Translations under genes and position numbers: made by a program
From: Liolophura sinensis
Lineage: Eukaryota > Mollusca > Polyplacophora > Chitonida > Chitonidae
Reading direction: 5' to 3'
Assembly: GCF_032854445.1 (NCBI RefSeq)
Contig: NC_088297.1
Coordinates: forward strand, 612,169 to 676,168
DNA: 64,000 nucleotides
Notes under the pieces: model-generated
Databases searched by the model: none
Told to the model about the DNA's origin: nothing
Seen by the model: only the letters and a program-made list of their open reading frames with translations
Part shown: positions 1 through 64,000 of the stretch, piece after piece
How the letters are laid out: each line of letters opens with the position of its first letter
Position numbering within the stretch: the first letter of the stretch is position 1

Positions 1-97
1 GTTGAGAACCTCGGCCATGGAGGCCAACTGGATGTGTTAATAAGGACCTGAGCACAAACCATTCTCGGTCTGTTATAGGATAACGTGAAGGTGGCTG

Positions 98-210
98 TAC
101 GTGAGAAGGTCTGTCAGCAACCTGTGGATGGTCGTAAGTATCCCCTGGGGCTCTGCCCAGTTTCTTCCCATCGTAATGCTGGCCGCCATCGTATAAGTGA
201 AAAATGTAAA
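98..210 (+). mobile_element. SINE family A, 3' fragment
   Basis: GTACGTGAGAAGGTCTGTCA to GCCGCCATCGTATAAGTGAA. A diverged head (GCCATGGAGGCCAACTGG) may precede it at 13-40. Confidence 0.8.
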
Positions 211-211
211 A

Positions 212-915
212 TCTGGAATACAGTGTAGCGTAAAATGTGTGAAGCAAATAAACACATCACATGAAGGTATGCTTATGTATTTTCTCATGAGCAGTATGAC
301 ACCTGAACATGCACAACAGAAGTACGAATATATATACAAATATGAACCACAGAATAAATCACATTCCAAAACGCACGAATCATATGTCCTCATAACAACA
401 GCAACTAAAAGTCGTACTATTTAAATATTTCTATGTTCATCTGTAAATCTTGTCACCCCACAAATGAATATTCAAACGCTTTCGTCCGTTCATAACTTAA
501 AACAAACAGAAAGATCTTGTGTATTAGCTTTATAAACTTTTGATCTCAAAATTAAGTTTACATTTAACGTTAAGCGAAATGAATTCTGTTATACAGCAGC
601 GCATGTTTTCACTTCTGCGTTTTTATATTCACATAAAAATGAACATAAATTTTTTTTTTCCATAACAGGTATATTCCCACACTTAAGATTGTAATCACAG
701 AGAAATCACACAGATTTACTGATATGGAAAAAAATAATTAAAACAAACTTTAAAAAAGGCGTATTACACCGTTAAGCTGTGTATCAAACTGGAGTACACT
801 TTTACTTCAATGAGTCTTTTTCTTGCAACGCGGAAGCTTTCCTTCCACTCAATACCCCGCCGTCACAATGAGAACTACTCATGGCTATGACAGCACTTTC
901 CTTGACTTTTTCACA
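212..915. other. Elongin-A 3' flank, nothing recognised
   Basis: A/T-rich, non-coding on both strands as far as I can see. It contains one SINE fragment at its left edge. Confidence 0.6.
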
Positions 916-921
916 TTTATT
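916..921 (-). promoter_or_regulatory. Candidate poly(A) signal of elongin-A
   Basis: A canonical AATAAA on the minus strand (TTTATT on plus) lies about 98 nt after the elongin-A stop codon. It would give a short 3' UTR. No transcript evidence is available. Confidence 0.5.
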
Positions 922-1018
922 ATGAAAATATCTCTGAAATGTTATATTGCTAAAATGGCCTTTTGCTCCTGGCCGACAGACAGACAAATGAATCTACCTT
1001 GCGGATGACAGGTGAATT

Positions 1019-1086
1019 CTAACGCCTTTGTAGCTTTTTGATCATTTTCATTGTTTTCTGCATCATTGGGGCTGGTGCCTTCATCA
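1019..1086 (-). CDS. ELOA: Elongin-A terminal coding exon 11
   Basis: This short last exon encodes [19 protein letters not shown] then RR and a TAG stop at 1021-1019. It is the counterpart of the KKIAPMMAKTIKAFKN C-terminus of human elongin A. The upstream G plus its first two bases make a Val codon. Confidence 0.93.
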
Positions 1087-4000
1087 CTGAAAAGAGAAAG
1101 TAAAAGAATACACAGTTTACAGTCAGGAAGACACTTTGGCGTATAGCCTTACATCCACTCTGAGTCTCAGACACACCCTCTAAGGACACTGCCAGTTATG
1201 CCCCTGCGTACATGATATCGAGACAGAATTGCCTCACTTTGAGTCTCAGACACACCCTCTATGGACACTGTAAGCTATGCTTGGTATACACAAGAGCCTG
1301 GCGCCCAACTCAACTCCATTTGACGACTTCATCGAGTCGTAACCGCTCGTGTGTGCGACATAGTGAGCTGAGTTGGATGACATTTTAAGCTCTTGTGTAT
1401 GCCATGATTTAAAGACTTGAACAAGACATAAGACAGTGTTGACTAAGACTGACTCACCTCTGCGTGGAGCTACAGGAGCTGTGTCCATGGCGAGGCGACT
1501 CTTGAGACTCGATCTCTGGTAACCAGCTGGGTTAGGTTTGGACCCTGAGGGGCTCATGTCCACTGTAGCCGTCCCATACTTCATCTGTTTTCGTCTCACA
1601 TCTCGCGGCGGTTTGGCAACAGTGTCCACATATGCGAGCTTGGTGAGACGCACTGAAAATAAGAGTTCATTTATTTATTTATTAATTTATTTGACTGTGG
1701 TTTTACACGGAACACAGAAATACTTCAGCCAGAATTACAGTGGGAAGAAACTGTGCAGAGCCCACAGGAAACAAACGAAAACAAACAAACCATCTGCAAG
1801 TTGCTGTTAGGGCTTCTTCCATACATCTCAAGTAGTGTAAGTTTGAGTGCATTAATGAGAGGAGCCTGAGTCATTGCACTGCGCTAGAACACCAACAAGT
1901 TGACCATAGAGGCCTCTTTCAAACATTAGGACACATCCTGAACTGCATATTAAGAAATAGCATGACTCCTTAAACATGTAACTATAACAAACCCTTGTTT
2001 GACTCTTCCCTGTTTTCTGCCACCATAATGCTGGCCACCATCATATAAGTGAAATAATCTTGAGTACATTGCAAAACACCAACCAAATAAATAAATAGAT
2101 AAAACGCTTGATCACTGCTCTCTTGTCTGTTAAATTCGGGTTTCAGGTTAACAATTACGCTAACACACCTGGTGCCTTCCTCGCCTCTTCTGAAGCTGCA
2201 ATGTTAGCCTTTAATTTCTGAAGCTTCGCCTCTCTTTCATCATAGCGTCTCTGTCAAAAACAAATAAAATCTGAAATCTTTTTTTTTTTCACTCCCCTCG
2301 TCTATTTCAATACACCTGTGAGTGAGAAAACCTGTAAACACGTTTACTGTGCAGCCTCACTAAAACATATTTGCAAAGACACCAGGCATGAAGCCTCACT
2401 CAATCGCAATGTACTGACACTGGGCTGACCTGTGCTTGGCATATACCCTTATTAAACAAATCCAAAATTCACTCAAGAATCCCCTTTAATCTGTGTGAAA
2501 CTTCTTGTGACAGGGCGAGTCCATGCCCCCAAAGTGCGCCACAACTGAAGTATTGTGCAGAAGACACCAGACATGACACCGCAACACCATCACATTATAC
2601 TGACACCGGGCAAACTAGTCCCGTTTCCTTGCTCTAACCTCTCAGTGTTGAGCGCAAAGCGAGACAGCAACAAGTGCCATTTTTGGTAAGACCAGAACCG
2701 GGTCCTGCATCTTACATTTAGGCCACCGAAGCAGTCATGCCAAGAGAGACGTCTCAGATCATTAAGCGTAGACTAATCCAATATGGGTGGACGTTAAACT
2801 GTCTTCAACAAACTTCATGTACAACAACCTGAATGACTCAACAAATGTTCTCGACAATTTAGCGCCACCAAGGTTTCAAGAACATTGCAGGCAGGCGAAT
2901 CTCCGAGGGTCTTGTTTGAGGTTGGGATCGCTGCATATACTGCAGGGACAGACAACTTCTTTGTCAGAGCAAGTTGTCTGCCATAAGCTTTATGTAAGAT
3001 CACCTTCGTATCAGAGTGCTCTTTCACAAAAGGAGCTTTTCGTTGACTTTCGTCGTACATAATGTCACCTTATGGCATTATAACCTAGGCAAAATCTTTT
3101 CAGAAAAACACTTACCAGAAAATATGACTTAATACAAAGTTTTATGAAAGTGGAGTCAGTGGAGGTAGTGAGGCGCATCACAAAAATTCCCTGTACAAAG
3201 TTGGGATTGAACCCATGTCTATGGTTTGTTTCCTTACCAGATACAGTTCTCGCCAGGATTCCATCTCGTCTGGTTTGGCGCCCCGGAAATCCCGGTTACA
3301 CAAAATCACCCACAGCTCATCCGTCTCACCCAAAAATTGCTGAAAGAAAAAAATCCATATAATTCAGCCTTTTTGCATTTGATTGGTGTTTCACTCCATT
3401 GCAAATAACATCCCAATGATTCAATGAAGGTTCTATACTGACAACAAAAACTGAGCAGATCTTCATAGCCAAATACTGACCATTCTGAAGAGAATATTTA
3501 CTATTTCTATTTTCAGAACCAAACCACAATCTCAGTTATGCCCCAGTTATTCCAAGTTATTCAGATTTATAATTTATCTGTACACAAAAGTCATTACTGT
3601 AAATGTATAAATAAACGTAATTTATGCACATTTTGGATTTAATTTTGGAGACAAAACTACATTTGCTGGATTGGTCAATTTCTGGGCCTCACAAAAAGTA
3701 TACTTTTATCAGTCTACACAGAATAATGCCTTCTGCTTGAATACACACCTTGCAAACACGCAAAAATGCTGAACAATTACTCAGTACCTAATTCTTCTAA
3801 TTTTTGGAATAGATATTAGAAGAGCTGGAAACAAAGAATTACATTTCTATCCCAGTTTTTTTTTTTGGGGGGGGGGATGTAAAGTTGTGAATATATGTTG
3901 TTCCATGGATGGACCAACCATGTGCTAACAGACACTGAGTATTCCTGCTATGATTGTACGTATATTGGCATAAAAATGCAGATCAGGTGTCCAAAAAATT

Positions 4001-7000
4001 AAAGGAATTATGATATATGCAGATCAAGCCTTTTGGAAGCACACATATTGTGAAGTAAACACACGTTGTCCCTTAAAGGTCTAAGCATCCAGGATAGCTA
4101 CATGTATGTCACATGAGAACAAAAACGGCCATAATTAAATCAAAAACAGACAGAAAGTCCCTGAATTCAAACTTGATGTGTAAGTTGGTATGGTGAACCA
4201 TAATTTATGAAAAAGAAAAGAAAAAAAAAGCGGTCTGGAAAATTATCAAAGTACAAAAAACTGGATAAATATGGCCATAATTCTGTGAAAAAAAAATAGG
4301 CAAAACTGATGCAAAACAAAAAGATCACCTGCCAGCATCACACATGGAGTGAAGCCATGTACCAAATTTCAATTTTAACATGAAATGTTTTGTAATCCAG
4401 AAAACTGATTTGGGAAGGACCAATGTGACTGTTCCCTGCTGCACCAAAATGGGACGAATAAAGTGTTCTCAGAGAACTCCCAACTTTGTATGTATTGTTG
4501 GTATCTCAAGAACAGAATGGCTTCAGAAGAACTTAACATTTTTTTTTTACCTAAGCAGCCTCTATACCTGAATGCATTCCACTGATATGTAAGTCATTTC
4601 ACCACACTCAACACCCAAAAACTACCAACGTAAGAAATCCAGTGTTATTGTAGTCATAGAAGCGGAGGAATTTACTGACTGGTGGAATGAACGAGTTGTG
4701 CAACAACAACACTCGTGTTTTTGTGGATTTTTAGGAAGATTTGTGGATGATAAGGACTGAATTTGGGCAATCTTAATTATACAGGTATTAAGATGGAGTG
4801 CTTAAATCAGACTCACTGGATTGTAGTCTTCAAGTCTGTACAACTGTTCAGCAGAGCATTTCTCTAGGACAGGCTTCAGAATGTAATATGGTACACCTCC
4901 TACATAGTCCAGACCTGTTCAAAGAGAAACACTGATGACTGTAACAGGACAAAGAGTACACAGACAGGCATCAGAATGTAATATGGTACACCTCCTACAT
5001 AGTCCAGACCTGTTCAAAGAGAAACACTGATGACTGTAACAGGACAAAGAGTACACAGACAGGCATCAGGATGTAATACAGTACAACACCTACACAGTCC
5101 AGACCTGTTCAAAGAGAAACACTGATGACTGTAACAAGACAGACGACACAGACAGGCATCAGAATGTAATACAGTACAACACCTACACAGTCCAGACCTG
5201 GAGTAGACCTACATTTAAGTAAAGGTGATTTGCATAGACAATAATAAGACAGAGAGTACACAGACAGGCATTAGAATGTAATATGGTACACCTCCTACAT
5301 AGTCTAGACCTGTTCAAAGAGAAACACTGATGACTGTAACAGGACAAAGAGTACACAGACAGGCATCAGGATGTAATACAGTACAACACCTACACAGTCC
5401 AGACCTGTTCAAAGAGAAACACTGATGACTGTAACAAGACAAAGAGTACACAGATAGGCATCAGCATGTAATACAGTACAACACCTACACAGTCCAGACC
5501 TGTTCAAAGAGAAACACTGATGACTGTAACAAGACAGACGACACAGACAGGCATCAGAATGTAATACAGTACAACACCTACACAGTCCAGACCTGGAGTA
5601 GACCTACATTTAAGTAAAGGTGATTTGCATAGACATAATAAGACAGAGAGTACACAGACAGGCATTAGAATGTAATATGGTACACCTCCTACATAGTCCA
5701 GACATGTTCAAAGACAAACAATGATTACTGTAACAAGGCAAAGTGTACACAGACGACCAAAAGAATGTAATATGGTACACCTCCTACATAGTCTACATGG
5801 CTCATTACTTCATGTCATGTAATTCTAAATTTTCAAAAGCATAAGAAAAATGGCCAATTACAGAGAAATCGTGTATCACAGAGAAATGGCCTATTACAAA
5901 AAGATGGCCTATTACAGAGAAATGGTGTGTCACAGAAAAATGGCCTATTACAAAGAGATGGCCTTACAGAGAAATGGTGTATCACAGAGAAATGGCCTAT
6001 TACAAAGAGATGGCCTTACAGAGAAATGGTGTGTCACAGAGAAATGGTGTGTCACAGAGAAATGGTGTGTCACAGAGAAATGGCCTATTACAAAGAGATG
6101 GCCTTACAGAGAAATGGTGTGTCACAGAGAAATGGTCTATTACAAAGAGATTACCTATTACAGAGAAATGGTGTGTCACAGAGAAATGGCCTATTACAAA
6201 GAGATGGCCTATTACAGAGAAATGGTGTGTCACAGAGAAATGGCCTATTACAAAGAGATGGCCTATTACAGAGAAATGGTGTGTCACAGAGAAATGGCCT
6301 ATTACAAAGAGATGGCCTATTACAGAAAAATGGTGTGTCGCAGAGAAATGGTCTATTACAAAGAGATGGCCTATTACAGAGAAATGGTGTGTCACAGAGA
6401 AATGGCCTATTACAAAGAGATGGCCTATTACCAAGAAATGGTGTGTCACAGAGAAATGGCCTATTACAAAGAGATGACCTATTACAGAAAAATGGTGTGT
6501 CACAGAGAAATGGCCTATTACAAAGAGATGACCTATTACAGAGAAATGGTGTGTCAGAGAAATGGTCTATTACAAAAAGATGGCCTATTACAGAGAAATG
6601 GTGTGTCACAGAGAAATGGCCTATTACAAAGAGATGGCCTATTACCAAGAAATGGTGTGTCACAGAGAAATGGCCTATTACAAAGAGATGACCTATTACA
6701 GAAAAATGGTGTGTCACAGAGAAATGGCCTATTACAAAGAGATGGCCTTACAGAGAAATGATCTATTAAGGAAAAATGGCCTATTACAGGTTTATTGTCT
6801 GCTTCAAAAAGCCCCCATGGCTACTTCATGAGTGCACACCAGACACTTGTGTCTACACTGTACTTACCATCAATATTGTCCATCAGCACTCTCATGCAAA
6901 GCTCATACAAGGACACCATGTCTACAAAAGATGATCAAAAAAAGCCCATCATACAAGGACATTCTACATAGTGTAAGTACTAGTTTTACAAGTAAGTACT

Positions 7001-10000
7001 AGTTTTACAAGTAAATACTAGTTTTATAAGTAAGAAAGACTACTTGTTTTTGCTTGGAATTACATGTAGATATGTATATCAGAATGGATTGTTTTAAGAA
7101 AATATGAGTAATACAACCACATAACAGGTGGCTGAGCTCAAGCAGTGGAAGCCAGAAGGCTGGACAGACATGCTAATTTGTTCGCTTATTTCATCAGTGT
7201 ATTATGCATTTATACAGTGGAGACCAGCAATATGGTGGAAGGAAAACCGAGCAGAGGTCAGGGGAAACCCATGAAATTATACTTGAATAGATGAATGTTG
7301 TAAATAATGTCAAACTTTACAATCAGACTGAGGTCTGATTGAATGTATATGTATGTATTTAAGTTTTGAAATTTATCTTCATGCTTTTCCAATCAAATGA
7401 CAGCGAGGAGTGATCAGGTATGTGTACACATACTGTGTCTTCTTGTGGCAAAGTCCATGCAAAGTCCTGTCGCCAATGAATGAGTCGTGCTGGAGACACC
7501 AGACATAACACCCGCCCACTCTTATTATACTGACACTGGGCCAACCAGTCCTGTTTCCTTGCTCTAACCTCTCAATGCTGCCAAGCAAGTTAGCAACAAG
7601 TACCATTTTTGAAGTCTTCGGCATGAACCCAGGTTTGAGTGAGTGAGTGAGTGAGTGAGTAACGTCGTACTTAACAATTTTTCAGTCATATGACAACGAA
7701 GGAAACCTTAGAGTGCATGTAATGTGCCTCCTTCTTGCAGGACGGATTTTCAATCCTCTTTTATCTAGTGCTGCTTCACGGAGACGCCTTACCGAAAGCA
7801 AGTAAGGCGCCCCAGCCGAGCCATTTTACTGATATGGGTCAACCAGTCATTGCACTATCCCCTTCATGCTGAACGGCAAGTGAGCATGTTACAGCTTCCT
7901 CTTTTAAGGTCTTAGGCAGGACTTGACCCAGGATTGACCCTGGATCTACTGCTCCTGCAGCGAACCTAGGTTTGAACCCAGGTCTCCTGGCATACGAGTT
8001 AAAAGCCACAGATGAATCAAATTTCATATGATTGGTGTTCAACACTGTAAAACTTTTTGTAAGATGGCAGTCAGGTGAAAGATCATGAAACAATGTCCAG
8101 ACATCAAGTAGTTTGATTTTTTTTTTGGTTTTAAGGTATCAGATGCTGTGGTGGTCTGTAGTGACACACAGGGTAAAGGTGAGGTAACATGCATATCTTA
8201 TTGCTGGAAATCTAGCAGTCTGCAGTACTGCTTGATTCTAACGATATATCTGGCACAGATGTGGGTCGGAACATTGCTGGAAGTCTAGCAGTCTGCAGTA
8301 CTGCTTGATTCTAACGATATATCTGGCACAGATGTGGGTCGGAACATTGCTGGAAGTCTAGCAGTCTGCAGTACTGCTTGATTCTAACAATATATCTGAC
8401 ACAGATGTGGGTCGCAACATTGCTGGAAGTCTAGCAGTCTGCAGTACTGCTTGATTCTAATGATATATCTGGCACAGATGTGGGTCGGAACATCGCTGGA
8501 AATCTAGCAGTCTGCAGTACTGCTTGATTCTAACGATATATCTGGCACAGATGTGGGTCGGAACATTGCTGGAAGTCTAGCAGTCTGCAGTACTGCCTGA
8601 TTCTAACGATATATCTGGCACAGATGTGGGTCGGAACATTGCTGGAAGTCTAGCAGTCTGCAGTACTGCTTGATTCTAACAATATATCTGGCACAGATGT
8701 GGGTCGGAACATTGCTGGAAGTCTAGCAGTCTGCAGTACTGCTTGATTCTAATGATATATCTGGCACAGATGTGGGTCGGAACATCGCTGGAAATCTAGC
8801 AGTCTGCAGTACTGCTTGATTCTAATGATATATCTGGCACAGATGTGGGTCGGAACATTGCTGGAAGTCTAGCAGTCTGCAGTACTGCCTGATTCTAACG
8901 ATATATCTGGCACAGATGTGGGTCGCAACATTGCTGGAAGTCTAGCAGTCTGCAGTACTGCTTGATTCTAATGATATATCTGGCACAGATGTGGGTCGGA
9001 ACATTGCTGGAAGTCTAGCAGTCTGCAGTACTGCTTGATTCTAACGATATATCTGGCACAGATGTGGGTCGCAACATCGCTGGAAGTCTAGCAGTCTGCA
9101 GTACTGCTTGATTCTAACGATATATCTGGCACAGATGTGGGTCGGAACATTGCTGGAAGTCTAGCAGTCTGCAGTACTGCTTGATTCTAACGATATATCT
9201 GGCACAGATGTGGGTCGCAACATTGCTGGAAATCTAGCAGTCTGCAGTACTGCTTGATTCTAACGATATATCTGGCACAGATGTGGGTCGGAACATTGCT
9301 GGAAGTCTAGCAGTCTGCAGTACTGCTTGATTCTAATGATATATCTGGCACAGATGTGGGTCGGAACATTGCTGAAAGTCTAGCAGTCTGCAGTACTGCT
9401 TGATTCTAACGATATATCTGGCACAGATGTGGGTCGGAACATTGCTGGAAGTCTAGCAGTCTGCAGTACTGCTTGATTCTAACGATATATCTGGCACAGA
9501 TGTGGGTCGGAACATTGCTGGAAGTCTAGCAGTCTGCAGTACTGCTTGATTCTAACGATATATCTGGAGTTCTAATTGTTTCCCCAATTATTCGGTAAAT
9601 GCAAAACCATAGCCTTCATGTACAATACACGAATTTCTTCAGTGCTAACTTTTCTGGGGAAATCAATTTAGGTACTAAACACAGAGTGAGTGAGTAAGTG
9701 CTTGGGGTTTAATGACGTGCCTCAACAATTTTTCAGTCATACGACGAATAAGGAGTCCTTAGGGAGTATGTAATGTACCTCCATGTTGCAGGACTGAGTT
9801 TTGTGGACAATGTTTATTGGTCTTTCAACAGATATATAATTCACATTTATATACGTTTGGGGATTTTTTTCTTGCCTTTTATCTTGAGGTAATTAGCCTT
9901 AATTGTGTAGATTTCGCATATACTTGATCAAATATAACGTTACAATCGGTAACATTTTTTTTTTCCTGAACAAAACATAGGCTTATGCAAGCTGACTCAG

Positions 10001-13000
10001 ACTTGAAAAATTCACTTGAGACCATGAACCAGGTGGAATCAATCCAAAACGAAGTGGAACATAATGATGAGTGACAATCCCTACTCACCTGTCATCCCCG
10101 TATTCTTTCTCCCAGAATACACCTGTGTCCTGGAGTACGACTTGGAGCCAATCAGCATCGGGTCCACAGAATTTGTTTCTAAAAACATACACAACGATTG
10201 GTTGGTTGATTGATTGATTGATTGGTGTTTTAAAGCTTTGCTCCACTTAATACATAACGGCCATGAGGTTTACGGGTGTCGGAACCGAAGTCCGGACTTC
10301 TTGGAGTAAACCACTGACCTTCACCTGACACCTGACAAATCACCCGGCCTGCAGCCCACACAGCAAGAGAACACACAACCACACACGGCTGTTGTTGTGG
10401 ACCAATAATCAGTTACTTTCCAGCAGGTCCATCAGTAGCGACATCCCCCAGAGACATCACCATGGTAACATACAAGTATGTTTTATGTGTCTTTTTGTGT
10501 CTTTGTACACAATTCTTTATATCAAATAGTTTAAAATTGCTGATAATGAAAGTTGTAAGAATTTTTTCGTTTTACATTTTTGTCAGATTATGTTTTGAGC
10601 AAATGGACCATCATTCTTCATTAACGAATAAGAACGAAATTTCCCACAAGTGATGTACGTGTGAAAGCTGTACAGATTTGTTGGGAGTATGCACCAGAGT
10701 TTATTGGCCACGGAATGTTTGGGACTGAGCTACAGCGCTAAACGTTAACATTGTCGCTTATGGAAAACTAATTATTTATTTATTTATTTGATTGGTGTTT
10801 TACGCCGTACTCAAGAATATTTCAGTTATATGATGGCAGCCAGCCTTATGGTGGGTGGAAACCGTGCAGAGCCCGGGGGAAACCCACGGCCTTACGTGGG
10901 AAGGTCTGCCAGCAACCTGCGGAGAGGAAGCCAGCATGAGCTGGACTTGAACTCACAGCGACCGCATTGGTGAGAGACTCCTGGGTCATTAAGCTGCTCT
11001 AGCGCGCTAACCAACTGAGCCACGGAGGCCCCTGTAGAAAACTAATAGGGGTCTGTGGCGGATATATTCATATTTGCAAAAAGGTTGATTTGTGTTTTAT
11101 ACCGCACTCAAGAATATTTCACTTATACAACAGCAGGCAGCATTGTGGTGAGGGGAAACCAAGGAGAGCCCAGAGTGAAACCCTAGACCATCTGCAGGTT
11201 GCTGAAAACCTTTCAACATGCAGCCTGAGAGGAGGGCTTACATGAGCTGGACTTGAAATCACAGTGACCGCATTGTTGACCTGATACAGACCTACAGCGC
11301 CATGCTGACATGCTAACCACTCAGCTACAGAGGCCACCAAAAAGGAGCAATTTGGTAGACTGCTTGGAATGTCAAAGCTGTAACTTACCGCCATGTTTGC
11401 CCCTCTGGTCTTCCATACCATGGAATCTCAATGGTTTGTAATAAGCTTGTGTTTCTGGAAGGTATCCCAAGATGTCTGCATCTGTCAAACGAATTTCCTA
11501 CCAAAAAACAACCATTACAACAATGACTTAGTCACATGCACTGTTTTAAAATATCACAGGATGAATAACAGAGAGTAAAGAGAAAATTCTGTCAAACAAA
11601 ACATGTGCCAAAACAACCTTGTTCATTGTACAATGAATTACTGATATGCAATGTTTTATAACATTGTACTAGAAAAACCTGAGGGTTAAGAGAAAACCCC
11701 ATCAAACATGTCCAAAAAAAAAAAACACATCCGGATCATACCACGAGAAATTCACAATGTTGCAAGACAAAAAATAATGGAGGGTGAAGTGATAATTCTG
11801 GTGTTATCAATAAGTAAGATGTGAATGTCACTCAGACATTTCCATCAAACCATTCTGAGTTACCTACAATCCATTCATCAGTCAATGTTTCACTGATACT
11901 CGTTTACACCATTTATTTATCTGACTAAGGTTTTACCCTGTACTCAAGAATATTGACTTTCTTTATGTCAACAGCAGCCAGCATTACGGTGGGAGGAAAC
12001 TCGGCACAGCCCGAGGGAAACCCACGACCATCCGCAGGTAGCTGACAGACCTTCCCAGATACGGTCATGACAGCCGCAATACTCGAGTGACTAACATACA
12101 GGTGTGTTGAGCGTTGTTACCAACTATATGTACACTGTACAAAATACATGTTTAAAATATTTCTCTTCCCGTTTTACTTTTATTATTTTCTCTTAAATAC
12201 TCTCATCAGCTTTTCAACAATTCACTTTTCAGTCCAACACAACTGTACATGCACGTATGCTCAGTGCAACATTACTGTATTAATTTATTTATTAGCTTAC
12301 TGTTTTACACAACAGGACATTTGACATAAACATGTACAATGGCTGACAGACCTTCCAACAGGGTTTGCAGTTACACTTTATCTTGTTTCAGTTTTGGACA
12401 CTTTGTGAAATGGTGGTACCCAGATTATCAAATCTCAACTTTGAAAATGTGTCTTAAGTATAAGAAAAGTCCCAATATAGTACATCTTTGTAATTTTGTT
12501 CAATAATGCATTCCTTTTTACATGTGCTATTTTGCTGATTTGGAGAATTTCTATATTGTGACTTGTACACACATGTATGTCTTTAATTAACACAAAACGT
12601 TTTCACGCTGTACATTTAAATGTAATTAGGTCAAAAATCCGTGTAAAATTACATTCATGTATAGGGCAAATTGTTTTCCGAACTCTCACTCGAGAACATT
12701 CCTATGATGTCAACATCCTGGAAAATACATCCATGGAATGACGCACACAGTGGCTCCATGAAGAGGTATAAATGTGCCCATTGCAGGAACTTTGCTAAGC
12801 GGCATTCCAAATACATATACAGTCACGCTCATTAATTTCCGTGCATGTCGTTCTGATCAAAATGGAACTGCACAGACGATAAAGAAAATTAATTATTGCG
12901 TAAAAAAAACTGAAAACCGTACATATTGAGGGTGGAAATTTGGAGAAAACATAGAGAAAATCCATACTGAACCGCTTAAACTGAAAATCTGCGATCATTC

Positions 13001-16000
13001 TCTGGTAGAGTTTCTTTACATCTCAATCTTGAAGTGGACTCTAGGTTAGAAACCATTCATTGGACTTAAAATGCAAAATACAGAGATCACAAATGAGATT
13101 TAGGAACATTTCACTACAAAATCGTCCTTCAACATTGTAAATGAACATACCTGTTTCGGGGGAGCAGGAACATTGAGGTTAGCTGTAGGGCTACTGGAGT
13201 TATCCCCCCTTGTAGGAGAACCCTGCTTGTCATGCTTATCACCATGACCTTTGCTGGATGAACTGTGCTTATCTGTACAATATTTACTTGAATGTTTGTC
13301 TTTGCTAGACTGTTTCTTCGAGGAACTTTTAGGATCACTTTTTCCTGAGCTTGATCTGGACTTACTAGAATGTGACTTGGATTTTCCTGAACTTGAATGC
13401 GACTGGGATTTATCTGAACTAGAGTGCGAGTGAGAGTTCCCACAGCTTGAGTGAGAGTGGGACTTGTCCTTACTAGAATGTGACTTGCTAGAATGAGAGT
13501 GAGATTTCTCTGATGATGAGTGCGATGAGTGTTTTTTGCTCAAATCTGAGGAGTTTTTGTCGGAATGTGGTGTGGACGATGCCTCTTTCGGTTTGTGCGA
13601 TGCTCTGCTCTTCTTGCCAACCCCACAGGACTCTTTTTCCTTCTTCTTCTTCAGGGCTTTTTTCACTAGTGCCTGGTCATAAGACAGCAGATCCTCAAAA
13701 GACATTCCAGGGTTTTCATCCTCATTTTGGACTTTCACAGCACTTGACTCCTTTTTTGCAATTTTCCTATGGTTCTCATGTAGTCCAGACTCCGCTGGGC
13801 GTTTCACTGCTTTCCGTGTCTCAGACATATCACACCCCGGTTCTTCCGCGAAATCATCCATGTCCACGCCCTCATCATCCCCACACAAACTACCATCCTC
13901 ACCTAACCGGGACTGCTGCCTCTTTTCCGTGGGCAATGTGAGCACATCATCAGGACTAAAAAGACAAGCAAAAGTCTCATCCTTTGGAGTTCTCCTCTCA
14001 GAAGACTTAGAACAGCTTGTTCTGCTTTGACTGTCTGATGTTCTCTCTTTCGTAGAACTAGCACTACTCTTATGAGGACCATTATGACCTTTGCTAGAGT
14101 CAAATTTAGAACTACTTTTTCTTGATGCATCACCATGGCTGGTGCTCGCTAATTTTTCTTCGTGAGATCGACGACTAACTTTGGAACTACTTTTCCTTGC
14201 ACCATGTTCCTTATGTGACCTGTGACTATCTTTGGCACTACTTTTCTTGGAATCGGTGACATCAGAAGCCCTATGGTTGTGGAGAGATTCCTCATCTTCG
14301 TCACTCTCAGCATCGCCATCATTCATCTGGTCATGACTGGGTAGGTCAGCCAAATCTTCTTCCTCTCCACTGGAATTATTGTCTACTGGAGACGATGACA
14401 ACTGCTCTGGAGATTCAGACAGTTCTTGTTTCTGTGCATGATGACTGCGATGATCCCTGTGTTTCTCCTTCCCGTCATCATGTTTAAACTTTTCACCCCT
14501 GCCCTCTGACCTTTGGCCCAAATTCCCAGAATCTGATGTTTCTCTCCTACCTTTGGAACTCTTAGGTGCATCATGGTGATGAGATGACGATGCTGATTGG
14601 CTATGATGCTCCCTTCCATTATGAGATCTGTGACGTGATTGTTTCTCATGAATTTCTGCTTGGTTGTTAACTTGCCTATGATTGGTTTGGTCAGGTGGGC
14701 GATGTTCGTAAGCCGTTTCCTGATTGGCTTGTTCTGCCACAAGAGATTTCCAGTTCTTCACAAGGTTCTTGGCTGTGATTCCAATATTACCTTCTTGTTT
14801 TCGAAACCCATTGACTGTCTTTCCAATGCCTGTGCTCTGCAAAACAAATTTTAATCACCCTTTAAGACAATAACGAAAATCACATTAACTGGTACTTCTA
14901 CAAACTCTATGCGAGTACATCAAGCCCCTAACCACTAACTGCTTAAGTACACTTACAGGACATTTTCAGTTGAAAGCTGATGTTTCATATCTATTTAAAT
15001 ATCAATGCAAAAAAAAAAAAAGGCAGACTGAGGTGAGAGTCATTAGTTTTCAGGTTTCCTCACAGATTTGAAAATGTACAGGATAATTTAGGCAAACCTT
15101 GATCAAGCAATGTTAGTCAAAATCAATACAGCATTTCACTGATAACTCATGCCTCGCAATCCACAGGTTGGCTAAATACTGGCAAACCAAATGTTGGCTA
15201 CTGGCAAACAACTGGTAGGTTACTGGAAACCAAATGTAGGCTACTGGCAAACAACTGGTAGGTTACTGGCAAACCAAATGTAGGCTACTGGCAAACCACG
15301 GCCAGGCTACTGGCAAATCACAGGCAGGCTACTGACAAACTACGGGTAGGCTACTGGCAAAAAACGGGTAGGCTACTGACAAGCCACAGGCAGGCTACTG
15401 ACAAACCACTGGTAGGCTATTGCCACACTGCCGGGCCACCCATGGAGACATTTAACCTGGCTGGTATAAATGCTTAAATCACAGTCTGTTGTACACACCA
15501 TACTTGTACCCTGGCCTCATCTGTCTTACCTGCAGCAACTCTACCGTCACAGGTAACTTGGCCAATTTTGTCAGAATTTGCATCAACTGAAAAACAGAGA
15601 CAAACATGAGATTAACATGAAGTAATTATACATTCAACTTATGATCTTATATATCCGTCTTAATATATTTACTTTTAATTTTACTGGTGTCCTGCACTAC
15701 AGAACTATGCATAAGTTTTCTCATACATTTTTAACTTCGTCCTCAATATTTGTATGACAGTGGTCTGTGTCATGGACGTAGGAAACTGGAGGGCTTGAGG
15801 GGAACCTAATAGTTAGTTAATTACTAATGAACTGATAAAGTGATCTCTAACAAAATGTAGACATTGGAAAAAAATGATTGAGTCTCAGTTGTATGACCAG
15901 TGGAGTGCACCTAACCACCACTGTGGAATTCTTTGAAACCAGAGTTTTTGTTTTTTTTTTCCTCAAGGGGAAAAAATTTATGAAATCCGACTTTCTCCCA

Positions 16001-17509
16001 CAAGCCATCCATTCAGAATCCCAGCACAAAAACTGAGGTCCCAGGGGCCGTAAGGGCCACCTAGGCCACGGAAGCTTCGGGAAGCTAGACGGCTGGGGAT
16101 GACCTGAAAGGTTTCTGCAGGGTTTTTATTCTTCACGCAGATCCATCGTAATTTCATGTGCTTAACAGTATACAGTGCATATGTGGCCATTAAAATGGTT
16201 CAACTTTTACTTCTGATTTATTTTACTATTTCTGTTTATTTATTATTTATTAATTTTTTTTTTCCGTTTTCTGATCAAAAGCGGCACGGCCATGACTGTA
16301 CAAGTTGTACTGTAGTATGAGCAGTTGATACATGATTGAGTTCAAATTTTTTTGTAAAGTGTGAAATAAATCTGGGAACAATTCCTTAACCTTGTTCAAT
16401 ATATGTGAAAGAGCAACTTTCAGTGTGATTTAGGCCTGTATGTACATTTCTAATTTCATATTGGAGTCAAAACAACATTGGTTGGGTTGGCCAATTTCAG
16501 GGAGACACACAAAGGATTATTTTATCAGTTTACACTGATTATATTTATTCATTAATTTATTTGAATATTTTGCTTATCGTGGGAGGAAACCGGGCAAAGC
16601 CCAGGGGAAACCCACGACCATCCGTAGTTTGCTGCAAGACCTTCCCGCGTACGGCTAGAGAGGAAGCCAGCATGAGCTGGACTTGAACTCACAGCAACCG
16701 CATTGGTGACAGGCTCCTGGCTCATTATACTGCGCTAGTGTGCTAACCAGATGAGCCATGGAGGCCCCTACACTGATTATAATTTAACAAGCGGATCTCT
16801 CTTAATCAACTTTCCAGCATTTACCTGAATCAATATCAGAAAGATAAACTATGGAGATAGTACACACTGTTGAAGTACAACTGAATGATGCCCTCAAAAA
16901 TACCCTTAAATAAAAATACTGCAAACATATGCAAGGGTTGAAGAATTACAGTTAATATTGTTTGTGTGTAATAGCAGTGCCGGAACTAGCTCTAGCCACT
17001 CGGCCGCCAGTGTGTACTAAGTAGAGTACAGATACTGTGCCAGCGTTCTACATATGCCGGTATACTGGCAATCTGACTGGAATGAATTTGGTCAGTTTTA
17101 CGTGAGGCTATTGCCACTGCCAGTTCCACATGCAGAGCATTTTGCTGTGATTACACGACATTTCAGTGATGACAACTACGCAGGAGAAAAGTACAATTTC
17201 ATTTCGCTCAGAGTGGTGTCTGCAATTATCCGTTTTAACTGATTGTTGATGTTGTTGCAGTCAGCTGTTCCACAAAATATGCCAACACAGCAATATGCTA
17301 TTGCCAAGGGCGTTTTACAGTGCTTGCGTTTAAACGCCGTGTTTAACAAATTTTTGAACAGAGAGCAACACTTTTTAAATTATGTGAAGAAGAAAGGGGG
17401 ACTTGGCGTTGTGATTTTCGCCTCTGGACACCAAACCCACCCGGTCTTCATTCGGATTTTTCTCCAGGTGTGACTTGTACCGCAACAAGTGCTGTTCCGT
17501 GTCAGCCAT
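1019..17509 (-). CDS. ELOA: Elongin-A (RNA polymerase II elongation factor SIII subunit A), complete gene, 11 coding exons
   Basis: Elongin A is the large nuclear subunit of the Pol II elongation factor SIII. Through its BC box it binds elongin B/C and with Cul5 forms a ubiquitin ligase for stalled Pol II (family knowledge). Coding exons, 5' to 3' on the minus strand: 17509-17441, 15586-15530, 14836-13151, 11497-11389, 10178-10089, 6921-6868, 4914-4817, 3339-3238, 2250-2169, 1652-1458, 1086-1019. All junctions are GT-AG with matching phases and total 2610 nt (869 aa plus stop; human protein about 770 aa). Seen in order: TFIIS N-terminal-like domain (residues 1 to ~76), long Ser/His/Lys-rich linker, the conserved [11 protein letters not shown] motif (420-430), BC box [10 protein letters not shown] (674-683), the elongin A/F-box-like VGGVPY segment, the [10 protein letters not shown] motif, and a basic C-terminus ending KKLQRR. 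The start codon has A at -3 and G at +4. Family assignment is very secure; exon ends are inferred by eye, without transcripts. Confidence 0.95.
1150..1275. repeat. Two-copy duplication (elongin-A intron 10)
   Basis: The segment GAGTCTCAGACACACCCTCT plus flanks occurs at about 1159 and 1240, 78-80 bp apart, with minor differences. Confidence 0.75.
1458..1652 (-). CDS. ELOA: Elongin-A coding exon 10
   Basis: 195 nt. It encodes [20 protein letters not shown] and a Ser/Pro-rich stretch ending TAPVAPRR. It matches the [20 protein letters not shown] signature of human elongin A. The acceptor is TATTTTCAG, the donor GTGAGT, phase 1. Confidence 0.95.
1667..1916 (-). mobile_element. SINE family A, diverged (elongin-A intron 9)
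   Basis: Tail TTTATTTATTTATTAATTTA, core CAGAATTACAGTGGGAAGAA, head remnant GACCATAGAGGCCTC. Begins 15 bp upstream of exon 10. Confidence 0.85.
2003..2103 (+). mobile_element. SINE family A, 3' fragment (elongin-A intron 9)
   Basis: CCACCATAATGCTGGCCACC to AACACCAACCAAATAAATAA. Confidence 0.85.
2169..2250 (-). CDS. ELOA: Elongin-A coding exon 9
   Basis: 82 nt. It encodes [20 protein letters not shown] then EEARKAP, a charged helix following the WREMYL motif in the family. The acceptor is TTTGACAG, the donor GTGTGT, ending in phase 1. Confidence 0.9.
2508..2735 (-). mobile_element. SINE family C, fragment (elongin-A intron 8)
   Basis: CTTCTTGTGACAGGGCGAGT to TTTAGGCCACCGAAGC. Confidence 0.83.
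3238..3339 (-). CDS. ELOA: Elongin-A coding exon 8
   Basis: 102 nt, phase 0. It encodes [18 protein letters not shown] then [16 protein letters not shown], matching LIEETDQLWKVHCHRDF of human elongin A. It has a CTTTCAG acceptor and a GTAAGG donor. Confidence 0.94.
3340..4816. other. Elongin-A intron 7, no feature seen
   Basis: A/T-rich unique-looking intron with a T-then-G homopolymer at 3849-3868. No exon, array or SINE recognised. Confidence 0.6.
4817..4914 (-). CDS. ELOA: Elongin-A coding exon 7, F-box-like/Cul5-binding segment
   Basis: 98 nt. It encodes [17 protein letters not shown] then [16 protein letters not shown], closely matching VGGVPYSVLEPVLERC of human elongin A. It has a CTTTGAACAG acceptor and a GTGAGT donor. 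The 5' part of this exon, with its acceptor, is copied tandemly just upstream (4920-5800). Confidence 0.94.
4917..5800 (-). repeat. Elongin-A exon 7 edge tandem array (decoy splice acceptors)
   Basis: Nine tandem copies of a roughly 95-bp unit, each containing the first ~40 nt of exon 7 plus its upstream intron. Junction-equivalent bases are at 5009, 5104, 5197, 5309, 5404, 5499 and 5592 (intact CAG|GTCTGGAC). A copy at 5703 has CAT instead of CAG, and the last, near 5790, is degenerate. Units at 5197 and 5592 have a different upstream block (CTACTCCAG). The parent junction is 4914. Confidence 0.93.
5850..6790. repeat. 54-bp higher-order repeat of 18-bp monomers (elongin-A intron 6)
   Basis: 18-bp monomers reading [12 protein letters not shown] and MVCHRE in one frame alternate to form a 54-bp unit, repeated about 15 times with local monomer deletions. 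Because 18 is a multiple of 3, several frames on both strands stay open. It lies between the BC-box exon and the exon 7 decoy array. Not coding. Confidence 0.9.
6868..6921 (-). CDS. ELOA: Elongin-A coding exon 6, BC box
   Basis: This 54-nt micro-exon encodes [17 protein letters not shown]. It holds the elongin B/C-binding BC box, consensus (S/T)LxxxCxxxL, here [10 protein letters not shown]. It has a TTTTGTAG acceptor and a GTAAGT donor, and is immediately followed downstream by two tandem arrays. Confidence 0.93.
6965..7035. repeat. Three-copy ~19-bp repeat beside elongin-A exon 6
   Basis: AAGTACTAGTTTTACAAGT repeated three times about 45 bp upstream of the exon 6 acceptor. Confidence 0.85.
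7383..7637 (-). mobile_element. SINE family C, fragment abutting a family B copy (elongin-A intron 5)
   Basis: TCCAATCAAATGACAGCGAG to CATGAACCCAGGTTTGAG. It is fused directly to the (GAGT)n of the family B copy at 7640. Confidence 0.83.
7640..7985 (-). mobile_element. SINE family B (elongin-A intron 5)
   Basis: (GAGT)n then TTTCAGTCATATGACAACGA, GTGCCTCCTTCTTGCAGGAC, CATTGCACTATCCCCTTCAT, AGGATTGACCCTGGATCTAC. The tRNA-like head of this copy is partly replaced. Same family as 57458 and 59876. Confidence 0.85.
8205..9567. repeat. 73-bp tandem array (elongin-A intron 5)
   Basis: About 18-19 copies of a 73-bp unit with very few substitutions. Each unit includes a short inverted repeat, AGCAGTCTGCAGTACTGCT (arms AGCAGT/ACTGCT). 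No exon-edge similarity was seen. Confidence 0.92.
9685..9800 (-). mobile_element. SINE family B, tail-side fragment (elongin-A intron 5)
   Basis: GTGAGTGAGTAAGTGCTTGG to TAATGTACCTCCATGTTGCA. Confidence 0.82.
10089..10178 (-). CDS. ELOA: Elongin-A coding exon 5
   Basis: 90 nt. It encodes [14 protein letters not shown] then [15 protein letters not shown], matching the MNSKMQVYSG segment of human elongin A. The acceptor is TTTTTAG, the donor GTGAGT, phase 1 at both junctions. Confidence 0.88.
10763..11046 (-). mobile_element. SINE family A, full length, 10-bp target-site duplication
   Basis: The element reads tail to head on plus: (ATTT)n, GATTGGTGTTTTACGCCGTA, core, and a tRNA-like head ending CCACGGAGGCCCC. 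On the minus strand box A is TGGCTCAGTTGG and box B GAGTTCAAGTCC. It is flanked by GAAAACTAAT at 10763-10772 and 11037-11046, which proves retroposition into elongin-A intron 4. Confidence 0.95.
11080..11337 (-). mobile_element. SINE family A, diverged (elongin-A intron 4)
   Basis: Core TTTATACCGCACTCAAGAAT...CAGCATTGTGGTGAGGGGAA; head CATGCTAACCACTCAGCTAC. Ends about 50 bp from exon 4. Confidence 0.88.
11389..11497 (-). CDS. ELOA: Elongin-A coding exon 4
   Basis: The acceptor TTTTTTGGTAG precedes [20 protein letters not shown], and the exon ends KHG plus one base at a GTAAGT donor. A nearer CAG at 11486-11488 would break the frame; the upstream TAG acceptor keeps it. It aligns with the PLPAIQANYRPLP segment of the human protein. 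Confidence 0.88.
11498..13150. other. Elongin-A intron 3, mostly unique
   Basis: Apart from the SINE at 11905 and a decayed tail near 12283, nothing is recognised. Confidence 0.55.
11905..12068 (-). mobile_element. SINE family A, head-truncated (elongin-A intron 3)
   Basis: TTTTACCCTGTACTCAAGAA to GACCTTCCCAGATACGGTC. A much decayed further fragment may lie at 12283-12370. Confidence 0.82.
13151..14836 (-). CDS. ELOA: Elongin-A coding exon 3 (end of TFIIS-N domain plus low-complexity linker)
   Basis: This 1686-nt exon (562 codons, phase 0 at both ends) opens with [13 protein letters not shown], the end of the TFIIS N-terminal domain. It continues with a poorly conserved hydrophilic linker: His/Ser/Lys tracts, an acidic block near residues 198-226, then the conserved [11 protein letters not shown] motif and a Lys-rich tract. 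A Ser-His-Ser-Ser-Lys-rich region (about 465-585) follows. It ends NVPAPPKQ before a GTATGT donor. The linker is expected to be disordered. Confidence 0.95.
15165..15430. repeat. Degenerate ~20-bp tandem repeat (elongin-A intron 2)
   Basis: Variants of GGCTACTGGCAAACCA repeated about a dozen times, with drift, just downstream of exon 2. Confidence 0.85.
15530..15586 (-). CDS. ELOA: Elongin-A coding exon 2
   Basis: This 57-nt exon encodes [19 protein letters not shown], bounded by a TTTTCAG acceptor and a GTAAGA donor, both phase 0. It closely matches the KKLSTLPITVDIL stretch of vertebrate elongin A. Confidence 0.92.
15587..17440. other. Elongin-A intron 1
   Basis: Holds the SINE with TSDs at 16531-16781. 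Open frames at 17054-17473 on plus run opposite to exon 1 and show no domain. Confidence 0.6.
16531..16781 (-). mobile_element. SINE family A, 13-bp target-site duplication
   Basis: The copy runs from an A/T-rich tail to ATGAGCCATGGAGGCCCC and has part of its tail-side core deleted. It is flanked by TACACTGATTATA at 16531-16543 and 16769-16781, in elongin-A intron 1. Confidence 0.95.
17441..17509 (-). CDS. ELOA: Elongin-A coding exon 1
   Basis: ATG at 17509-17507. It encodes 23 residues starting [12 protein letters not shown] and ending NPNEDR, followed by a GTGGGT donor, phase 0. It corresponds to the first helix of the TFIIS N-terminal-like domain. Confidence 0.85.
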
Positions 17510-18564
17510 TTTCCAACAACTGACCAAAGGGCAGACAACTTGGATAGAATATCCTCTGACAGCTTGTTGTTTTGGGGGGGGTGGTTACGTCCCCTGGATC
17601 ACCGATACCATCTTAACATGAACAATGAGGTTTCCAACTGATGATTGTAAATATTTGCATTTATGTATTTACTTGTGCCTTACACATTTAGTCCGCACAT
17701 AGTTTTTTCTTGTGAAATTCATGAAACAAGCATCGGGAATGAAAGGCCATGGATATGTGACGTCACGTTCTTGTGACAAATCCGATGATACGTCATAGGC
17801 CTACTCCTCACAGCATGTGGACAGATTGGATCTTTTGACTCCGTGCCAGGCACGTTGGCTTGTAGGTAGCCTAGATAAACCCCATTCTTCATCTGATTAG
17901 TCTGATATCCCGATAATGAACAGTCCATTCTATCAACTTTAATCGACGATATCGCGAGTTCGAATCCGGGCCAGATACCGAAGATTCTCCAATGGCTTTT
18001 ACGCATGGAATTTTGTGCGTGGCTAGTTTTTTTTACTGTTGTTTCAATTTTCCGAACCTCCATTCACATTGGTTCCTGACACTAACTTTCATCAGAATTA
18101 AGGTGAAAAACAGATCATAACAGTCGGGAAAACGAATTGAATAGCTTTCTTAATGGTTTCTTTGACTGCTAAAATTTATATCTGACGTTTTATCTGATAT
18201 TTATAAGGTTTATATTGTTCGTGAATATTCCATTTTCGAATTTAATGTTATGTTTGCATATATATGTATTTGAAGGTCTGTGTATATTTGTTTATATTTC
18301 TATATAATTATATCACGGTCTTTGATACTTCTAAGTAAACACGTACATGTACCATGTTGTTTGAGGATATCCCCTCATGGCCACTGGCTGTTGTTCGTCC
18401 TCATTGAAACATGTAAAAATAAATTAAATTAAATTAAATTTCGTTATAGTTGTAGCAAACTGTGCAAAATAGGATGAAAATTTAGGCTTTTACCAAAATG
18501 TCCACAGTTCTAATCATGATGATAATCAATAATCATGACTCAGTAGTACTTTCTGTGAGTAGAA

Positions 18565-18745
18565 TGTATTTATTTACTTATTTATTTATTTGGTCTTTTA
18601 CACCGTTCTCCAGAACATTTGACTTATAAAACGGCGGCGAGCATTCATAGCGGTTACCCAGGGCAATCCACCCATGTCGCCAAACTGACAGCCGCCATAT
18701 AGTGACAGCCGTCGCACGCTGACAGCCGTCGTACACGTGAAAAAG
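18565..18745 (-). mobile_element. SINE family A, head-truncated and rearranged
   Basis: Tail TATTTATTTACTTATTTATT, core CACCGTTCTCCAGAACATTT, GGCGGCGAGCATTCATAGCG. The remainder diverges. Confidence 0.75.
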
Positions 18746-19417
18746 ACTTGAGTATGGCGTTATGCCACAATCAGATAAACAAAAATATGGCCAATCCGTC
18801 ACGTGCAGTTTCTATGACAGATAATAGTTTTAGAATCCACATTAAGCTGAATGGCCCACTTTTATATGTGGGTTCATGACTGCTGGATTCGAGGCCCTTT
18901 TCTGTCAGTTGTCAGCACATTCAGTTAAGCATAAATCCCGTTTTACATTTGTGTCCCAAAAAGAATGGAATCAAAATTTCATATAAGTCTCATAAAGCTC
19001 AAAAGTGTTCTTGTGAAAATGGCCCATGTGGAATAAAAAGAATTCCGTTAAGTACTTCTGCTCTAAACTAGTACATTTGCTCTAAATGTTTGCTCCTTGA
19101 ACAAAACCCATTGAGAGTCAAATAAAACTACTAAAGACTATGATACAAACCACAGCTTGACCCAAAACTGACTGCATTTCAAAGTTTATCGGTTTAAATA
19201 ATTCGCTATCCAAATTCCTGGATTTTTTCCTGGTTTTGAAGGAATTTAACCTAGTATTGTTCTTTATCGAGCTTTCTTACTGTATAGCGTTCGCCTTGTA
19301 TTGTGTTTAAACATTGATAAATGTTGGAATTTTCTAGTTAAAAGATGTTTATTTTTCGAAACAATCGGGTCTGTTCATGCACCGTCTTAATCAAGCAGAC
19401 TAAAATGAAGTCCTATA

Positions 19418-19592
19418 GAATCCTGTACAATGACAGTGACTGGTGCTAGGAAATTGCTGACAATCCTGTACAATGACAGTGACTGGTGCTAGGAAATTGC
19501 TGACAATCCTGTACAATGACAGTGACTGGTGCTAGGAAATTGCTGACAATCCTGTACAATGACAGTGACTGGTGCTAGGAAATTGCTGACAA
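19418..19592. repeat. 43-bp perfect tandem repeat, four copies
   Basis: Four identical 43-bp units beginning AATCCTGTACAATGACAGTG lie in the spacer between elongin-A and the fucosyltransferase. Confidence 0.93.
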
Positions 19593-19747
19593 AGTAATAT
19601 TACGGAGACATATGTGACATGGACGGCAGCTCTCCGGCAGCCGGGGAGCACCTATAGCTCTGAGATCGGTTGGCCATGTTCCAAGCTTAGCTTCCATATT
19701 AATATGTGTTTCTGAAAGCTAAACTGGGAAGAATGAAACAGATCTTA

Positions 19748-19958
19748 GGGGCCGATTCCACAAAACCATTTCTGACTGAAGTCAAAATTTGAAATACGAT
19801 CACCAAGCTTATTTCTCCTGTTTTACAAAGTGAAATTTTGTCCACACAATCATTATTATCTTAAGCTAAATGTATCCAAATTTTACCTTTCAGTACCAAA
19901 AGCTGAGAATTTTGGAAATTTTGACTTAAATTAGAAATGGCTTTGTGGAGTCGGCCCC
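19748..19958. mobile_element. MITE with GGGGCCGATTCCACAAA termini
   Basis: GGGGCCGATTCCACAAAACC at the left and GGCTTTGTGGAGTCGGCCCC at the right are inverted repeats. The inner CATTTCTGACTGAAGTCAAA pairs with the TTTGACTTAAATTAGAAATG side. Confidence 0.92.
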
Positions 19959-20451
19959 AGATCTAGGAAACACCGTATATGTTATGTATAGGATTTGTTT
20001 TTTGCATAAGCTGATCTTCCTTGACTTTGTCTATTTTACAGGTCACCAATTACAAGACATATATGTACGCCTACATCTGCATGACACGGACATGTTTATA
20101 ACACGCACGTGAAGTTTAAAGTGAGATATCAATAAAAGCAAGTAATGTTGATTTACAACAGAAACTGAAGAACATCAGGTAACTGTTACTTCTTGTAAAT
20201 AAGGAGATTCATATTTATTTTAATTGCGTCGAGAAATGATTTGAAAGTCGGTTCTTCATCTTTAAAGCTACATTTGTGCATGCGTTTGAACCATTTCCCT
20301 GGTAATATACAATAATTCGAAAGGGAATTTCTTTTTTGGACGCCGCCGCCCATAGTATTATGGTAAATTTGTTAAAACAGTTTATCACTTCTATGTCTCT
20401 TTCCACTATTCCCCATTTTTTCCAGAATACACCTTCCGTTGGATTCCGCTA

Positions 20452-20942
20452 CGTTTGTTTATTTATTTATTTGATTGGTGTTTTACGCAGTACTCAAGAA
20501 TATTTCACTTATACGATGGCAAACACCATTATGGTGGGTGGAAACCGGGCAGAGCACGGGGGAAACCCACGACCCTCCGCTGGTTGTTGCGAGACCTTCC
20601 CACTTACATCCGGAGAGAAAGCCAGCATAAGCTTGACTTGAAATATACAGCGACCGCACTGATGAGAGGCTCGTGTGTAATTTTACGCTGCGCTAGCGCG
20701 TTAACCATTTCAGCCATGGAGGCCCCCACTAGCGCGTTAAGCAACTGAGCCACGGAGGCCCCCGCTAGCGCGTTAAGTAACTGAGCCACGGAAGCCCCCG
20801 CTAGCGCGTTAAGCAACTGAGCCACGGAAGCCCCCGCTAGCGCGTTAAGCAACTGAGCCACGGAGGCCCCCGCTAGCGCGTTAACCAACTGAGCCACGGA
20901 AACCTCCGCTAGCGCGCTAACCAACTGAGCCAGGGAGGCCCC
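20452..20942 (-). mobile_element. SINE family A with tandemly amplified tRNA-like head
   Basis: A normal SINE body (20460-20720) is followed by about six or seven copies of a ~37-bp unit (GCTAGCGCGTTAAGCAACTG + AGCCACGGAGGCCCCC), the box A end of the element. TTTGTTTA flanks both sides (about 20455 and 20947). Open frames across the head array are artefacts. Confidence 0.92.
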
Positions 20943-21595
20943 TAGATTTGTTTAGATTCGAATCTTAATACACATCTTAATTCGTGATAATACTTTTCAT
21001 ACAATAAAATGTGTTTTGTGACTAGTAACCAAATGTAGACGAAATTCACAAGTCGATGTCATATTTTGGGGTAAAAATGTCGTTTTGAATCTGCCCAATA
21101 CATTCGAATTAGTAAGAGATCAATAGAGCGTAAATCCTCCATGTGCACGGATAATCTCCACCCGCGTCTCATTCCTCTGTTTGGACGCCGGATGTGATCA
21201 TAGGTAAAAGGAAGTGTTGATCTGAATCCGTCAGAGAACATTTCACATACTTGATCTCATGTACAACCACTGCAGTCGCCTTTACACGTTCTTTAACAAC
21301 TGGAAGCACGCAGCATCAGGATAGAGTGGTGGGGTTAAGAAAAATGTTAAGCAACACGAATGGTGATTAAGGTTTTTTTTCTGTGAGTGGCGATATATGG
21401 TTTATGATTTCTTAGAACGTCACAGAGCAAATTAAGCTCCACAGTCTTTATCTGTTTTAGTGACACATGACGTTAGGCTGGTATTTCATTTCAAATGAGA
21501 GACGACTGAAAGTTTTCAATAGAAGATTAATAAAACGATTAGATATGATTGCTTTCACCAAAGACTTTAAATGTCGTCCTTGTTCATACCTCGCT

Positions 21596-21775
21596 TGGGA
21601 CTCAACACTGATAGGTTAGAGCAGTTGAATAATGTGACATGTCTGGTGTCTTCCGCATGATACTTCAGTGGCAGCAGCACTTTTGTCGGCATAGACTCGC
21701 CCTGCCACAAGAAGATACATTATATGTACACACACTTAATGTTTCCTCTTCGTCATATGACTGAAAACCCCACGC
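21596..21775 (+). mobile_element. SINE family C, 3' part
   Basis: TGGGACTCAACACTGATAGG to TCTTCGTCATATGACTGAAA, opposite in orientation to the other copies. Confidence 0.82.
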
Positions 21776-22310
21776 ATACATACATCATACATACATGTAC
21801 CAATAATCTGAAAATTATAGGAAAATATATACACATACTTTGCCTTACATTAACAAGATATTACGAATGTCTGGTACACATGTATGCCCTTGTTGGGATT
21901 TGAACCCGTGTCCTTGGAATGCCAACATGGATCTGTAACCAGTAAGATTTCTCAAAGGACGAGACAAGCACACATATGTATGTAGTAATCATGCAGCCTG
22001 TACTGTTGTAGACGCATGAATAGAATCCCTCAAGTTTATCGGAATGAAATCTAAAACGGAACAGTTTTTAATCGGGACAACGCATGGCCGAGTGGTTAAC
22101 GTGCTAGCGTTACTCCTGAATACGGCGTCAAAGATGAACAATACGATAAATGCATTAAACTTCTCTGACTATATAGCACATATTGCTACAGTGTAACAGA
22201 GGTTGTAAACTTTTGCAGGCGTAATTCAGAAGACGTTTTTGAAGGTTAGTATCATATGTTATATGTTGGGGTTTGTCTATCTCTCATACCAGCCAATCAG
22301 TGAGGATCTT

Positions 22311-22335
22311 GTATGCCCCCCCCCCCCCCCCCAGA
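22311..22335. repeat. Poly(C) tract
   Basis: An uninterrupted run of about 20 C followed by CAGACACACGCACACCCCAC. A likely sequencing or assembly weak point; similar G-runs are at 3861 and 24677. Confidence 0.9.
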
Positions 22336-22829
22336 CACACGCACACCCCACCTCACCCCCCCAAAATCAACAACAAAATAATGAAAACTCTGTCTAATGT
22401 CTGGTTTGGTGGCTTTATCTTGGGGCTGTCCCCTGAACATATAGCGTTATAAAGTTTTAGAGAATTTTTAGAAAAGCTAAAATACCAGGACATATCACTG
22501 AAAGTTTGGTTGCAATAATGAACCAGAGCTTTAAAATATTTAACGCTAAATGGACATTTGTAAAAGATATGACTGAATAGGTTCGTACTTTATAGCTTAT
22601 GTTTGCGCTGCAAAAATAATGACTCCTTTGAATGTATTTATACTTCAGATATATTTCACCTTTCAGATTACAAATCAATTCTCTATGTTTTGAGGGTGTT
22701 TGTCAAGGATCTGTGCCAAATGTATAATTTCCCCGAATATCTGGATGACCTATATTTGAAAATGTATATGTGTACCCAACTGTGATTCTCTGTGTTGTGC
22801 AAATAAAAATGTATTTAAAAAAAAATAAT

Positions 22830-23053
22830 ATTAATTCTTATACGACGGCGGCCAGCCTTATGGTGGGTGGAAACCGGGCAGAGCCCGGGGGAAACCCACG
22901 ACCATCCACAGGTTGCTGGCAAACCTTCCCACGTACGGCCGGAGGGGAAACCAGCATGAGATGGACTTGAACTCACATCGACTGCATTGGTGAGAGACTG
23001 CTGGGTCGTCACGCTGCGCTAGCTCGCTAACCAACTGAGCCACGGAGGCCCCA
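22830..23053 (-). mobile_element. SINE family A, tail-truncated
   Basis: Begins TTCTTATACGACGGCGGCCA and runs to CTGAGCCACGGAGGCCCC. A young copy, close to the family consensus. Confidence 0.93.
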
Positions 23054-23445
23054 ATAGCGAGTCTAACACTAACACTAACATCGGTTTGCTCAGCACGTTA
23101 CCGGTATTTGGGATACGTATATCGAACTGCTTATCTCTGCACCCCATCATGTTTTCTTGTTACTGTATGGAAACATTTTCCTGAGGTACGAGAAAACTTT
23201 TAAAACATTTCTTATGCGTTGTGGCAAATCCTTGTTCCCTTTTACCTACATAATGAAATCTTTTTACTTAGCCATCGACCAGTAGGCCTATATTATAATG
23301 ACGTTTCTCAATTTTCAACTTTAATGAGACAAAAATATACCGTACTTTCTTCAAATACAACGACCATGTATTTGTATAGCTGTATATCTGTATCAATCAC
23401 AACGTGAGCATCTAAAGTGTTATCGCGTTAGAGCTCGTTTAGCTC

Positions 23446-23562
23446 TCCGGACGGCCGTTTCCTCCTAGCAATAATGCTGGCCGCCGTCGTATAAGTGAAA
23501 TATTCTTGAGCAGGGTGTAAAACACCAATCGAATAAAAAAAAATAAATAAATAAATAAACCT
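23446..23562 (+). mobile_element. SINE family A, 3' fragment
   Basis: CTAGCAATAATGCTGGCCGC to (AAAT)n tail. Confidence 0.88.
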
Positions 23563-23959
23563 TGTAAAATGTATGGATTACATGTCACTTCAATCTTGTA
23601 TGTTCTGCCTGTAAAGGTTTTGTGATTGTTATAGCTACATAACTTTCGGTGAATGCCTCGTTATGTTTGCAAAAAGTATACAAACGCTCGGTGCGTTGTT
23701 TGTTTACGGTAAGAGCTGAACCGTTTTTGGGTATATGGCTTAATGGCGATGGATTGTTATCACGTGTATCCAAAACATTGTGTGATTTGTTTTAGTGGCT
23801 AGGAGGTAAGATTGGCAGCACCCAGAACATTCCAAAATTTCCTGTCGCAGCAGACGGGATAGATATAAGCTGAGGAGTTCCCCAAGGAAGTGGTGGACTA
23901 CGAAACAGGGCTTAGAACACGGGTGTAAACGTGTTCACGTAGGAGAAAAAGGTACGCTT

Positions 23960-24195
23960 TAATATGCAGTTGAAAAGTCTTTTCGGCCTGGCCGCCCGGC
24001 TTCGGCTTGTATGTACATTGGGACTTCGCGGTGCGGACCAACAGCCGGCCATCAATAAAGAAAGCAGCGGCGAAAATATCGGTGTCCTCATCATTCTCAC
24101 CTTTGCGGGCGACAGGGATAAAACCCCGGCTAATCACGCCGAGGCGGTTCTGTGGATGTAACAACCCGTTCTCGGGCCGCTGTTCTCATCTTAAG
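23960..24195 (+). other. GC- and CpG-rich islet with small open frame, unassigned
   Basis: Against an A/T-rich background this stretch is rich in CG (CGGCCTGGCCGCCCGGCTTCG and onwards). The plus strand encodes 65 residues from 23964 (MQLKSLFGLAARLRLVCTLG...) with an N-terminal Arg/Leu-rich, presequence-like start. An overlapping minus frame of 88 codons also exists. I do not recognise a protein. It could be a promoter-associated CpG islet or the first exon of an unknown gene. Confidence 0.2.
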
Positions 24196-24449
24196 TAAAA
24201 AGTTTACAACCTGTACCTATAGAGGTCGTTGACTAGCTCATCGTACATTGTACATGCAGCTGTCTGACGGAAAACGTCTTTACCAAGCACGTTCACCTGA
24301 TCACGGTTCAGCGGAGCGCGACTAATCACCTGATTGTGTCGTTAGTTTTAGGAATGCTGATACAACAGTCGTTTCCTGCCCAACAGATGAGCAATTGCCT
24401 TACCTATAAACCATACATTCAACAGTAATATGATGCCTGTCATCGCAAG

Positions 24450-24562
24450 TGATGGTCTGCCAGCAACCCGCGGATGGTTGAGGGTTTCCCCCGGTTGCCA
24501 AGTTTCTTTCCATCATAATGCTGCATGGCGGCTGTCGTGTAAGTAAAAACTCCGATCAAATA
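24450..24562 (+). mobile_element. SINE family A, 3' fragment
   Basis: GGTCTGCCAGCAACCCGCGG to CTCCGATCAAATAAA. Confidence 0.85.
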
Positions 24563-24759
24563 AATTCTGTCATATCTGTCTTAATGTAAGCAAAAACTGT
24601 TGCTTTAAAATAGAGGAGATGCAGCAAAATATTGTAAAGTGTTTTGTAAATTATAGGCCCACGTGTGTGTGTGTGTGGGGGGGGGGGGGTAGGGGGAAGA
24701 GATTATGGCTTCATAACACGTGTAACATGGACAAAACACACACCAGAGAAACAATGCGA

Positions 24760-24852
24760 AAATTTTCCACCATAATGCCGGCCGCCGTCGTATAAGTGAA
24801 ATATTTCTGAGTACGGCGTAAAACACCAGTCAAATAAATAAATAAATAAATC
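24760..24852 (+). mobile_element. SINE family A, 3' fragment
   Basis: TTTTCCACCATAATGCCGGC to (AAAT)n, next to a (GT)n/G-run microsatellite at 24664-24690. Confidence 0.87.
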
Positions 24853-25077
24853 TGCATGTGGGAAACCCACGATTTCATTTCTCCTACCCATTAACCACCA
24901 GTAGGAGGAAAACCTTCTCACCTATACGGAGTAACCCACGACCATCCGAAGACTACCTTAATCAGTTTTATAAAATAAACGAAGATGTAATGTATCGAAT
25001 TAAGAGATAGACATAGCGGTTGATCATAGGGCAAAGCAATGTAGAAGGGACATGGTAACTTAAGATATTTTACTTTA

Positions 25078-25196
25078 ATTATTTATTTATTTGATTGGAT
25101 TTTTACGCCGTACTCAAGAGTATTTCCCTTACACGACGACAGTCAGCATTGTGGATGGAAGAAACCCGACAGGGCTCCGGGGAAAACCCACGATCA
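25078..25196 (-). mobile_element. SINE family A, head-truncated
   Basis: (ATTT)n GATTGGATTTTTACGCCGTA to GGGGAAAACCCACGATCA. Confidence 0.87.
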
Positions 25197-25385
25197 ACAG
25201 TAATTAAGTTTAAGGCATTTTATAGAATTACTAATCACTCACTACAGGACAAAGGTAAAATGCCGTGTATACGAAGTGGAGCTCTTTTTTTTTTTACCTC
25301 ACACGTGTTCATTAGTATTCATACAATGTGGTGGATTTGACACGGGATAATAATCGAACAGCTTAATCTGGTATCTCATATATAC

Positions 25386-25648
25386 TTACACTCAAAAAAA
25401 AAAATCTGGTAATTTTAATAGAAAGTCTGTTGTCTGAGTGATGCTCGAATGTATTCTGTTATTGCATCGGATTACTCTGTTTAAAAAAAGACACATATTC
25501 TGTTAATTCAACATAAAGATTCTGTTAGACTAGCAGGATGTTCTGTTGAATGTGGCCGAATATTGTGTTATAATAACAAAATACATTATAGTATCACTCA
25601 GAAAACAGATTTTCTGATAAAAATAACAGGTTATTTTTTTGAGTGTAA
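25386..25648. mobile_element. MITE-like foldback with long terminal inverted repeats
   Basis: Starts TTACACTCAAAAAAA and ends TTTTTTTGAGTGTAA. The similarity continues inward for about 60 bp (GTCTGTTGTCTGAGTGAT against ATCACTCAGAAAACAGAT). No ORF. Related sequences occur at 29890-30590 and 31823-32240. Confidence 0.9.
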
Positions 25649-25844
25649 AAGCGGCTATTTGCTCAATCAAGTTATCCGGAAGCTGTGCGATCCACTAATT
25701 GTAACCTTTCAGATTGATTACATGTTACAATGAACAGGATGCACAGTACTTCATTCAACTGGATAGTCACACACGGCGTACGAACAGGTGTAATTTTTCG
25801 GCAAATGGTATAGGAATGTTTGTGATAATTTTGACTTTATACGA

Positions 25845-25960
25845 AAAACCCAAGTCTGTACCAGACTGAAAGCTACAGCGGGCGGAGTACGTGCGAAGGA
25901 CCTCGAAGGACGTATAGATCTGTACCCGACTGAAAGTTACATCGGGCTGATGATGCAAGG
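25845..25960. repeat. Two-copy repeat upstream of the fucosyltransferase
   Basis: CTGTACCAGACTGAAAGCTA and CTGTACCCGACTGAAAGTTA head two related ~68-bp segments. Confidence 0.7.
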
Positions 25961-26250
25961 ACGGGCACTCACATGACGTCATTGCATGTAAGCCTACCTA
26001 TATGCACGTGAAAGGGTGCATCGGGTTGTCGTTTTACAAACAAACCGAGTACACGGAGACTCAAACACTTTTTCACATATTTGTTAAGTTTTTGTTTTCT
26101 CGTATTACTGGATGAAACGTATTTTGCGTGGAGTTTTTGCTGTCTTCCAGACCATTGAGTCCTTCCACCAGAGGACAGTTTGGTTCATCAACTAGGGCTG
26201 TAACTCTGGGATAGAAACTTCTACAAGCCGTGTATAGGAAACTACGTAAA

Positions 26251-26312
26251 ATGTCGTTTACAGACAAATGGATAGGCTGGCTTGGACGGATGAAGCCGAA
26301 TAGACAATACGT
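26251..26312 (+). CDS. GT10 fucosyltransferase coding exon 1 (cytosolic tail)
   Basis: 62 nt from ATG through CAATACGT, followed by GTAAGTAT. It encodes MSFTDKWIGWLGRMKPNRQY, basic as expected for a Golgi type II tail. The last two bases complete a Val codon with exon 2. Inferred from frame and topology. Confidence 0.75.
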
Positions 26313-29300
26313 GTAAGTATACGGTCATTGGACAGCACAGAGACATTGCGGAGAACATGTAGGCCTACAAAAAAAAACCCTCAAGGTAAATGTCAGTGAC
26401 ACCAGATGCTGACATGAACGTCCGTGCAACTGTGACCCGTTTTTCTCCGTGGCTGAAGTGGTCAGCACGCCAGCACAGCGCAATGACCCAGCAGCCTCTC
26501 GCCAATGCGATCACTATGAGTACAGCTCATGCTGGCTTCCTCCCCGGCCGTACGTGGGAAGGTCTGCCAGCAACTTGATCGTAAGTTTTCCACCATAATG
26601 CTGGCCGCTGTCGTATAAATGAAAATTTTCTTGAGTACGGCCTAAAACATGAATCAATCCAAAATCAGTCTCTCTGGGCACCCTATATACATCTACGTTC
26701 GTATTAACTTTACACTCGTGGGGAATTGTCGGTACACCGCAATAACAAGCTGTGTTTTTACAATAAAGTTTGCTGGCGTGTAGTTTGGACTACTGTGAAT
26801 TTTTCTGCAGGTGAGCAGCTCTCTGTAAATTTACAGCCACATGCGTAGACGTTGTTACAAAAACCAGATGAAAAAAGCTTGGTGAGATTCTGAATGTTGA
26901 TGTTTGCATATACCAAGCTTTCTGTAAAATTCAGTACAGGGCATTTTATATAGTTTGCCATTTGGTCTTAAGTAATTAGTTTTACTGTAGTCATGGGTAG
27001 CTTTTAGGTATGATTAGCTAAGGATTTGGTATTGTGAGGTTATAGATATAATTAGGTCATAGGTTTGATTAGTTCTTAGGTATGATTGGTTCTTAGGTAT
27101 GATAGATTCATAGGTATGACATGGCCCCAGGTATGATTAGGTCTTTGGTAGGACATGATCTCAGTTATGATTAGGTCTTAGGTGTGACTGGTATGATTGG
27201 GTCTTAGGTAAGATTAGATCTTAGGTATGATTGGTTTTGGGTATGATTGATTCTTAGATGTGATTGGTTCTTAGGTATGATTGGTTCTTAGGTATGATTG
27301 GTTCTTAGGTATGATTGGTTCTTAGGTGTGACTGGTTCTTAGGTATGATTTGTTCTTAGGTGTGACTAGTTCTTAGGTATGATTGGTTTTTAGGTAGGAT
27401 TGGTTCTTAGGTATGATTAGGTCTTATGTAAGACATGGTCTAAGGTATGATTTGGTCTTAAGTAGGACATGACCCCAGGTATGATTTGGTCTTACGTAAT
27501 ACGTGGTCTCAGGTATGATTAGGTCTTAGGTAAGGCATGGTCTCAGGTATGATTAGGTGTTAGGTAAGACATGGTCTCAGGTATGATTAGGTCTTAGGTA
27601 AGGCATAGTTTCAGGTATGACGAGGTCTTAGGTAAGACATGGCCTCAGGTATGATTAGGTCTTAGGTAAGGCACGGTCTCAGGTATGATTAGGTTTTAGG
27701 TCGGACGATGTCTTAGGTCGGACATGATCTCTTGTATGATTAGGTCTTAGATATGACGAGGCCTTAGGTATGAGCAGGTCTTAGATATGATATCGTCAGT
27801 ATGACGAAATCTTAGGTATGACGAAGTCTTAGGTCTGACTAGGCCTTAGATATGACGATATCTTATGTAAAACAAAGTCTTAGGTAAGACGGGTCTTGGC
27901 CAAGACGGGGTCTTAGGTAAGACGAGGCATGATCTTAATCTTAAATATGACGAGGTCTTAGGTATAACCAAGTTTTGGGTACGATCAGGTCTTTGGTCTG
28001 AAAAGATCTTAGGTATGACGAGGTCTTAAGTATGACGATGTCTTAGGGCTGACGAGGTCTTAGGTCTGGCGATGTATTAGGTCTGGAGAGGCCTTAGGTC
28101 TGACGATGTAGTAGATCTGGCGAGGCCTTAGGTCTGACAAGGTCTTACGTATGATAAGGTCTTAGGGCTGACGAGGTCTTAGGGCTGACGAAGCTTTAGG
28201 AATGACGAGATCTGAGGCACGATAAGATCTTAGATATACATGTAATTATTTCATTGGTATGATCAGGTTTGCGAGACTGACACTCCAATCTTTCCGTAGT
28301 GTGATAATGGCAGCGTCATGAAGCATATACCACAGCACTCACTCAAGACTTAACCAATGATTTGTTTCATGTTACAGAATCTCCGCACTGTTTATTTCCG
28401 GAATGGCGGGTGTCTTTATTTTCACCAGCTACATCGGCTCAGGGAATTTGACACTTTTGATGCTGGAGAAAGGAATTTCGGCAGACCTAACTAGAACAGA
28501 GGCGGAAATGTGCGTCCCTAAGACGCCTCTTATCGTCGTCATAGACTGGTCTGGGTACAACATCGAAGGACCTAAGGCGTATTTAGCCGAGGGTTGTTTG
28601 GTTACTCGTGACCGCTCACTCCTTAACCACAGTCAAGCGGTCCTTATTACGCACGGCAGACAGCGCAAAAAGGATTTCCCCAAATTTCGCCGCCCTAATC
28701 AACGCTGGATTTGGTACATGGATGAGAGTCCATATAACGGTTTCTACGGGCATGAATATGGTTACAAAGCCATCAGGGATATGTTCAACTGGACAATGAC
28801 ATATCGCACTGTATCGGAGGTTCACATACCGTACGGGTGGACAACGCCTCGCGAGACACGAGTACCGATTCCTAGCTCCATCGGTAACCGCTCTGGTGTA
28901 GCTGTGACAGTTATGTCGAACTGTAAGTCTTTAGTTCACAACGACCGCTTGAACTACGTGCTCGAACTGCAAAAGTATTGCGGCGTGGAAATCTACGGTA
29001 GGTGTGGAAATAAGATATGCGGCAGATATGAGAAAGGTTTGCCAATGACAAACTGTCAAGAAGTCGAAAAATTCTTGTTTTATTTGGCCTTTGAGAACAG
29101 CGACTGTAAAGAGTATATAACCGAGAAATTGTTCAGTCATGGATTCAGTATGGGCGCAGTTCCGGTGGTTATGGGCGCCCCCAAAGCGGACTATATCGCG
29201 ATTACTCCCCCAAATAGTTTTATACACGTGGAGGATTTTACCGGCCCTAAACAGCTGGGGGAATACCTGACTTTCTTGTCGAAGAACAAAACAGAATATA

Positions 29301-29467
29301 TGAAATATCACCAATGGAGAAGGGATTATATAACATCGTATCGCATACAATACGTGGATGATGAGCCCGTGTGGCAGGCTTTGTGTAGAGCGCTGAAGCT
29401 TGACACAGGGGAACCGAAGAGATATACAGATCTGGCACAATTCTGGACAACAGAAAACTGTTCTTAG
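26251..29467 (+). CDS. Alpha-(1,3)-fucosyltransferase, GT10 family, two coding exons
   Basis: The enzyme transfers fucose from GDP-fucose to N-acetylglucosamine-containing glycans in the Golgi lumen (family knowledge). Exons 26251-26312 and 28378-29467 join through a GTAAGT donor and a TGTTACAG acceptor to give 383 aa plus stop. The topology is type II: a 20-residue cytosolic tail (MSFTDKWIGWLG...), then a hydrophobic anchor VISALFISGMAGVFIFTSYI at 21-40. The catalytic region shows MDESPYNG (135-142), FNWTMTYRTVSEVHIPYG (157-174), MSNCKS...LELQKY, and the GT10 signature FYLAFENS...EYITEKLF (255-273), followed by AVPVVMG and FIHVEDF. Several N-x-S/T sequons (NLT, NHS, NWT, NRS, NKT) fit lumenal glycosylation. 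Length is normal for the family. The exact acceptor (core alpha-1,3 versus Lewis type) cannot be told. Without exon 1 the large ORF would start inside the anchor, so the spliced start is preferred. Confidence 0.93.
26440..26665 (+). mobile_element. SINE family A (fucosyltransferase intron 1)
   Basis: Head TCCGTGGCTGAAGTGGTCAG to tail CGGCCTAAAACATGAATCAA, with a deletion in the centre. Confidence 0.9.
27000..28255. repeat. Degenerate GGTATGATTNGGTCTTA minisatellite (fucosyltransferase intron 1)
   Basis: About 15-18-bp monomers (GGTATGATTGGTTCTTA, later GGTCTTAGGTATGACGA) fill over 1.2 kb of the 2.07-kb intron. Monomer type drifts gradually along the array, as expected of old replication slippage. 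It ends about 120 bp before exon 2. Confidence 0.9.
28378..29467 (+). CDS. GT10 fucosyltransferase coding exon 2 (anchor, stem and catalytic domain)
   Basis: A 1090-nt exon that starts after GTTACAG and runs to a TAG at 29465-29467. It contains the whole lumenal enzyme, including FYLAFENS and EYITEKLF. No frame break is seen. Confidence 0.94.
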
Positions 29468-29909
29468 GAGCCATTTTGTTTGCGTTCATTTTCGAATTTT
29501 AGCGGCATCATTTGTTTTGTTCAGTGATGTGTTCATGCATGTTTCTTTACATTTGTTCTTGACCATTTGCCGTTAAATTGCTCGGTTTTTGGTTTTCATT
29601 TCTCAGTTTATGCCTATTTACCTGTGGGATGATCAACAGCTCGGAATGTTAACAATCTGGCGGTCTAGTATCCTATGAATTGAAAAGCAATAACTTGACA
29701 GCCGGGAAAGTTAGTAATCGATTGTCTTCCGAAATTTTTCGAAAAGTATCCTGCATGGCTTACGATCTGAACTGACTTCACAATTGTTTAAAGAGTCGTT
29801 GTAAAACTGAAGATTTCACCGATGCAAAAGGTGTAAAACGCCGTATACTCTCTTGAACTATGCTCTCAAAAACTACAGTCTGTTAAATATAACAAAGAGC
29901 TGGTTGTCT

Positions 29910-30540
29910 GAGTGATGCCAGAATGTGTAGTCTACAGTAGATTATTCTGTCGTCACAGTAGATTATTCTGTCGTCACAGCTGATTATTCTGTTGTCATAG
30001 CAGATGATTGTGTCGTCATAGTAGATTATTCTGTCGTCGCAGCATATTATTCTGTCGTCACAGTAGATTATTCTGTCGTTACAGCAGATTATTCTGTTGT
30101 CATAGTAGATGATTCTGTCGTCACAGTAGATTATTCTGTCGTCATAGCAGAATATTCTGTCGTCACAGTAGATTATTATGTCGTCATCGCAGATTATTCT
30201 GTCGTCACAGTAGATTATTTTGTCGTCACAACAGATTATACTGTCGTCACAGTAGATTATTCTGTCGTCACAGCAGATTATTCTGTCGTTACAGCAGATT
30301 ATTCTGTCATCACAGTAGATGGTTCTGTCGTCACAGTAAATTATTGTCGTCATAGCAGAATATTCTGTCGTCACAGTAGATTATTATGTCGTCATCGCAG
30401 ATTATTCTGTCATCACAGTAGATTACTCTGTCGTCACAGTAGATTATTCTGTCGTCTCAGTAGATTATTCTGTCGTCAAAGCAGATTATTCTGTCGTCAT
30501 AGCAGATGATTATGTCGTTGCAGCTGATTATTCTGTTCAA
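29910..30540. repeat. 21-bp minisatellite GATTATTCTGTCGTCACAGTA inside a MITE-like element
   Basis: About 30 copies of a 21-bp monomer. The sequences on both sides (CTGTTAAATATAAC...; GACTAACAGGATATT) match a related element at 31823-32240 that has only about three monomers, so the array grew inside a mobile element. A 163-codon open frame on the minus strand is an artefact. Confidence 0.88.
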
Positions 30541-30755
30541 TACAACACACATCCATTAATTCTGCATTATAGATTTTATAAGACTAACAGGATATTATCT
30601 TGAATTTGGTAGTAAGTCATGACTAAAAGCGAGCGTCACTCCAGAAGAATCTTCCGAAAATAACATCTATTAATCTTCCCCTTTATGATGACTTTCGAAT
30701 GACCATGGTTTTAGACAAGATCGCCACAGTTTTCGGGGCACTTATAATCACAACG

Positions 30756-30870
30756 CGACAAAGGAGCCTCCAGAAAGCATGCTGACGTCACCACGCGCCA
30801 CAGAAGCCTCCAGAAAACATGCTGACGTCACCACGCGCCACAGAAGCCTCCAGAAAGCCTGCTGACAATA
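30756..30870. repeat. Three-copy ~41-bp repeat with GCTGACGTCA
   Basis: Three copies of a unit containing GCCTCCAGAAA(A/G)CATGCTGACGTCACCACGC. The palindrome TGACGTCA is also the CRE/ATF consensus; no functional claim is made. Confidence 0.8.
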
Positions 30871-31364
30871 TTCAGTGAAGAGATACGTCGCCATGGTAAA
30901 TGCCCTTGAGACAGCGTTGCGACAGCTTTATAAAACGGGCTTCAGAAAGCCAGCTGACGTCAATTGCCAAACAGTTGTGCATAGAATATATCATTTTGAT
31001 TTTCGATGGACACTAATACGCTCAATTAAACAGACCTTTATCATGTGTAGATATAGAAGGACAAAATGATAGAAGATCAATTAACAGGCTGAATGGTCTA
31101 ACCTGTGTGGACAAAGAACAACGCTTTGAGATTATCGAACGCTGAATAATTTACAAATATATTCCTATGTTTAGCGTGCTTCTGATTAAATGCCGGCAAT
31201 GTGTGGGCAGGTGTTTAATTTTTAATTGTGGATATATCGAATTTCCCTTCAGCACCAGTAGAGATCCCACGACTCACATTGTATATGTATTTGGGGATTT
31301 TACTTCGGACTTACATGAAAGAACTTTTCGCTCGTATGACGACATGGAATCATTAAGCGCATGT

Positions 31365-31577
31365 GTTCCATGTGTCTTCTTGTGACAGGGCACAAGTAAA
31401 GTAATGTGCCAAAGACACCATACATGACACCTTACCCAGGCACATTAAACTGACACCGGGCCAACAAGTCAGGCAGCAACAAGTTTCATGTTTATGGTCG
31501 TTGTTATGGGTCGACCTGAGATTGATCCCACGTCTTTGAGGTGGACGCTCTAATCACTCGGCCACCGAAGCGGCCCC
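31365..31577 (-). mobile_element. SINE family C, near full length
   Basis: CATGTGTCTTCTTGTGACAG to CTCGGCCACCGAAGCGGCCC. Confidence 0.85.
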
Positions 31578-31822
31578 TGATGGTCTGAATTGACGGGTAC
31601 ATTGAAATCCTTATGCACGCCACGATTCTATAAATAACACATTTGTTTAACAACGCGCTGTACAAATGAGTTTTCAACTATGATATTCTCTACAGGCAAA
31701 GGTTTCACTGATGCAATGTGTGTAAAACGCCGTATACTCTCTCGAACGACGGTGGAGAGGCATAGTTTTTGGCTAGAGGAAACCCAAGGGTTTGGGCCTA
31801 TGGGCCTACTAGCTCTCAAATG

Positions 31823-32240
31823 TAATCTGTTAAGTGTAACAGAAGTTTTGTTGTCTGAGGGATGCCAGAATGTATACAATTTGCAGCAGATTATTCTGTC
31901 GTGACAGCAGATTATTCTCTTGTTCCAGCTGATTATTCTGTTATATACAACAAACGTTCTGTTAATTCTACTTAAAGATTTATTTATTTGGTGTTCTACG
32001 CCGTACTCAAGAATATTTGACTTATACGACGGCGGTCAGGATTATGGTTAGAGGAAACCGCGCACAGCACGGGGGAAACCCACGATCATCCGCTATTTGC
32101 TGCAAAACTTTCCCGCGTCGGCCGGAGAGGAAGCCAACATGAGCTGGACTTGAACTCACACAAAGATTTTATTAGACTAACAGGGTATTCTGTTGTATAT
32201 GACACATTATGTTATAATAACAGACTCCAGATGAAAACCG
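31823..32240. mobile_element. MITE-like element interrupted by a SINE family A copy
   Basis: The outer element (CTGTTAAGTGTAACAG...GATTATTCTGTC...GACTAACAGGGTATTCTGTT) is related to 25386-25648 and 29890-30590. It is split by a head-truncated SINE at 31982-32161 with the 8-bp duplication AAAGATTT at 31974-31981 and 32162-32169. Confidence 0.88.
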
Positions 32241-33465
32241 ATTGCGCGGAGTACACCAACGACCTTCGGCATGTTATTGGCCATTATTCGCACGTGTGGT
32301 GTACCGATTTGCACACCTTCTTGGTGGACGACAAGTCAACCCCAGAGACCTCCAGACGACGTAAAGGTTCACATCAGCCTCGTTGACTAATTATTGTCAG
32401 TAAGGCATCTCGAACAGTTACAGCGGGGGAATATACAAATTCCCTTCCCAGTGCCGGGTTTGAACCTATATCTCATATAACCTGGCGATGGAACGATAAG
32501 TACGTTAATGGGCACATGAAAAGATTCGTTTTATTTCTTAACATAAGATGTGGTGTAGCACATAAAAGTACAAAAAAAAACTTCTCAGCTTTCTTCTTCG
32601 AGCGTCAGAATAGCTTTAGACTATACAGTTTTCCTAAGGCCCCAGAGGACAGTCCGGTAATTAAGCAGCCTGCTGTGGTGATGTCAACGGTGATAGTTGA
32701 CAAGAGAGCCCTAATTGGCGTCCTAGCTGGTCCCGCGTTTATCGATGATGTCATTTCCAGATAATCCCGTCCATGGAAGGAAAATACGTATACAACAGAA
32801 GAGCCTTTCAACAACAGCACTGTGAACAGAATTTAAGCGATATACCCCAGAGAAATTCATCTACCATAAGTAAACCATTAAAAACCGTTGCAGCTCGATA
32901 ATCGCCAAAAGCCATATCTAAAACGTCTTAAAACACCAGGGCTCGGTTATTTAACTCAGGGTTAATGACTAGCACCATTTCAAACAACATGACACATTTC
33001 CCACATGAGTATGTAAGAAATAATATATAAATAGTAAAAAAAAACCTGGTAACACCTGAGAGAGATGCAGTCAACAGATTTCTGTGATGACTGTTGATAA
33101 TCTAGGCACGACATACAATTAAACGCATTATAATTAAAGAGGTACAGCGTAGAAAAATAAAACCAGAGCATCGACGGCAGTGTGACTGCCGTCAAATGGT
33201 CAAACGTAATGGATGAAATACGGCTTTTTGTCAGTTTACCCTAGTCAGGCTTTTATTCTGACTGTTCATGTAAATGCATAAATAGTGGCTCATTACTCGC
33301 CCCCTATCATGCACATGTACCATGGCTTAAACAGAATGAGGTGAAAAACTGCAGCGATGTTAATTACAATTTCTTAGACGGCACTGATCTAGAATTACTC
33401 AAAATCCTGTGTTGTCGTCACGTTTAACTTACAATCGTATTAAAACAATGCAATAGGGACCAAGG

Positions 33466-33572
33466 GCCTGTTTCACAAAACGGACGTCACGCTACGTGCA
33501 CTTTCATGGCGACCAGCATTGTACGTTTTACGTCGCCATGGAAGTTACGAGGACGTAGCGCTTCGTGCGCTG
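33466..33572. mobile_element. Foldback/MITE fragment just downstream of the GPCR
   Basis: GGGCCTGTTTCACAAAACGG start, then an imperfect hairpin: ACGCTACGTGC...CATGGCGAC pairs with GTCGCCATGG...GACGTAGCG. It lies about 50 bp past the GPCR stop codons. Confidence 0.75.
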
Positions 33573-33631
33573 TGTGCACGGGAGCCTGGTCACGGGGGTG
33601 CCCATATAGCCTACCTTTTAGTTTTTGACAT

Positions 33632-34404
33632 TCAACTCTTTGCAGCAACGCGTACAAAAACAATGTCTAAATGCATCTCTAAAGTTTGTTGACATGACAA
33701 AATATATGACAGGGTGAGACGCATGGTTAGGCAGAGCATTAGACTGCTAATACAAACGTAGATGAAGTTTGATTTCGAATCCAGTGTACGCCAAGCGTCA
33801 GTGTCGTAAAACCTCACGAGGGTTTGAACTTTAAAGGGGAGGTGACAAACTATGAAGATGATTACTACGAGAACAAGCATCAGGATGATTCGGGAACGGG
33901 ATTTGCGCCTTGCCCTGGTTCCCAGCCCCTCACAATGATTCTTGGACACCCGATTCCTTAGAGCCAGGATCATTTTACCGCAAAGGGTTGCCAGAATAGG
34001 AACGGGGACGAAGACTGAGACGCAAATCAAGGCGGTTTGGTACCACATGACCCAAGGAATGTCAAAGGCGATGTAGCAGTACGTTCCCTTAATGGTGGAA
34101 TTTGAGCCTAGGATACTTTGCTGCACGGGAGCGATCCAAGGTTTGTGGTAGCCTATGTCGTGGACGCCGTCGGAAAAATTGTTGGCGTGGATTTCTTCGT
34201 ACCTCGCGGCGTACCCGAACGGAATTGACACGGTTACTGTGATGATCCAAATGAGCAGGAGTACGAAGCAGACTTTTGGACGAGTCCACATACCGATGGT
34301 CCTAAGGGGGTGACACAACATCGTGTACCGCTCCACCCCTATCAGCAGAAATGTCAGGTCGCCACACACGGAAGAGCCTCTTTCGATGGAGCTGATGATT
34401 ACGC
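33632..34404 (-). CDS. GPCR coding exon 2 (TM3 to C-terminus)
   Basis: Starts after TTGTTTCAG at 34404. It holds TM3-TM7; the uninterrupted frame stops at 33632. From about 33740 the other frame, running to 33618, matches a GPCR TM7/helix 8 better (see findings). Confidence 0.8.
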
Positions 34405-35506
34405 CTGAAACAAGACCAAAGCAATAATGGATCAGAGTGGTTTTCCTGGGGAGCCTTTCTTGCCAGAAGGAATTCAGGTCCACGCTGTGTAGTTTATTGC
34501 TCTTCTTGGCTTTGCGATGACGATTTGCGCAAACTTAACATAGTACTCATACGGAATACAAGAGAACATAGTCACTACGACTTGGGCCCGTATCTTCATA
34601 ACTCATAAAAAGATACCTCGTTAATCTTGATCAGAGATATGTTTCATTCTTCCCAGCCTGCTTCGAGAGATACAGATAAATGCTCTTGCATTCACGAAAC
34701 CTGAAACTCGATCTTGTCGAGTGTGCTGTCCTCAGCATGTCAAAGCTGTTTAACGGGGCCTACGTGGCCGAGATGCTTAGCGTGTCAGCGCGAGGCAATG
34801 ACTATGGAACCGCTCACCAATGCGGTTGCCATGAGTTCAAGTCCGGCTCATGCTGGCTTCTTCTCCAGCTGTACGTGGGAAGGTCTGTCAACATCATGAG
34901 GACGGACGGCCGCAAGCTCTGTCCGGTTTCCTCCCACCACAACGCTGGCCGCCATCTTATAAGTGAATTATTCTTGAGAACAGTGTAAAACACCAATAAA
35001 ATAAATAAATCTCCTAAGACGGAAGAACACACCAACTTCATCAGAACTTCTGGATTTATACCTCTGTGACTGGTTCATTATCTTATCAGAAATATAGTTA
35101 TACTTCCCGATGAGTGGGTCTTACGTTGGGTTATCATTTGTGGTATGAAGACTGTTAGAACATGAATTCATCAGTTAATCAATTGTTCAATCATTCAATG
35201 AATCAGTTCATAAAAAACGAATGTTAACTTACACAGACTCCTTCCCAAGATAGAATGATCACAGTTGTGAAGATCCCGTAACGTGACGATCGGTTGGAAA
35301 GTCAACGCCATCAAATCCGCCAGAGCCAGCGATGCCAGGCACAGATTGAACGAAGTGCGCATGCTCGGCAAGGCCAGAACGAGGGTGATAACGAGGAAAT
35401 TTCCCACCACTCCTATGATGCTGATTCCCGCGAAGAGGCACGTTATCAGAATCTTAGCCAGAGGACTTAGAGTCCAGGCGTCAACATCTGTATGATCCAC
35501 GTCCAT
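33632..35506 (-). CDS. Rhodopsin-like (class A) orphan GPCR, two coding exons, TM7 frame disrupted
   Basis: Exons 35506-35233 and 34404-33632 join at a Cys codon (T|GC) via GTAAGT and TTGTTTCAG, giving 348 codons as read. The ATG is in a strong context (GTCACCATGG). Seen: TM1 with GNFLV (N36), TM2 with LALAD (D64), the TM3 Cys92 and an ERY motif (116-118) in place of DRY, TM4 with Trp144, an extracellular-loop Cys (TYCY), Pro in TM5, and CHLP (278-281) in place of CWxP in TM6. In TM7 the open frame loses the family pattern near residue 317. The frame offset by one base carries HPVIYFVMS (NPxxY-like) and an FRDAFRHCF helix 8 with Cys residues, ending at a TAA at 33620-33618. Ligand and subfamily are not recognised. 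Confidence 0.85.
34757..35010 (+). mobile_element. SINE family A, head to tail on plus (GPCR intron)
   Basis: Starts GGGGCCTACGTGGCCGAG, box B-like GAGTTCAAGTCC, ends ACACCAATAAAATAAATAAA. It occupies a third of the GPCR intron. Confidence 0.92.
35233..35506 (-). CDS. GPCR coding exon 1 (N-terminus to start of TM3)
   Basis: 274 nt, with ATG at 35506-35504. It encodes a short acidic extracellular tail without signal peptide, TM1 and TM2, ending LGRSL plus one base at GTAAGT. Confidence 0.85.
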
Positions 35507-36325
35507 GGTGACACGTTCAGTTTGCGCCACTTAAAACGTCATTATTGAAAGAAGTGACCTGATTGTATTGCCTTGAAAAAGGTGTGCAACTGTATATTCA
35601 TTACCTCCCTAGCCAAACGGACAAAAGACAAACTCTATATAGTTTTTCCGCACTGCACCAGGTACATACGCACTGAACACTTACTCAGGAAATAATTTGT
35701 CTCATGACGAGAGAGAAACAATGTAAGCTTCGCTTAATGTTTCAACGCAAAATAAAGCTTACAGAAAAAAAGAAAGATATGCGAAGTGGAATGTATCCCG
35801 TTCAGTTGACATTAACAATGAAAAACTCTATGACTCTGAGTGCAAAAACTTTCCTTAAAATGCATTATATGGCAAATTTTAAGCGTCAAGGAGCTGTAGG
35901 TGTTGTAACAGACATGTAAGGCCATCAGATTCTAATTCAAGATGCTTGTACGAATGAAGCACTTTGAATATTCCTAATAGTCTTAATTAATGGAGTGTCA
36001 GTACACATTTACCATGAGCGTACATACTGACCGCCTCCTCTGCTATTGACAAAGTGGCGTTATGCCACAATCAGTCATTCATTACATGCATATGCCTCCA
36101 GTCGAGGTTGACATTCGGGAAATCCATACAGGCTTTGCGGGAACCACTGAGGAACGTTCTGAGACAAATGACTAATTCCTGACAAACTGATGACGAATAA
36201 TCTATATCCACAAATATCGATTACGTGACAGAAATTTCCAAGTCACAGGAAGAGGAAATACAGCCAGATTTTAAGAGGGAACGTCTTCATTAGATCACGC
36301 TGCTCGAGAAATTTTCGCGTGATCC

Positions 36326-36535
36326 ATGGGGCAGGCTGCACACGGCACTACTTTACTAAATACCCAGGATAAGCCGTATAAGTACCTGGATGATGTCCTT
36401 CCGCCCACGAAATACAAGCAGCCAAATCGTTTCCACGTCACAGTATCAGGTTACAAGGTAACATTAGTACAGTACAATTACCAGAAACCTCTCATAAAGC
36501 AAAACGCCACAAAACAAGTGAAATATCATGAATAA
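36326..36535 (+). other. Weak exon/small-protein candidate
   Basis: 69 codons from ATG (MGQAAHGTTLLNTQDKPYKY...LPPTKYKQPNRFHVTVSGYK...). The codon usage looks protein-like, and a GT follows the Lys codon at about 36457 (AAGGTAACA). The MGQ start would permit myristoylation. No homologue recognised and no partner exon found, so it may be chance. Confidence 0.2.
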
Positions 36536-37264
36536 GTGTCGTGTAGAACTTGCTTCAAATAAATACAAATAAATGAATAAATCATATTCCAGACAGCCTT
36601 ATGCAATGGATTGACTTGTTGCTTCAAAGCACACCAGATCGTTCCACTCTGTAGGACGTCTGCAGATAAAGCACACTTCTGCTTCGGGCTAAATGAATTG
36701 GCGTTTTCATCAAACGGCGCTTAATTTTGTTAATGGGATGACACTGAAAAACAAACGGTGTCAATTAAGGAAAACATCCATCTTTACACGATCATGTTTG
36801 AAATGGTGACAGTTTTTCGGGTACGTCCATATCGCAGTATCAATCTAGCTGACAGGAAGATGGGTACGACTTGCGTGAATGTTCAGCGCTCAAGCTGGTA
36901 CTTTACCAAATAACATTCAACCTACTGTGTTTCAGGTAGAACCATATATTAAATTAGCCACGCCCCTTTATCACAAACAAGGAAGTCAGCCACAGATCTG
37001 TTGATGTGTAAAGCTTTTGGTGCAACGTGTCACTGGAATACGAGTGATTTTGGCTGAATATAGGCGACAATTTAAAAATGAAACACAGTATAGGTGAGGG
37101 CAGCTCAGTATCAGTTTCGCACGAGACAAGATCTGAAGATTTGATTGGCTGATAAATGAAATCATTTAACGAAAAATTCACTCCAACTTTTCTCCACTCA
37201 AGCATGCTTATCGCTGGCAGAACAACACCTTCTGATCTGGTATGAAATTGTATAATGATAGATA

Positions 37265-37524
37265 TAATGACAGTTTAGTTATTTGATTGCTTTTTACGCC
37301 GTACTCAAGAATATTTCACTTATACGACGGCGGCCAGCATTTTGGTGGGTGGAAACCGGGCAGAGCCAGAGGGAAACCCACGACCTTCCAACTTACGGCT
37401 GGAGAGGAAGCCAGCATGAGCTGGGCTTGAACTCAAAGCGGCAGCATTGGTGAGAGACTGCTGGGTCATCACGCTGCGCTAGCGCGCTAACCAACTGAGC
37501 CACGGAGGCCCCTTTAATGACAGT
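37265..37524 (-). mobile_element. SINE family A, 10-bp target-site duplication
   Basis: Near full length, with tRNA-like head GCTAGCGCGCTAACCAACTG at 37479-37498. It is flanked by TAATGACAGT at 37265-37274 and 37515-37524. Part of the core (the snippet around the Pol III-distal ACCATCCGCAGG block) is deleted. Confidence 0.95.
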
Positions 37525-37727
37525 GGCAACGTTTATAATCAAACAGCCGTCGTGGAGAGGATATCTTCTCAAGAAGGATTTGTTTATCATCTAAAGTACA
37601 AAAGGTTTGAGGCCTAGAAAAGATCTGACTCATAGGATCTCCAACGTGGGCCTTTCCTATCTTTTAGATCCTGTACTACACCAAGATATAATAAATAAAC
37701 ATCTGTATTTCTTAATGGTTAATTTCG

Positions 37728-37832
37728 TACGTGGGAAGGTCTTCCAGCAACACGCAGATGGTTGTGGGTTTCCCCAAGGCTCTGTCAGGCTTCCTCCCAT
37801 GCACTATAACGCTAGCCACCTTCGTGGAAATA
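37728..37832 (+). mobile_element. SINE family A, internal fragment
   Basis: CGTACGTGGGAAGGTCTTCC to CTATAACGCTAGCCACCTTC. Confidence 0.82.
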
Positions 37833-38764
37833 ACTGTCCATTCCTGTACTTTGTTCGCTAGAAGCTTCTTAATTTACGCCAATTATGAGTTTAATGAGCA
37901 CGACTGAGTACATCGATTAACCAAATAAATTAAAGAGATCAAACATTGGCCTTTTTTAAATTTAAAGGCAAAGAATATACTAACCTGACGTGTATATATC
38001 TCAAGAAAGACCAGTAAACACTGTTCATAAAAATAGTTTGATTTATTTTTTTTTAGAATTTTTTCAACCTGGTAAAATGCACTTCAACGTTTAGATTCTG
38101 CGGTGGGCTTATCTGACGATATTGGTACCACTGACGTCACATAATGCTTTTACCACTTAGACTGCTAGATCCCATCATCAAAAATACAAATACACATACA
38201 GATTTACGAATACATTCGCCAAATGGACTTTGACATGAGCTATTTCAAGCCAAACATATCAAACTGACGTCACTGATACCAAGTGGTTCACCACGTGCCA
38301 CCGTAAAATCTGATGTGTCTAAACCATATTACTCGACGGGAAAAAATTAAAAGAAAACAAAGAAATCACCCTGTTTACTTATGCGTCAGATATATACTTC
38401 ATTTTAGTGTTTTCTGCGCCTTTAAACTCCTGTATCGAGACTGCTTCAGAAAAGGTCAAAGGCAAAAAGACTTAAAATGACATTCATATTGGCGCTAAAA
38501 TATTCTCTGATGTGGCTTTGTCAAGTAGGATCAACGTTTCTTAACTGACAATTCGTGCAATTTGTCCTCTTAAGGCCACTAATTAGTGAAATTATCAGTT
38601 TAATTATCAATCTTGTAGAACATTTCATACATCTTTCCAATATCACTGAAAACATCTGACTGCTTGTCTCTGTGTGAATCCGTCTTAATTTCGTACTTTA
38701 TAAACTTTGTTAGTTCTTTGATGGTTTGTGTTGAACGTTGTTTTGGGAACGACAAATCGTCAGA

Positions 38765-38930
38765 TAGAACGACCGTCAGACACAACTGTCGTCAGACACA
38801 ACGATCGTGAGACACAGCAACCGTCAGGCACAACGAGCGTCAGACACAACGAACGTCAGGCACAATGAGCGTCAAACAGAACGGCTGTTAGATACAACGA
38901 TCGTGAGACACAGCGACTGTCAGAGAACTG
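38765..38930. repeat. ~15-bp degenerate tandem repeat CGTCAGACACAACGA
   Basis: About ten drifted copies of CGTCAGACACAACGA / CGTGAGACACAGCGA in otherwise unexplained spacer. Confidence 0.85.
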
Positions 38931-40209
38931 CTTAATCGAACATAAATAAATAAACAAAAAAACACACACACACAAACATTTCTCTACACAGAAAATCATG
39001 ATAATATATTCTTTCAGATGTGTAACAAAAGTTCCTTAAAACAAAGACTGCATGAGTTAAAATATACTGGTCCGTTTTGGCACGCAGACCGGCACGTGAC
39101 TGTATACGTGTATATAAATTCATTGTTATACTAAAAGTCAACCCACTTCTAAAAAAAACGTTAAACTGGGGTCTGAATACTAAAAACATAATTTCAATAA
39201 ACATCTGTGAATTAAATCTCAGCGTAAGTTTTCAAATGGCAGCCAAAGGGCTTCCTGTAAGTTACATATAGTGTATCAGGTTACTTGTTAAAATAAGGAT
39301 TGCGTGAAGTCTCGCGACAAATTCCCTGTCAAGACAAATTCAACACTCCACAAAACTCTGTAACAAAAATATAATGCTAATAATGTTTTTTTCCCTGAAT
39401 CCAGTGTCTATACAACAGAACTTCTTGTATACTTAATGTATCAAGGTCAACCGCCAATAATAATTTACATCTTTGAAATGAACAGAATAAAACCTTCGAA
39501 AGCTGGTCAGTAGAAACAAACCTTACAGTAGACCAATGAATATATCTATTTTTCGTTTTTATTTCCGCAAGAGGCCTTTGCTACAGTTTGCCAATAACAC
39601 GAGTCACGAGGGCCCATGAAGCAATGACGTACATGTGTTATTGGTGACAACAAACAAACGACGTAAAGTTGAACATGAAGGTCAGGTAATGAAAGTCGGC
39701 AGTTTTACGGGCCGATTCTTAGTGTTATTCATAGTTTTGTTAAGACGAAGTGTGTATCAATTTCAAGTTTTTCTACAAAGAAGTAAACATGTATAACCAG
39801 GTTTTGAATTCTGACTTGTTGCAAAAAAGACAAAAGTGTGGAAACGGCCTACTGAGGAGTGGCTATGCTATATACTGACGAGTAGGGCAATATCATACCT
39901 ACTGCACCACATACACTACATGTCATGGTTTTCACAGCAGTTTTGACCCTGCTATACTCTTTTAAAGCTGTTGTGAACAAAACATACACAGAACGTGTAC
40001 TAGAGACAAACATTAATTGTAACAAATTTGCACACGCATGTAAGCCTTGCATTCAAAGTCTTTGTGTACCAAGTTGCGCGACAGTTTTACACAATATTGC
40101 TATATATTTCGCGAATTACACAACCTCGTGTACACAACCGCACATAACTGATTGTAGAAAGTAAAGATCCCCATTAAATATATTTTGGCAACGTGGTGTT
40201 CGACCAAAA

Positions 40210-40336
40210 GCATTTATTTATTTATTTCATTGGTGTTTTGCGCCGTTCTCACGAATATTTCACTTATACGACGGCATAATGGTGGTAGGAAGCTAGACAC
40301 AGGCCAGGGGAAATCCACGACCATCCACAGGGTGCT
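40210..40336 (-). mobile_element. SINE family A, head-truncated
   Basis: TTTATTTATTTCATTGGTGT to CCACGACCATCCACAGGGTG. Confidence 0.87.
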
Positions 40337-41019
40337 GCCGCCATAAGCATGTACTAAAATACAACCTACAAGTTTTTGTCAATAAACACCGTTAGCACAA
40401 CATTACGTCACTTATCAAACAGCACCTGTCCAGGAAGCCGATTAATACGGTTCAAAATGATCACGGTGTACATAATTACTCCACAATATTCAAACGTCTA
40501 CAGTCAGTTTGTCTAACGTTTTGCTCATGATAATTATCTCCCTTGAATAAGATGCATCTCTCTCTCCCTAAGGGGGATCCAGAACAACCCAGGTACACTG
40601 TTCATGCGCACAAAACAGTTCAGTGAATCACAGAATTTAATAGTGGTGTATAATAATCACATAATGATAATGTGGCTTATCTGGTGGCTCAAGATAAAAA
40701 ATGACTATAATGTCAACAATAATGCAGTGTAACAACCACTTCTATAAAATACAAAAAAAATGTAATAAAATTTTTTTCAAAACTTAACTTTTAATACCAT
40801 CATGCTTACTGTAAACCACCTCGTGGCTGCGAAAATAAATGTTAAACTTTTTGGGCATATTTCACCAAATTTACAAGGTTGAAGGAAAAAAGTATTACAT
40901 TTTGCAACTTTTATTACAATGCGCTTCATTTTAATCCACTTTCGTGTTCAGTTGTAACACGTGTGTTAGTCCAGTCACGTGCATACTCTAGCAAATACAA
41001 ATAGGTTCATATTACCTGT

Positions 41020-41098
41020 ACATCATGCGTCGCCAAGTGTGTAATAAACACAAACACATCATGCGTCCGTACGAGTGTAATAAACACAAACACACAAT
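41020..41098. repeat. Two-copy ~38-bp repeat
   Basis: CATCATGCGTCGCCAAGTGT and CATCATGCGTCCGTACGAGT, each followed by AATAAACACAAACAC. Confidence 0.82.
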
Positions 41099-41257
41099 AT
41101 GCCTTGTCGTTTCATACAGCTGTTACTCTATAAATTCACATTTAATTGTAATCATACTGGTATATTAAGGGGTTAAGATTTCCCCACTGAAGAACACTTT
41201 GATTGTGGGGAAAACGCAGTAATGTTTGTCCCTTCTCGGACAACGTTGGCTCTCATT

Positions 41258-41395
41258 GGGCCCAGTTTCACAATTTGGCGTACGACATTTCTATGGTACA
41301 ATTGTCGTCCGATATTTTGTACGTCACTATTACCGTACCATTGTCCTATATGTGCGATTATCGTACATGTCCGACATCTTTGTGAAACTGGGCCC
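41258..41395. mobile_element. Short MITE with GGGCCCAGTTTCACAA termini
   Basis: 138 bp, with GGGCCCAGTTTCACAA at the left and TTTGTGAAACTGGGCCC at the right. The interior is rich in GTACGAC/GTCGTCC. Three open frames across it are incidental. Confidence 0.9.
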
Positions 41396-42534
41396 TGTTC
41401 CCGTGCCTAAATATCTGTAACGTTGGTTCCCTTCTAAGATAGCTTTACCGGTGTTTTAAATATATGTAACGGTTGATCCCTTCTATAAGATGGCAATTAC
41501 GTTTACGGGTAAATACGAGTAAAGATGATCATTGCGTGAATACCGGTAGCGTTTGTTCCCTTTCTAATAAGGCTTTGCCTACATGTATGTGTAAATATTT
41601 GCCATGTTTGTTCCCCTCTAAGACGGTTAGGCTACACTCCATCGATAAACTGCACTAATGACCTTTTGTCTTCCCAACCACAATCAAACCAAAAGAGCTG
41701 CTTTTCCCCAAAATGACAGGATTCCCTTGTATTCTGTTGCATTCCCCGAAAATTTCTAACACATGCGTATTTTCTACACCTAAACCAGACATTCCCTAAT
41801 GGGCTGCACAATATCATTTGCAAATTCTTTCACCTCTTAACAGTTTAAGATTACATGGTAATATATTCCAGTTCCCTTTATTTGCTTCACCTATCCTGAA
41901 GTTCGTTTATTTACGTATATAGTTGTAATCTATTTACATATCTAGACAATCCTACATTGTTCTCTTCCCCATCCGAACAGTGTCTCTTTAAAGTAACACT
42001 ATGATTTGAAGGACTTCCGTTTATACTGTCCGCGTTCTGTTTTCATATAAGGTTTACTGCAATTTAGTCTGGGCTCAGGTTAGGAATTTTGTGTCACGTA
42101 TAAGAAAACGGACGACAAACCACGTGTCTGATGGTCAGCGTTGATTCTCCCCGTTTGATTGTTTTGTTGGACCTGTGGCGCCCCGAAATGTAAGACATTT
42201 GGCGGACTTTAAACTTGAGGGTGGTGTCACGTGGTAAAGTGACGTCAATTCAAAGAAAAAGCAGCAGGAGTTCACTGACAAACAATAGGGTTACCCTAGT
42301 CTTTACAACTGCCGACACTTGTTTTATTTGACTCTCGCTACATTATTGGTCAGCGAACTAGCAATGTTCAGAGTGCTATTGTGCTTGCTTCACGCAGCAA
42401 TTAGTCGTTAATTATGAAACTACTTTTTCCTGCCTTTACAGATGTCGCGTCAATGATGAAGAATTGCTTAAGCAGTACACTAACCTCTGCCACCTTATAG
42501 CGTCAGGATATTTTTTTCTCTGTTATGGCCAAAA

Positions 42535-42666
42535 TAAATTTGGAAAGACACGAATGTTTGTTTACATTCGCTCGCTCTAGCCAGCTGGAATTCAAACAGT
42601 TAATGATCTTGGTTGAACTTGAAACGAGTTAACTTTTCAGCACACCATATATTTCCTATGTGTTCT
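42535..42666. repeat. Dispersed repeat shared with 44708-44860
   Basis: About 125 bp (ACACGAATGTTTGTTTACAT, TCGCTCTAGCCAGCTGGAAT, CTTGGTTGAACTTGAAACGA) in the same orientation at both sites, 2.2 kb apart. Nature unknown. Confidence 0.88.
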
Positions 42667-42902
42667 ATTCTTGCATGTTGTCGACTTTTAACCTTACCTA
42701 CCTACATGTTTATTTTGATTCTTCGATTATAAACAACACCGACTACCAAACATGATGCCCAGCGGTTGTGTCTTCTACACATCAGAACCTAAGGGTTTTC
42801 TAGACGGCTAACTCCGGCACACCGCTGTAAAGGGACCATACACATACATAGTTCCCTTCACACATCCGGACATTCTTGTATTTACACACGCAATTTGTTG
42901 CC

Positions 42903-43403
42903 TTTATTCCCGTCACGTCTCCAGACATTCCTACGCTTATATACATTCACTGTTTCCTTTATTCCCGTCACGTCTCCAGGCATTCCTACGCTTATATACA
43001 TTCACTGTTTCCTTTATTCCCGTCACGTCTCCAGGCATTCCTATGCTTATATACATTCACTGTTTCCTTTATTCCCGTCACGTCTCCAGGCATTCCTACG
43101 CTTATATACATTCACTGTTTCCTTTATTCCCGTCACGTCTCCAGGCATTCCTATGCTTATATACATTCACTGTTTCCTTTATTCCCGTCACGTCTCCAGG
43201 CATTCCTACGCTTATATACATTCACTGTTTCCTTTATTCCCGTCACGTCTCCAGACATTCCTACGCTTATATACATTCACTGTTTCCTTTATTCCCGTCA
43301 CGTCTCCAGGCATTCCTATGCTTATATACATTCACTGTTTCCTTTATTCCCGTCACCTCTCCAGACATTCCTACGCTTATATACATTCACTGTTTCCTTT
43401 ATT
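42903..43403 (-). repeat. 55-bp tandem array downstream of GLS; every unit carries AATAAA
   Basis: About ten nearly identical 55-bp units. On the minus strand (GLS sense) each has a canonical AATAAA (TTTATT on plus at 42903, 42958, 43013 and so on to 43398, spacing exactly 55). The array lies about 250-750 nt past the GLS stop codon, so it may fall within or at the end of the 3' UTR. The array edge extends to about 42890-43420. Three overlapping open frames across it are artefacts of repetition. Confidence 0.9.
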
Positions 43404-43654
43404 CCCTTCACACAGCTAACATTCATGGATTTACACACATAATTAGTTCCTTTCATTCCGTCAGGTACCAGGACATTACTATACTTACATGTGCATAATT
43501 TCTATTATTATTCCCTAACATTCCTATATTTACATGTATACCTGCTCTTTCTTGTATACCCAGACCCACTTAACCTGGGTTCATTAATTTAAATAACAAT
43601 ATGTTAACGATTCCCCACACTCTACTCATTCCCTTCTACATTCACTTGTTCCCT

Positions 43655-43898
43655 TCATTTATCCTGAGCATCCTGTTCAGAATGCCCTTCTTGCTTCCCT
43701 TCTTCCACAGACAGCCCATCGCTGGCGGAATCATGAGGGGAATCCCCTGAGGAATCTTTTGGGAAATCCCCTAAAGAAAGTGGGGAATCCCCAGAGTCTG
43801 GCTGGAAATCCTCAAAGCTGCTGATGTAATCTTGCAATGTTTGCACAACCTCTTCGTGATCAAACCTCTTGGCATCGTCAATGGGTGTGAAACCCCAC
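43655..43898 (-). CDS. GLS: Glutaminase terminal coding exon (ankyrin repeat 2 and acidic tail)
   Basis: Encodes [20 protein letters not shown] then a Ser/Asp/Gly/Glu-rich tail ending QDAQDK and a TAA stop. The tail has repeated [12 protein letters not shown] units, unlike the short vertebrate GLS C-terminus. Confidence 0.92.
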
Positions 43899-46800
43899 CT
43901 GAAAACAAAATCCATGGATAGAGCAAAGATTATTTAACTTTCAAAATAAAGGTCATTGTATATAACTTTTTACACATTTCATAATTCCAATGTAGTTCCA
44001 GCTACACTTAAATTATAATGTGATTCACAGGCAAACAAACACAAAAAATCCAATGCCAAAAACAAAATTACAATTACAAACATCTACAATTTTATTAAGT
44101 TCGAATAGAATGCTTTCATGATTTTCCTGCCTTTTAAGGCTTTCTGATCAAGTAAATATGTCATCAAGAGGAACATCTGGTACAGTCCAAATTATCCCCT
44201 AAATCAGTCACTCTCTTTGTTTTTATGCCCTCCTCCAATTATGAAAAATGCCCGTAGAACAAAAATATAAATTGGTGATCGTATGAGTATGAAAACCGCC
44301 ATATTGAATTTTTCACCTGAACAAAGGTGGCTTGTTTAACAGGCGGAGGAAATGGGAATGGCAGGAGTAATCCACCAGCCTTTGGACTGTTACTGGCAAA
44401 CTCTCTCTTGTGTGACATATTTATGTAAGTAACACTGGTGAAAGGTGAGTCTTAGAGACAGCATTACAGGTTAATCACCAATAATTCTATTTAATTTTTC
44501 CGCCACAAATCTCCATGCTGTACAAACTCTACTACAGACTGCTGATTGGTTGGTGAAAGATCATGTTTAGTGAAATGTACACTGTAACTTAATCTTAATG
44601 ATTTTCTGTCATTTTACTACATCAGGGTGATTAGTCAGAGAAATTTACATGAAACTGTTAGTGATTAAATGCATCAGGGGCTGATTCCACAAAACACTTT
44701 TAAACTGGCTAATATAAATTTGGAAAGCAGACAAGACACGAATGTTTGTTTACATTCGCTCGCTCTAGCCAGCTGGAATTAAAACAGTTAACCATCTTGG
44801 TTGAACTTGAAACGAGTTAACTTCTCATCAGAACATATATTTCCTATGTGTTCTCTTAAATTTAAGTCAAAATTTCAAAAACTACGAATGACGCCTTGTT
44901 TTGGGTCCTGGAAGTTGAAATTTAGATACATTAGTCTTCAGGTAACACTGATGAGGGGAACAAAACTTTGATTTCTGAAGCCCAAATGTAAGATTTAATA
45001 TCATATTTCAAATTCTGACTTAAGTCAGAAATGGCTTTGTTGAATCAGCCCCCGCTTTACTCAGGACTAAGCTGAATATACCCTAAATGGTCGTAAATTT
45101 CACCCATGACTATCTTGCCCAGTTTTCCTGATTCTGAGAGTTCTATAGATTACAGAAAGGTGTTTTGAGGTTTGCCTGGAACATGGGATGGTGTTCTACT
45201 GGAAAATTGTAAGTTTCAGCAGCAAAAATAATACTTTTTGGCATTTGCTTGCCTCCAAAAATGCACCTTTATGATCTTACTTATCATCTCTAAGCAGGTC
45301 AAATATTTGTTTATCAATTCAGAAATACATACACGATTAGACTAATTAATCTCACCTGTCCTTAACGAAGGGCGAAACTTTACACCTGTTGATGAGGAAA
45401 TTGACAACAGGGAGATGTCCCTCAGCAGCAGACAGGTGTAGCGCAGTTCTGCCGTCATAGTCTGCCTGACTCATATCCATGCCTTGTAAGGCATATCTGG
45501 GTAGATACACAACACAACACTGTCAATAGTCTGACATGTGAAAAATTTCCTGTCTTTCTCAATATGGCTTTATTTATTTATTTATTTATCTGATTGGTGT
45601 TTTACACCATACTCAAGAATATTTCACTTATACGACGGCGACCAGCATTATGGCGGGTGAATACCAGGCAGAGCTCGGGGGAAACCCATGACCATCTGCA
45701 GGTTGCTGTAAGACCTTCTCACTTACGGCCGGAGAGGGAGCCAGCATGAGCTATACTTGAACTCACAGCGACCGCATTAGTGAGAGGCTCCTGGGTCATT
45801 ACGCTGCGCTAGAGTCACGGAGACGCCATTATGGCTTTAAGGTACTACAATCCTGTGCATGTGAGAAACTGTTTTCCTATGGTTGTGCGATTCAAATGCA
45901 GACCCACCAAAAGCCACACACACCTACCATAATTCTTCTAATTATGCGACACTAATTATTCAGACGCTCTCAAATATCCGCCAAATCCTGTCAATTGGCA
46001 GAGCAGTGTTTACATGCATTAATTGGATTATACATGTAGCTGTCTTACTGGACCAATAATAATACAAACATTTTTTGTTTTACATAGGGCTGCTGTCAAT
46101 TCTTTTCTGTCTTGTACAGGGACAAAGGGAACAAAAATTACTTCAGAAGCCACTTTCACTTTTGTCTTTTATAACGAACATCTGAATACAACATCTTGAA
46201 ACCTGTCATTTTATTCAGTTTATGGTCAAGAATATTTCACTTAGGCGCAGGGGAACCAGGCGCAGCTCATGGAAAACCCATAACTATCTGCAGGTTACTG
46301 GCAGACCTTCCCACGTACGAGCGGAGAGGGAGCTATCAGTAGCTAGACTTGAACTCACAGCGATCACATTGGTAACCACCTGGCCATATAGGTCAGGACA
46401 ATAAGCGTTAACAAGGCTGTGAGGCTACCCAGAGTCCACATGCCGGTATCTTTGTGTTAACTGTGACCTGATATTAATTATTCATAGATAACAAAATCAT
46501 AGGAAATGATTGCTAAAGTTTCAAGTGATTAAAACCTGGTTTCTTGGTGTACAGCCTCCTTACTGGAGAGAGGTCAGAGCTCTCGGTTTATAGCCAAAAT
46601 ATCAATTCACAGCCATTATACTATAGAAGTACATTAGTTAAAGGCAAAGAAATCATAAAAAATAAAGTAAAGTAAATGTCAGGTGAAAGCCCAATAAAAA
46701 CTATCCACAAAAACAGTCAGATTTATTTTTTTAAATGCATCAAAAACGCATTTAGAACTTGGGATTCTACCCTGACCTTTTGTGACCATATTCGGACCAG

Positions 46801-49800
46801 TGACGTAATACTAGCTTTTTGCCATTTAACTCGCATATAGATTGCCTGACTTCATTGTGGATCTATGAATCCATTCGCCGAATGGATCATGAAAGGAACT
46901 ATTTCGCCGAACTATTGCAGTGTCACTCTGTGTCAGTGCAGTGTCCCTCTATGTCACTACTGTGTCCCTCTATGTCACTACAGCGCCACTCTGTGTCAGT
47001 ACAGTGTCACTCTATGTCACTACAGTGCCATTCTGTGTCACTACAGTGCCACTCTGTGTCACTAAAGCTTCACTCTGTCACTACAGCATAACTCTGCAAA
47101 ACTGCACTGTCACTCTGTGACACTACAGCATAACTCTGCATCACTACAGTGTCACTCTATGTCACTACAGCATCACTACAGTGTCACTCTGTGTCAGTAC
47201 AGTGTCACTCTGTGTCAGTACAGTGTCACTCTATGTCACTTCAGCCCCACTCTGTGTCACTACAGCGCCACTCTGTGTCACTACAGTGCCACTCTGCGTC
47301 ACTACAGTGTCCCTCTGTGTCAGTAGAGTGTCACTCTGTGTCAGTACAGTGTCACTCTGTGTCAGAACAGTGTCACTCTATGTCACTACAGCGCCACTCT
47401 GTGTCACTACAGTGCCACTCTGCATCACTACAGCTTCACTCTGTGTCACTACAGCGTAACTCTGCATCACTACAGTGTCACTCTATGTCACTACAGCTTC
47501 ACTCTGTGTCACTACAGCGTAACTCTGCATCACTACAGTGTCACTCTATGTCACTACAGCTTCACTCTGTGTCACTACAGCGTAACTCTGCATCACTACA
47601 CAGTGTCACTCTATGTCACTACAGCGTCACTCTGCGTCACTACAGTGTCACTCTGTGTCAGTACAGTGTCACTCTGTGTCAGTACAGTGTCACTCTGTGT
47701 CACTATAGCCCCACTCTGTGTCACTACAGCGCCACTCTGTGTCACTACAGCGCCACTCTGTGTCACTACAGCGCCACTCTACGTCACTGTGTGTCAGTAG
47801 AGTGTCCCTCTGTGTCACTGCAGTGTCACTGTGTGTCAGTACAGTGTCACTCTATGTCACTACAGCGCCACTCTGTGTCACTCTATGTCACTACAGTGCC
47901 ACTCTGCATCACTACAGCTTCACTCTGTGTCACTACAGCGTAACTCTGCATCACTACAGTGTCACTCTGTGTCACTACAGCACCACTCTGCATCACTGCA
48001 GTATCACTCTGTGTCAGTAGAGTGTCACTCTGTGTTAGTACAGTGTCACTCTATGTCACTACAGACCACTGAAGAATCTCATGTTCTAAAACCAAATAAA
48101 TCAAACTATTTTTCTGGGCAGTATTTAATGGCCTTTCATCTGAAGTACACTTAATTTTAGTGTTTAGTTCAGTACACACCTTGTGAGGGCAGTAACATCC
48201 CCATTGTACGCTCCAAACAGCAAGTTGACAATATCCTGCGCTTTAGAGTCATCTCTTCTTTTACGAGGATCCAGTTTTTTGGCTGTGTGTTTTAAGTTGT
48301 CATAGTTGTGGAAGTTGAAAATGGAAACAAGATCCTGAAATAATAATCACATTTATAATAAAAAAATAATTAAACATATAGAAAGAAGTTAATATTGCAA
48401 TAAAACTACAAAAAATGTAGCAATATTTGTTTCTCTGTGGCCTAGTGGTTAGCCTGCTGGGGCCCAAGACCAACCACCCACGAACCTCTCACCAATGCAG
48501 TTGCTGTGAGTTTAACACCAGCTCATACAGTCATATGTGGCAAGATCTGGCAGCAAGCTGCGGATGGTCATGGGTTTCAACCGGGTTTCTCTCACCATTA
48601 TGCTGTTTGGCGTTGTATAAATGAAATATATTCTTGAGTACAGTGTAAAACTCCAACCAAATAAAGAATTCAATAGCAATGCTACACTCTACTGTATGTA
48701 ATATATTTCACTGGGAGCCAGAGATTTACGTTGTATTTACACAGATACCAAGTGAGGTTTTCAATCAAAACTCATTGATTTATTTGATTTGATTGCTGCT
48801 TAACATCAAGCCACAAATTTTTCTCGTAAATGATGGCAGTCAGTTTATGGTTCAGGGAAAGCGGAGTGCCAGGTGTGCGTGCCAGGTGTGCGTGCCAGGT
48901 GTGAGTGCCAGGTGTGAGTGCCAGGTGTGAATGCCAGGTGTGAGTGCCAGGTGTGAGCCACAGGCCTTTGGCAAGTTACGGACAAAATTTCCCATATGCT
49001 ATGGGCATATAGGCATTACTGACCAGTTATCGTAAGCAAGGCCTTACAAACAGCTAGAGCAGTTTCAAACTCTTCGACCTCCAATGCTACAGTTACTCTT
49101 ATCAACACACCAGTACTTCAGAAGAACAGTGACTCAGCATCCAGTTCACAGAATAAACTTAACGGCCTTTCATCCCCCATGTGGACCTAAATAAAATTAA
49201 CATCTACAATTTTATTCAGTTCGAAGTGAATGTTTTCATGAATTTCTGGTTTTCTTTCTGATCCAGTAAATATGTCATCAAGAGAAACATCTACTGGTAT
49301 CGTCCAGATATCCCTTCCATCAGTCACTTTTGAACAAAAGATTCATTCTGCCCATAATAGATCAAGAATACATTTATTTATTTATATCTTATTGGTGTTT
49401 TATGCCCTGCATTATAGTGGAAGGAAAGCGTGCAGAATCAGGGGGAAAGCTCAAGGCCATCTGCAGGTTGCTGGCAGACCTTCCTAGATACAGCCAGACA
49501 GGAAGCCTTCATGAGCTGAATTTGAACTCACAGGGATCGCAATGGTGAAAGGCTCCAGCGTCATTGCAGTGCACTGGCGTGCTAACCCGCTCAGCTAAGG
49601 GGGCCCCCGCCAAGAATAGATACATGTATGATATAGCTTCTTCCTAAACAACAGTGGTTAATTCCTCAAATATTTAAAGCCTTACATCAAAGTTTAAATC
49701 CTCAATGTTATGCACAGACTATGGCTTGAGAGGTCCCAACTGTGACACATCACGCTTCAGATGGAAGTTCAGATTCCTCACTCTGTACTTCATTTGAATG

Positions 49801-52800
49801 AACAAATGAATGCTTAAGGTTTACCGTTGTACTTCAAAAATTTTCAGTCATATGACAATGAGGACTCATTAGGTGTGTGTGCATATACTGCGTCGTCATG
49901 TGGCAGGGCGAGTCCATGCTGCTAAAGTGCTGCCAACACTGAAGTATCATACCGCAGACATCAGACATGATACCCCACCCAGTCACATTACACCGACACC
50001 AGGCCAACCAATCCTGTTTCCTTGCTTGAATCTCTCAGTGCTGAGCACCTAGCGAGGCAGCCACATGTAACATTTTTTAAAAAAGCCGTTGGTATGACCC
50101 GACCCAGGTTTGATCTTGGGTCTCCCGACTTCGAGGCAGACTCTTTAACCATGAGGCCACCGAAAATACTGCTTAACAGCACAAATTCTGGGTGCCACCG
50201 AAAATACTGTTTAACAGCACAAATTCTGGGTAAGTTATTGTACAACAAATGTCAACTAAAATAACAGACAGGAACATACCAAATCTAATGATTAACATCT
50301 TGACTTAAGTCTTCCACTTATCGCTTTGTCATCTCAACAGGTCGAGTTATATTTAAGAGATCCTAATGCCAACAATCCGATGATGTAACAGCAATTCTCA
50401 ACAATTCCCTTCACCTGATTAATGTTCTGTGGAAACAAAATGGCCACGTAAAAACCAAGGTGTCTGCTTTATGAACGGGAGCAGAGTTAGATGATCCTAT
50501 ACTATGGCAATAAGCAAGCTGCAAAGTGACTTAGCACAAACAGGGAGATAATCCAGCAATAATCTGACATAAATATAGATATTGTCCAACCTATGTAACC
50601 AATGAAAATAGAAAAGGATGCTATACTAAAATATTGCTGATAAATCTACGCAGTTTTATTAGGATGCAAAGTGCGTTCATGCACAATCAGGGGAGATAAT
50701 TCACACGTTTGCCTCACCTCACAGAGTTGCCTGCCCCTGCAGCTGTTCCCCCAGCTGTCTAATGGAGGTGACCACAGACACACTCCCATCACATTGGGCA
50801 CGACAAGGAGAATGCCCCCCGACACGCCTGACTTGGCAGGTAAACCCACCTGTAATCAACACAATGGTGTAATCAATGTGCAGTTACAAAATCAAAACTG
50901 GTGCTCTCAAATTATACCCCATGTCTGCCAACATAATACTGGCTGCTGGCGTATGGGTGAAATATTCTTGAATATGGCGTAAAACACCTTTCAAATAAAT
51001 AAATAAATAAATAAATCAAATTAAGTCTGCAGGTTTTTAATTTCAGTTAAAATATGATACCGAGGCATGCTGCTGTCGTTGACGACTGAACTTGAGTTCA
51101 CAGATGGTGAGTACCGGTACCTTGTTAAGGCATACAGCGTCAAGCGCTTCCTTTCCGTTAACCAACCTATGCTGTTTTTCATATTTCACGAAGATAAATT
51201 TTATGCATATCCCGTGACCCTTTGGTACTAAGAAACAGCTGTCCCGGTGCAGCCTGATTTTTTTTCCCCCACAGCAACAAACAATAGAAGTAGTCCGGTA
51301 TGCAGTTGTACTTTTTCATTGGATAAGCTAGTCAATAAAAGTTCAGTTGACCAATCCAAAGTTCGGGTTATTTATAAATTGAAAACTTACATCACTGTTG
51401 TTCTATCACTGACACAGGCATATTATGGGATAATAAACATTGTACTACCACAATGAACCGAAGAGGGATAATATAAATGATGTCTTTTTTACATTATCTT
51501 TAATCTTTACTTGACTATTGGCACACAAAAATGAATTCGGGCCTACCAGAAGTCAAACAAATGGCCTACCGTAAAAGCAAATTGTCCTGAGTAGTCGTAC
51601 ATGCCACAGGAGTGCATGAGAGACAGAGTGTTTCTGACAGACTCAGAAATGACCACACGCTCTCCCGTGATTGGACAGATCCCGCCATTCGCCAATGTCC
51701 CTGCCATAAGACTGGCTGAGTCACATGTCACTTCCACAGAGCATAACTGTAACAGAGATAAGGTAACTAATGTTAGATCTTGCCAGTCTCAAGAAGCTCT
51801 CATGAAAAAATTCACACTCAGAGCACAACTGTAACAGAGATAAGGTAACTAAGTTTAGAGCTTGCCAGTCTCAAAAAGCTCTCATGAAAGAATTCACACA
51901 GAGAGCACAACTGTAACAGAGATAAAGTTACTGTAACTGTAGACTTTGCCAGTACTAAAAAAGTTTTCATGAAAGAATTCACAGAGCACAACTGTAACAG
52001 AGATAAGGTAGCTGTAACTTCTAGACCTCGCCAATACTGAGAATTTTTAATGAAAAAACTCACACAATGCTAAGCTGAGGATGTTAAAAGCCTAAGCAAA
52101 TGTAAGTGAGAATATTCAGCCCAGAAACAAAAACTTTGACAAAATTTGACACACAAAGGCCTACGTGAAGTTGCTTCTCTATGTGTCTTGCTGCAACAAC
52201 GACACTGTTGCACTGAGGCATTTCCTTCCACAGTTTATAATGTTTGCAATCAATATACAAGTAGACGGCACAGGTAAAAAATTCAGAACATGTCACATAG
52301 CTTGCCGTCCACAGAGAATCAAATTTTCACTGAGCTATGATGACCATTGGGAATTATTAAAGAGGCTATACCAGAAATTCTTTTTAATTCTATTTAATAA
52401 ATCAAACATAATTATCTCTATTTATCAAGAACAGCTCAAATTCTTGACTTTCAGTAGATGTCACACTAACACCTACATTATTCATAGCATTAAAATGATT
52501 CTGAAGTTTGTGATAGCAGATACATGTATAAAGCTGGTAGCGTATATAAAGTTTGTGACAGTAGATACATGTATAAAGCTGGTAGCATGTATACAGTTTG
52601 TGACAGTAGATACATGTATAAAGCTGGAAGCATGTACACAGTTTGTGACAGTAGTTAAAATGTATAAAGCTGGTAGTGTGTATAAAGTTTGTGATAGTAG
52701 ATACATGTATAAAGCTGGAAGCATATATAAAGTTTGTGACAGTAGATACATGTATAAAGCTGGTAGCATATATAAAGTTTGTGACAGTAGATACATGTAT

Positions 52801-55800
52801 AAAGCTGGTAGCATATATAAAGTTTGTGACAGTAGATACATGTATAAAGCTGGTAGCATATATAAAGTTTGTGACAGTAGAGACATATATAAAGCTGGAA
52901 GCATGTATAAAGTTTGTGATAGTAGATACATGTATAAAGCTGGTAGCATATATAAAGTTTGTGACAGTAGATACATGTATAAAGCTGGAAGCATGTATAA
53001 AGTTTGTGATAGTAGATACATGTATAAAGCTGGTAGCGTATATAAAGTTTGTGACAGTAGATACATGTATAAAGCTGGTAGCATGTATAAAGTTTGTGAT
53101 AGTAGATACATGTATAAAGGTGGTAGCATATATAAAGTTTGTGACAGTAGATACATGTATAAAGCTGGTAGCATGTATAAAGTTTGTGATAGTAGATACA
53201 TGTATAAAGCTGGAAGCATATATAAAGTTTGTGACAGTAGATACATGTATAAGGCTGGTAGCATATATAAAGTTTGTGACAGTAGATACATGTATAAAGC
53301 TGGTAGCATATATAAAGTTTGTGACAGTAGATACATGTATAAAGCTGGTAGCATGTATAAAGTTTGCGATAGTAGATACATGTATAAAGCTGGTAGCGTG
53401 TATAAAGTTTGTGACAGTAGATACATGTATAAAGCTGGTAGCATATATAAAGTTTGTGACAGTAGATACATGTATAAAGCTGAAAGCATATATAAGGTTT
53501 GTGATAGAAGATGCATGTATAAAGGTGATAGCATATATAAAGTTTGTGACAGTAGATACATGTATAAAGCTGGTAGCATGTATAAAGTTTGTGACAGTAG
53601 ATACATGTATAAAGCTGGAAGCATATATAAGGTTTGTGATAGAAGATGCATGTATAAAGCTGGTAGCGTATATAAGGTTTTTGATAGAAGATGCATGTAT
53701 AAAGCTGGTAGCGTATATAAAGTTCGTGACAGTAGATACATGTATAAAGCTGGTAGCGTATATAAGGTTTGTGATAGAAGATGCATGTATAAAGCTGGTA
53801 GCGTATATAAGGTTTTTGATAGAAGATGCATGTATAAAGCTGGTAGCGTATATAAGGTTTGTGATAGAAGATGCATGTATAAAGCTGGTAGCGTATATAA
53901 GGTTTGTGATAGAAGATGCATGTATAAAGCTGGTAGCGTATATAAGGTTTGTGATAGAAGATGCATGTATAAAGCTGGTAGCGTATATAAGGTTTTTGAT
54001 AGAAGATGCATGTATAAAGCTGGTAGCGTATATAAAGTTTGTGACAATAGATACATGTATAAAGCTGGTAGCATATATAAGGTTTGTGATAGAAGATGCA
54101 TGTATAAAGCTGGTAGCGTGTATAAAGTTTGTGACAGTAGATACATGTATAAAGCTGGTAGCATATATAAAGTTTGTGACAGTAGATACATGTATAAAGC
54201 TGGTAGCATATATAAAGTTTGTGACAGTAGATACATGTATAAAGCTGGTAGCGTATATAAGGTTTGTGATAGAAGATGCATGTATAAAGCTGGTAGCGTG
54301 TATAAAGTTTGTGACAGTAGATACATGTATAAAGCTGGTAGCATATATAAAGTTTGTGACAGTAGATACATGTATAAAGCTGGAAGCATATATAAGGTTT
54401 GTGATAGAAGATGCATGTATAAAGCTGGAAGCATATATAAAGTTTGTGACAGTAGATACATGTATAAAGCTGGAAGCATGTACACAGTTTGTGACAGTAG
54501 TTAAAATGTATAAAGCTGGTAGTGTGTATAAAGTTTGTGATAGTAGATACATGTATAAAGCTGGAAGCATATATAAAGTTTGTGACAGTAGATACATGTA
54601 TAAAGCTGGTAGCGTATATAAGGTTTGTGATAGAAGATGCATGTATAAAGCTGGAAGCATATATAAAGTTTGTGACAGTAGATACATGTATAAAGCTGGA
54701 AGCATGTACACAGTTTGTGACAGTAGTTAAAATGTATAAAGCTGGTAGTGTGTATAAAGTTTGTGATAGTAGATACATGTATAAAGCTGGAAGCATATAT
54801 AAAGTTTGTGACAGTAGATACATGTATAAAGCTGGTAGCATATATAAAGTTTGTGACAGTAGATACATGTATAAAGCTGGTAGCATATATAAAGTTTGTG
54901 ACAGTAGATACATGTATAAAGCTGGTAGCATATATAAAGTTTGTGACAGTAGAGACATATATAAAGCTGGAAGCATGTATAAAGTTTGTGATAGTAGATA
55001 CATGTATAAAGCTGGTAGCATATATAAAGTTTGTGACAGTAGATACATGTATAAAGCTGGAAGCATGTATAAAGTTTGTGATAGTAGATACATGTATAAA
55101 GCTGGTAGCGTATATAAAGTTTGTGACAGTAGATACATGTATAAAGCTGGTAGCATGTATAAAGTTTGTGATAGTAGATACATGTATAAAGGTGGTAGCA
55201 TATATAAAGTTTGTGACAGTAGATACATGTATAAAGCTGGTAGCATGTATAAAGTTTGTGATAGTAGATACATGTATAAAGCTGGAAGCATATATAAAGT
55301 TTGTGACAGTAGATACATGTATAAGGCTGGTAGCATATATAAAGTTTGTGACAGTAGATACATGTATAAAGCTGGTAGCATATATAAAGTTTGTGACAGT
55401 AGATACATGTATAAAGCTGGTAGCATGTATAAAGTTTGCGATAGTAGATACATGTATAAAGCTGGTAGCGTGTATAAAGTTTGTGACAGTAGATACATGT
55501 ATAAAGCTGGTAGCATATATAAAGTTTGTGACAGTAGATACATGTATAAAGCTGAAAGCATATATAAGGTTTGTGATAGAAGATGCATGTATAAAGGTGA
55601 TAGCATATATAAAGTTTGTGACAGTAGATACATGTATAAAGCTGGTAGCATGTATAAAGTTTGTGACAGTAGATACATGTATAAAGCTGGAAGCATATAT
55701 AAGGTTTGTGATAGAAGATGCATGTATAAAGCTGGTAGCGTATATAAGGTTTTTGATAGAAGATGCATGTATAAAGCTGGTAGCGTATATAAAGTTCGTG

Positions 55801-58800
55801 ACAGTAGATACATGTATAAAGCTGGTAGCGTATATAAGGTTTGTGATAGAAGATGCATGTATAAAGCTGGTAGCGTATATAAGGTTTTTGATAGAAGATG
55901 CATGTATAAAGCTGGTAGCGTATATAAGGTTTGTGATAGAAGATGCATGTATAAAGCTGGTAGCGTATATAAGGTTTGTGATAGAAGATGCATGTATAAA
56001 GCTGGTAGCGTATATAAGGTTTGTGATAGAAGATGCATGTATAAAGCTGGTAGCGTATATAAGGTTTTTGATAGAAGATGCATGTATAAAGCTGGTAGCG
56101 TATATAAAGTTTGTGACAATAGATACATGTATAAAGCTGGTAGCATATATAAGGTTTGTGATAGAAGATGCATGTATAAAGCTGGTAGCGTGTATAAAGT
56201 TTGTGACAGTAGATACATGTATAAAGCTGGTAGCATATATAAAGTTTGTGACAGTAGATACATGTATAAAGCTGGTAGCATATATAAAGTTTGTGACAGT
56301 AGATACATGTATAAAGCTGGTAGCGTATATAAGGTTTGTGATAGAAGATGCATGTATAAAGCTGGTAGCGTGTATAAAGTTTGTGACAGTAGATACATGT
56401 ATAAAGCTGGTAGCATATATAAAGTTTGTGACAGTAGATACATGTATAAAGCTGGAAGCATATATAAGGTTTGTGATAGAAGATGCATGTATAAAGCTGG
56501 TAGCGTATATAAGGTTTGTGATAGAAGATACATGTATAAAGCTGGTAGTGTATATAAATTTTACAAACAATATTTCCAATTTTGAACGGTGCACAGATAA
56601 AGCTGATATTTTGTGAAAAGTAATTAGTTTGGGTATTCTTAAAATACATGTATAAAGCTGGTAGCATATATAAGGTTTGTGATAGAAGATGCATGTATAA
56701 AGGTGGTAGCGTATATAAAGTTTGTGACAGTAGATACATGTATAAAGCTGGTAGCATATATAAAGTTTGTGACAGTAGATACATGTATAAAGCTGGAAGC
56801 ATATATAAGGTTTGTGATAGAAGATGCATGTGTAAAGGTGGTAGCGTATATAAAGTTTGTGACAGTAGATACATGTATAAAGCTGGTAGCGTATATAAGG
56901 TTTGTGATAGAAGATACATGTATAAAGCTGGTAGTGTATATAAATTTTACAAACAACATTCCCAATTTTGAACGGTGCACAGATAAGGCTGACATTTTGT
57001 GAAAAGTAATTAGTTTGGGTATTCTTAAAAAATAGCAAAAAATCAACTGGTTTTGTACTGATGGATTTTTGGCCCAAAATATCTGGTATTGCATCTTTAA
57101 GGGTCACCATGGTTACTGAGATCATGGGGAGGTGGCACCTGGTTACAGACAGTGAGACAGTAGATGTTCATGAGCACAAAAACGTGTATCAAATGAACAC
57201 ATTATCACCTCACCTGAAAGTAAAAGTCCATCGTCTCCATCAGGTTGGTTCCGTGAGGAAAGCACTGAAACCAAACAGAAATTACACGCTCTATATAGTT
57301 GTAAAATCTTCTATAAACATATAAAAAAATGTCTAACAACCTGAAGTTCCGCCGATGGCTAAGTTGCACATTTTGACTGATTCTGATAGTTCTAACGGGC
57401 GTTGTTTGGGAGGTCGGATGACACTCTACTGTACAAATCTTGTTTGGGAGGTGTGGGTGAGTGAGTGCTTGGGGTTTAACGTCACACGTAACAGTTTCTC
57501 AGTCATTTGATGACGAAGGAGTCCTTAGAATGTATGTAATGTGCCTCCTTGTTGCAGGACAGACTTCCACCATTCTTTTATCTAGTGTTGCTTAACTGGG
57601 ACGCCTTACCGAGCCATTATACTGATACCGGTCAACCAGTCATTGCACTATCCCCTTCATGCTGAACGCCAAGCGAGGAAGTTACAACTTCCTCTTTTTA
57701 AGGTCTTAGGTGTGATCCGACCCAGGATTGACCCTGGATCTACCGCTCTCGAAACGGACGATCTACCAACTGTGCTATCGGGGCTGGGAGGCAGGATGAT
57801 GATACCCTACTGTACAAATGTAAGCTAAAGCACCAAAAGCAGTATTTTATAATATTCCTTTGCCTTCACAAATGCACTGATTGGGACGAAACTTTAGGTC
57901 ATTCATCACAAATGTAAATTCAAAATTATTTTGAGGTAAAGTGTAGAAAATCAGCTTAGCTTTCCAATTTCCAGGCGTGTATTTATTTATTTGCTGGATC
58001 TTTAACACTGTATTAAGAATTTTTTTCACTTATACTATGGTGGTCAGTACCATGGGTGGTGTAAACTGGAGTGCCAGAGATGTCTCACGCAATACATGGC
58101 AACCTTTCCCAAGTGTGTTGTGCCAATAAGCATTTTTCATCGGGTGTAGACTGGGGTGCCAAGGGTAACCCACTGATCTTTCACACATTATATGGCAACC
58201 TTTCCCAGGTGTGACGTACCAATAAGCATTTTTCATTTGATGTAGACTGGGGTGCCAAGGGTAACCCACTGATCTTTCACACATTATATGGCAACCTTCC
58301 CCAAGTGTGACGTACCAATGAACATTGTTCCTTTGGTGTAAACTGGGGTGCCAAGGGTAACTCACTGATCTTTCACGCATTATATGGCAAACTTTCCCAA
58401 GTGTGACGGACCAATAAGCATTTTTCATTTGGTATAGACTGGGGTGCCAAGGGTAACCCACTGATCTTTCACGCATTATATGGCAACCTTTCCCAAGTGT
58501 GATGGACCAATAAGCATCTTTCATCTCGTGTAGACTGGGGCGCAAAGGGTAACCCACTGATCTTTCACACATTACATGGCAACCTTTCCCAAGTGTGACG
58601 GAACAATAAGCATTTTTCATTCAAATAATGCTTGCATGAGTAAAGCATGTTGGAGGGATGAAAACGGCAAAGGCTTGAATAAGCTTACATCCAAGGTTCC
58701 AAGGTTCCAAGATAGGGGTTCTATGTATTTTAGTTCATAATTCAATCAGATGTATAATTAACATGCACAAGTATATGTGGATAGATATTTGTCAATTCAC

Positions 58801-61800
58801 CAAGTCACATGAATACCAAACACACATGTAAGCCAGAAACAGATATCTGTGAGGAATACACACCTGGTTCTCTCTTAAATAGTACCCTAGGGCATAATTT
58901 CTGTCGGCAGACTCCCTCTCAGACAGGAACCTGTTTTTGAAAATCAAACCAAAACAAAACTGAAGAAGTGAAAGTATAATGTTATCCATTATTATTTATT
59001 TCTAAATTGACTACAGTAAATCTTTAACCTTTTCAACTTCTAGGCAATTTTTTCAGTGGAATTTATGCACACAATTAATCTGAAAATGACGCAAAATGAA
59101 TGTTTTTGTGGGTCACTAAAGACGCAAGCCTCATGGAGCAAATTATTCCTTTAAACCCCATAACCCTCTTTAAATATTTTAAAATATTGGTCGCACTGGT
59201 CATTGAAAAAGTTGAAGAATTCGGTACTGCAGTGTGTAATTCCTAACTCAAAAAGTTTTCACATATACAAGTATGATGGCAGTCATGCAGAATGAAGAAA
59301 GCAAATCAAGTGCCCAAACTTTTTGCCACTGCAGACAAATTATTGACAGCCGGATTCATACAAGCCTGTAATCTGAATGATCAGGCATTAATGAGTTAAG
59401 GTGTTTCTATCAATCAACATTTTCATCTAATTTGACAGCTGTTTTTTCATGGAAAGCCTTTTCCTCCACAGTAGTACAAGTGAAATATTCTGGAGTAGGA
59501 TGTGAAACACCAATCAAGTAAATAAATGAGTAAATGACACTGTTTCCTTGTCACAGGCCAGTGTCCGTGTCATAATATGTACTGTATGTCAGACAGAGTT
59601 GCCTTGCTAAAGATACCTTGCAAATAGGGTTCCCCACCCAGTCACAATACAATGAGTCCACCTATTAGAGACAAGTGTTTCCGAAATCAATGAGTTTTAG
59701 CCATAACCTGACTTGGGATTGAAATCAAGCCTTTACTGTTTGATTGACTATTTGATTGACTGATTGGTGTTTAATATTGCACTCAAGAGTAAGAACTTTT
59801 CACTCCTATGACAGCTTTATGGACCAAGGTTTGCCCCGAGGAACCACCAACCTTGGCAACCCAATGCATGGTACTGAGTGAGTGAGTGATTGGGGTTTAA
59901 CGTCATGCTCAACAATTTTTCAGTCATATGACGACGAAGGAATCCTTAGAGTGTATGTAATGTGCCTCCTTGTTGCAGGACGGATTTCCATCCCTCTTTT
60001 ATTTAGTGCTGCATCACTGAGACAACTCACCGAAGGCAAGTAAGCCGCCCCGCCCAAGCCATTATACTGCTACGGGTCAACCAGTCTTTGCACTATCCCC
60101 TCCATGCTGAACGCCAAGTGAGGAAGCCACAACTTCCTCTTTTAAAGTCTTAGGTGTGACTCGACCCAGGATTGATCCTGGATCTACCGCTCCCGAAGCG
60201 GACGCTCTACCAACTGTGCTATCCGGGCTGGTGTACGTGGTACTGAGATGCTGCCTGACTCCAAGCTGCAGTTAAAATGGTGAGAGCTGGATTTGAAAAC
60301 TCAACCTCAAAGCTTCAGCCTTCAATGAAGATGTTCTGTCGACCCCAGCAGTGTTGAGCGAGCATCAGTTACTTACGTGGCATTGCTGAAGCCTACATAC
60401 TCCCCGCCTGTGAACCTCTTGAGTTTGCTGGCTGTCTGAAATCAAAAAATATTTATTTATTTTATTTGATTGGTGTTTTACGCTGTACCAAAGAATATTC
60501 TGAAATCAATAACTACAATTTACATGCGAATCACTGCTGCTTTGTAATTCACACATTTAAATAATTATCAACCGTCTATATGCTCGACAAGAAATTGGAT
60601 CATAGACACAGCGCATGGTTTTAAATCTTCTGTACATGGGAAGGTCTGCTAGCAACCTGCGGATGGCTGTGGGTTTCCCCGCCCCCGGGGTTTTGCCCGG
60701 TTTCCTTCCACCATAATGCTGACCATCGTCGTATAAGTGAAATATCTTGAGTACGGCGTAAAACAGCAATCAAATAAATAAATAAACTAATAAATAAATA
60801 AACTAATAAATAAATATTCTCTCGTCTGGACATATAAGTTCATCAGTTTGGGGAAGTTCACTTATACCCCTACTTGAGCAATACATTTTTAGTCTTCAAA
60901 CCCTGATGAATTAACGTTTTCAAACTGGATCTAAAGTTGAACTGGTCAAATGTGTTGAAGATTTACAGTACTCCCAGCGTGTCTCAAACAGGCTGCAGGC
61001 TAATGAATGTCCAATATGAAGGTTGCTGACCACTCTTGTTGTACATTTCTAAGGTTTATCAGCAACCTGCGGATGGTAGTGAGTTTTCCCAGGCTCCACT
61101 AAGTTTATATACCACCCACCATAATGCTGGTCGCCGTCGTATAAGTGAAATACACTGTATTTTTAACTACGGCCATAAATAAATATTTTATTTTATCTGA
61201 TTGGTGTTTTACGCCGTACTCAAGAATATTTCACTTATACGATGACAGCCAGCATTATGGTGGGAGGAAACCGGGTAGAGCAAGGGGGAAACCCACGACC
61301 ATCCCCACGTTCCTGACAGACCTTCTCACATACAGCCGGAGAGGAAGCCAGCATGAGCTGGACTTGAACTCACAGCGACCACATTGCTCCTGGGTCCTGG
61401 GTCATTGTGGCTCCTGGGTCATTGTGCCACGCTGGAGTGATAACCCTAGAGCCCCCTGTATAGTCATTAGGCTACCCTAGTGCACTAACCAAATGAGCCA
61501 CGGAGGCCCTTGGTTGATAAATAAATAAAGTAAAATAAATACGTAAATACTGACACTATCAAACCTGTCCGCAATGCTCATGCCCTGCCCCATCAGACTG
61601 CACACCACAATGGCCCCAGAGTTGATCATTGGATTGTGAGGCTTCTCTGGAACATATACAAGGACACATGTACCTCCATTTTGCATACAATAATCACATA
61701 TACCGACAGCAAGACTATGTCACACCTGCGTGTTGTGCCGGTAAGATGGAATGATATCTCAGTGAGAAGAGGGATCCACATTTTTGGGGTCACGAAAGAT

Positions 61801-63905
61801 CCACATTTTTGGGGTCATGAAAGATCCACATTTTTGGGGTCACGAAAGATCCACATTTTTGGGGTCATGAAAATACTGATCTTCCCAACGAAATATCAGG
61901 CCATATTATCCTGCAACACAAAACGAACACGAATGAATCACAATGAAGATCATCATATCGTGGACCAAAGTTCTTGCATTATTAAAGATGTTTCAAACAA
62001 CGGGTGTTGTGCAGCCCAAACCAACGTAAATGCTAAAATATTTGCCGTAGTTCGACCACTTAATAGTTATTTTCGACTCAATTTGCAAAAACGATGAATT
62101 AAAATGTCTCAAGAAGATACTGAGTTAAGTTTTTCTTGTTTGCAGCTGAATTGTTAGAAGTCTTTTGAATTGAAGACAACAAAAGTTATTGACTAGTACC
62201 CTGTTCACAAGTGTCGCTATCAGCATCAATGCTTGTCTGAACAAGAATAAAATTTATCGCCCAAAAACTCAGAGCCTGAAGTCTGCTCAGCGATGTCAGT
62301 GTTATACATAGGAATTTCATTGTCGTCCATGACTGGTTCAAATTGATAAGGCAGCCCATTGGCCTCTGTATAGTGTATTGATTTATTTGATTGGAGTTTT
62401 TTACGCCATACTCAAAGAGTATTTCACTTACAGGATGGCGACCAGCATTATGGTGGGAGGAAATGTGCAGGCAGAGTGCAAGGGAAACCCCTAACCATCC
62501 ACAGGTTGCTCGAATCCTTCCAAAATACAGCTGGAAAGGAAGCCAACCGGAGCTGGACTTAAACTCACAGCTACTGCACTGTTGAGAGGCTCTTGGGTCA
62601 TTGTGCCACGCTGGCATGATGACCCCACAGAGCCCCCTGTATAGTGTACCCCTTCCGATGGGAATAACCAGGTTAAAAGGCAAACCAGTCATGAGGAGTC
62701 AGCTATGACATCGCCATTGAGGCACATGTATTGGGTGGCCAGCTTGAGACTGGTTAGGGCAATAAATCTATTATTTTCACTGAATTTAAAGTCGTTAATA
62801 CGTTTTCTCAGAAGTCCTTCCGACAGTGAACTGTTTAAACAGGTTGCGATCGTTGTAATTATGACCATTAGCTGAATCTAGACACTAATCTTTTACGCTA
62901 TCATAGAGTACAGACTTTGCCATCTACATGAGCCTGTTCCAGAAGACTACACATAAAATATTCTGTATAGCCAGCAACACGCTTGACCACTCACTAGCCA
63001 TCTTTATTTTTATCTAATCGTTGTCATGTTTGCTTCAAGTCTCGCAGCTGTCAAACAGACAAAATCTGGTATACACCTAATTCATCGTACTTTCAAAGGT
63101 CAGGGAAATTTTGTTGTCATGTTTGCTCCAAGTCTCGCGGCTGTCAAACAGACAAAATCTGGTATACACCTAATTCATCGTACTTTCAAAGGTCAGGGAA
63201 ATTTCGTTGTCATGTTTGCTTCAAGTCTCGCGGCTGACAAACAGACAAAATCTGGTATACACCTAATTCATCGTACTTTCAAAGGTCAGGGAAATTTAGT
63301 TGTCATGTTTGCTTCAAGTCTCGCAGCTGACAAACAGACAAAATCTGGTATACACCTAATTCATCGTACTTTCAAAGGTCAGGGAAATTTAGTTGTCATG
63401 TTTGCTTCAAGTCTCGCAGCTGACAAACAGACAAAATCTGGTATACACCTAATTCATCGTACTTTCAAAGGTCAGGGAAATTTAGTTGTCATGTTTGCTT
63501 CAAGTCTCGCAGCTGACAAACAGACAAAATCTGGTATACACCTAATTCATCGTACTTTCAAAGGTCAGGGAAATTTCGTTGTCATGTTTGCTTCAAGTCT
63601 CGCGGCTGACAAACAGACAAAATCGGGCATACATCTAATTCATCATACTTGTGAAGTTCACGGAAATTTGGTTGTCATGTTTGCTTCAAGTCTTGTGGCT
63701 GACAAACTGACAAAATCGGGCATACATCTAATTCATCATACTTGCGAAGTTCAGGGAAATTTCGTTGAAGGCCGTTCCACTCGGCTCGTGACCCACATAA
63801 TCATGGACAACCTCTGAACCAAGGTCATCCAACACTAGGGCATAGGTCAAAGGTTTGCTCATGGACTGCAGGCAGAATGGGATGTTCACATCTCCTACAG
63901 AGAAT
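43655..63905 (-). CDS. GLS: Glutaminase (kidney-type GLS), last ten coding exons; 5' end outside window
   Basis: The mitochondrial enzyme hydrolyses glutamine to glutamate and ammonia. Exons, 5' to 3' on minus: 63905-63742, 61646-61555, 60435-60377, 58930-58864, 57264-57214, 51746-51570, 50849-50718, 48334-48180, 45496-45356, 43898-43655. Phases agree throughout (426 residues after one completing base, plus stop). Active-site features known in the family are present: the SxxK motif in [10 protein letters not shown], Asn in NPMINSGA, Glu and Asn in SERESADRN, Tyr in DFYFQ, Tyr in GMYDYSGQF, and AKSGVSGG of the gating/oligomer region. Two ankyrin repeats follow ([29 protein letters not shown]), as in animal GLS/GLS2. 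The C-terminal tail is unusual: acidic, Ser/Gly/Asp-rich with repeated GDSP-like motifs. The mitochondrial presequence and first exons lie beyond base 64000. Very secure as glutaminase; GLS versus GLS2 orthology is not meaningful for an invertebrate. Confidence 0.95.
44677..45052. mobile_element. MITE of the same family with an inserted block (GLS intron)
   Basis: Termini GGGGCTGATTCCACAAAACA and GGCTTTGTTGAATCAGCCCC. The left half is interrupted by about 140 bp (44708-44860) that also occurs outside any MITE at 42535-42666. Confidence 0.9.
45356..45496 (-). CDS. GLS: Glutaminase coding exon (ankyrin repeat 1)
   Basis: 141 nt, encoding [20 protein letters not shown] and [17 protein letters not shown] canonical ankyrin consensus (G-TALH-AA--GH). 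The acceptor is CTACCCAG, the donor GTGAGA. Confidence 0.94.
45563..45839 (-). mobile_element. SINE family A, 10-bp target-site duplication (GLS intron)
   Basis: Full-length copy with a deletion inside the head. It is flanked by TATGGCTTTA at 45563-45572 and 45830-45839. Confidence 0.94.
46216..46400 (-). mobile_element. SINE family A, tail-truncated and decayed (GLS intron)
   Basis: GTCAAGAATATTTCACTTAG to TGGTAACCACCTGGCCATAT. Confidence 0.8.
46911..48065. repeat. 21-bp minisatellite (GLS intron, between ankyrin and catalytic exons)
   Basis: About 55 copies of CACTCTGTGTCACTACAGYGC-type monomers, with larger repeated blocks (for example the 66-bp block repeated three times around 47420-47600). 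It ends about 115 bp from the exon at 48180. All ORFs across it (up to 264 codons) follow from the 3n unit. Confidence 0.9.
48180..48334 (-). CDS. GLS: Glutaminase coding exon (end of catalytic domain)
   Basis: 155 nt, encoding [20 protein letters not shown] and [11 protein letters not shown]...[14 protein letters not shown]. It bridges the catalytic domain and the ankyrin region. Confidence 0.94.
48430..48668 (+). mobile_element. SINE family A, diverged (GLS intron)
   Basis: Head CTCTGTGGCCTAGTGGTTAG to tail AAACTCCAACCAAATAAAG. It starts about 95 bp upstream (in GLS sense) of the exon at 48334. Confidence 0.88.
48850..48965. repeat. 15-bp tandem repeat GTGCCAGGTGTGAGT (GLS intron)
   Basis: About seven copies of GTGCCAGGTGTGMGT in tandem. 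Confidence 0.88.
49370..49610 (-). mobile_element. SINE family A, diverged (GLS intron)
   Basis: Tail TTTATTTATTTATATCTTAT, core CATTATAGTGGAAGGAAAGC, head CGTGCTAACCCGCTCAGCTA. Confidence 0.9.
49800..50166 (-). mobile_element. SINE family C, near full length (GLS intron)
   Basis: From TTTTCAGTCATATGACAATG through GTGGCAGGGCGAGTCCATGC to CCATGAGGCCACCGA. On minus the head TCGGTGGCCTCATGGTTAAA and GATCAAACC are tRNA-like A and B boxes. Confidence 0.88.
50155..50232. repeat. Two-copy ~38-bp repeat (GLS intron)
   Basis: The sequence GCCACCGAAAATACTGYTTA with following AACAGCACAAATTCTGGG occurs twice, at the end of a SINE copy. Confidence 0.8.
50718..50849 (-). CDS. GLS: Glutaminase coding exon (AKSGVSGG)
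   Basis: 132 nt, encoding [20 protein letters not shown] then [15 protein letters not shown] and SCRGRQLCE. It matches the [12 protein letters not shown] block of human GLS almost residue for residue. Confidence 0.95.
50920..51018 (+). mobile_element. SINE family A, 3' fragment (GLS intron)
   Basis: CCATGTCTGCCAACATAATA to (AAAT)n tail. Confidence 0.85.
51570..51746 (-). CDS. GLS: Glutaminase coding exon (SGQFAF)
   Basis: 177 nt, encoding [20 protein letters not shown] and onwards to [16 protein letters not shown]. The acceptor is CTGTTACAG, the donor GTAGGC. Its acceptor edge is copied three times immediately upstream. Confidence 0.94.
51746..52010 (-). repeat. GLS exon acceptor-edge tandem array (three decoy acceptors)
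   Basis: The parent junction is 51746. Three tandem copies, 81-82 bp apart, place equivalent junctions at 51828, 51910 and 51991, each retaining CTCTGTTACAG and the first ~10 exon bases (TTGTGCTCTG versus TTATGCTCTG in the exon). The rest of each unit is upstream intron. Confidence 0.9.
52505..56950. repeat. 45-bp satellite (GLS intron, ~4.4 kb) with internal segmental duplication
   Basis: Roughly 95 copies of a 45-bp unit (ACATGTATAAAGCTGGTAGC + ATATATAAAGTTTGTGACAG + TAGAT) in subtypes (ACAGTAGATAC versus ATAGAAGATGC). The block starting TTAAAATGTATAAAGC at 52655 recurs at 54727 (offset 2072) and is near-identical for about 1.8 kb. A 226-bp short version starts at 54501. The distal end has a further duplicated ~375-bp part with its non-satellite flank (56550-56645 and 56925-57030). 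Confidence 0.93.
57214..57264 (-). CDS. GLS: Glutaminase coding exon (DFYFQ)
   Basis: A 51-nt micro-exon encoding [17 protein letters not shown], including the family active-site Tyr. The acceptor is GGTTTCAG, the donor GTGAGG, phase 0. Confidence 0.92.
57458..57787 (-). mobile_element. SINE family B, full length (GLS intron)
   Basis: From GAGTGAGTGCTTGGGGTTTA to CCAACTGTGCTATCGGGGCT. Read on minus, the head GATAGCACAGTTGGTAGATC looks like a tRNA 5' half with box A, and the GGGTCAATCCTGGGTC region like box B. Confidence 0.9.
58060..58625. repeat. 96-bp tandem array, six copies (GLS intron)
   Basis: Six units with exact 96-bp spacing of the CAATAAGCATTTTTCAT segment (58124, 58220, 58316, 58412, 58508, 58604). 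The 196-codon minus-strand open frame follows from 96 being a multiple of 3. The array begins inside a SINE 3' part. Confidence 0.92.
58864..58930 (-). CDS. GLS: Glutaminase coding exon (SERESADRN)
   Basis: 67 nt, encoding [18 protein letters not shown] then RENQ. It contains the conserved Glu and Asn that contact glutamine in characterised glutaminases. Confidence 0.93.
59455..59535 (+). mobile_element. SINE family A, 3' fragment (GLS intron)
   Basis: CTCCACAGTAGTACAAGTGA to CACCAATCAAGTAAATAAAT. A decayed opposite copy may lie at 59745-59870 and a tail stub at 60448-60500. Confidence 0.75.
59876..60233 (-). mobile_element. SINE family B, full length (GLS intron)
   Basis: From GAGTGAGTGAGTGATTGGGG to ACTGTGCTATCCGGGCTGG. 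Head (minus) GGATAGCACAGTTGGTAGAG. Closest of the three to an intact tRNA-like promoter. Confidence 0.92.
60377..60435 (-). CDS. GLS: Glutaminase coding exon (EYVGFSNAT)
   Basis: 59 nt, encoding [19 protein letters not shown]. The acceptor is ATTTCAG, the donor GTAAGT, phase 2. Confidence 0.92.
60630..60820 (+). mobile_element. SINE family A, 5'-truncated (GLS intron)
   Basis: From TGTACATGGGAAGGTCTGCT to a long (AATAAAT)n tail. Confidence 0.9.
61045..61160 (+). mobile_element. SINE family A, 3' fragment (GLS intron)
   Basis: From TTTATCAGCAACCTGCGGAT to CGCCGTCGTATAAGTGAAAT. Directly followed by an oppositely oriented copy at 61190. Confidence 0.85.
61190..61512 (-). mobile_element. SINE family A with duplicated head segment (GLS intron)
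   Basis: Body close to consensus (TTTTACGCCGTACTCAAGAA). The head shows CTCCTGGGTCATTGTG repeats and two overlapping head ends (CCACGCTGGAGTGATAACCC and ACTAACCAAATGAGCCACGG), suggesting a composite. Ends 43 bp from the exon at 61555. Confidence 0.88.
61555..61646 (-). CDS. GLS: Glutaminase coding exon (NPMxN motif)
   Basis: 92 nt, encoding [20 protein letters not shown] then [10 protein letters not shown]. The length match to vertebrate GLS picks the donor GTCAGT at 61553-61554; the nearer GTTTGA would break the frame. Confidence 0.9.
61778..61870. repeat. ~26-bp tandem repeat, four copies (GLS intron)
   Basis: Four copies of GATCCACATTTTTGGGGTCA plus CGAAA/TGAAA. Confidence 0.9.
62366..62648 (-). 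mobile_element. SINE family A variant, 12-bp target-site duplication (GLS intron)
   Basis: A diverged copy (TGATTTATTTGATTGGAGTT tail side; head with CCACGCTGGCATGATGACCC) flanked by CTGTATAGTGTA at 62366-62377 and 62637-62648. Confidence 0.93.
62650..63020. other. GLS intron segment, nothing recognised
   Basis: Unique-looking intron between a SINE and the 93-bp decoy-donor array. Confidence 0.6.
63026..63742 (-). repeat. GLS exon donor-edge tandem array (seven decoy donors)
   Basis: 93-bp units. On the minus strand each contains a copy of the last ~25 exon bases (AAATTTCCCTGAMCTT...) and the donor region (GTAYGATGAATTAG). Donor-equivalent positions are 63649, 63556, 63463, 63370, 63277, 63184 and 63091, exactly 93 bp apart and in register with the true exon end at 63742. 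The 263-codon plus-strand open frame is an artefact of the 93-bp (31-codon) period. Confidence 0.93.
63742..63905 (-). CDS. GLS: Glutaminase coding exon (SxxK catalytic serine)
   Basis: 164 nt. It encodes [20 protein letters not shown] and onwards to [15 protein letters not shown]. The serine-lysine pair of SMSK is the family nucleophile motif. The donor is GTATGA after one base of a Lys codon. The 3' edge of this exon is the parent of the neighbouring 93-bp array. Confidence 0.93.
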
Positions 63906-64000
63906 CTGAAATTCAGAGAAAAATGGACAAAAAGTAAACTAATCACTCCCTGAATCCAGGACAAAAGCTTCAAAAATTCCAAATATTTACAAATCAAATC

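Follow-up and report, generated by a model that had tools for sequence, protein, structure and literature searches.

Tandem copies of an intron-exon boundary, most with an intact acceptor, in front of elongin-A exon 7 in the chiton Liolophura sinensis

Directly upstream of exon 7 of the elongin-A gene (minus strand), the genome of a chiton that a published correction renames as Liolophura sinensis (PMC12441733) carries a tandem array in which the intron-exon boundary is copied nine times. The window, by which we mean the whole 64-kb stretch of DNA analysed, holds one version of this array (version A), and a second, longer version (version B) lies elsewhere on the same contig. We consider it likely that the array is a neutral minisatellite that arose by local duplication and grew on the intron side, with the exon-proximal acceptor used, the decoys skipped and the two versions representing two alleles. 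The array belongs to a known repeat kind that recurs in this genome; judging from the open-licence papers listed, its presence in a mollusc is new.

The gene was recognized from its peptide, as exons 6, 7 and part of 8 matched Pfam Elongin_A (PF06881) with 61 bits, and a query of exons 6-7 matched PDB chain 8oev_M, named Elongin-A, with E=2e-14. The following elongin-A exons were located in the window (here and below, a slash marks a splice junction or its equivalent):

6868-6921, minus strand: exon 6, 17 residues plus a split codon, with donor ATG/GTAAGT
4817-4914, minus strand: exon 7, 98 nt, the exon-proximal end of the array, beginning with the codon split from exon 6
3238-3339, minus strand: the next exon located downstream, no local copies found
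1458-1652, minus strand: a further downstream exon, no local copies found
1019-1086, minus strand: the final coding exon, stop codon included, no local copies found

Local copies of exons 6, 8, 9 and 10 were sought at E 0.01 and none was found; at the same threshold, the sole local copy of the big elongin-A exon, which has a single match in the genome, was an internal 78-nt repeat. A short copy of the start of exon 6 (TGTCCTTGTATGA, preceded by TGTAG) lies just above the exon-6 acceptor at window positions 6940-6968 on the minus strand. Its score was reached by 0.3% of 2,720 random windows, the copy having been chosen post hoc, and it went unreported in the BLAST test at E 0.01.

A complete unit of the array consists of about 45 nt of exon 7, slightly more than the ~40 exon bases originally described, together with the intron end that carries the acceptor. 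Units follow each other in steps of 93, 95 and 111-112 bp, so that the ~95-bp unit of the original prediction is present but not the only spacing, and a higher-order period of 395 bp is superimposed (Tandem Repeats Finder scores of 900 for period 95 and 1675 for period 395). The tandem arrangement itself was described correctly, with nine copies instead of eight, as a truncated first copy starts near 5798. The units of version A and the neighbouring repeat are:

4915-5009, minus strand: unit A9, 95 bp, acceptor CAG/GT intact, exon part identical to exon 7 at 44/45 positions
5010-5104, minus strand: unit A8, 95 bp, intact acceptor, VGVVLYY type
5105-5197, minus strand: unit A7, 93 bp, CAG intact with a different tract, extra TAG/GT with its first base at 5208
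5198-5309, minus strand: unit A6, 112 bp, intact acceptor, VGGVPYY type
5310-5404, minus strand: unit A5, 95 bp, intact acceptor, VGVVLYY type
5405-5499, minus strand: unit A4, 95 bp, intact acceptor, VGVVLYY type
5500-5592, minus strand: unit A3, 93 bp, CAG intact with a different tract, extra TAG/GT with its first base at 5603
5593-5703, minus strand: unit A2, 111 bp, acceptor lost (CAT/GT)
5704-5798, minus strand: unit A1, exon copy truncated at its 5' end, no acceptor, array edge
5860-6788, minus strand: an 18/54-bp minisatellite in the same intron, unrelated in sequence

Derivation of the array from the exon-7 boundary, as originally proposed, was confirmed by comparison with the first 45 nt of exon 7, to which the nine copies are identical at 36-44/45 positions versus 25/45 for the best match outside the array on both strands of the 64-kb window. 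A genome-wide search with the unit gave 14 matches, all at this locus or in one other cluster on the same contig, a uniqueness that should be taken as a bound since the search skips very common words. A reading of the unit as a dispersed repeat or satellite was considered and is unsupported, since within that bound the unit was found nowhere but here and in the second version of the locus.

The acceptor AG is kept in 7/9 copies of version A. Each of the seven junctions named in the original prediction (5009, 5104, 5197, 5309, 5404, 5499 and 5592) reads CAG/GTCT, the copy at 5703 has indeed lost its AG and reads CAT/GTCT, and all these decoys precede the true site in the order of minus-strand transcription. 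Five of the seven intact decoys (5009, 5104, 5309, 5404 and 5499) equal the true acceptor at 23/23 positions from -20 to +3, which agrees with the view that most decoys are as good as the true site in their immediate context. The other two (5197 and 5592) differ from it at 14/23 positions, have 8 pyrimidines in the 16-nt tract versus 11 in the true acceptor, and each has the further TAG/GT 11 nt upstream. The change from VGGVPYY to VGVVLYY, said to affect many copies, was found in 5/9. Many decoys are identical in sequence to the true site, so the choice between them cannot depend on local strength.

The original suggestion that the decoys might provide alternative coding isoforms is not borne out for simple read-through. 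When exon 6 is joined to any of the seven decoys or to either of the two extra AGs, the reading frame ends at a stop within that unit or the one that follows, and read-through from decoy 5009 stops, out of frame, inside exon 7 itself. Because all nine junctions reach an early stop, coding isoforms appear unlikely without a donor inside the array. By a simple consensus count the true exon-7 donor scores 7/9, and among the 121 GTs in the array two reach the same score (AAT/GTAGGT) and none exceeds it; both overlap the extra TAGs. Cryptic exons may therefore use an array-internal donor, with these two sites as the candidates that match the score of the true donor.

Version B holds 16 copies in a cluster at C3:588075-589669, 29 kb from version A, and carries the same 3' part of elongin-A as the window. 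Its copies retain AG in 13/16 cases and read CAT in 3/16, and their exon parts are identical to exon 7 at 37-41/45 positions. Two stretches of version B have no counterpart in version A: about 275 bp of intron, and a first unit whose acceptor differs. Homology between the versions starts at 590318, the first base past a 200-N gap, which matches 561491, and ends at 590117, the last base before that gap, which matches about 618139, giving an overlap of ~28.6 kb (C3:561491-590117 versus 590318-618139; window positions 1 to about 5971). Given this edge-to-edge homology at one gap, the two versions are most likely two haplotypes, with a small measure of doubt, and the array would be length-polymorphic (9 versus 16 copies). 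Set side by side in the assembly, the two haplotypes probably double the 3' part of elongin-A falsely. A true partial tandem duplication in place of a second haplotype would fit the presence of both versions on one scaffold and a divergence of 17-36 substitutions per kb (1.7-3.6%, five aligned blocks, 18.95 kb in total), which is above the genome-wide heterozygosity of 1.24% given for the published chiton assembly (PMC11068029). We regard it as unlikely, however, as homology bounded by both edges of a single 200-N gap is the pattern of overlapping contig ends, and the big elongin-A exon is single in the genome.

A tree of the units groups both versions by type (A6 with B15; A3 and A7 with B16 and B13; A1 with B9; supports of 0.45-0.92), and from these shared types, at moderate supports, the array probably predates the split of the two versions. 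The decoy nearest to exon 7 is identical to it at 44/45 positions in version A versus 38/45 in version B, which indicates that units have been gained or replaced since the split. Exon 7 of version B (C3:588023-588121) contains a 1-nt insertion that shifts the frame, and the coding state of this version is unsure as a result, the insertion being a likely homopolymer error at a contig end. Version B does lie at a contig end and shows single-base indels, many within homopolymer runs, and this, along with a HiFi depth of only 14x in the published assembly (PMC11068029), could point to repeat units that were collapsed or expanded during assembly. The original prediction had itself raised an assembly artefact as its weak point, a concern now largely answered: the array spans 0.9 kb (1.5 kb in version B) against a mean HiFi read of 8.3 kb (8,347 bp; PMC11068029), a different second version exists, and unit types are common to both. 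An artefact of this sort is exceedingly improbable.

Arrays of the same kind were found at other exons of this genome. We took 24 loci from 50 listed matches to PF00118 (the CCT sample) and 30 loci from 138 kinase matches, and compared the matched stretches of the CCT loci with their own flanks. Donor-side boundary arrays occur at 3/24 CCT loci, two of them at CCT3 exons and the third at a CCT5 exon; the automatic count was four and included a locus (L065) that was set apart after sequence inspection. Another (L062), whose single local copy overlaps the match by 3 nt, was left out of the count. Two of the three, L056 and L064, both lie at C8:53.40-53.41 Mb; L056 has CCT gamma (CCT3) as its best match, and L064 was assigned to the same gene by position. 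The third, L067 at C1:72.04 Mb, is CCT epsilon (CCT5). At L056 the donor CAG/GTGTGT is kept in 10/11 downstream copies, and the first six copies, 66 bp apart, leave the frame open and add 22 residues each, after which 88-bp steps break the frame. At L067 all 6/6 copies keep GTGAGT or GTGAAT at a spacing of 88-111 bp and read-through hits a stop; at L064 the GT is kept in 4/5 copies and read-through stops at once. At the locus set apart, two arrays flank one exon. The one on the acceptor side has a 41-bp unit in about 13 copies, contains 13 TACAGs, takes in hardly any or no exon sequence and stops where the exon starts; the other, with 43 copies of a 27-bp unit, sets in immediately past the exon's donor. 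In every case the site presumed to be the true one is the copy adjoining the full exon, namely the last acceptor in elongin-A and the first donor in CCT3 and CCT5.

Edge arrays were sought at the 30 kinase loci and found at none, in a sample biased towards long or single-exon genes in repeat-poor surroundings; one kinase locus (L039) has a small array (period 15, 1.9 copies) inside the match, away from its edge. In the window, arrays with a period of at least 15 take up 22.3% of the bases; the corresponding shares are 12.3% for the CCT loci and 1.8% for the kinase loci. Arrays were observed at 4/48 CCT exon edges versus about six expected from coverage, a rough comparison in which match ends stand for exon ends and coverage includes the edge arrays themselves. 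Edge arrays are thus about as frequent as random placement would give, and exon edges as hot spots for arrays are unsupported in the 24 CCT loci. The comparison points to the general growth of minisatellites, and not to a special attraction to exon edges, as the source of edge arrays.

Minisatellites that span an intron-exon boundary have been described in amphioxus under the name of mirages (PMC3087553). The elongin-A array has the structure that defines them, a tandem unit lying across the boundary with ~45 nt of exon plus the acceptor, and many but not all of its copies keep the splice signal (AG in 7/9 and 13/16). Copy number differs between the two assembled versions (9 versus 16), whose status as haplotypes we judge from the one-gap overlap. 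The host is a chiton and not a cephalochordate, and the host lies outside the structural definition. Amphioxus as the source was considered and rejected on the molluscan hemocyanin encoded in the genome, with its eight domains in tandem; a search for GFP gave no match either, which counts for little because the controls were equally silent. As portrayed in accounts of the lancelet system, mirages resemble the chiton array in their boundary-spanning unit, in the many copies that keep AG or GT signals, in copy-number differences between haplotypes (6 versus 3 copies in BflGb6), in the local homogenization of units and in the occurrence of both acceptor- and donor-side forms (PMC3087553, PMC3902484). 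The chiton array differs in its mollusc host, in having a single acceptor accompanied by 7 or 13 AG-intact decoys, depending on the version, and in its 395-bp higher-order repeat. Judged by titles and the starts of abstracts, no mirages so named were found outside lancelets among the papers listed from the open-licence PMC subset.

Boundary repeats as such are known outside lancelets, in human, yeast and plants (PMC10809524, PMC4974935), and 792 human introns in 262 tandem repeats have been reported (PMC10809524). Human UBC, VCX3A and others are alike in having tandem units whose AGGT can serve as either site, and the AGGT core is present in 20/20 AG-intact decoys of the chiton (7/7 in version A and 13/13 in version B). 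UBC differs, however, as its repeats are coding monomers, whereas the extra copies in the chiton lie inside one intron and their dual use is putative (PMC10809524). Tandem AG/GT copies also feature in intron gain by AGGT tandem duplication, for which the Rogers model, potato RdRp and fission-yeast 24-bp repeats are cited, and in potato RdRp the acceptor and polypyrimidine tract are supplied by the parent boundary (PMC4974935). Lancelet mirages, too, have been considered as a possible source from which new introns could form (PMC3087553). The chiton copies, in contrast, lie within the existing intron 6, with nothing to indicate that an intron was gained or an exon inserted.

We propose that a segment running from within intron 6, across the acceptor, to ~45 nt into exon 7 was tandemly duplicated, and that the array then grew by duplication of single units and of 395-bp blocks, which could have produced the two length versions with 9 and 16 extra copies. 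Growth would be harmless on the intron side alone, since the rest of the exon and the donor belong to the exon-proximal copy. In exon definition, acceptor and donor are recognized as a pair lying some 100 nt apart. Splicing would most likely pick the exon-proximal acceptor and skip the decoys, because this acceptor is paired with the true donor within a normal exon length (98 nt), whereas a transcript joined at a decoy would contain a premature stop and would be expected to undergo decay. The arrays would be tolerated because splicing takes the exon-proximal copy among near-identical sites. Adh3 data and globin RT-PCR, as reported for lancelets, suggest that splicing proceeds undisturbed by mirages there (PMC3087553, PMC3902484), and by analogy exon definition may be able to decide between near-identical sites in the chiton.

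The early stops after all seven decoys, the identity of five decoys to the true acceptor over 23 nt and the copy-number difference between versions would also fit decoys that serve as poison acceptors, whose controlled use would yield stop-containing, degraded mRNA and whose number would tune the elongin-A level. We find such regulation quite unlikely, as the exon parts have diverged (36-44/45 in the window, 37-41/45 in version B), AG has changed to CAT in 4/25 copies and one copy is truncated, all as under drift, and the CCT3 and CCT5 arrays along with the 22.3% minisatellite coverage of the window suggest a general mutational process. The GT that follows every AG-intact decoy (7/7 in the window, 13/13 in version B) raises another idea, namely that a decoy AG/GT rebuilds a donor that is spliced on to the true acceptor in a recursive, dual-specific manner, making mis-splicing harmless. 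Dual-specific AGGT sites reported from human, enriched in tandem-repeat genes (PMC10809524), lend this some plausibility, but the GT is explained by descent and the rebuilt donor would be weak (CAG/GTCTGG, 6/9 as standing in the array), so we hold it to be very unlikely for elongin-A. A broader form of the idea, in which arrays of identical splice sites are a common feature of chiton genes, tolerated as AG/GT mis-splicing self-corrects through a second splice, and in which the 66-bp array of CCT3 could give an in-frame ladder of 22-residue insertions varying between individuals, appears decidedly unlikely. Decoy-derived isoforms as such are unsupported for elongin-A, while CCT3 may have them.

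The arrays offer natural experiments in how splice sites are chosen, many decoys sharing their core with the true site and differing mainly in position. The numbers available are 7 and 13 AG-intact decoy acceptors in elongin-A, 10 decoy donors at one CCT3 exon and 6 decoy donors at CCT5. Tissue RNA-seq has been published for Liolophura sinensis, from digestive gland, foot, gill, gonad and heart (SAMN35319765-69; PMC11068029). If RNA reads occur only at the exon-proximal copy, site strength could not be the cause and the reads would directly support a positional rule (exon definition); if decoys are in use, copy number should alter mRNA output between alleles. With the chiton, a repeat class that got its name in lancelets now extends to a mollusc.

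Several other features were noted in passing. Further large minisatellites of the window lie at 52504-56562, 8200-9567 and 46918-48064. The window also contains a fucosyltransferase (Glyco_transf_10) at 28403-29467 on the plus strand and a fragment of a rhodopsin-family receptor at 33632-34483 on the minus strand, and the genome carries eight tandem molluscan hemocyanin beta-sandwich domains.
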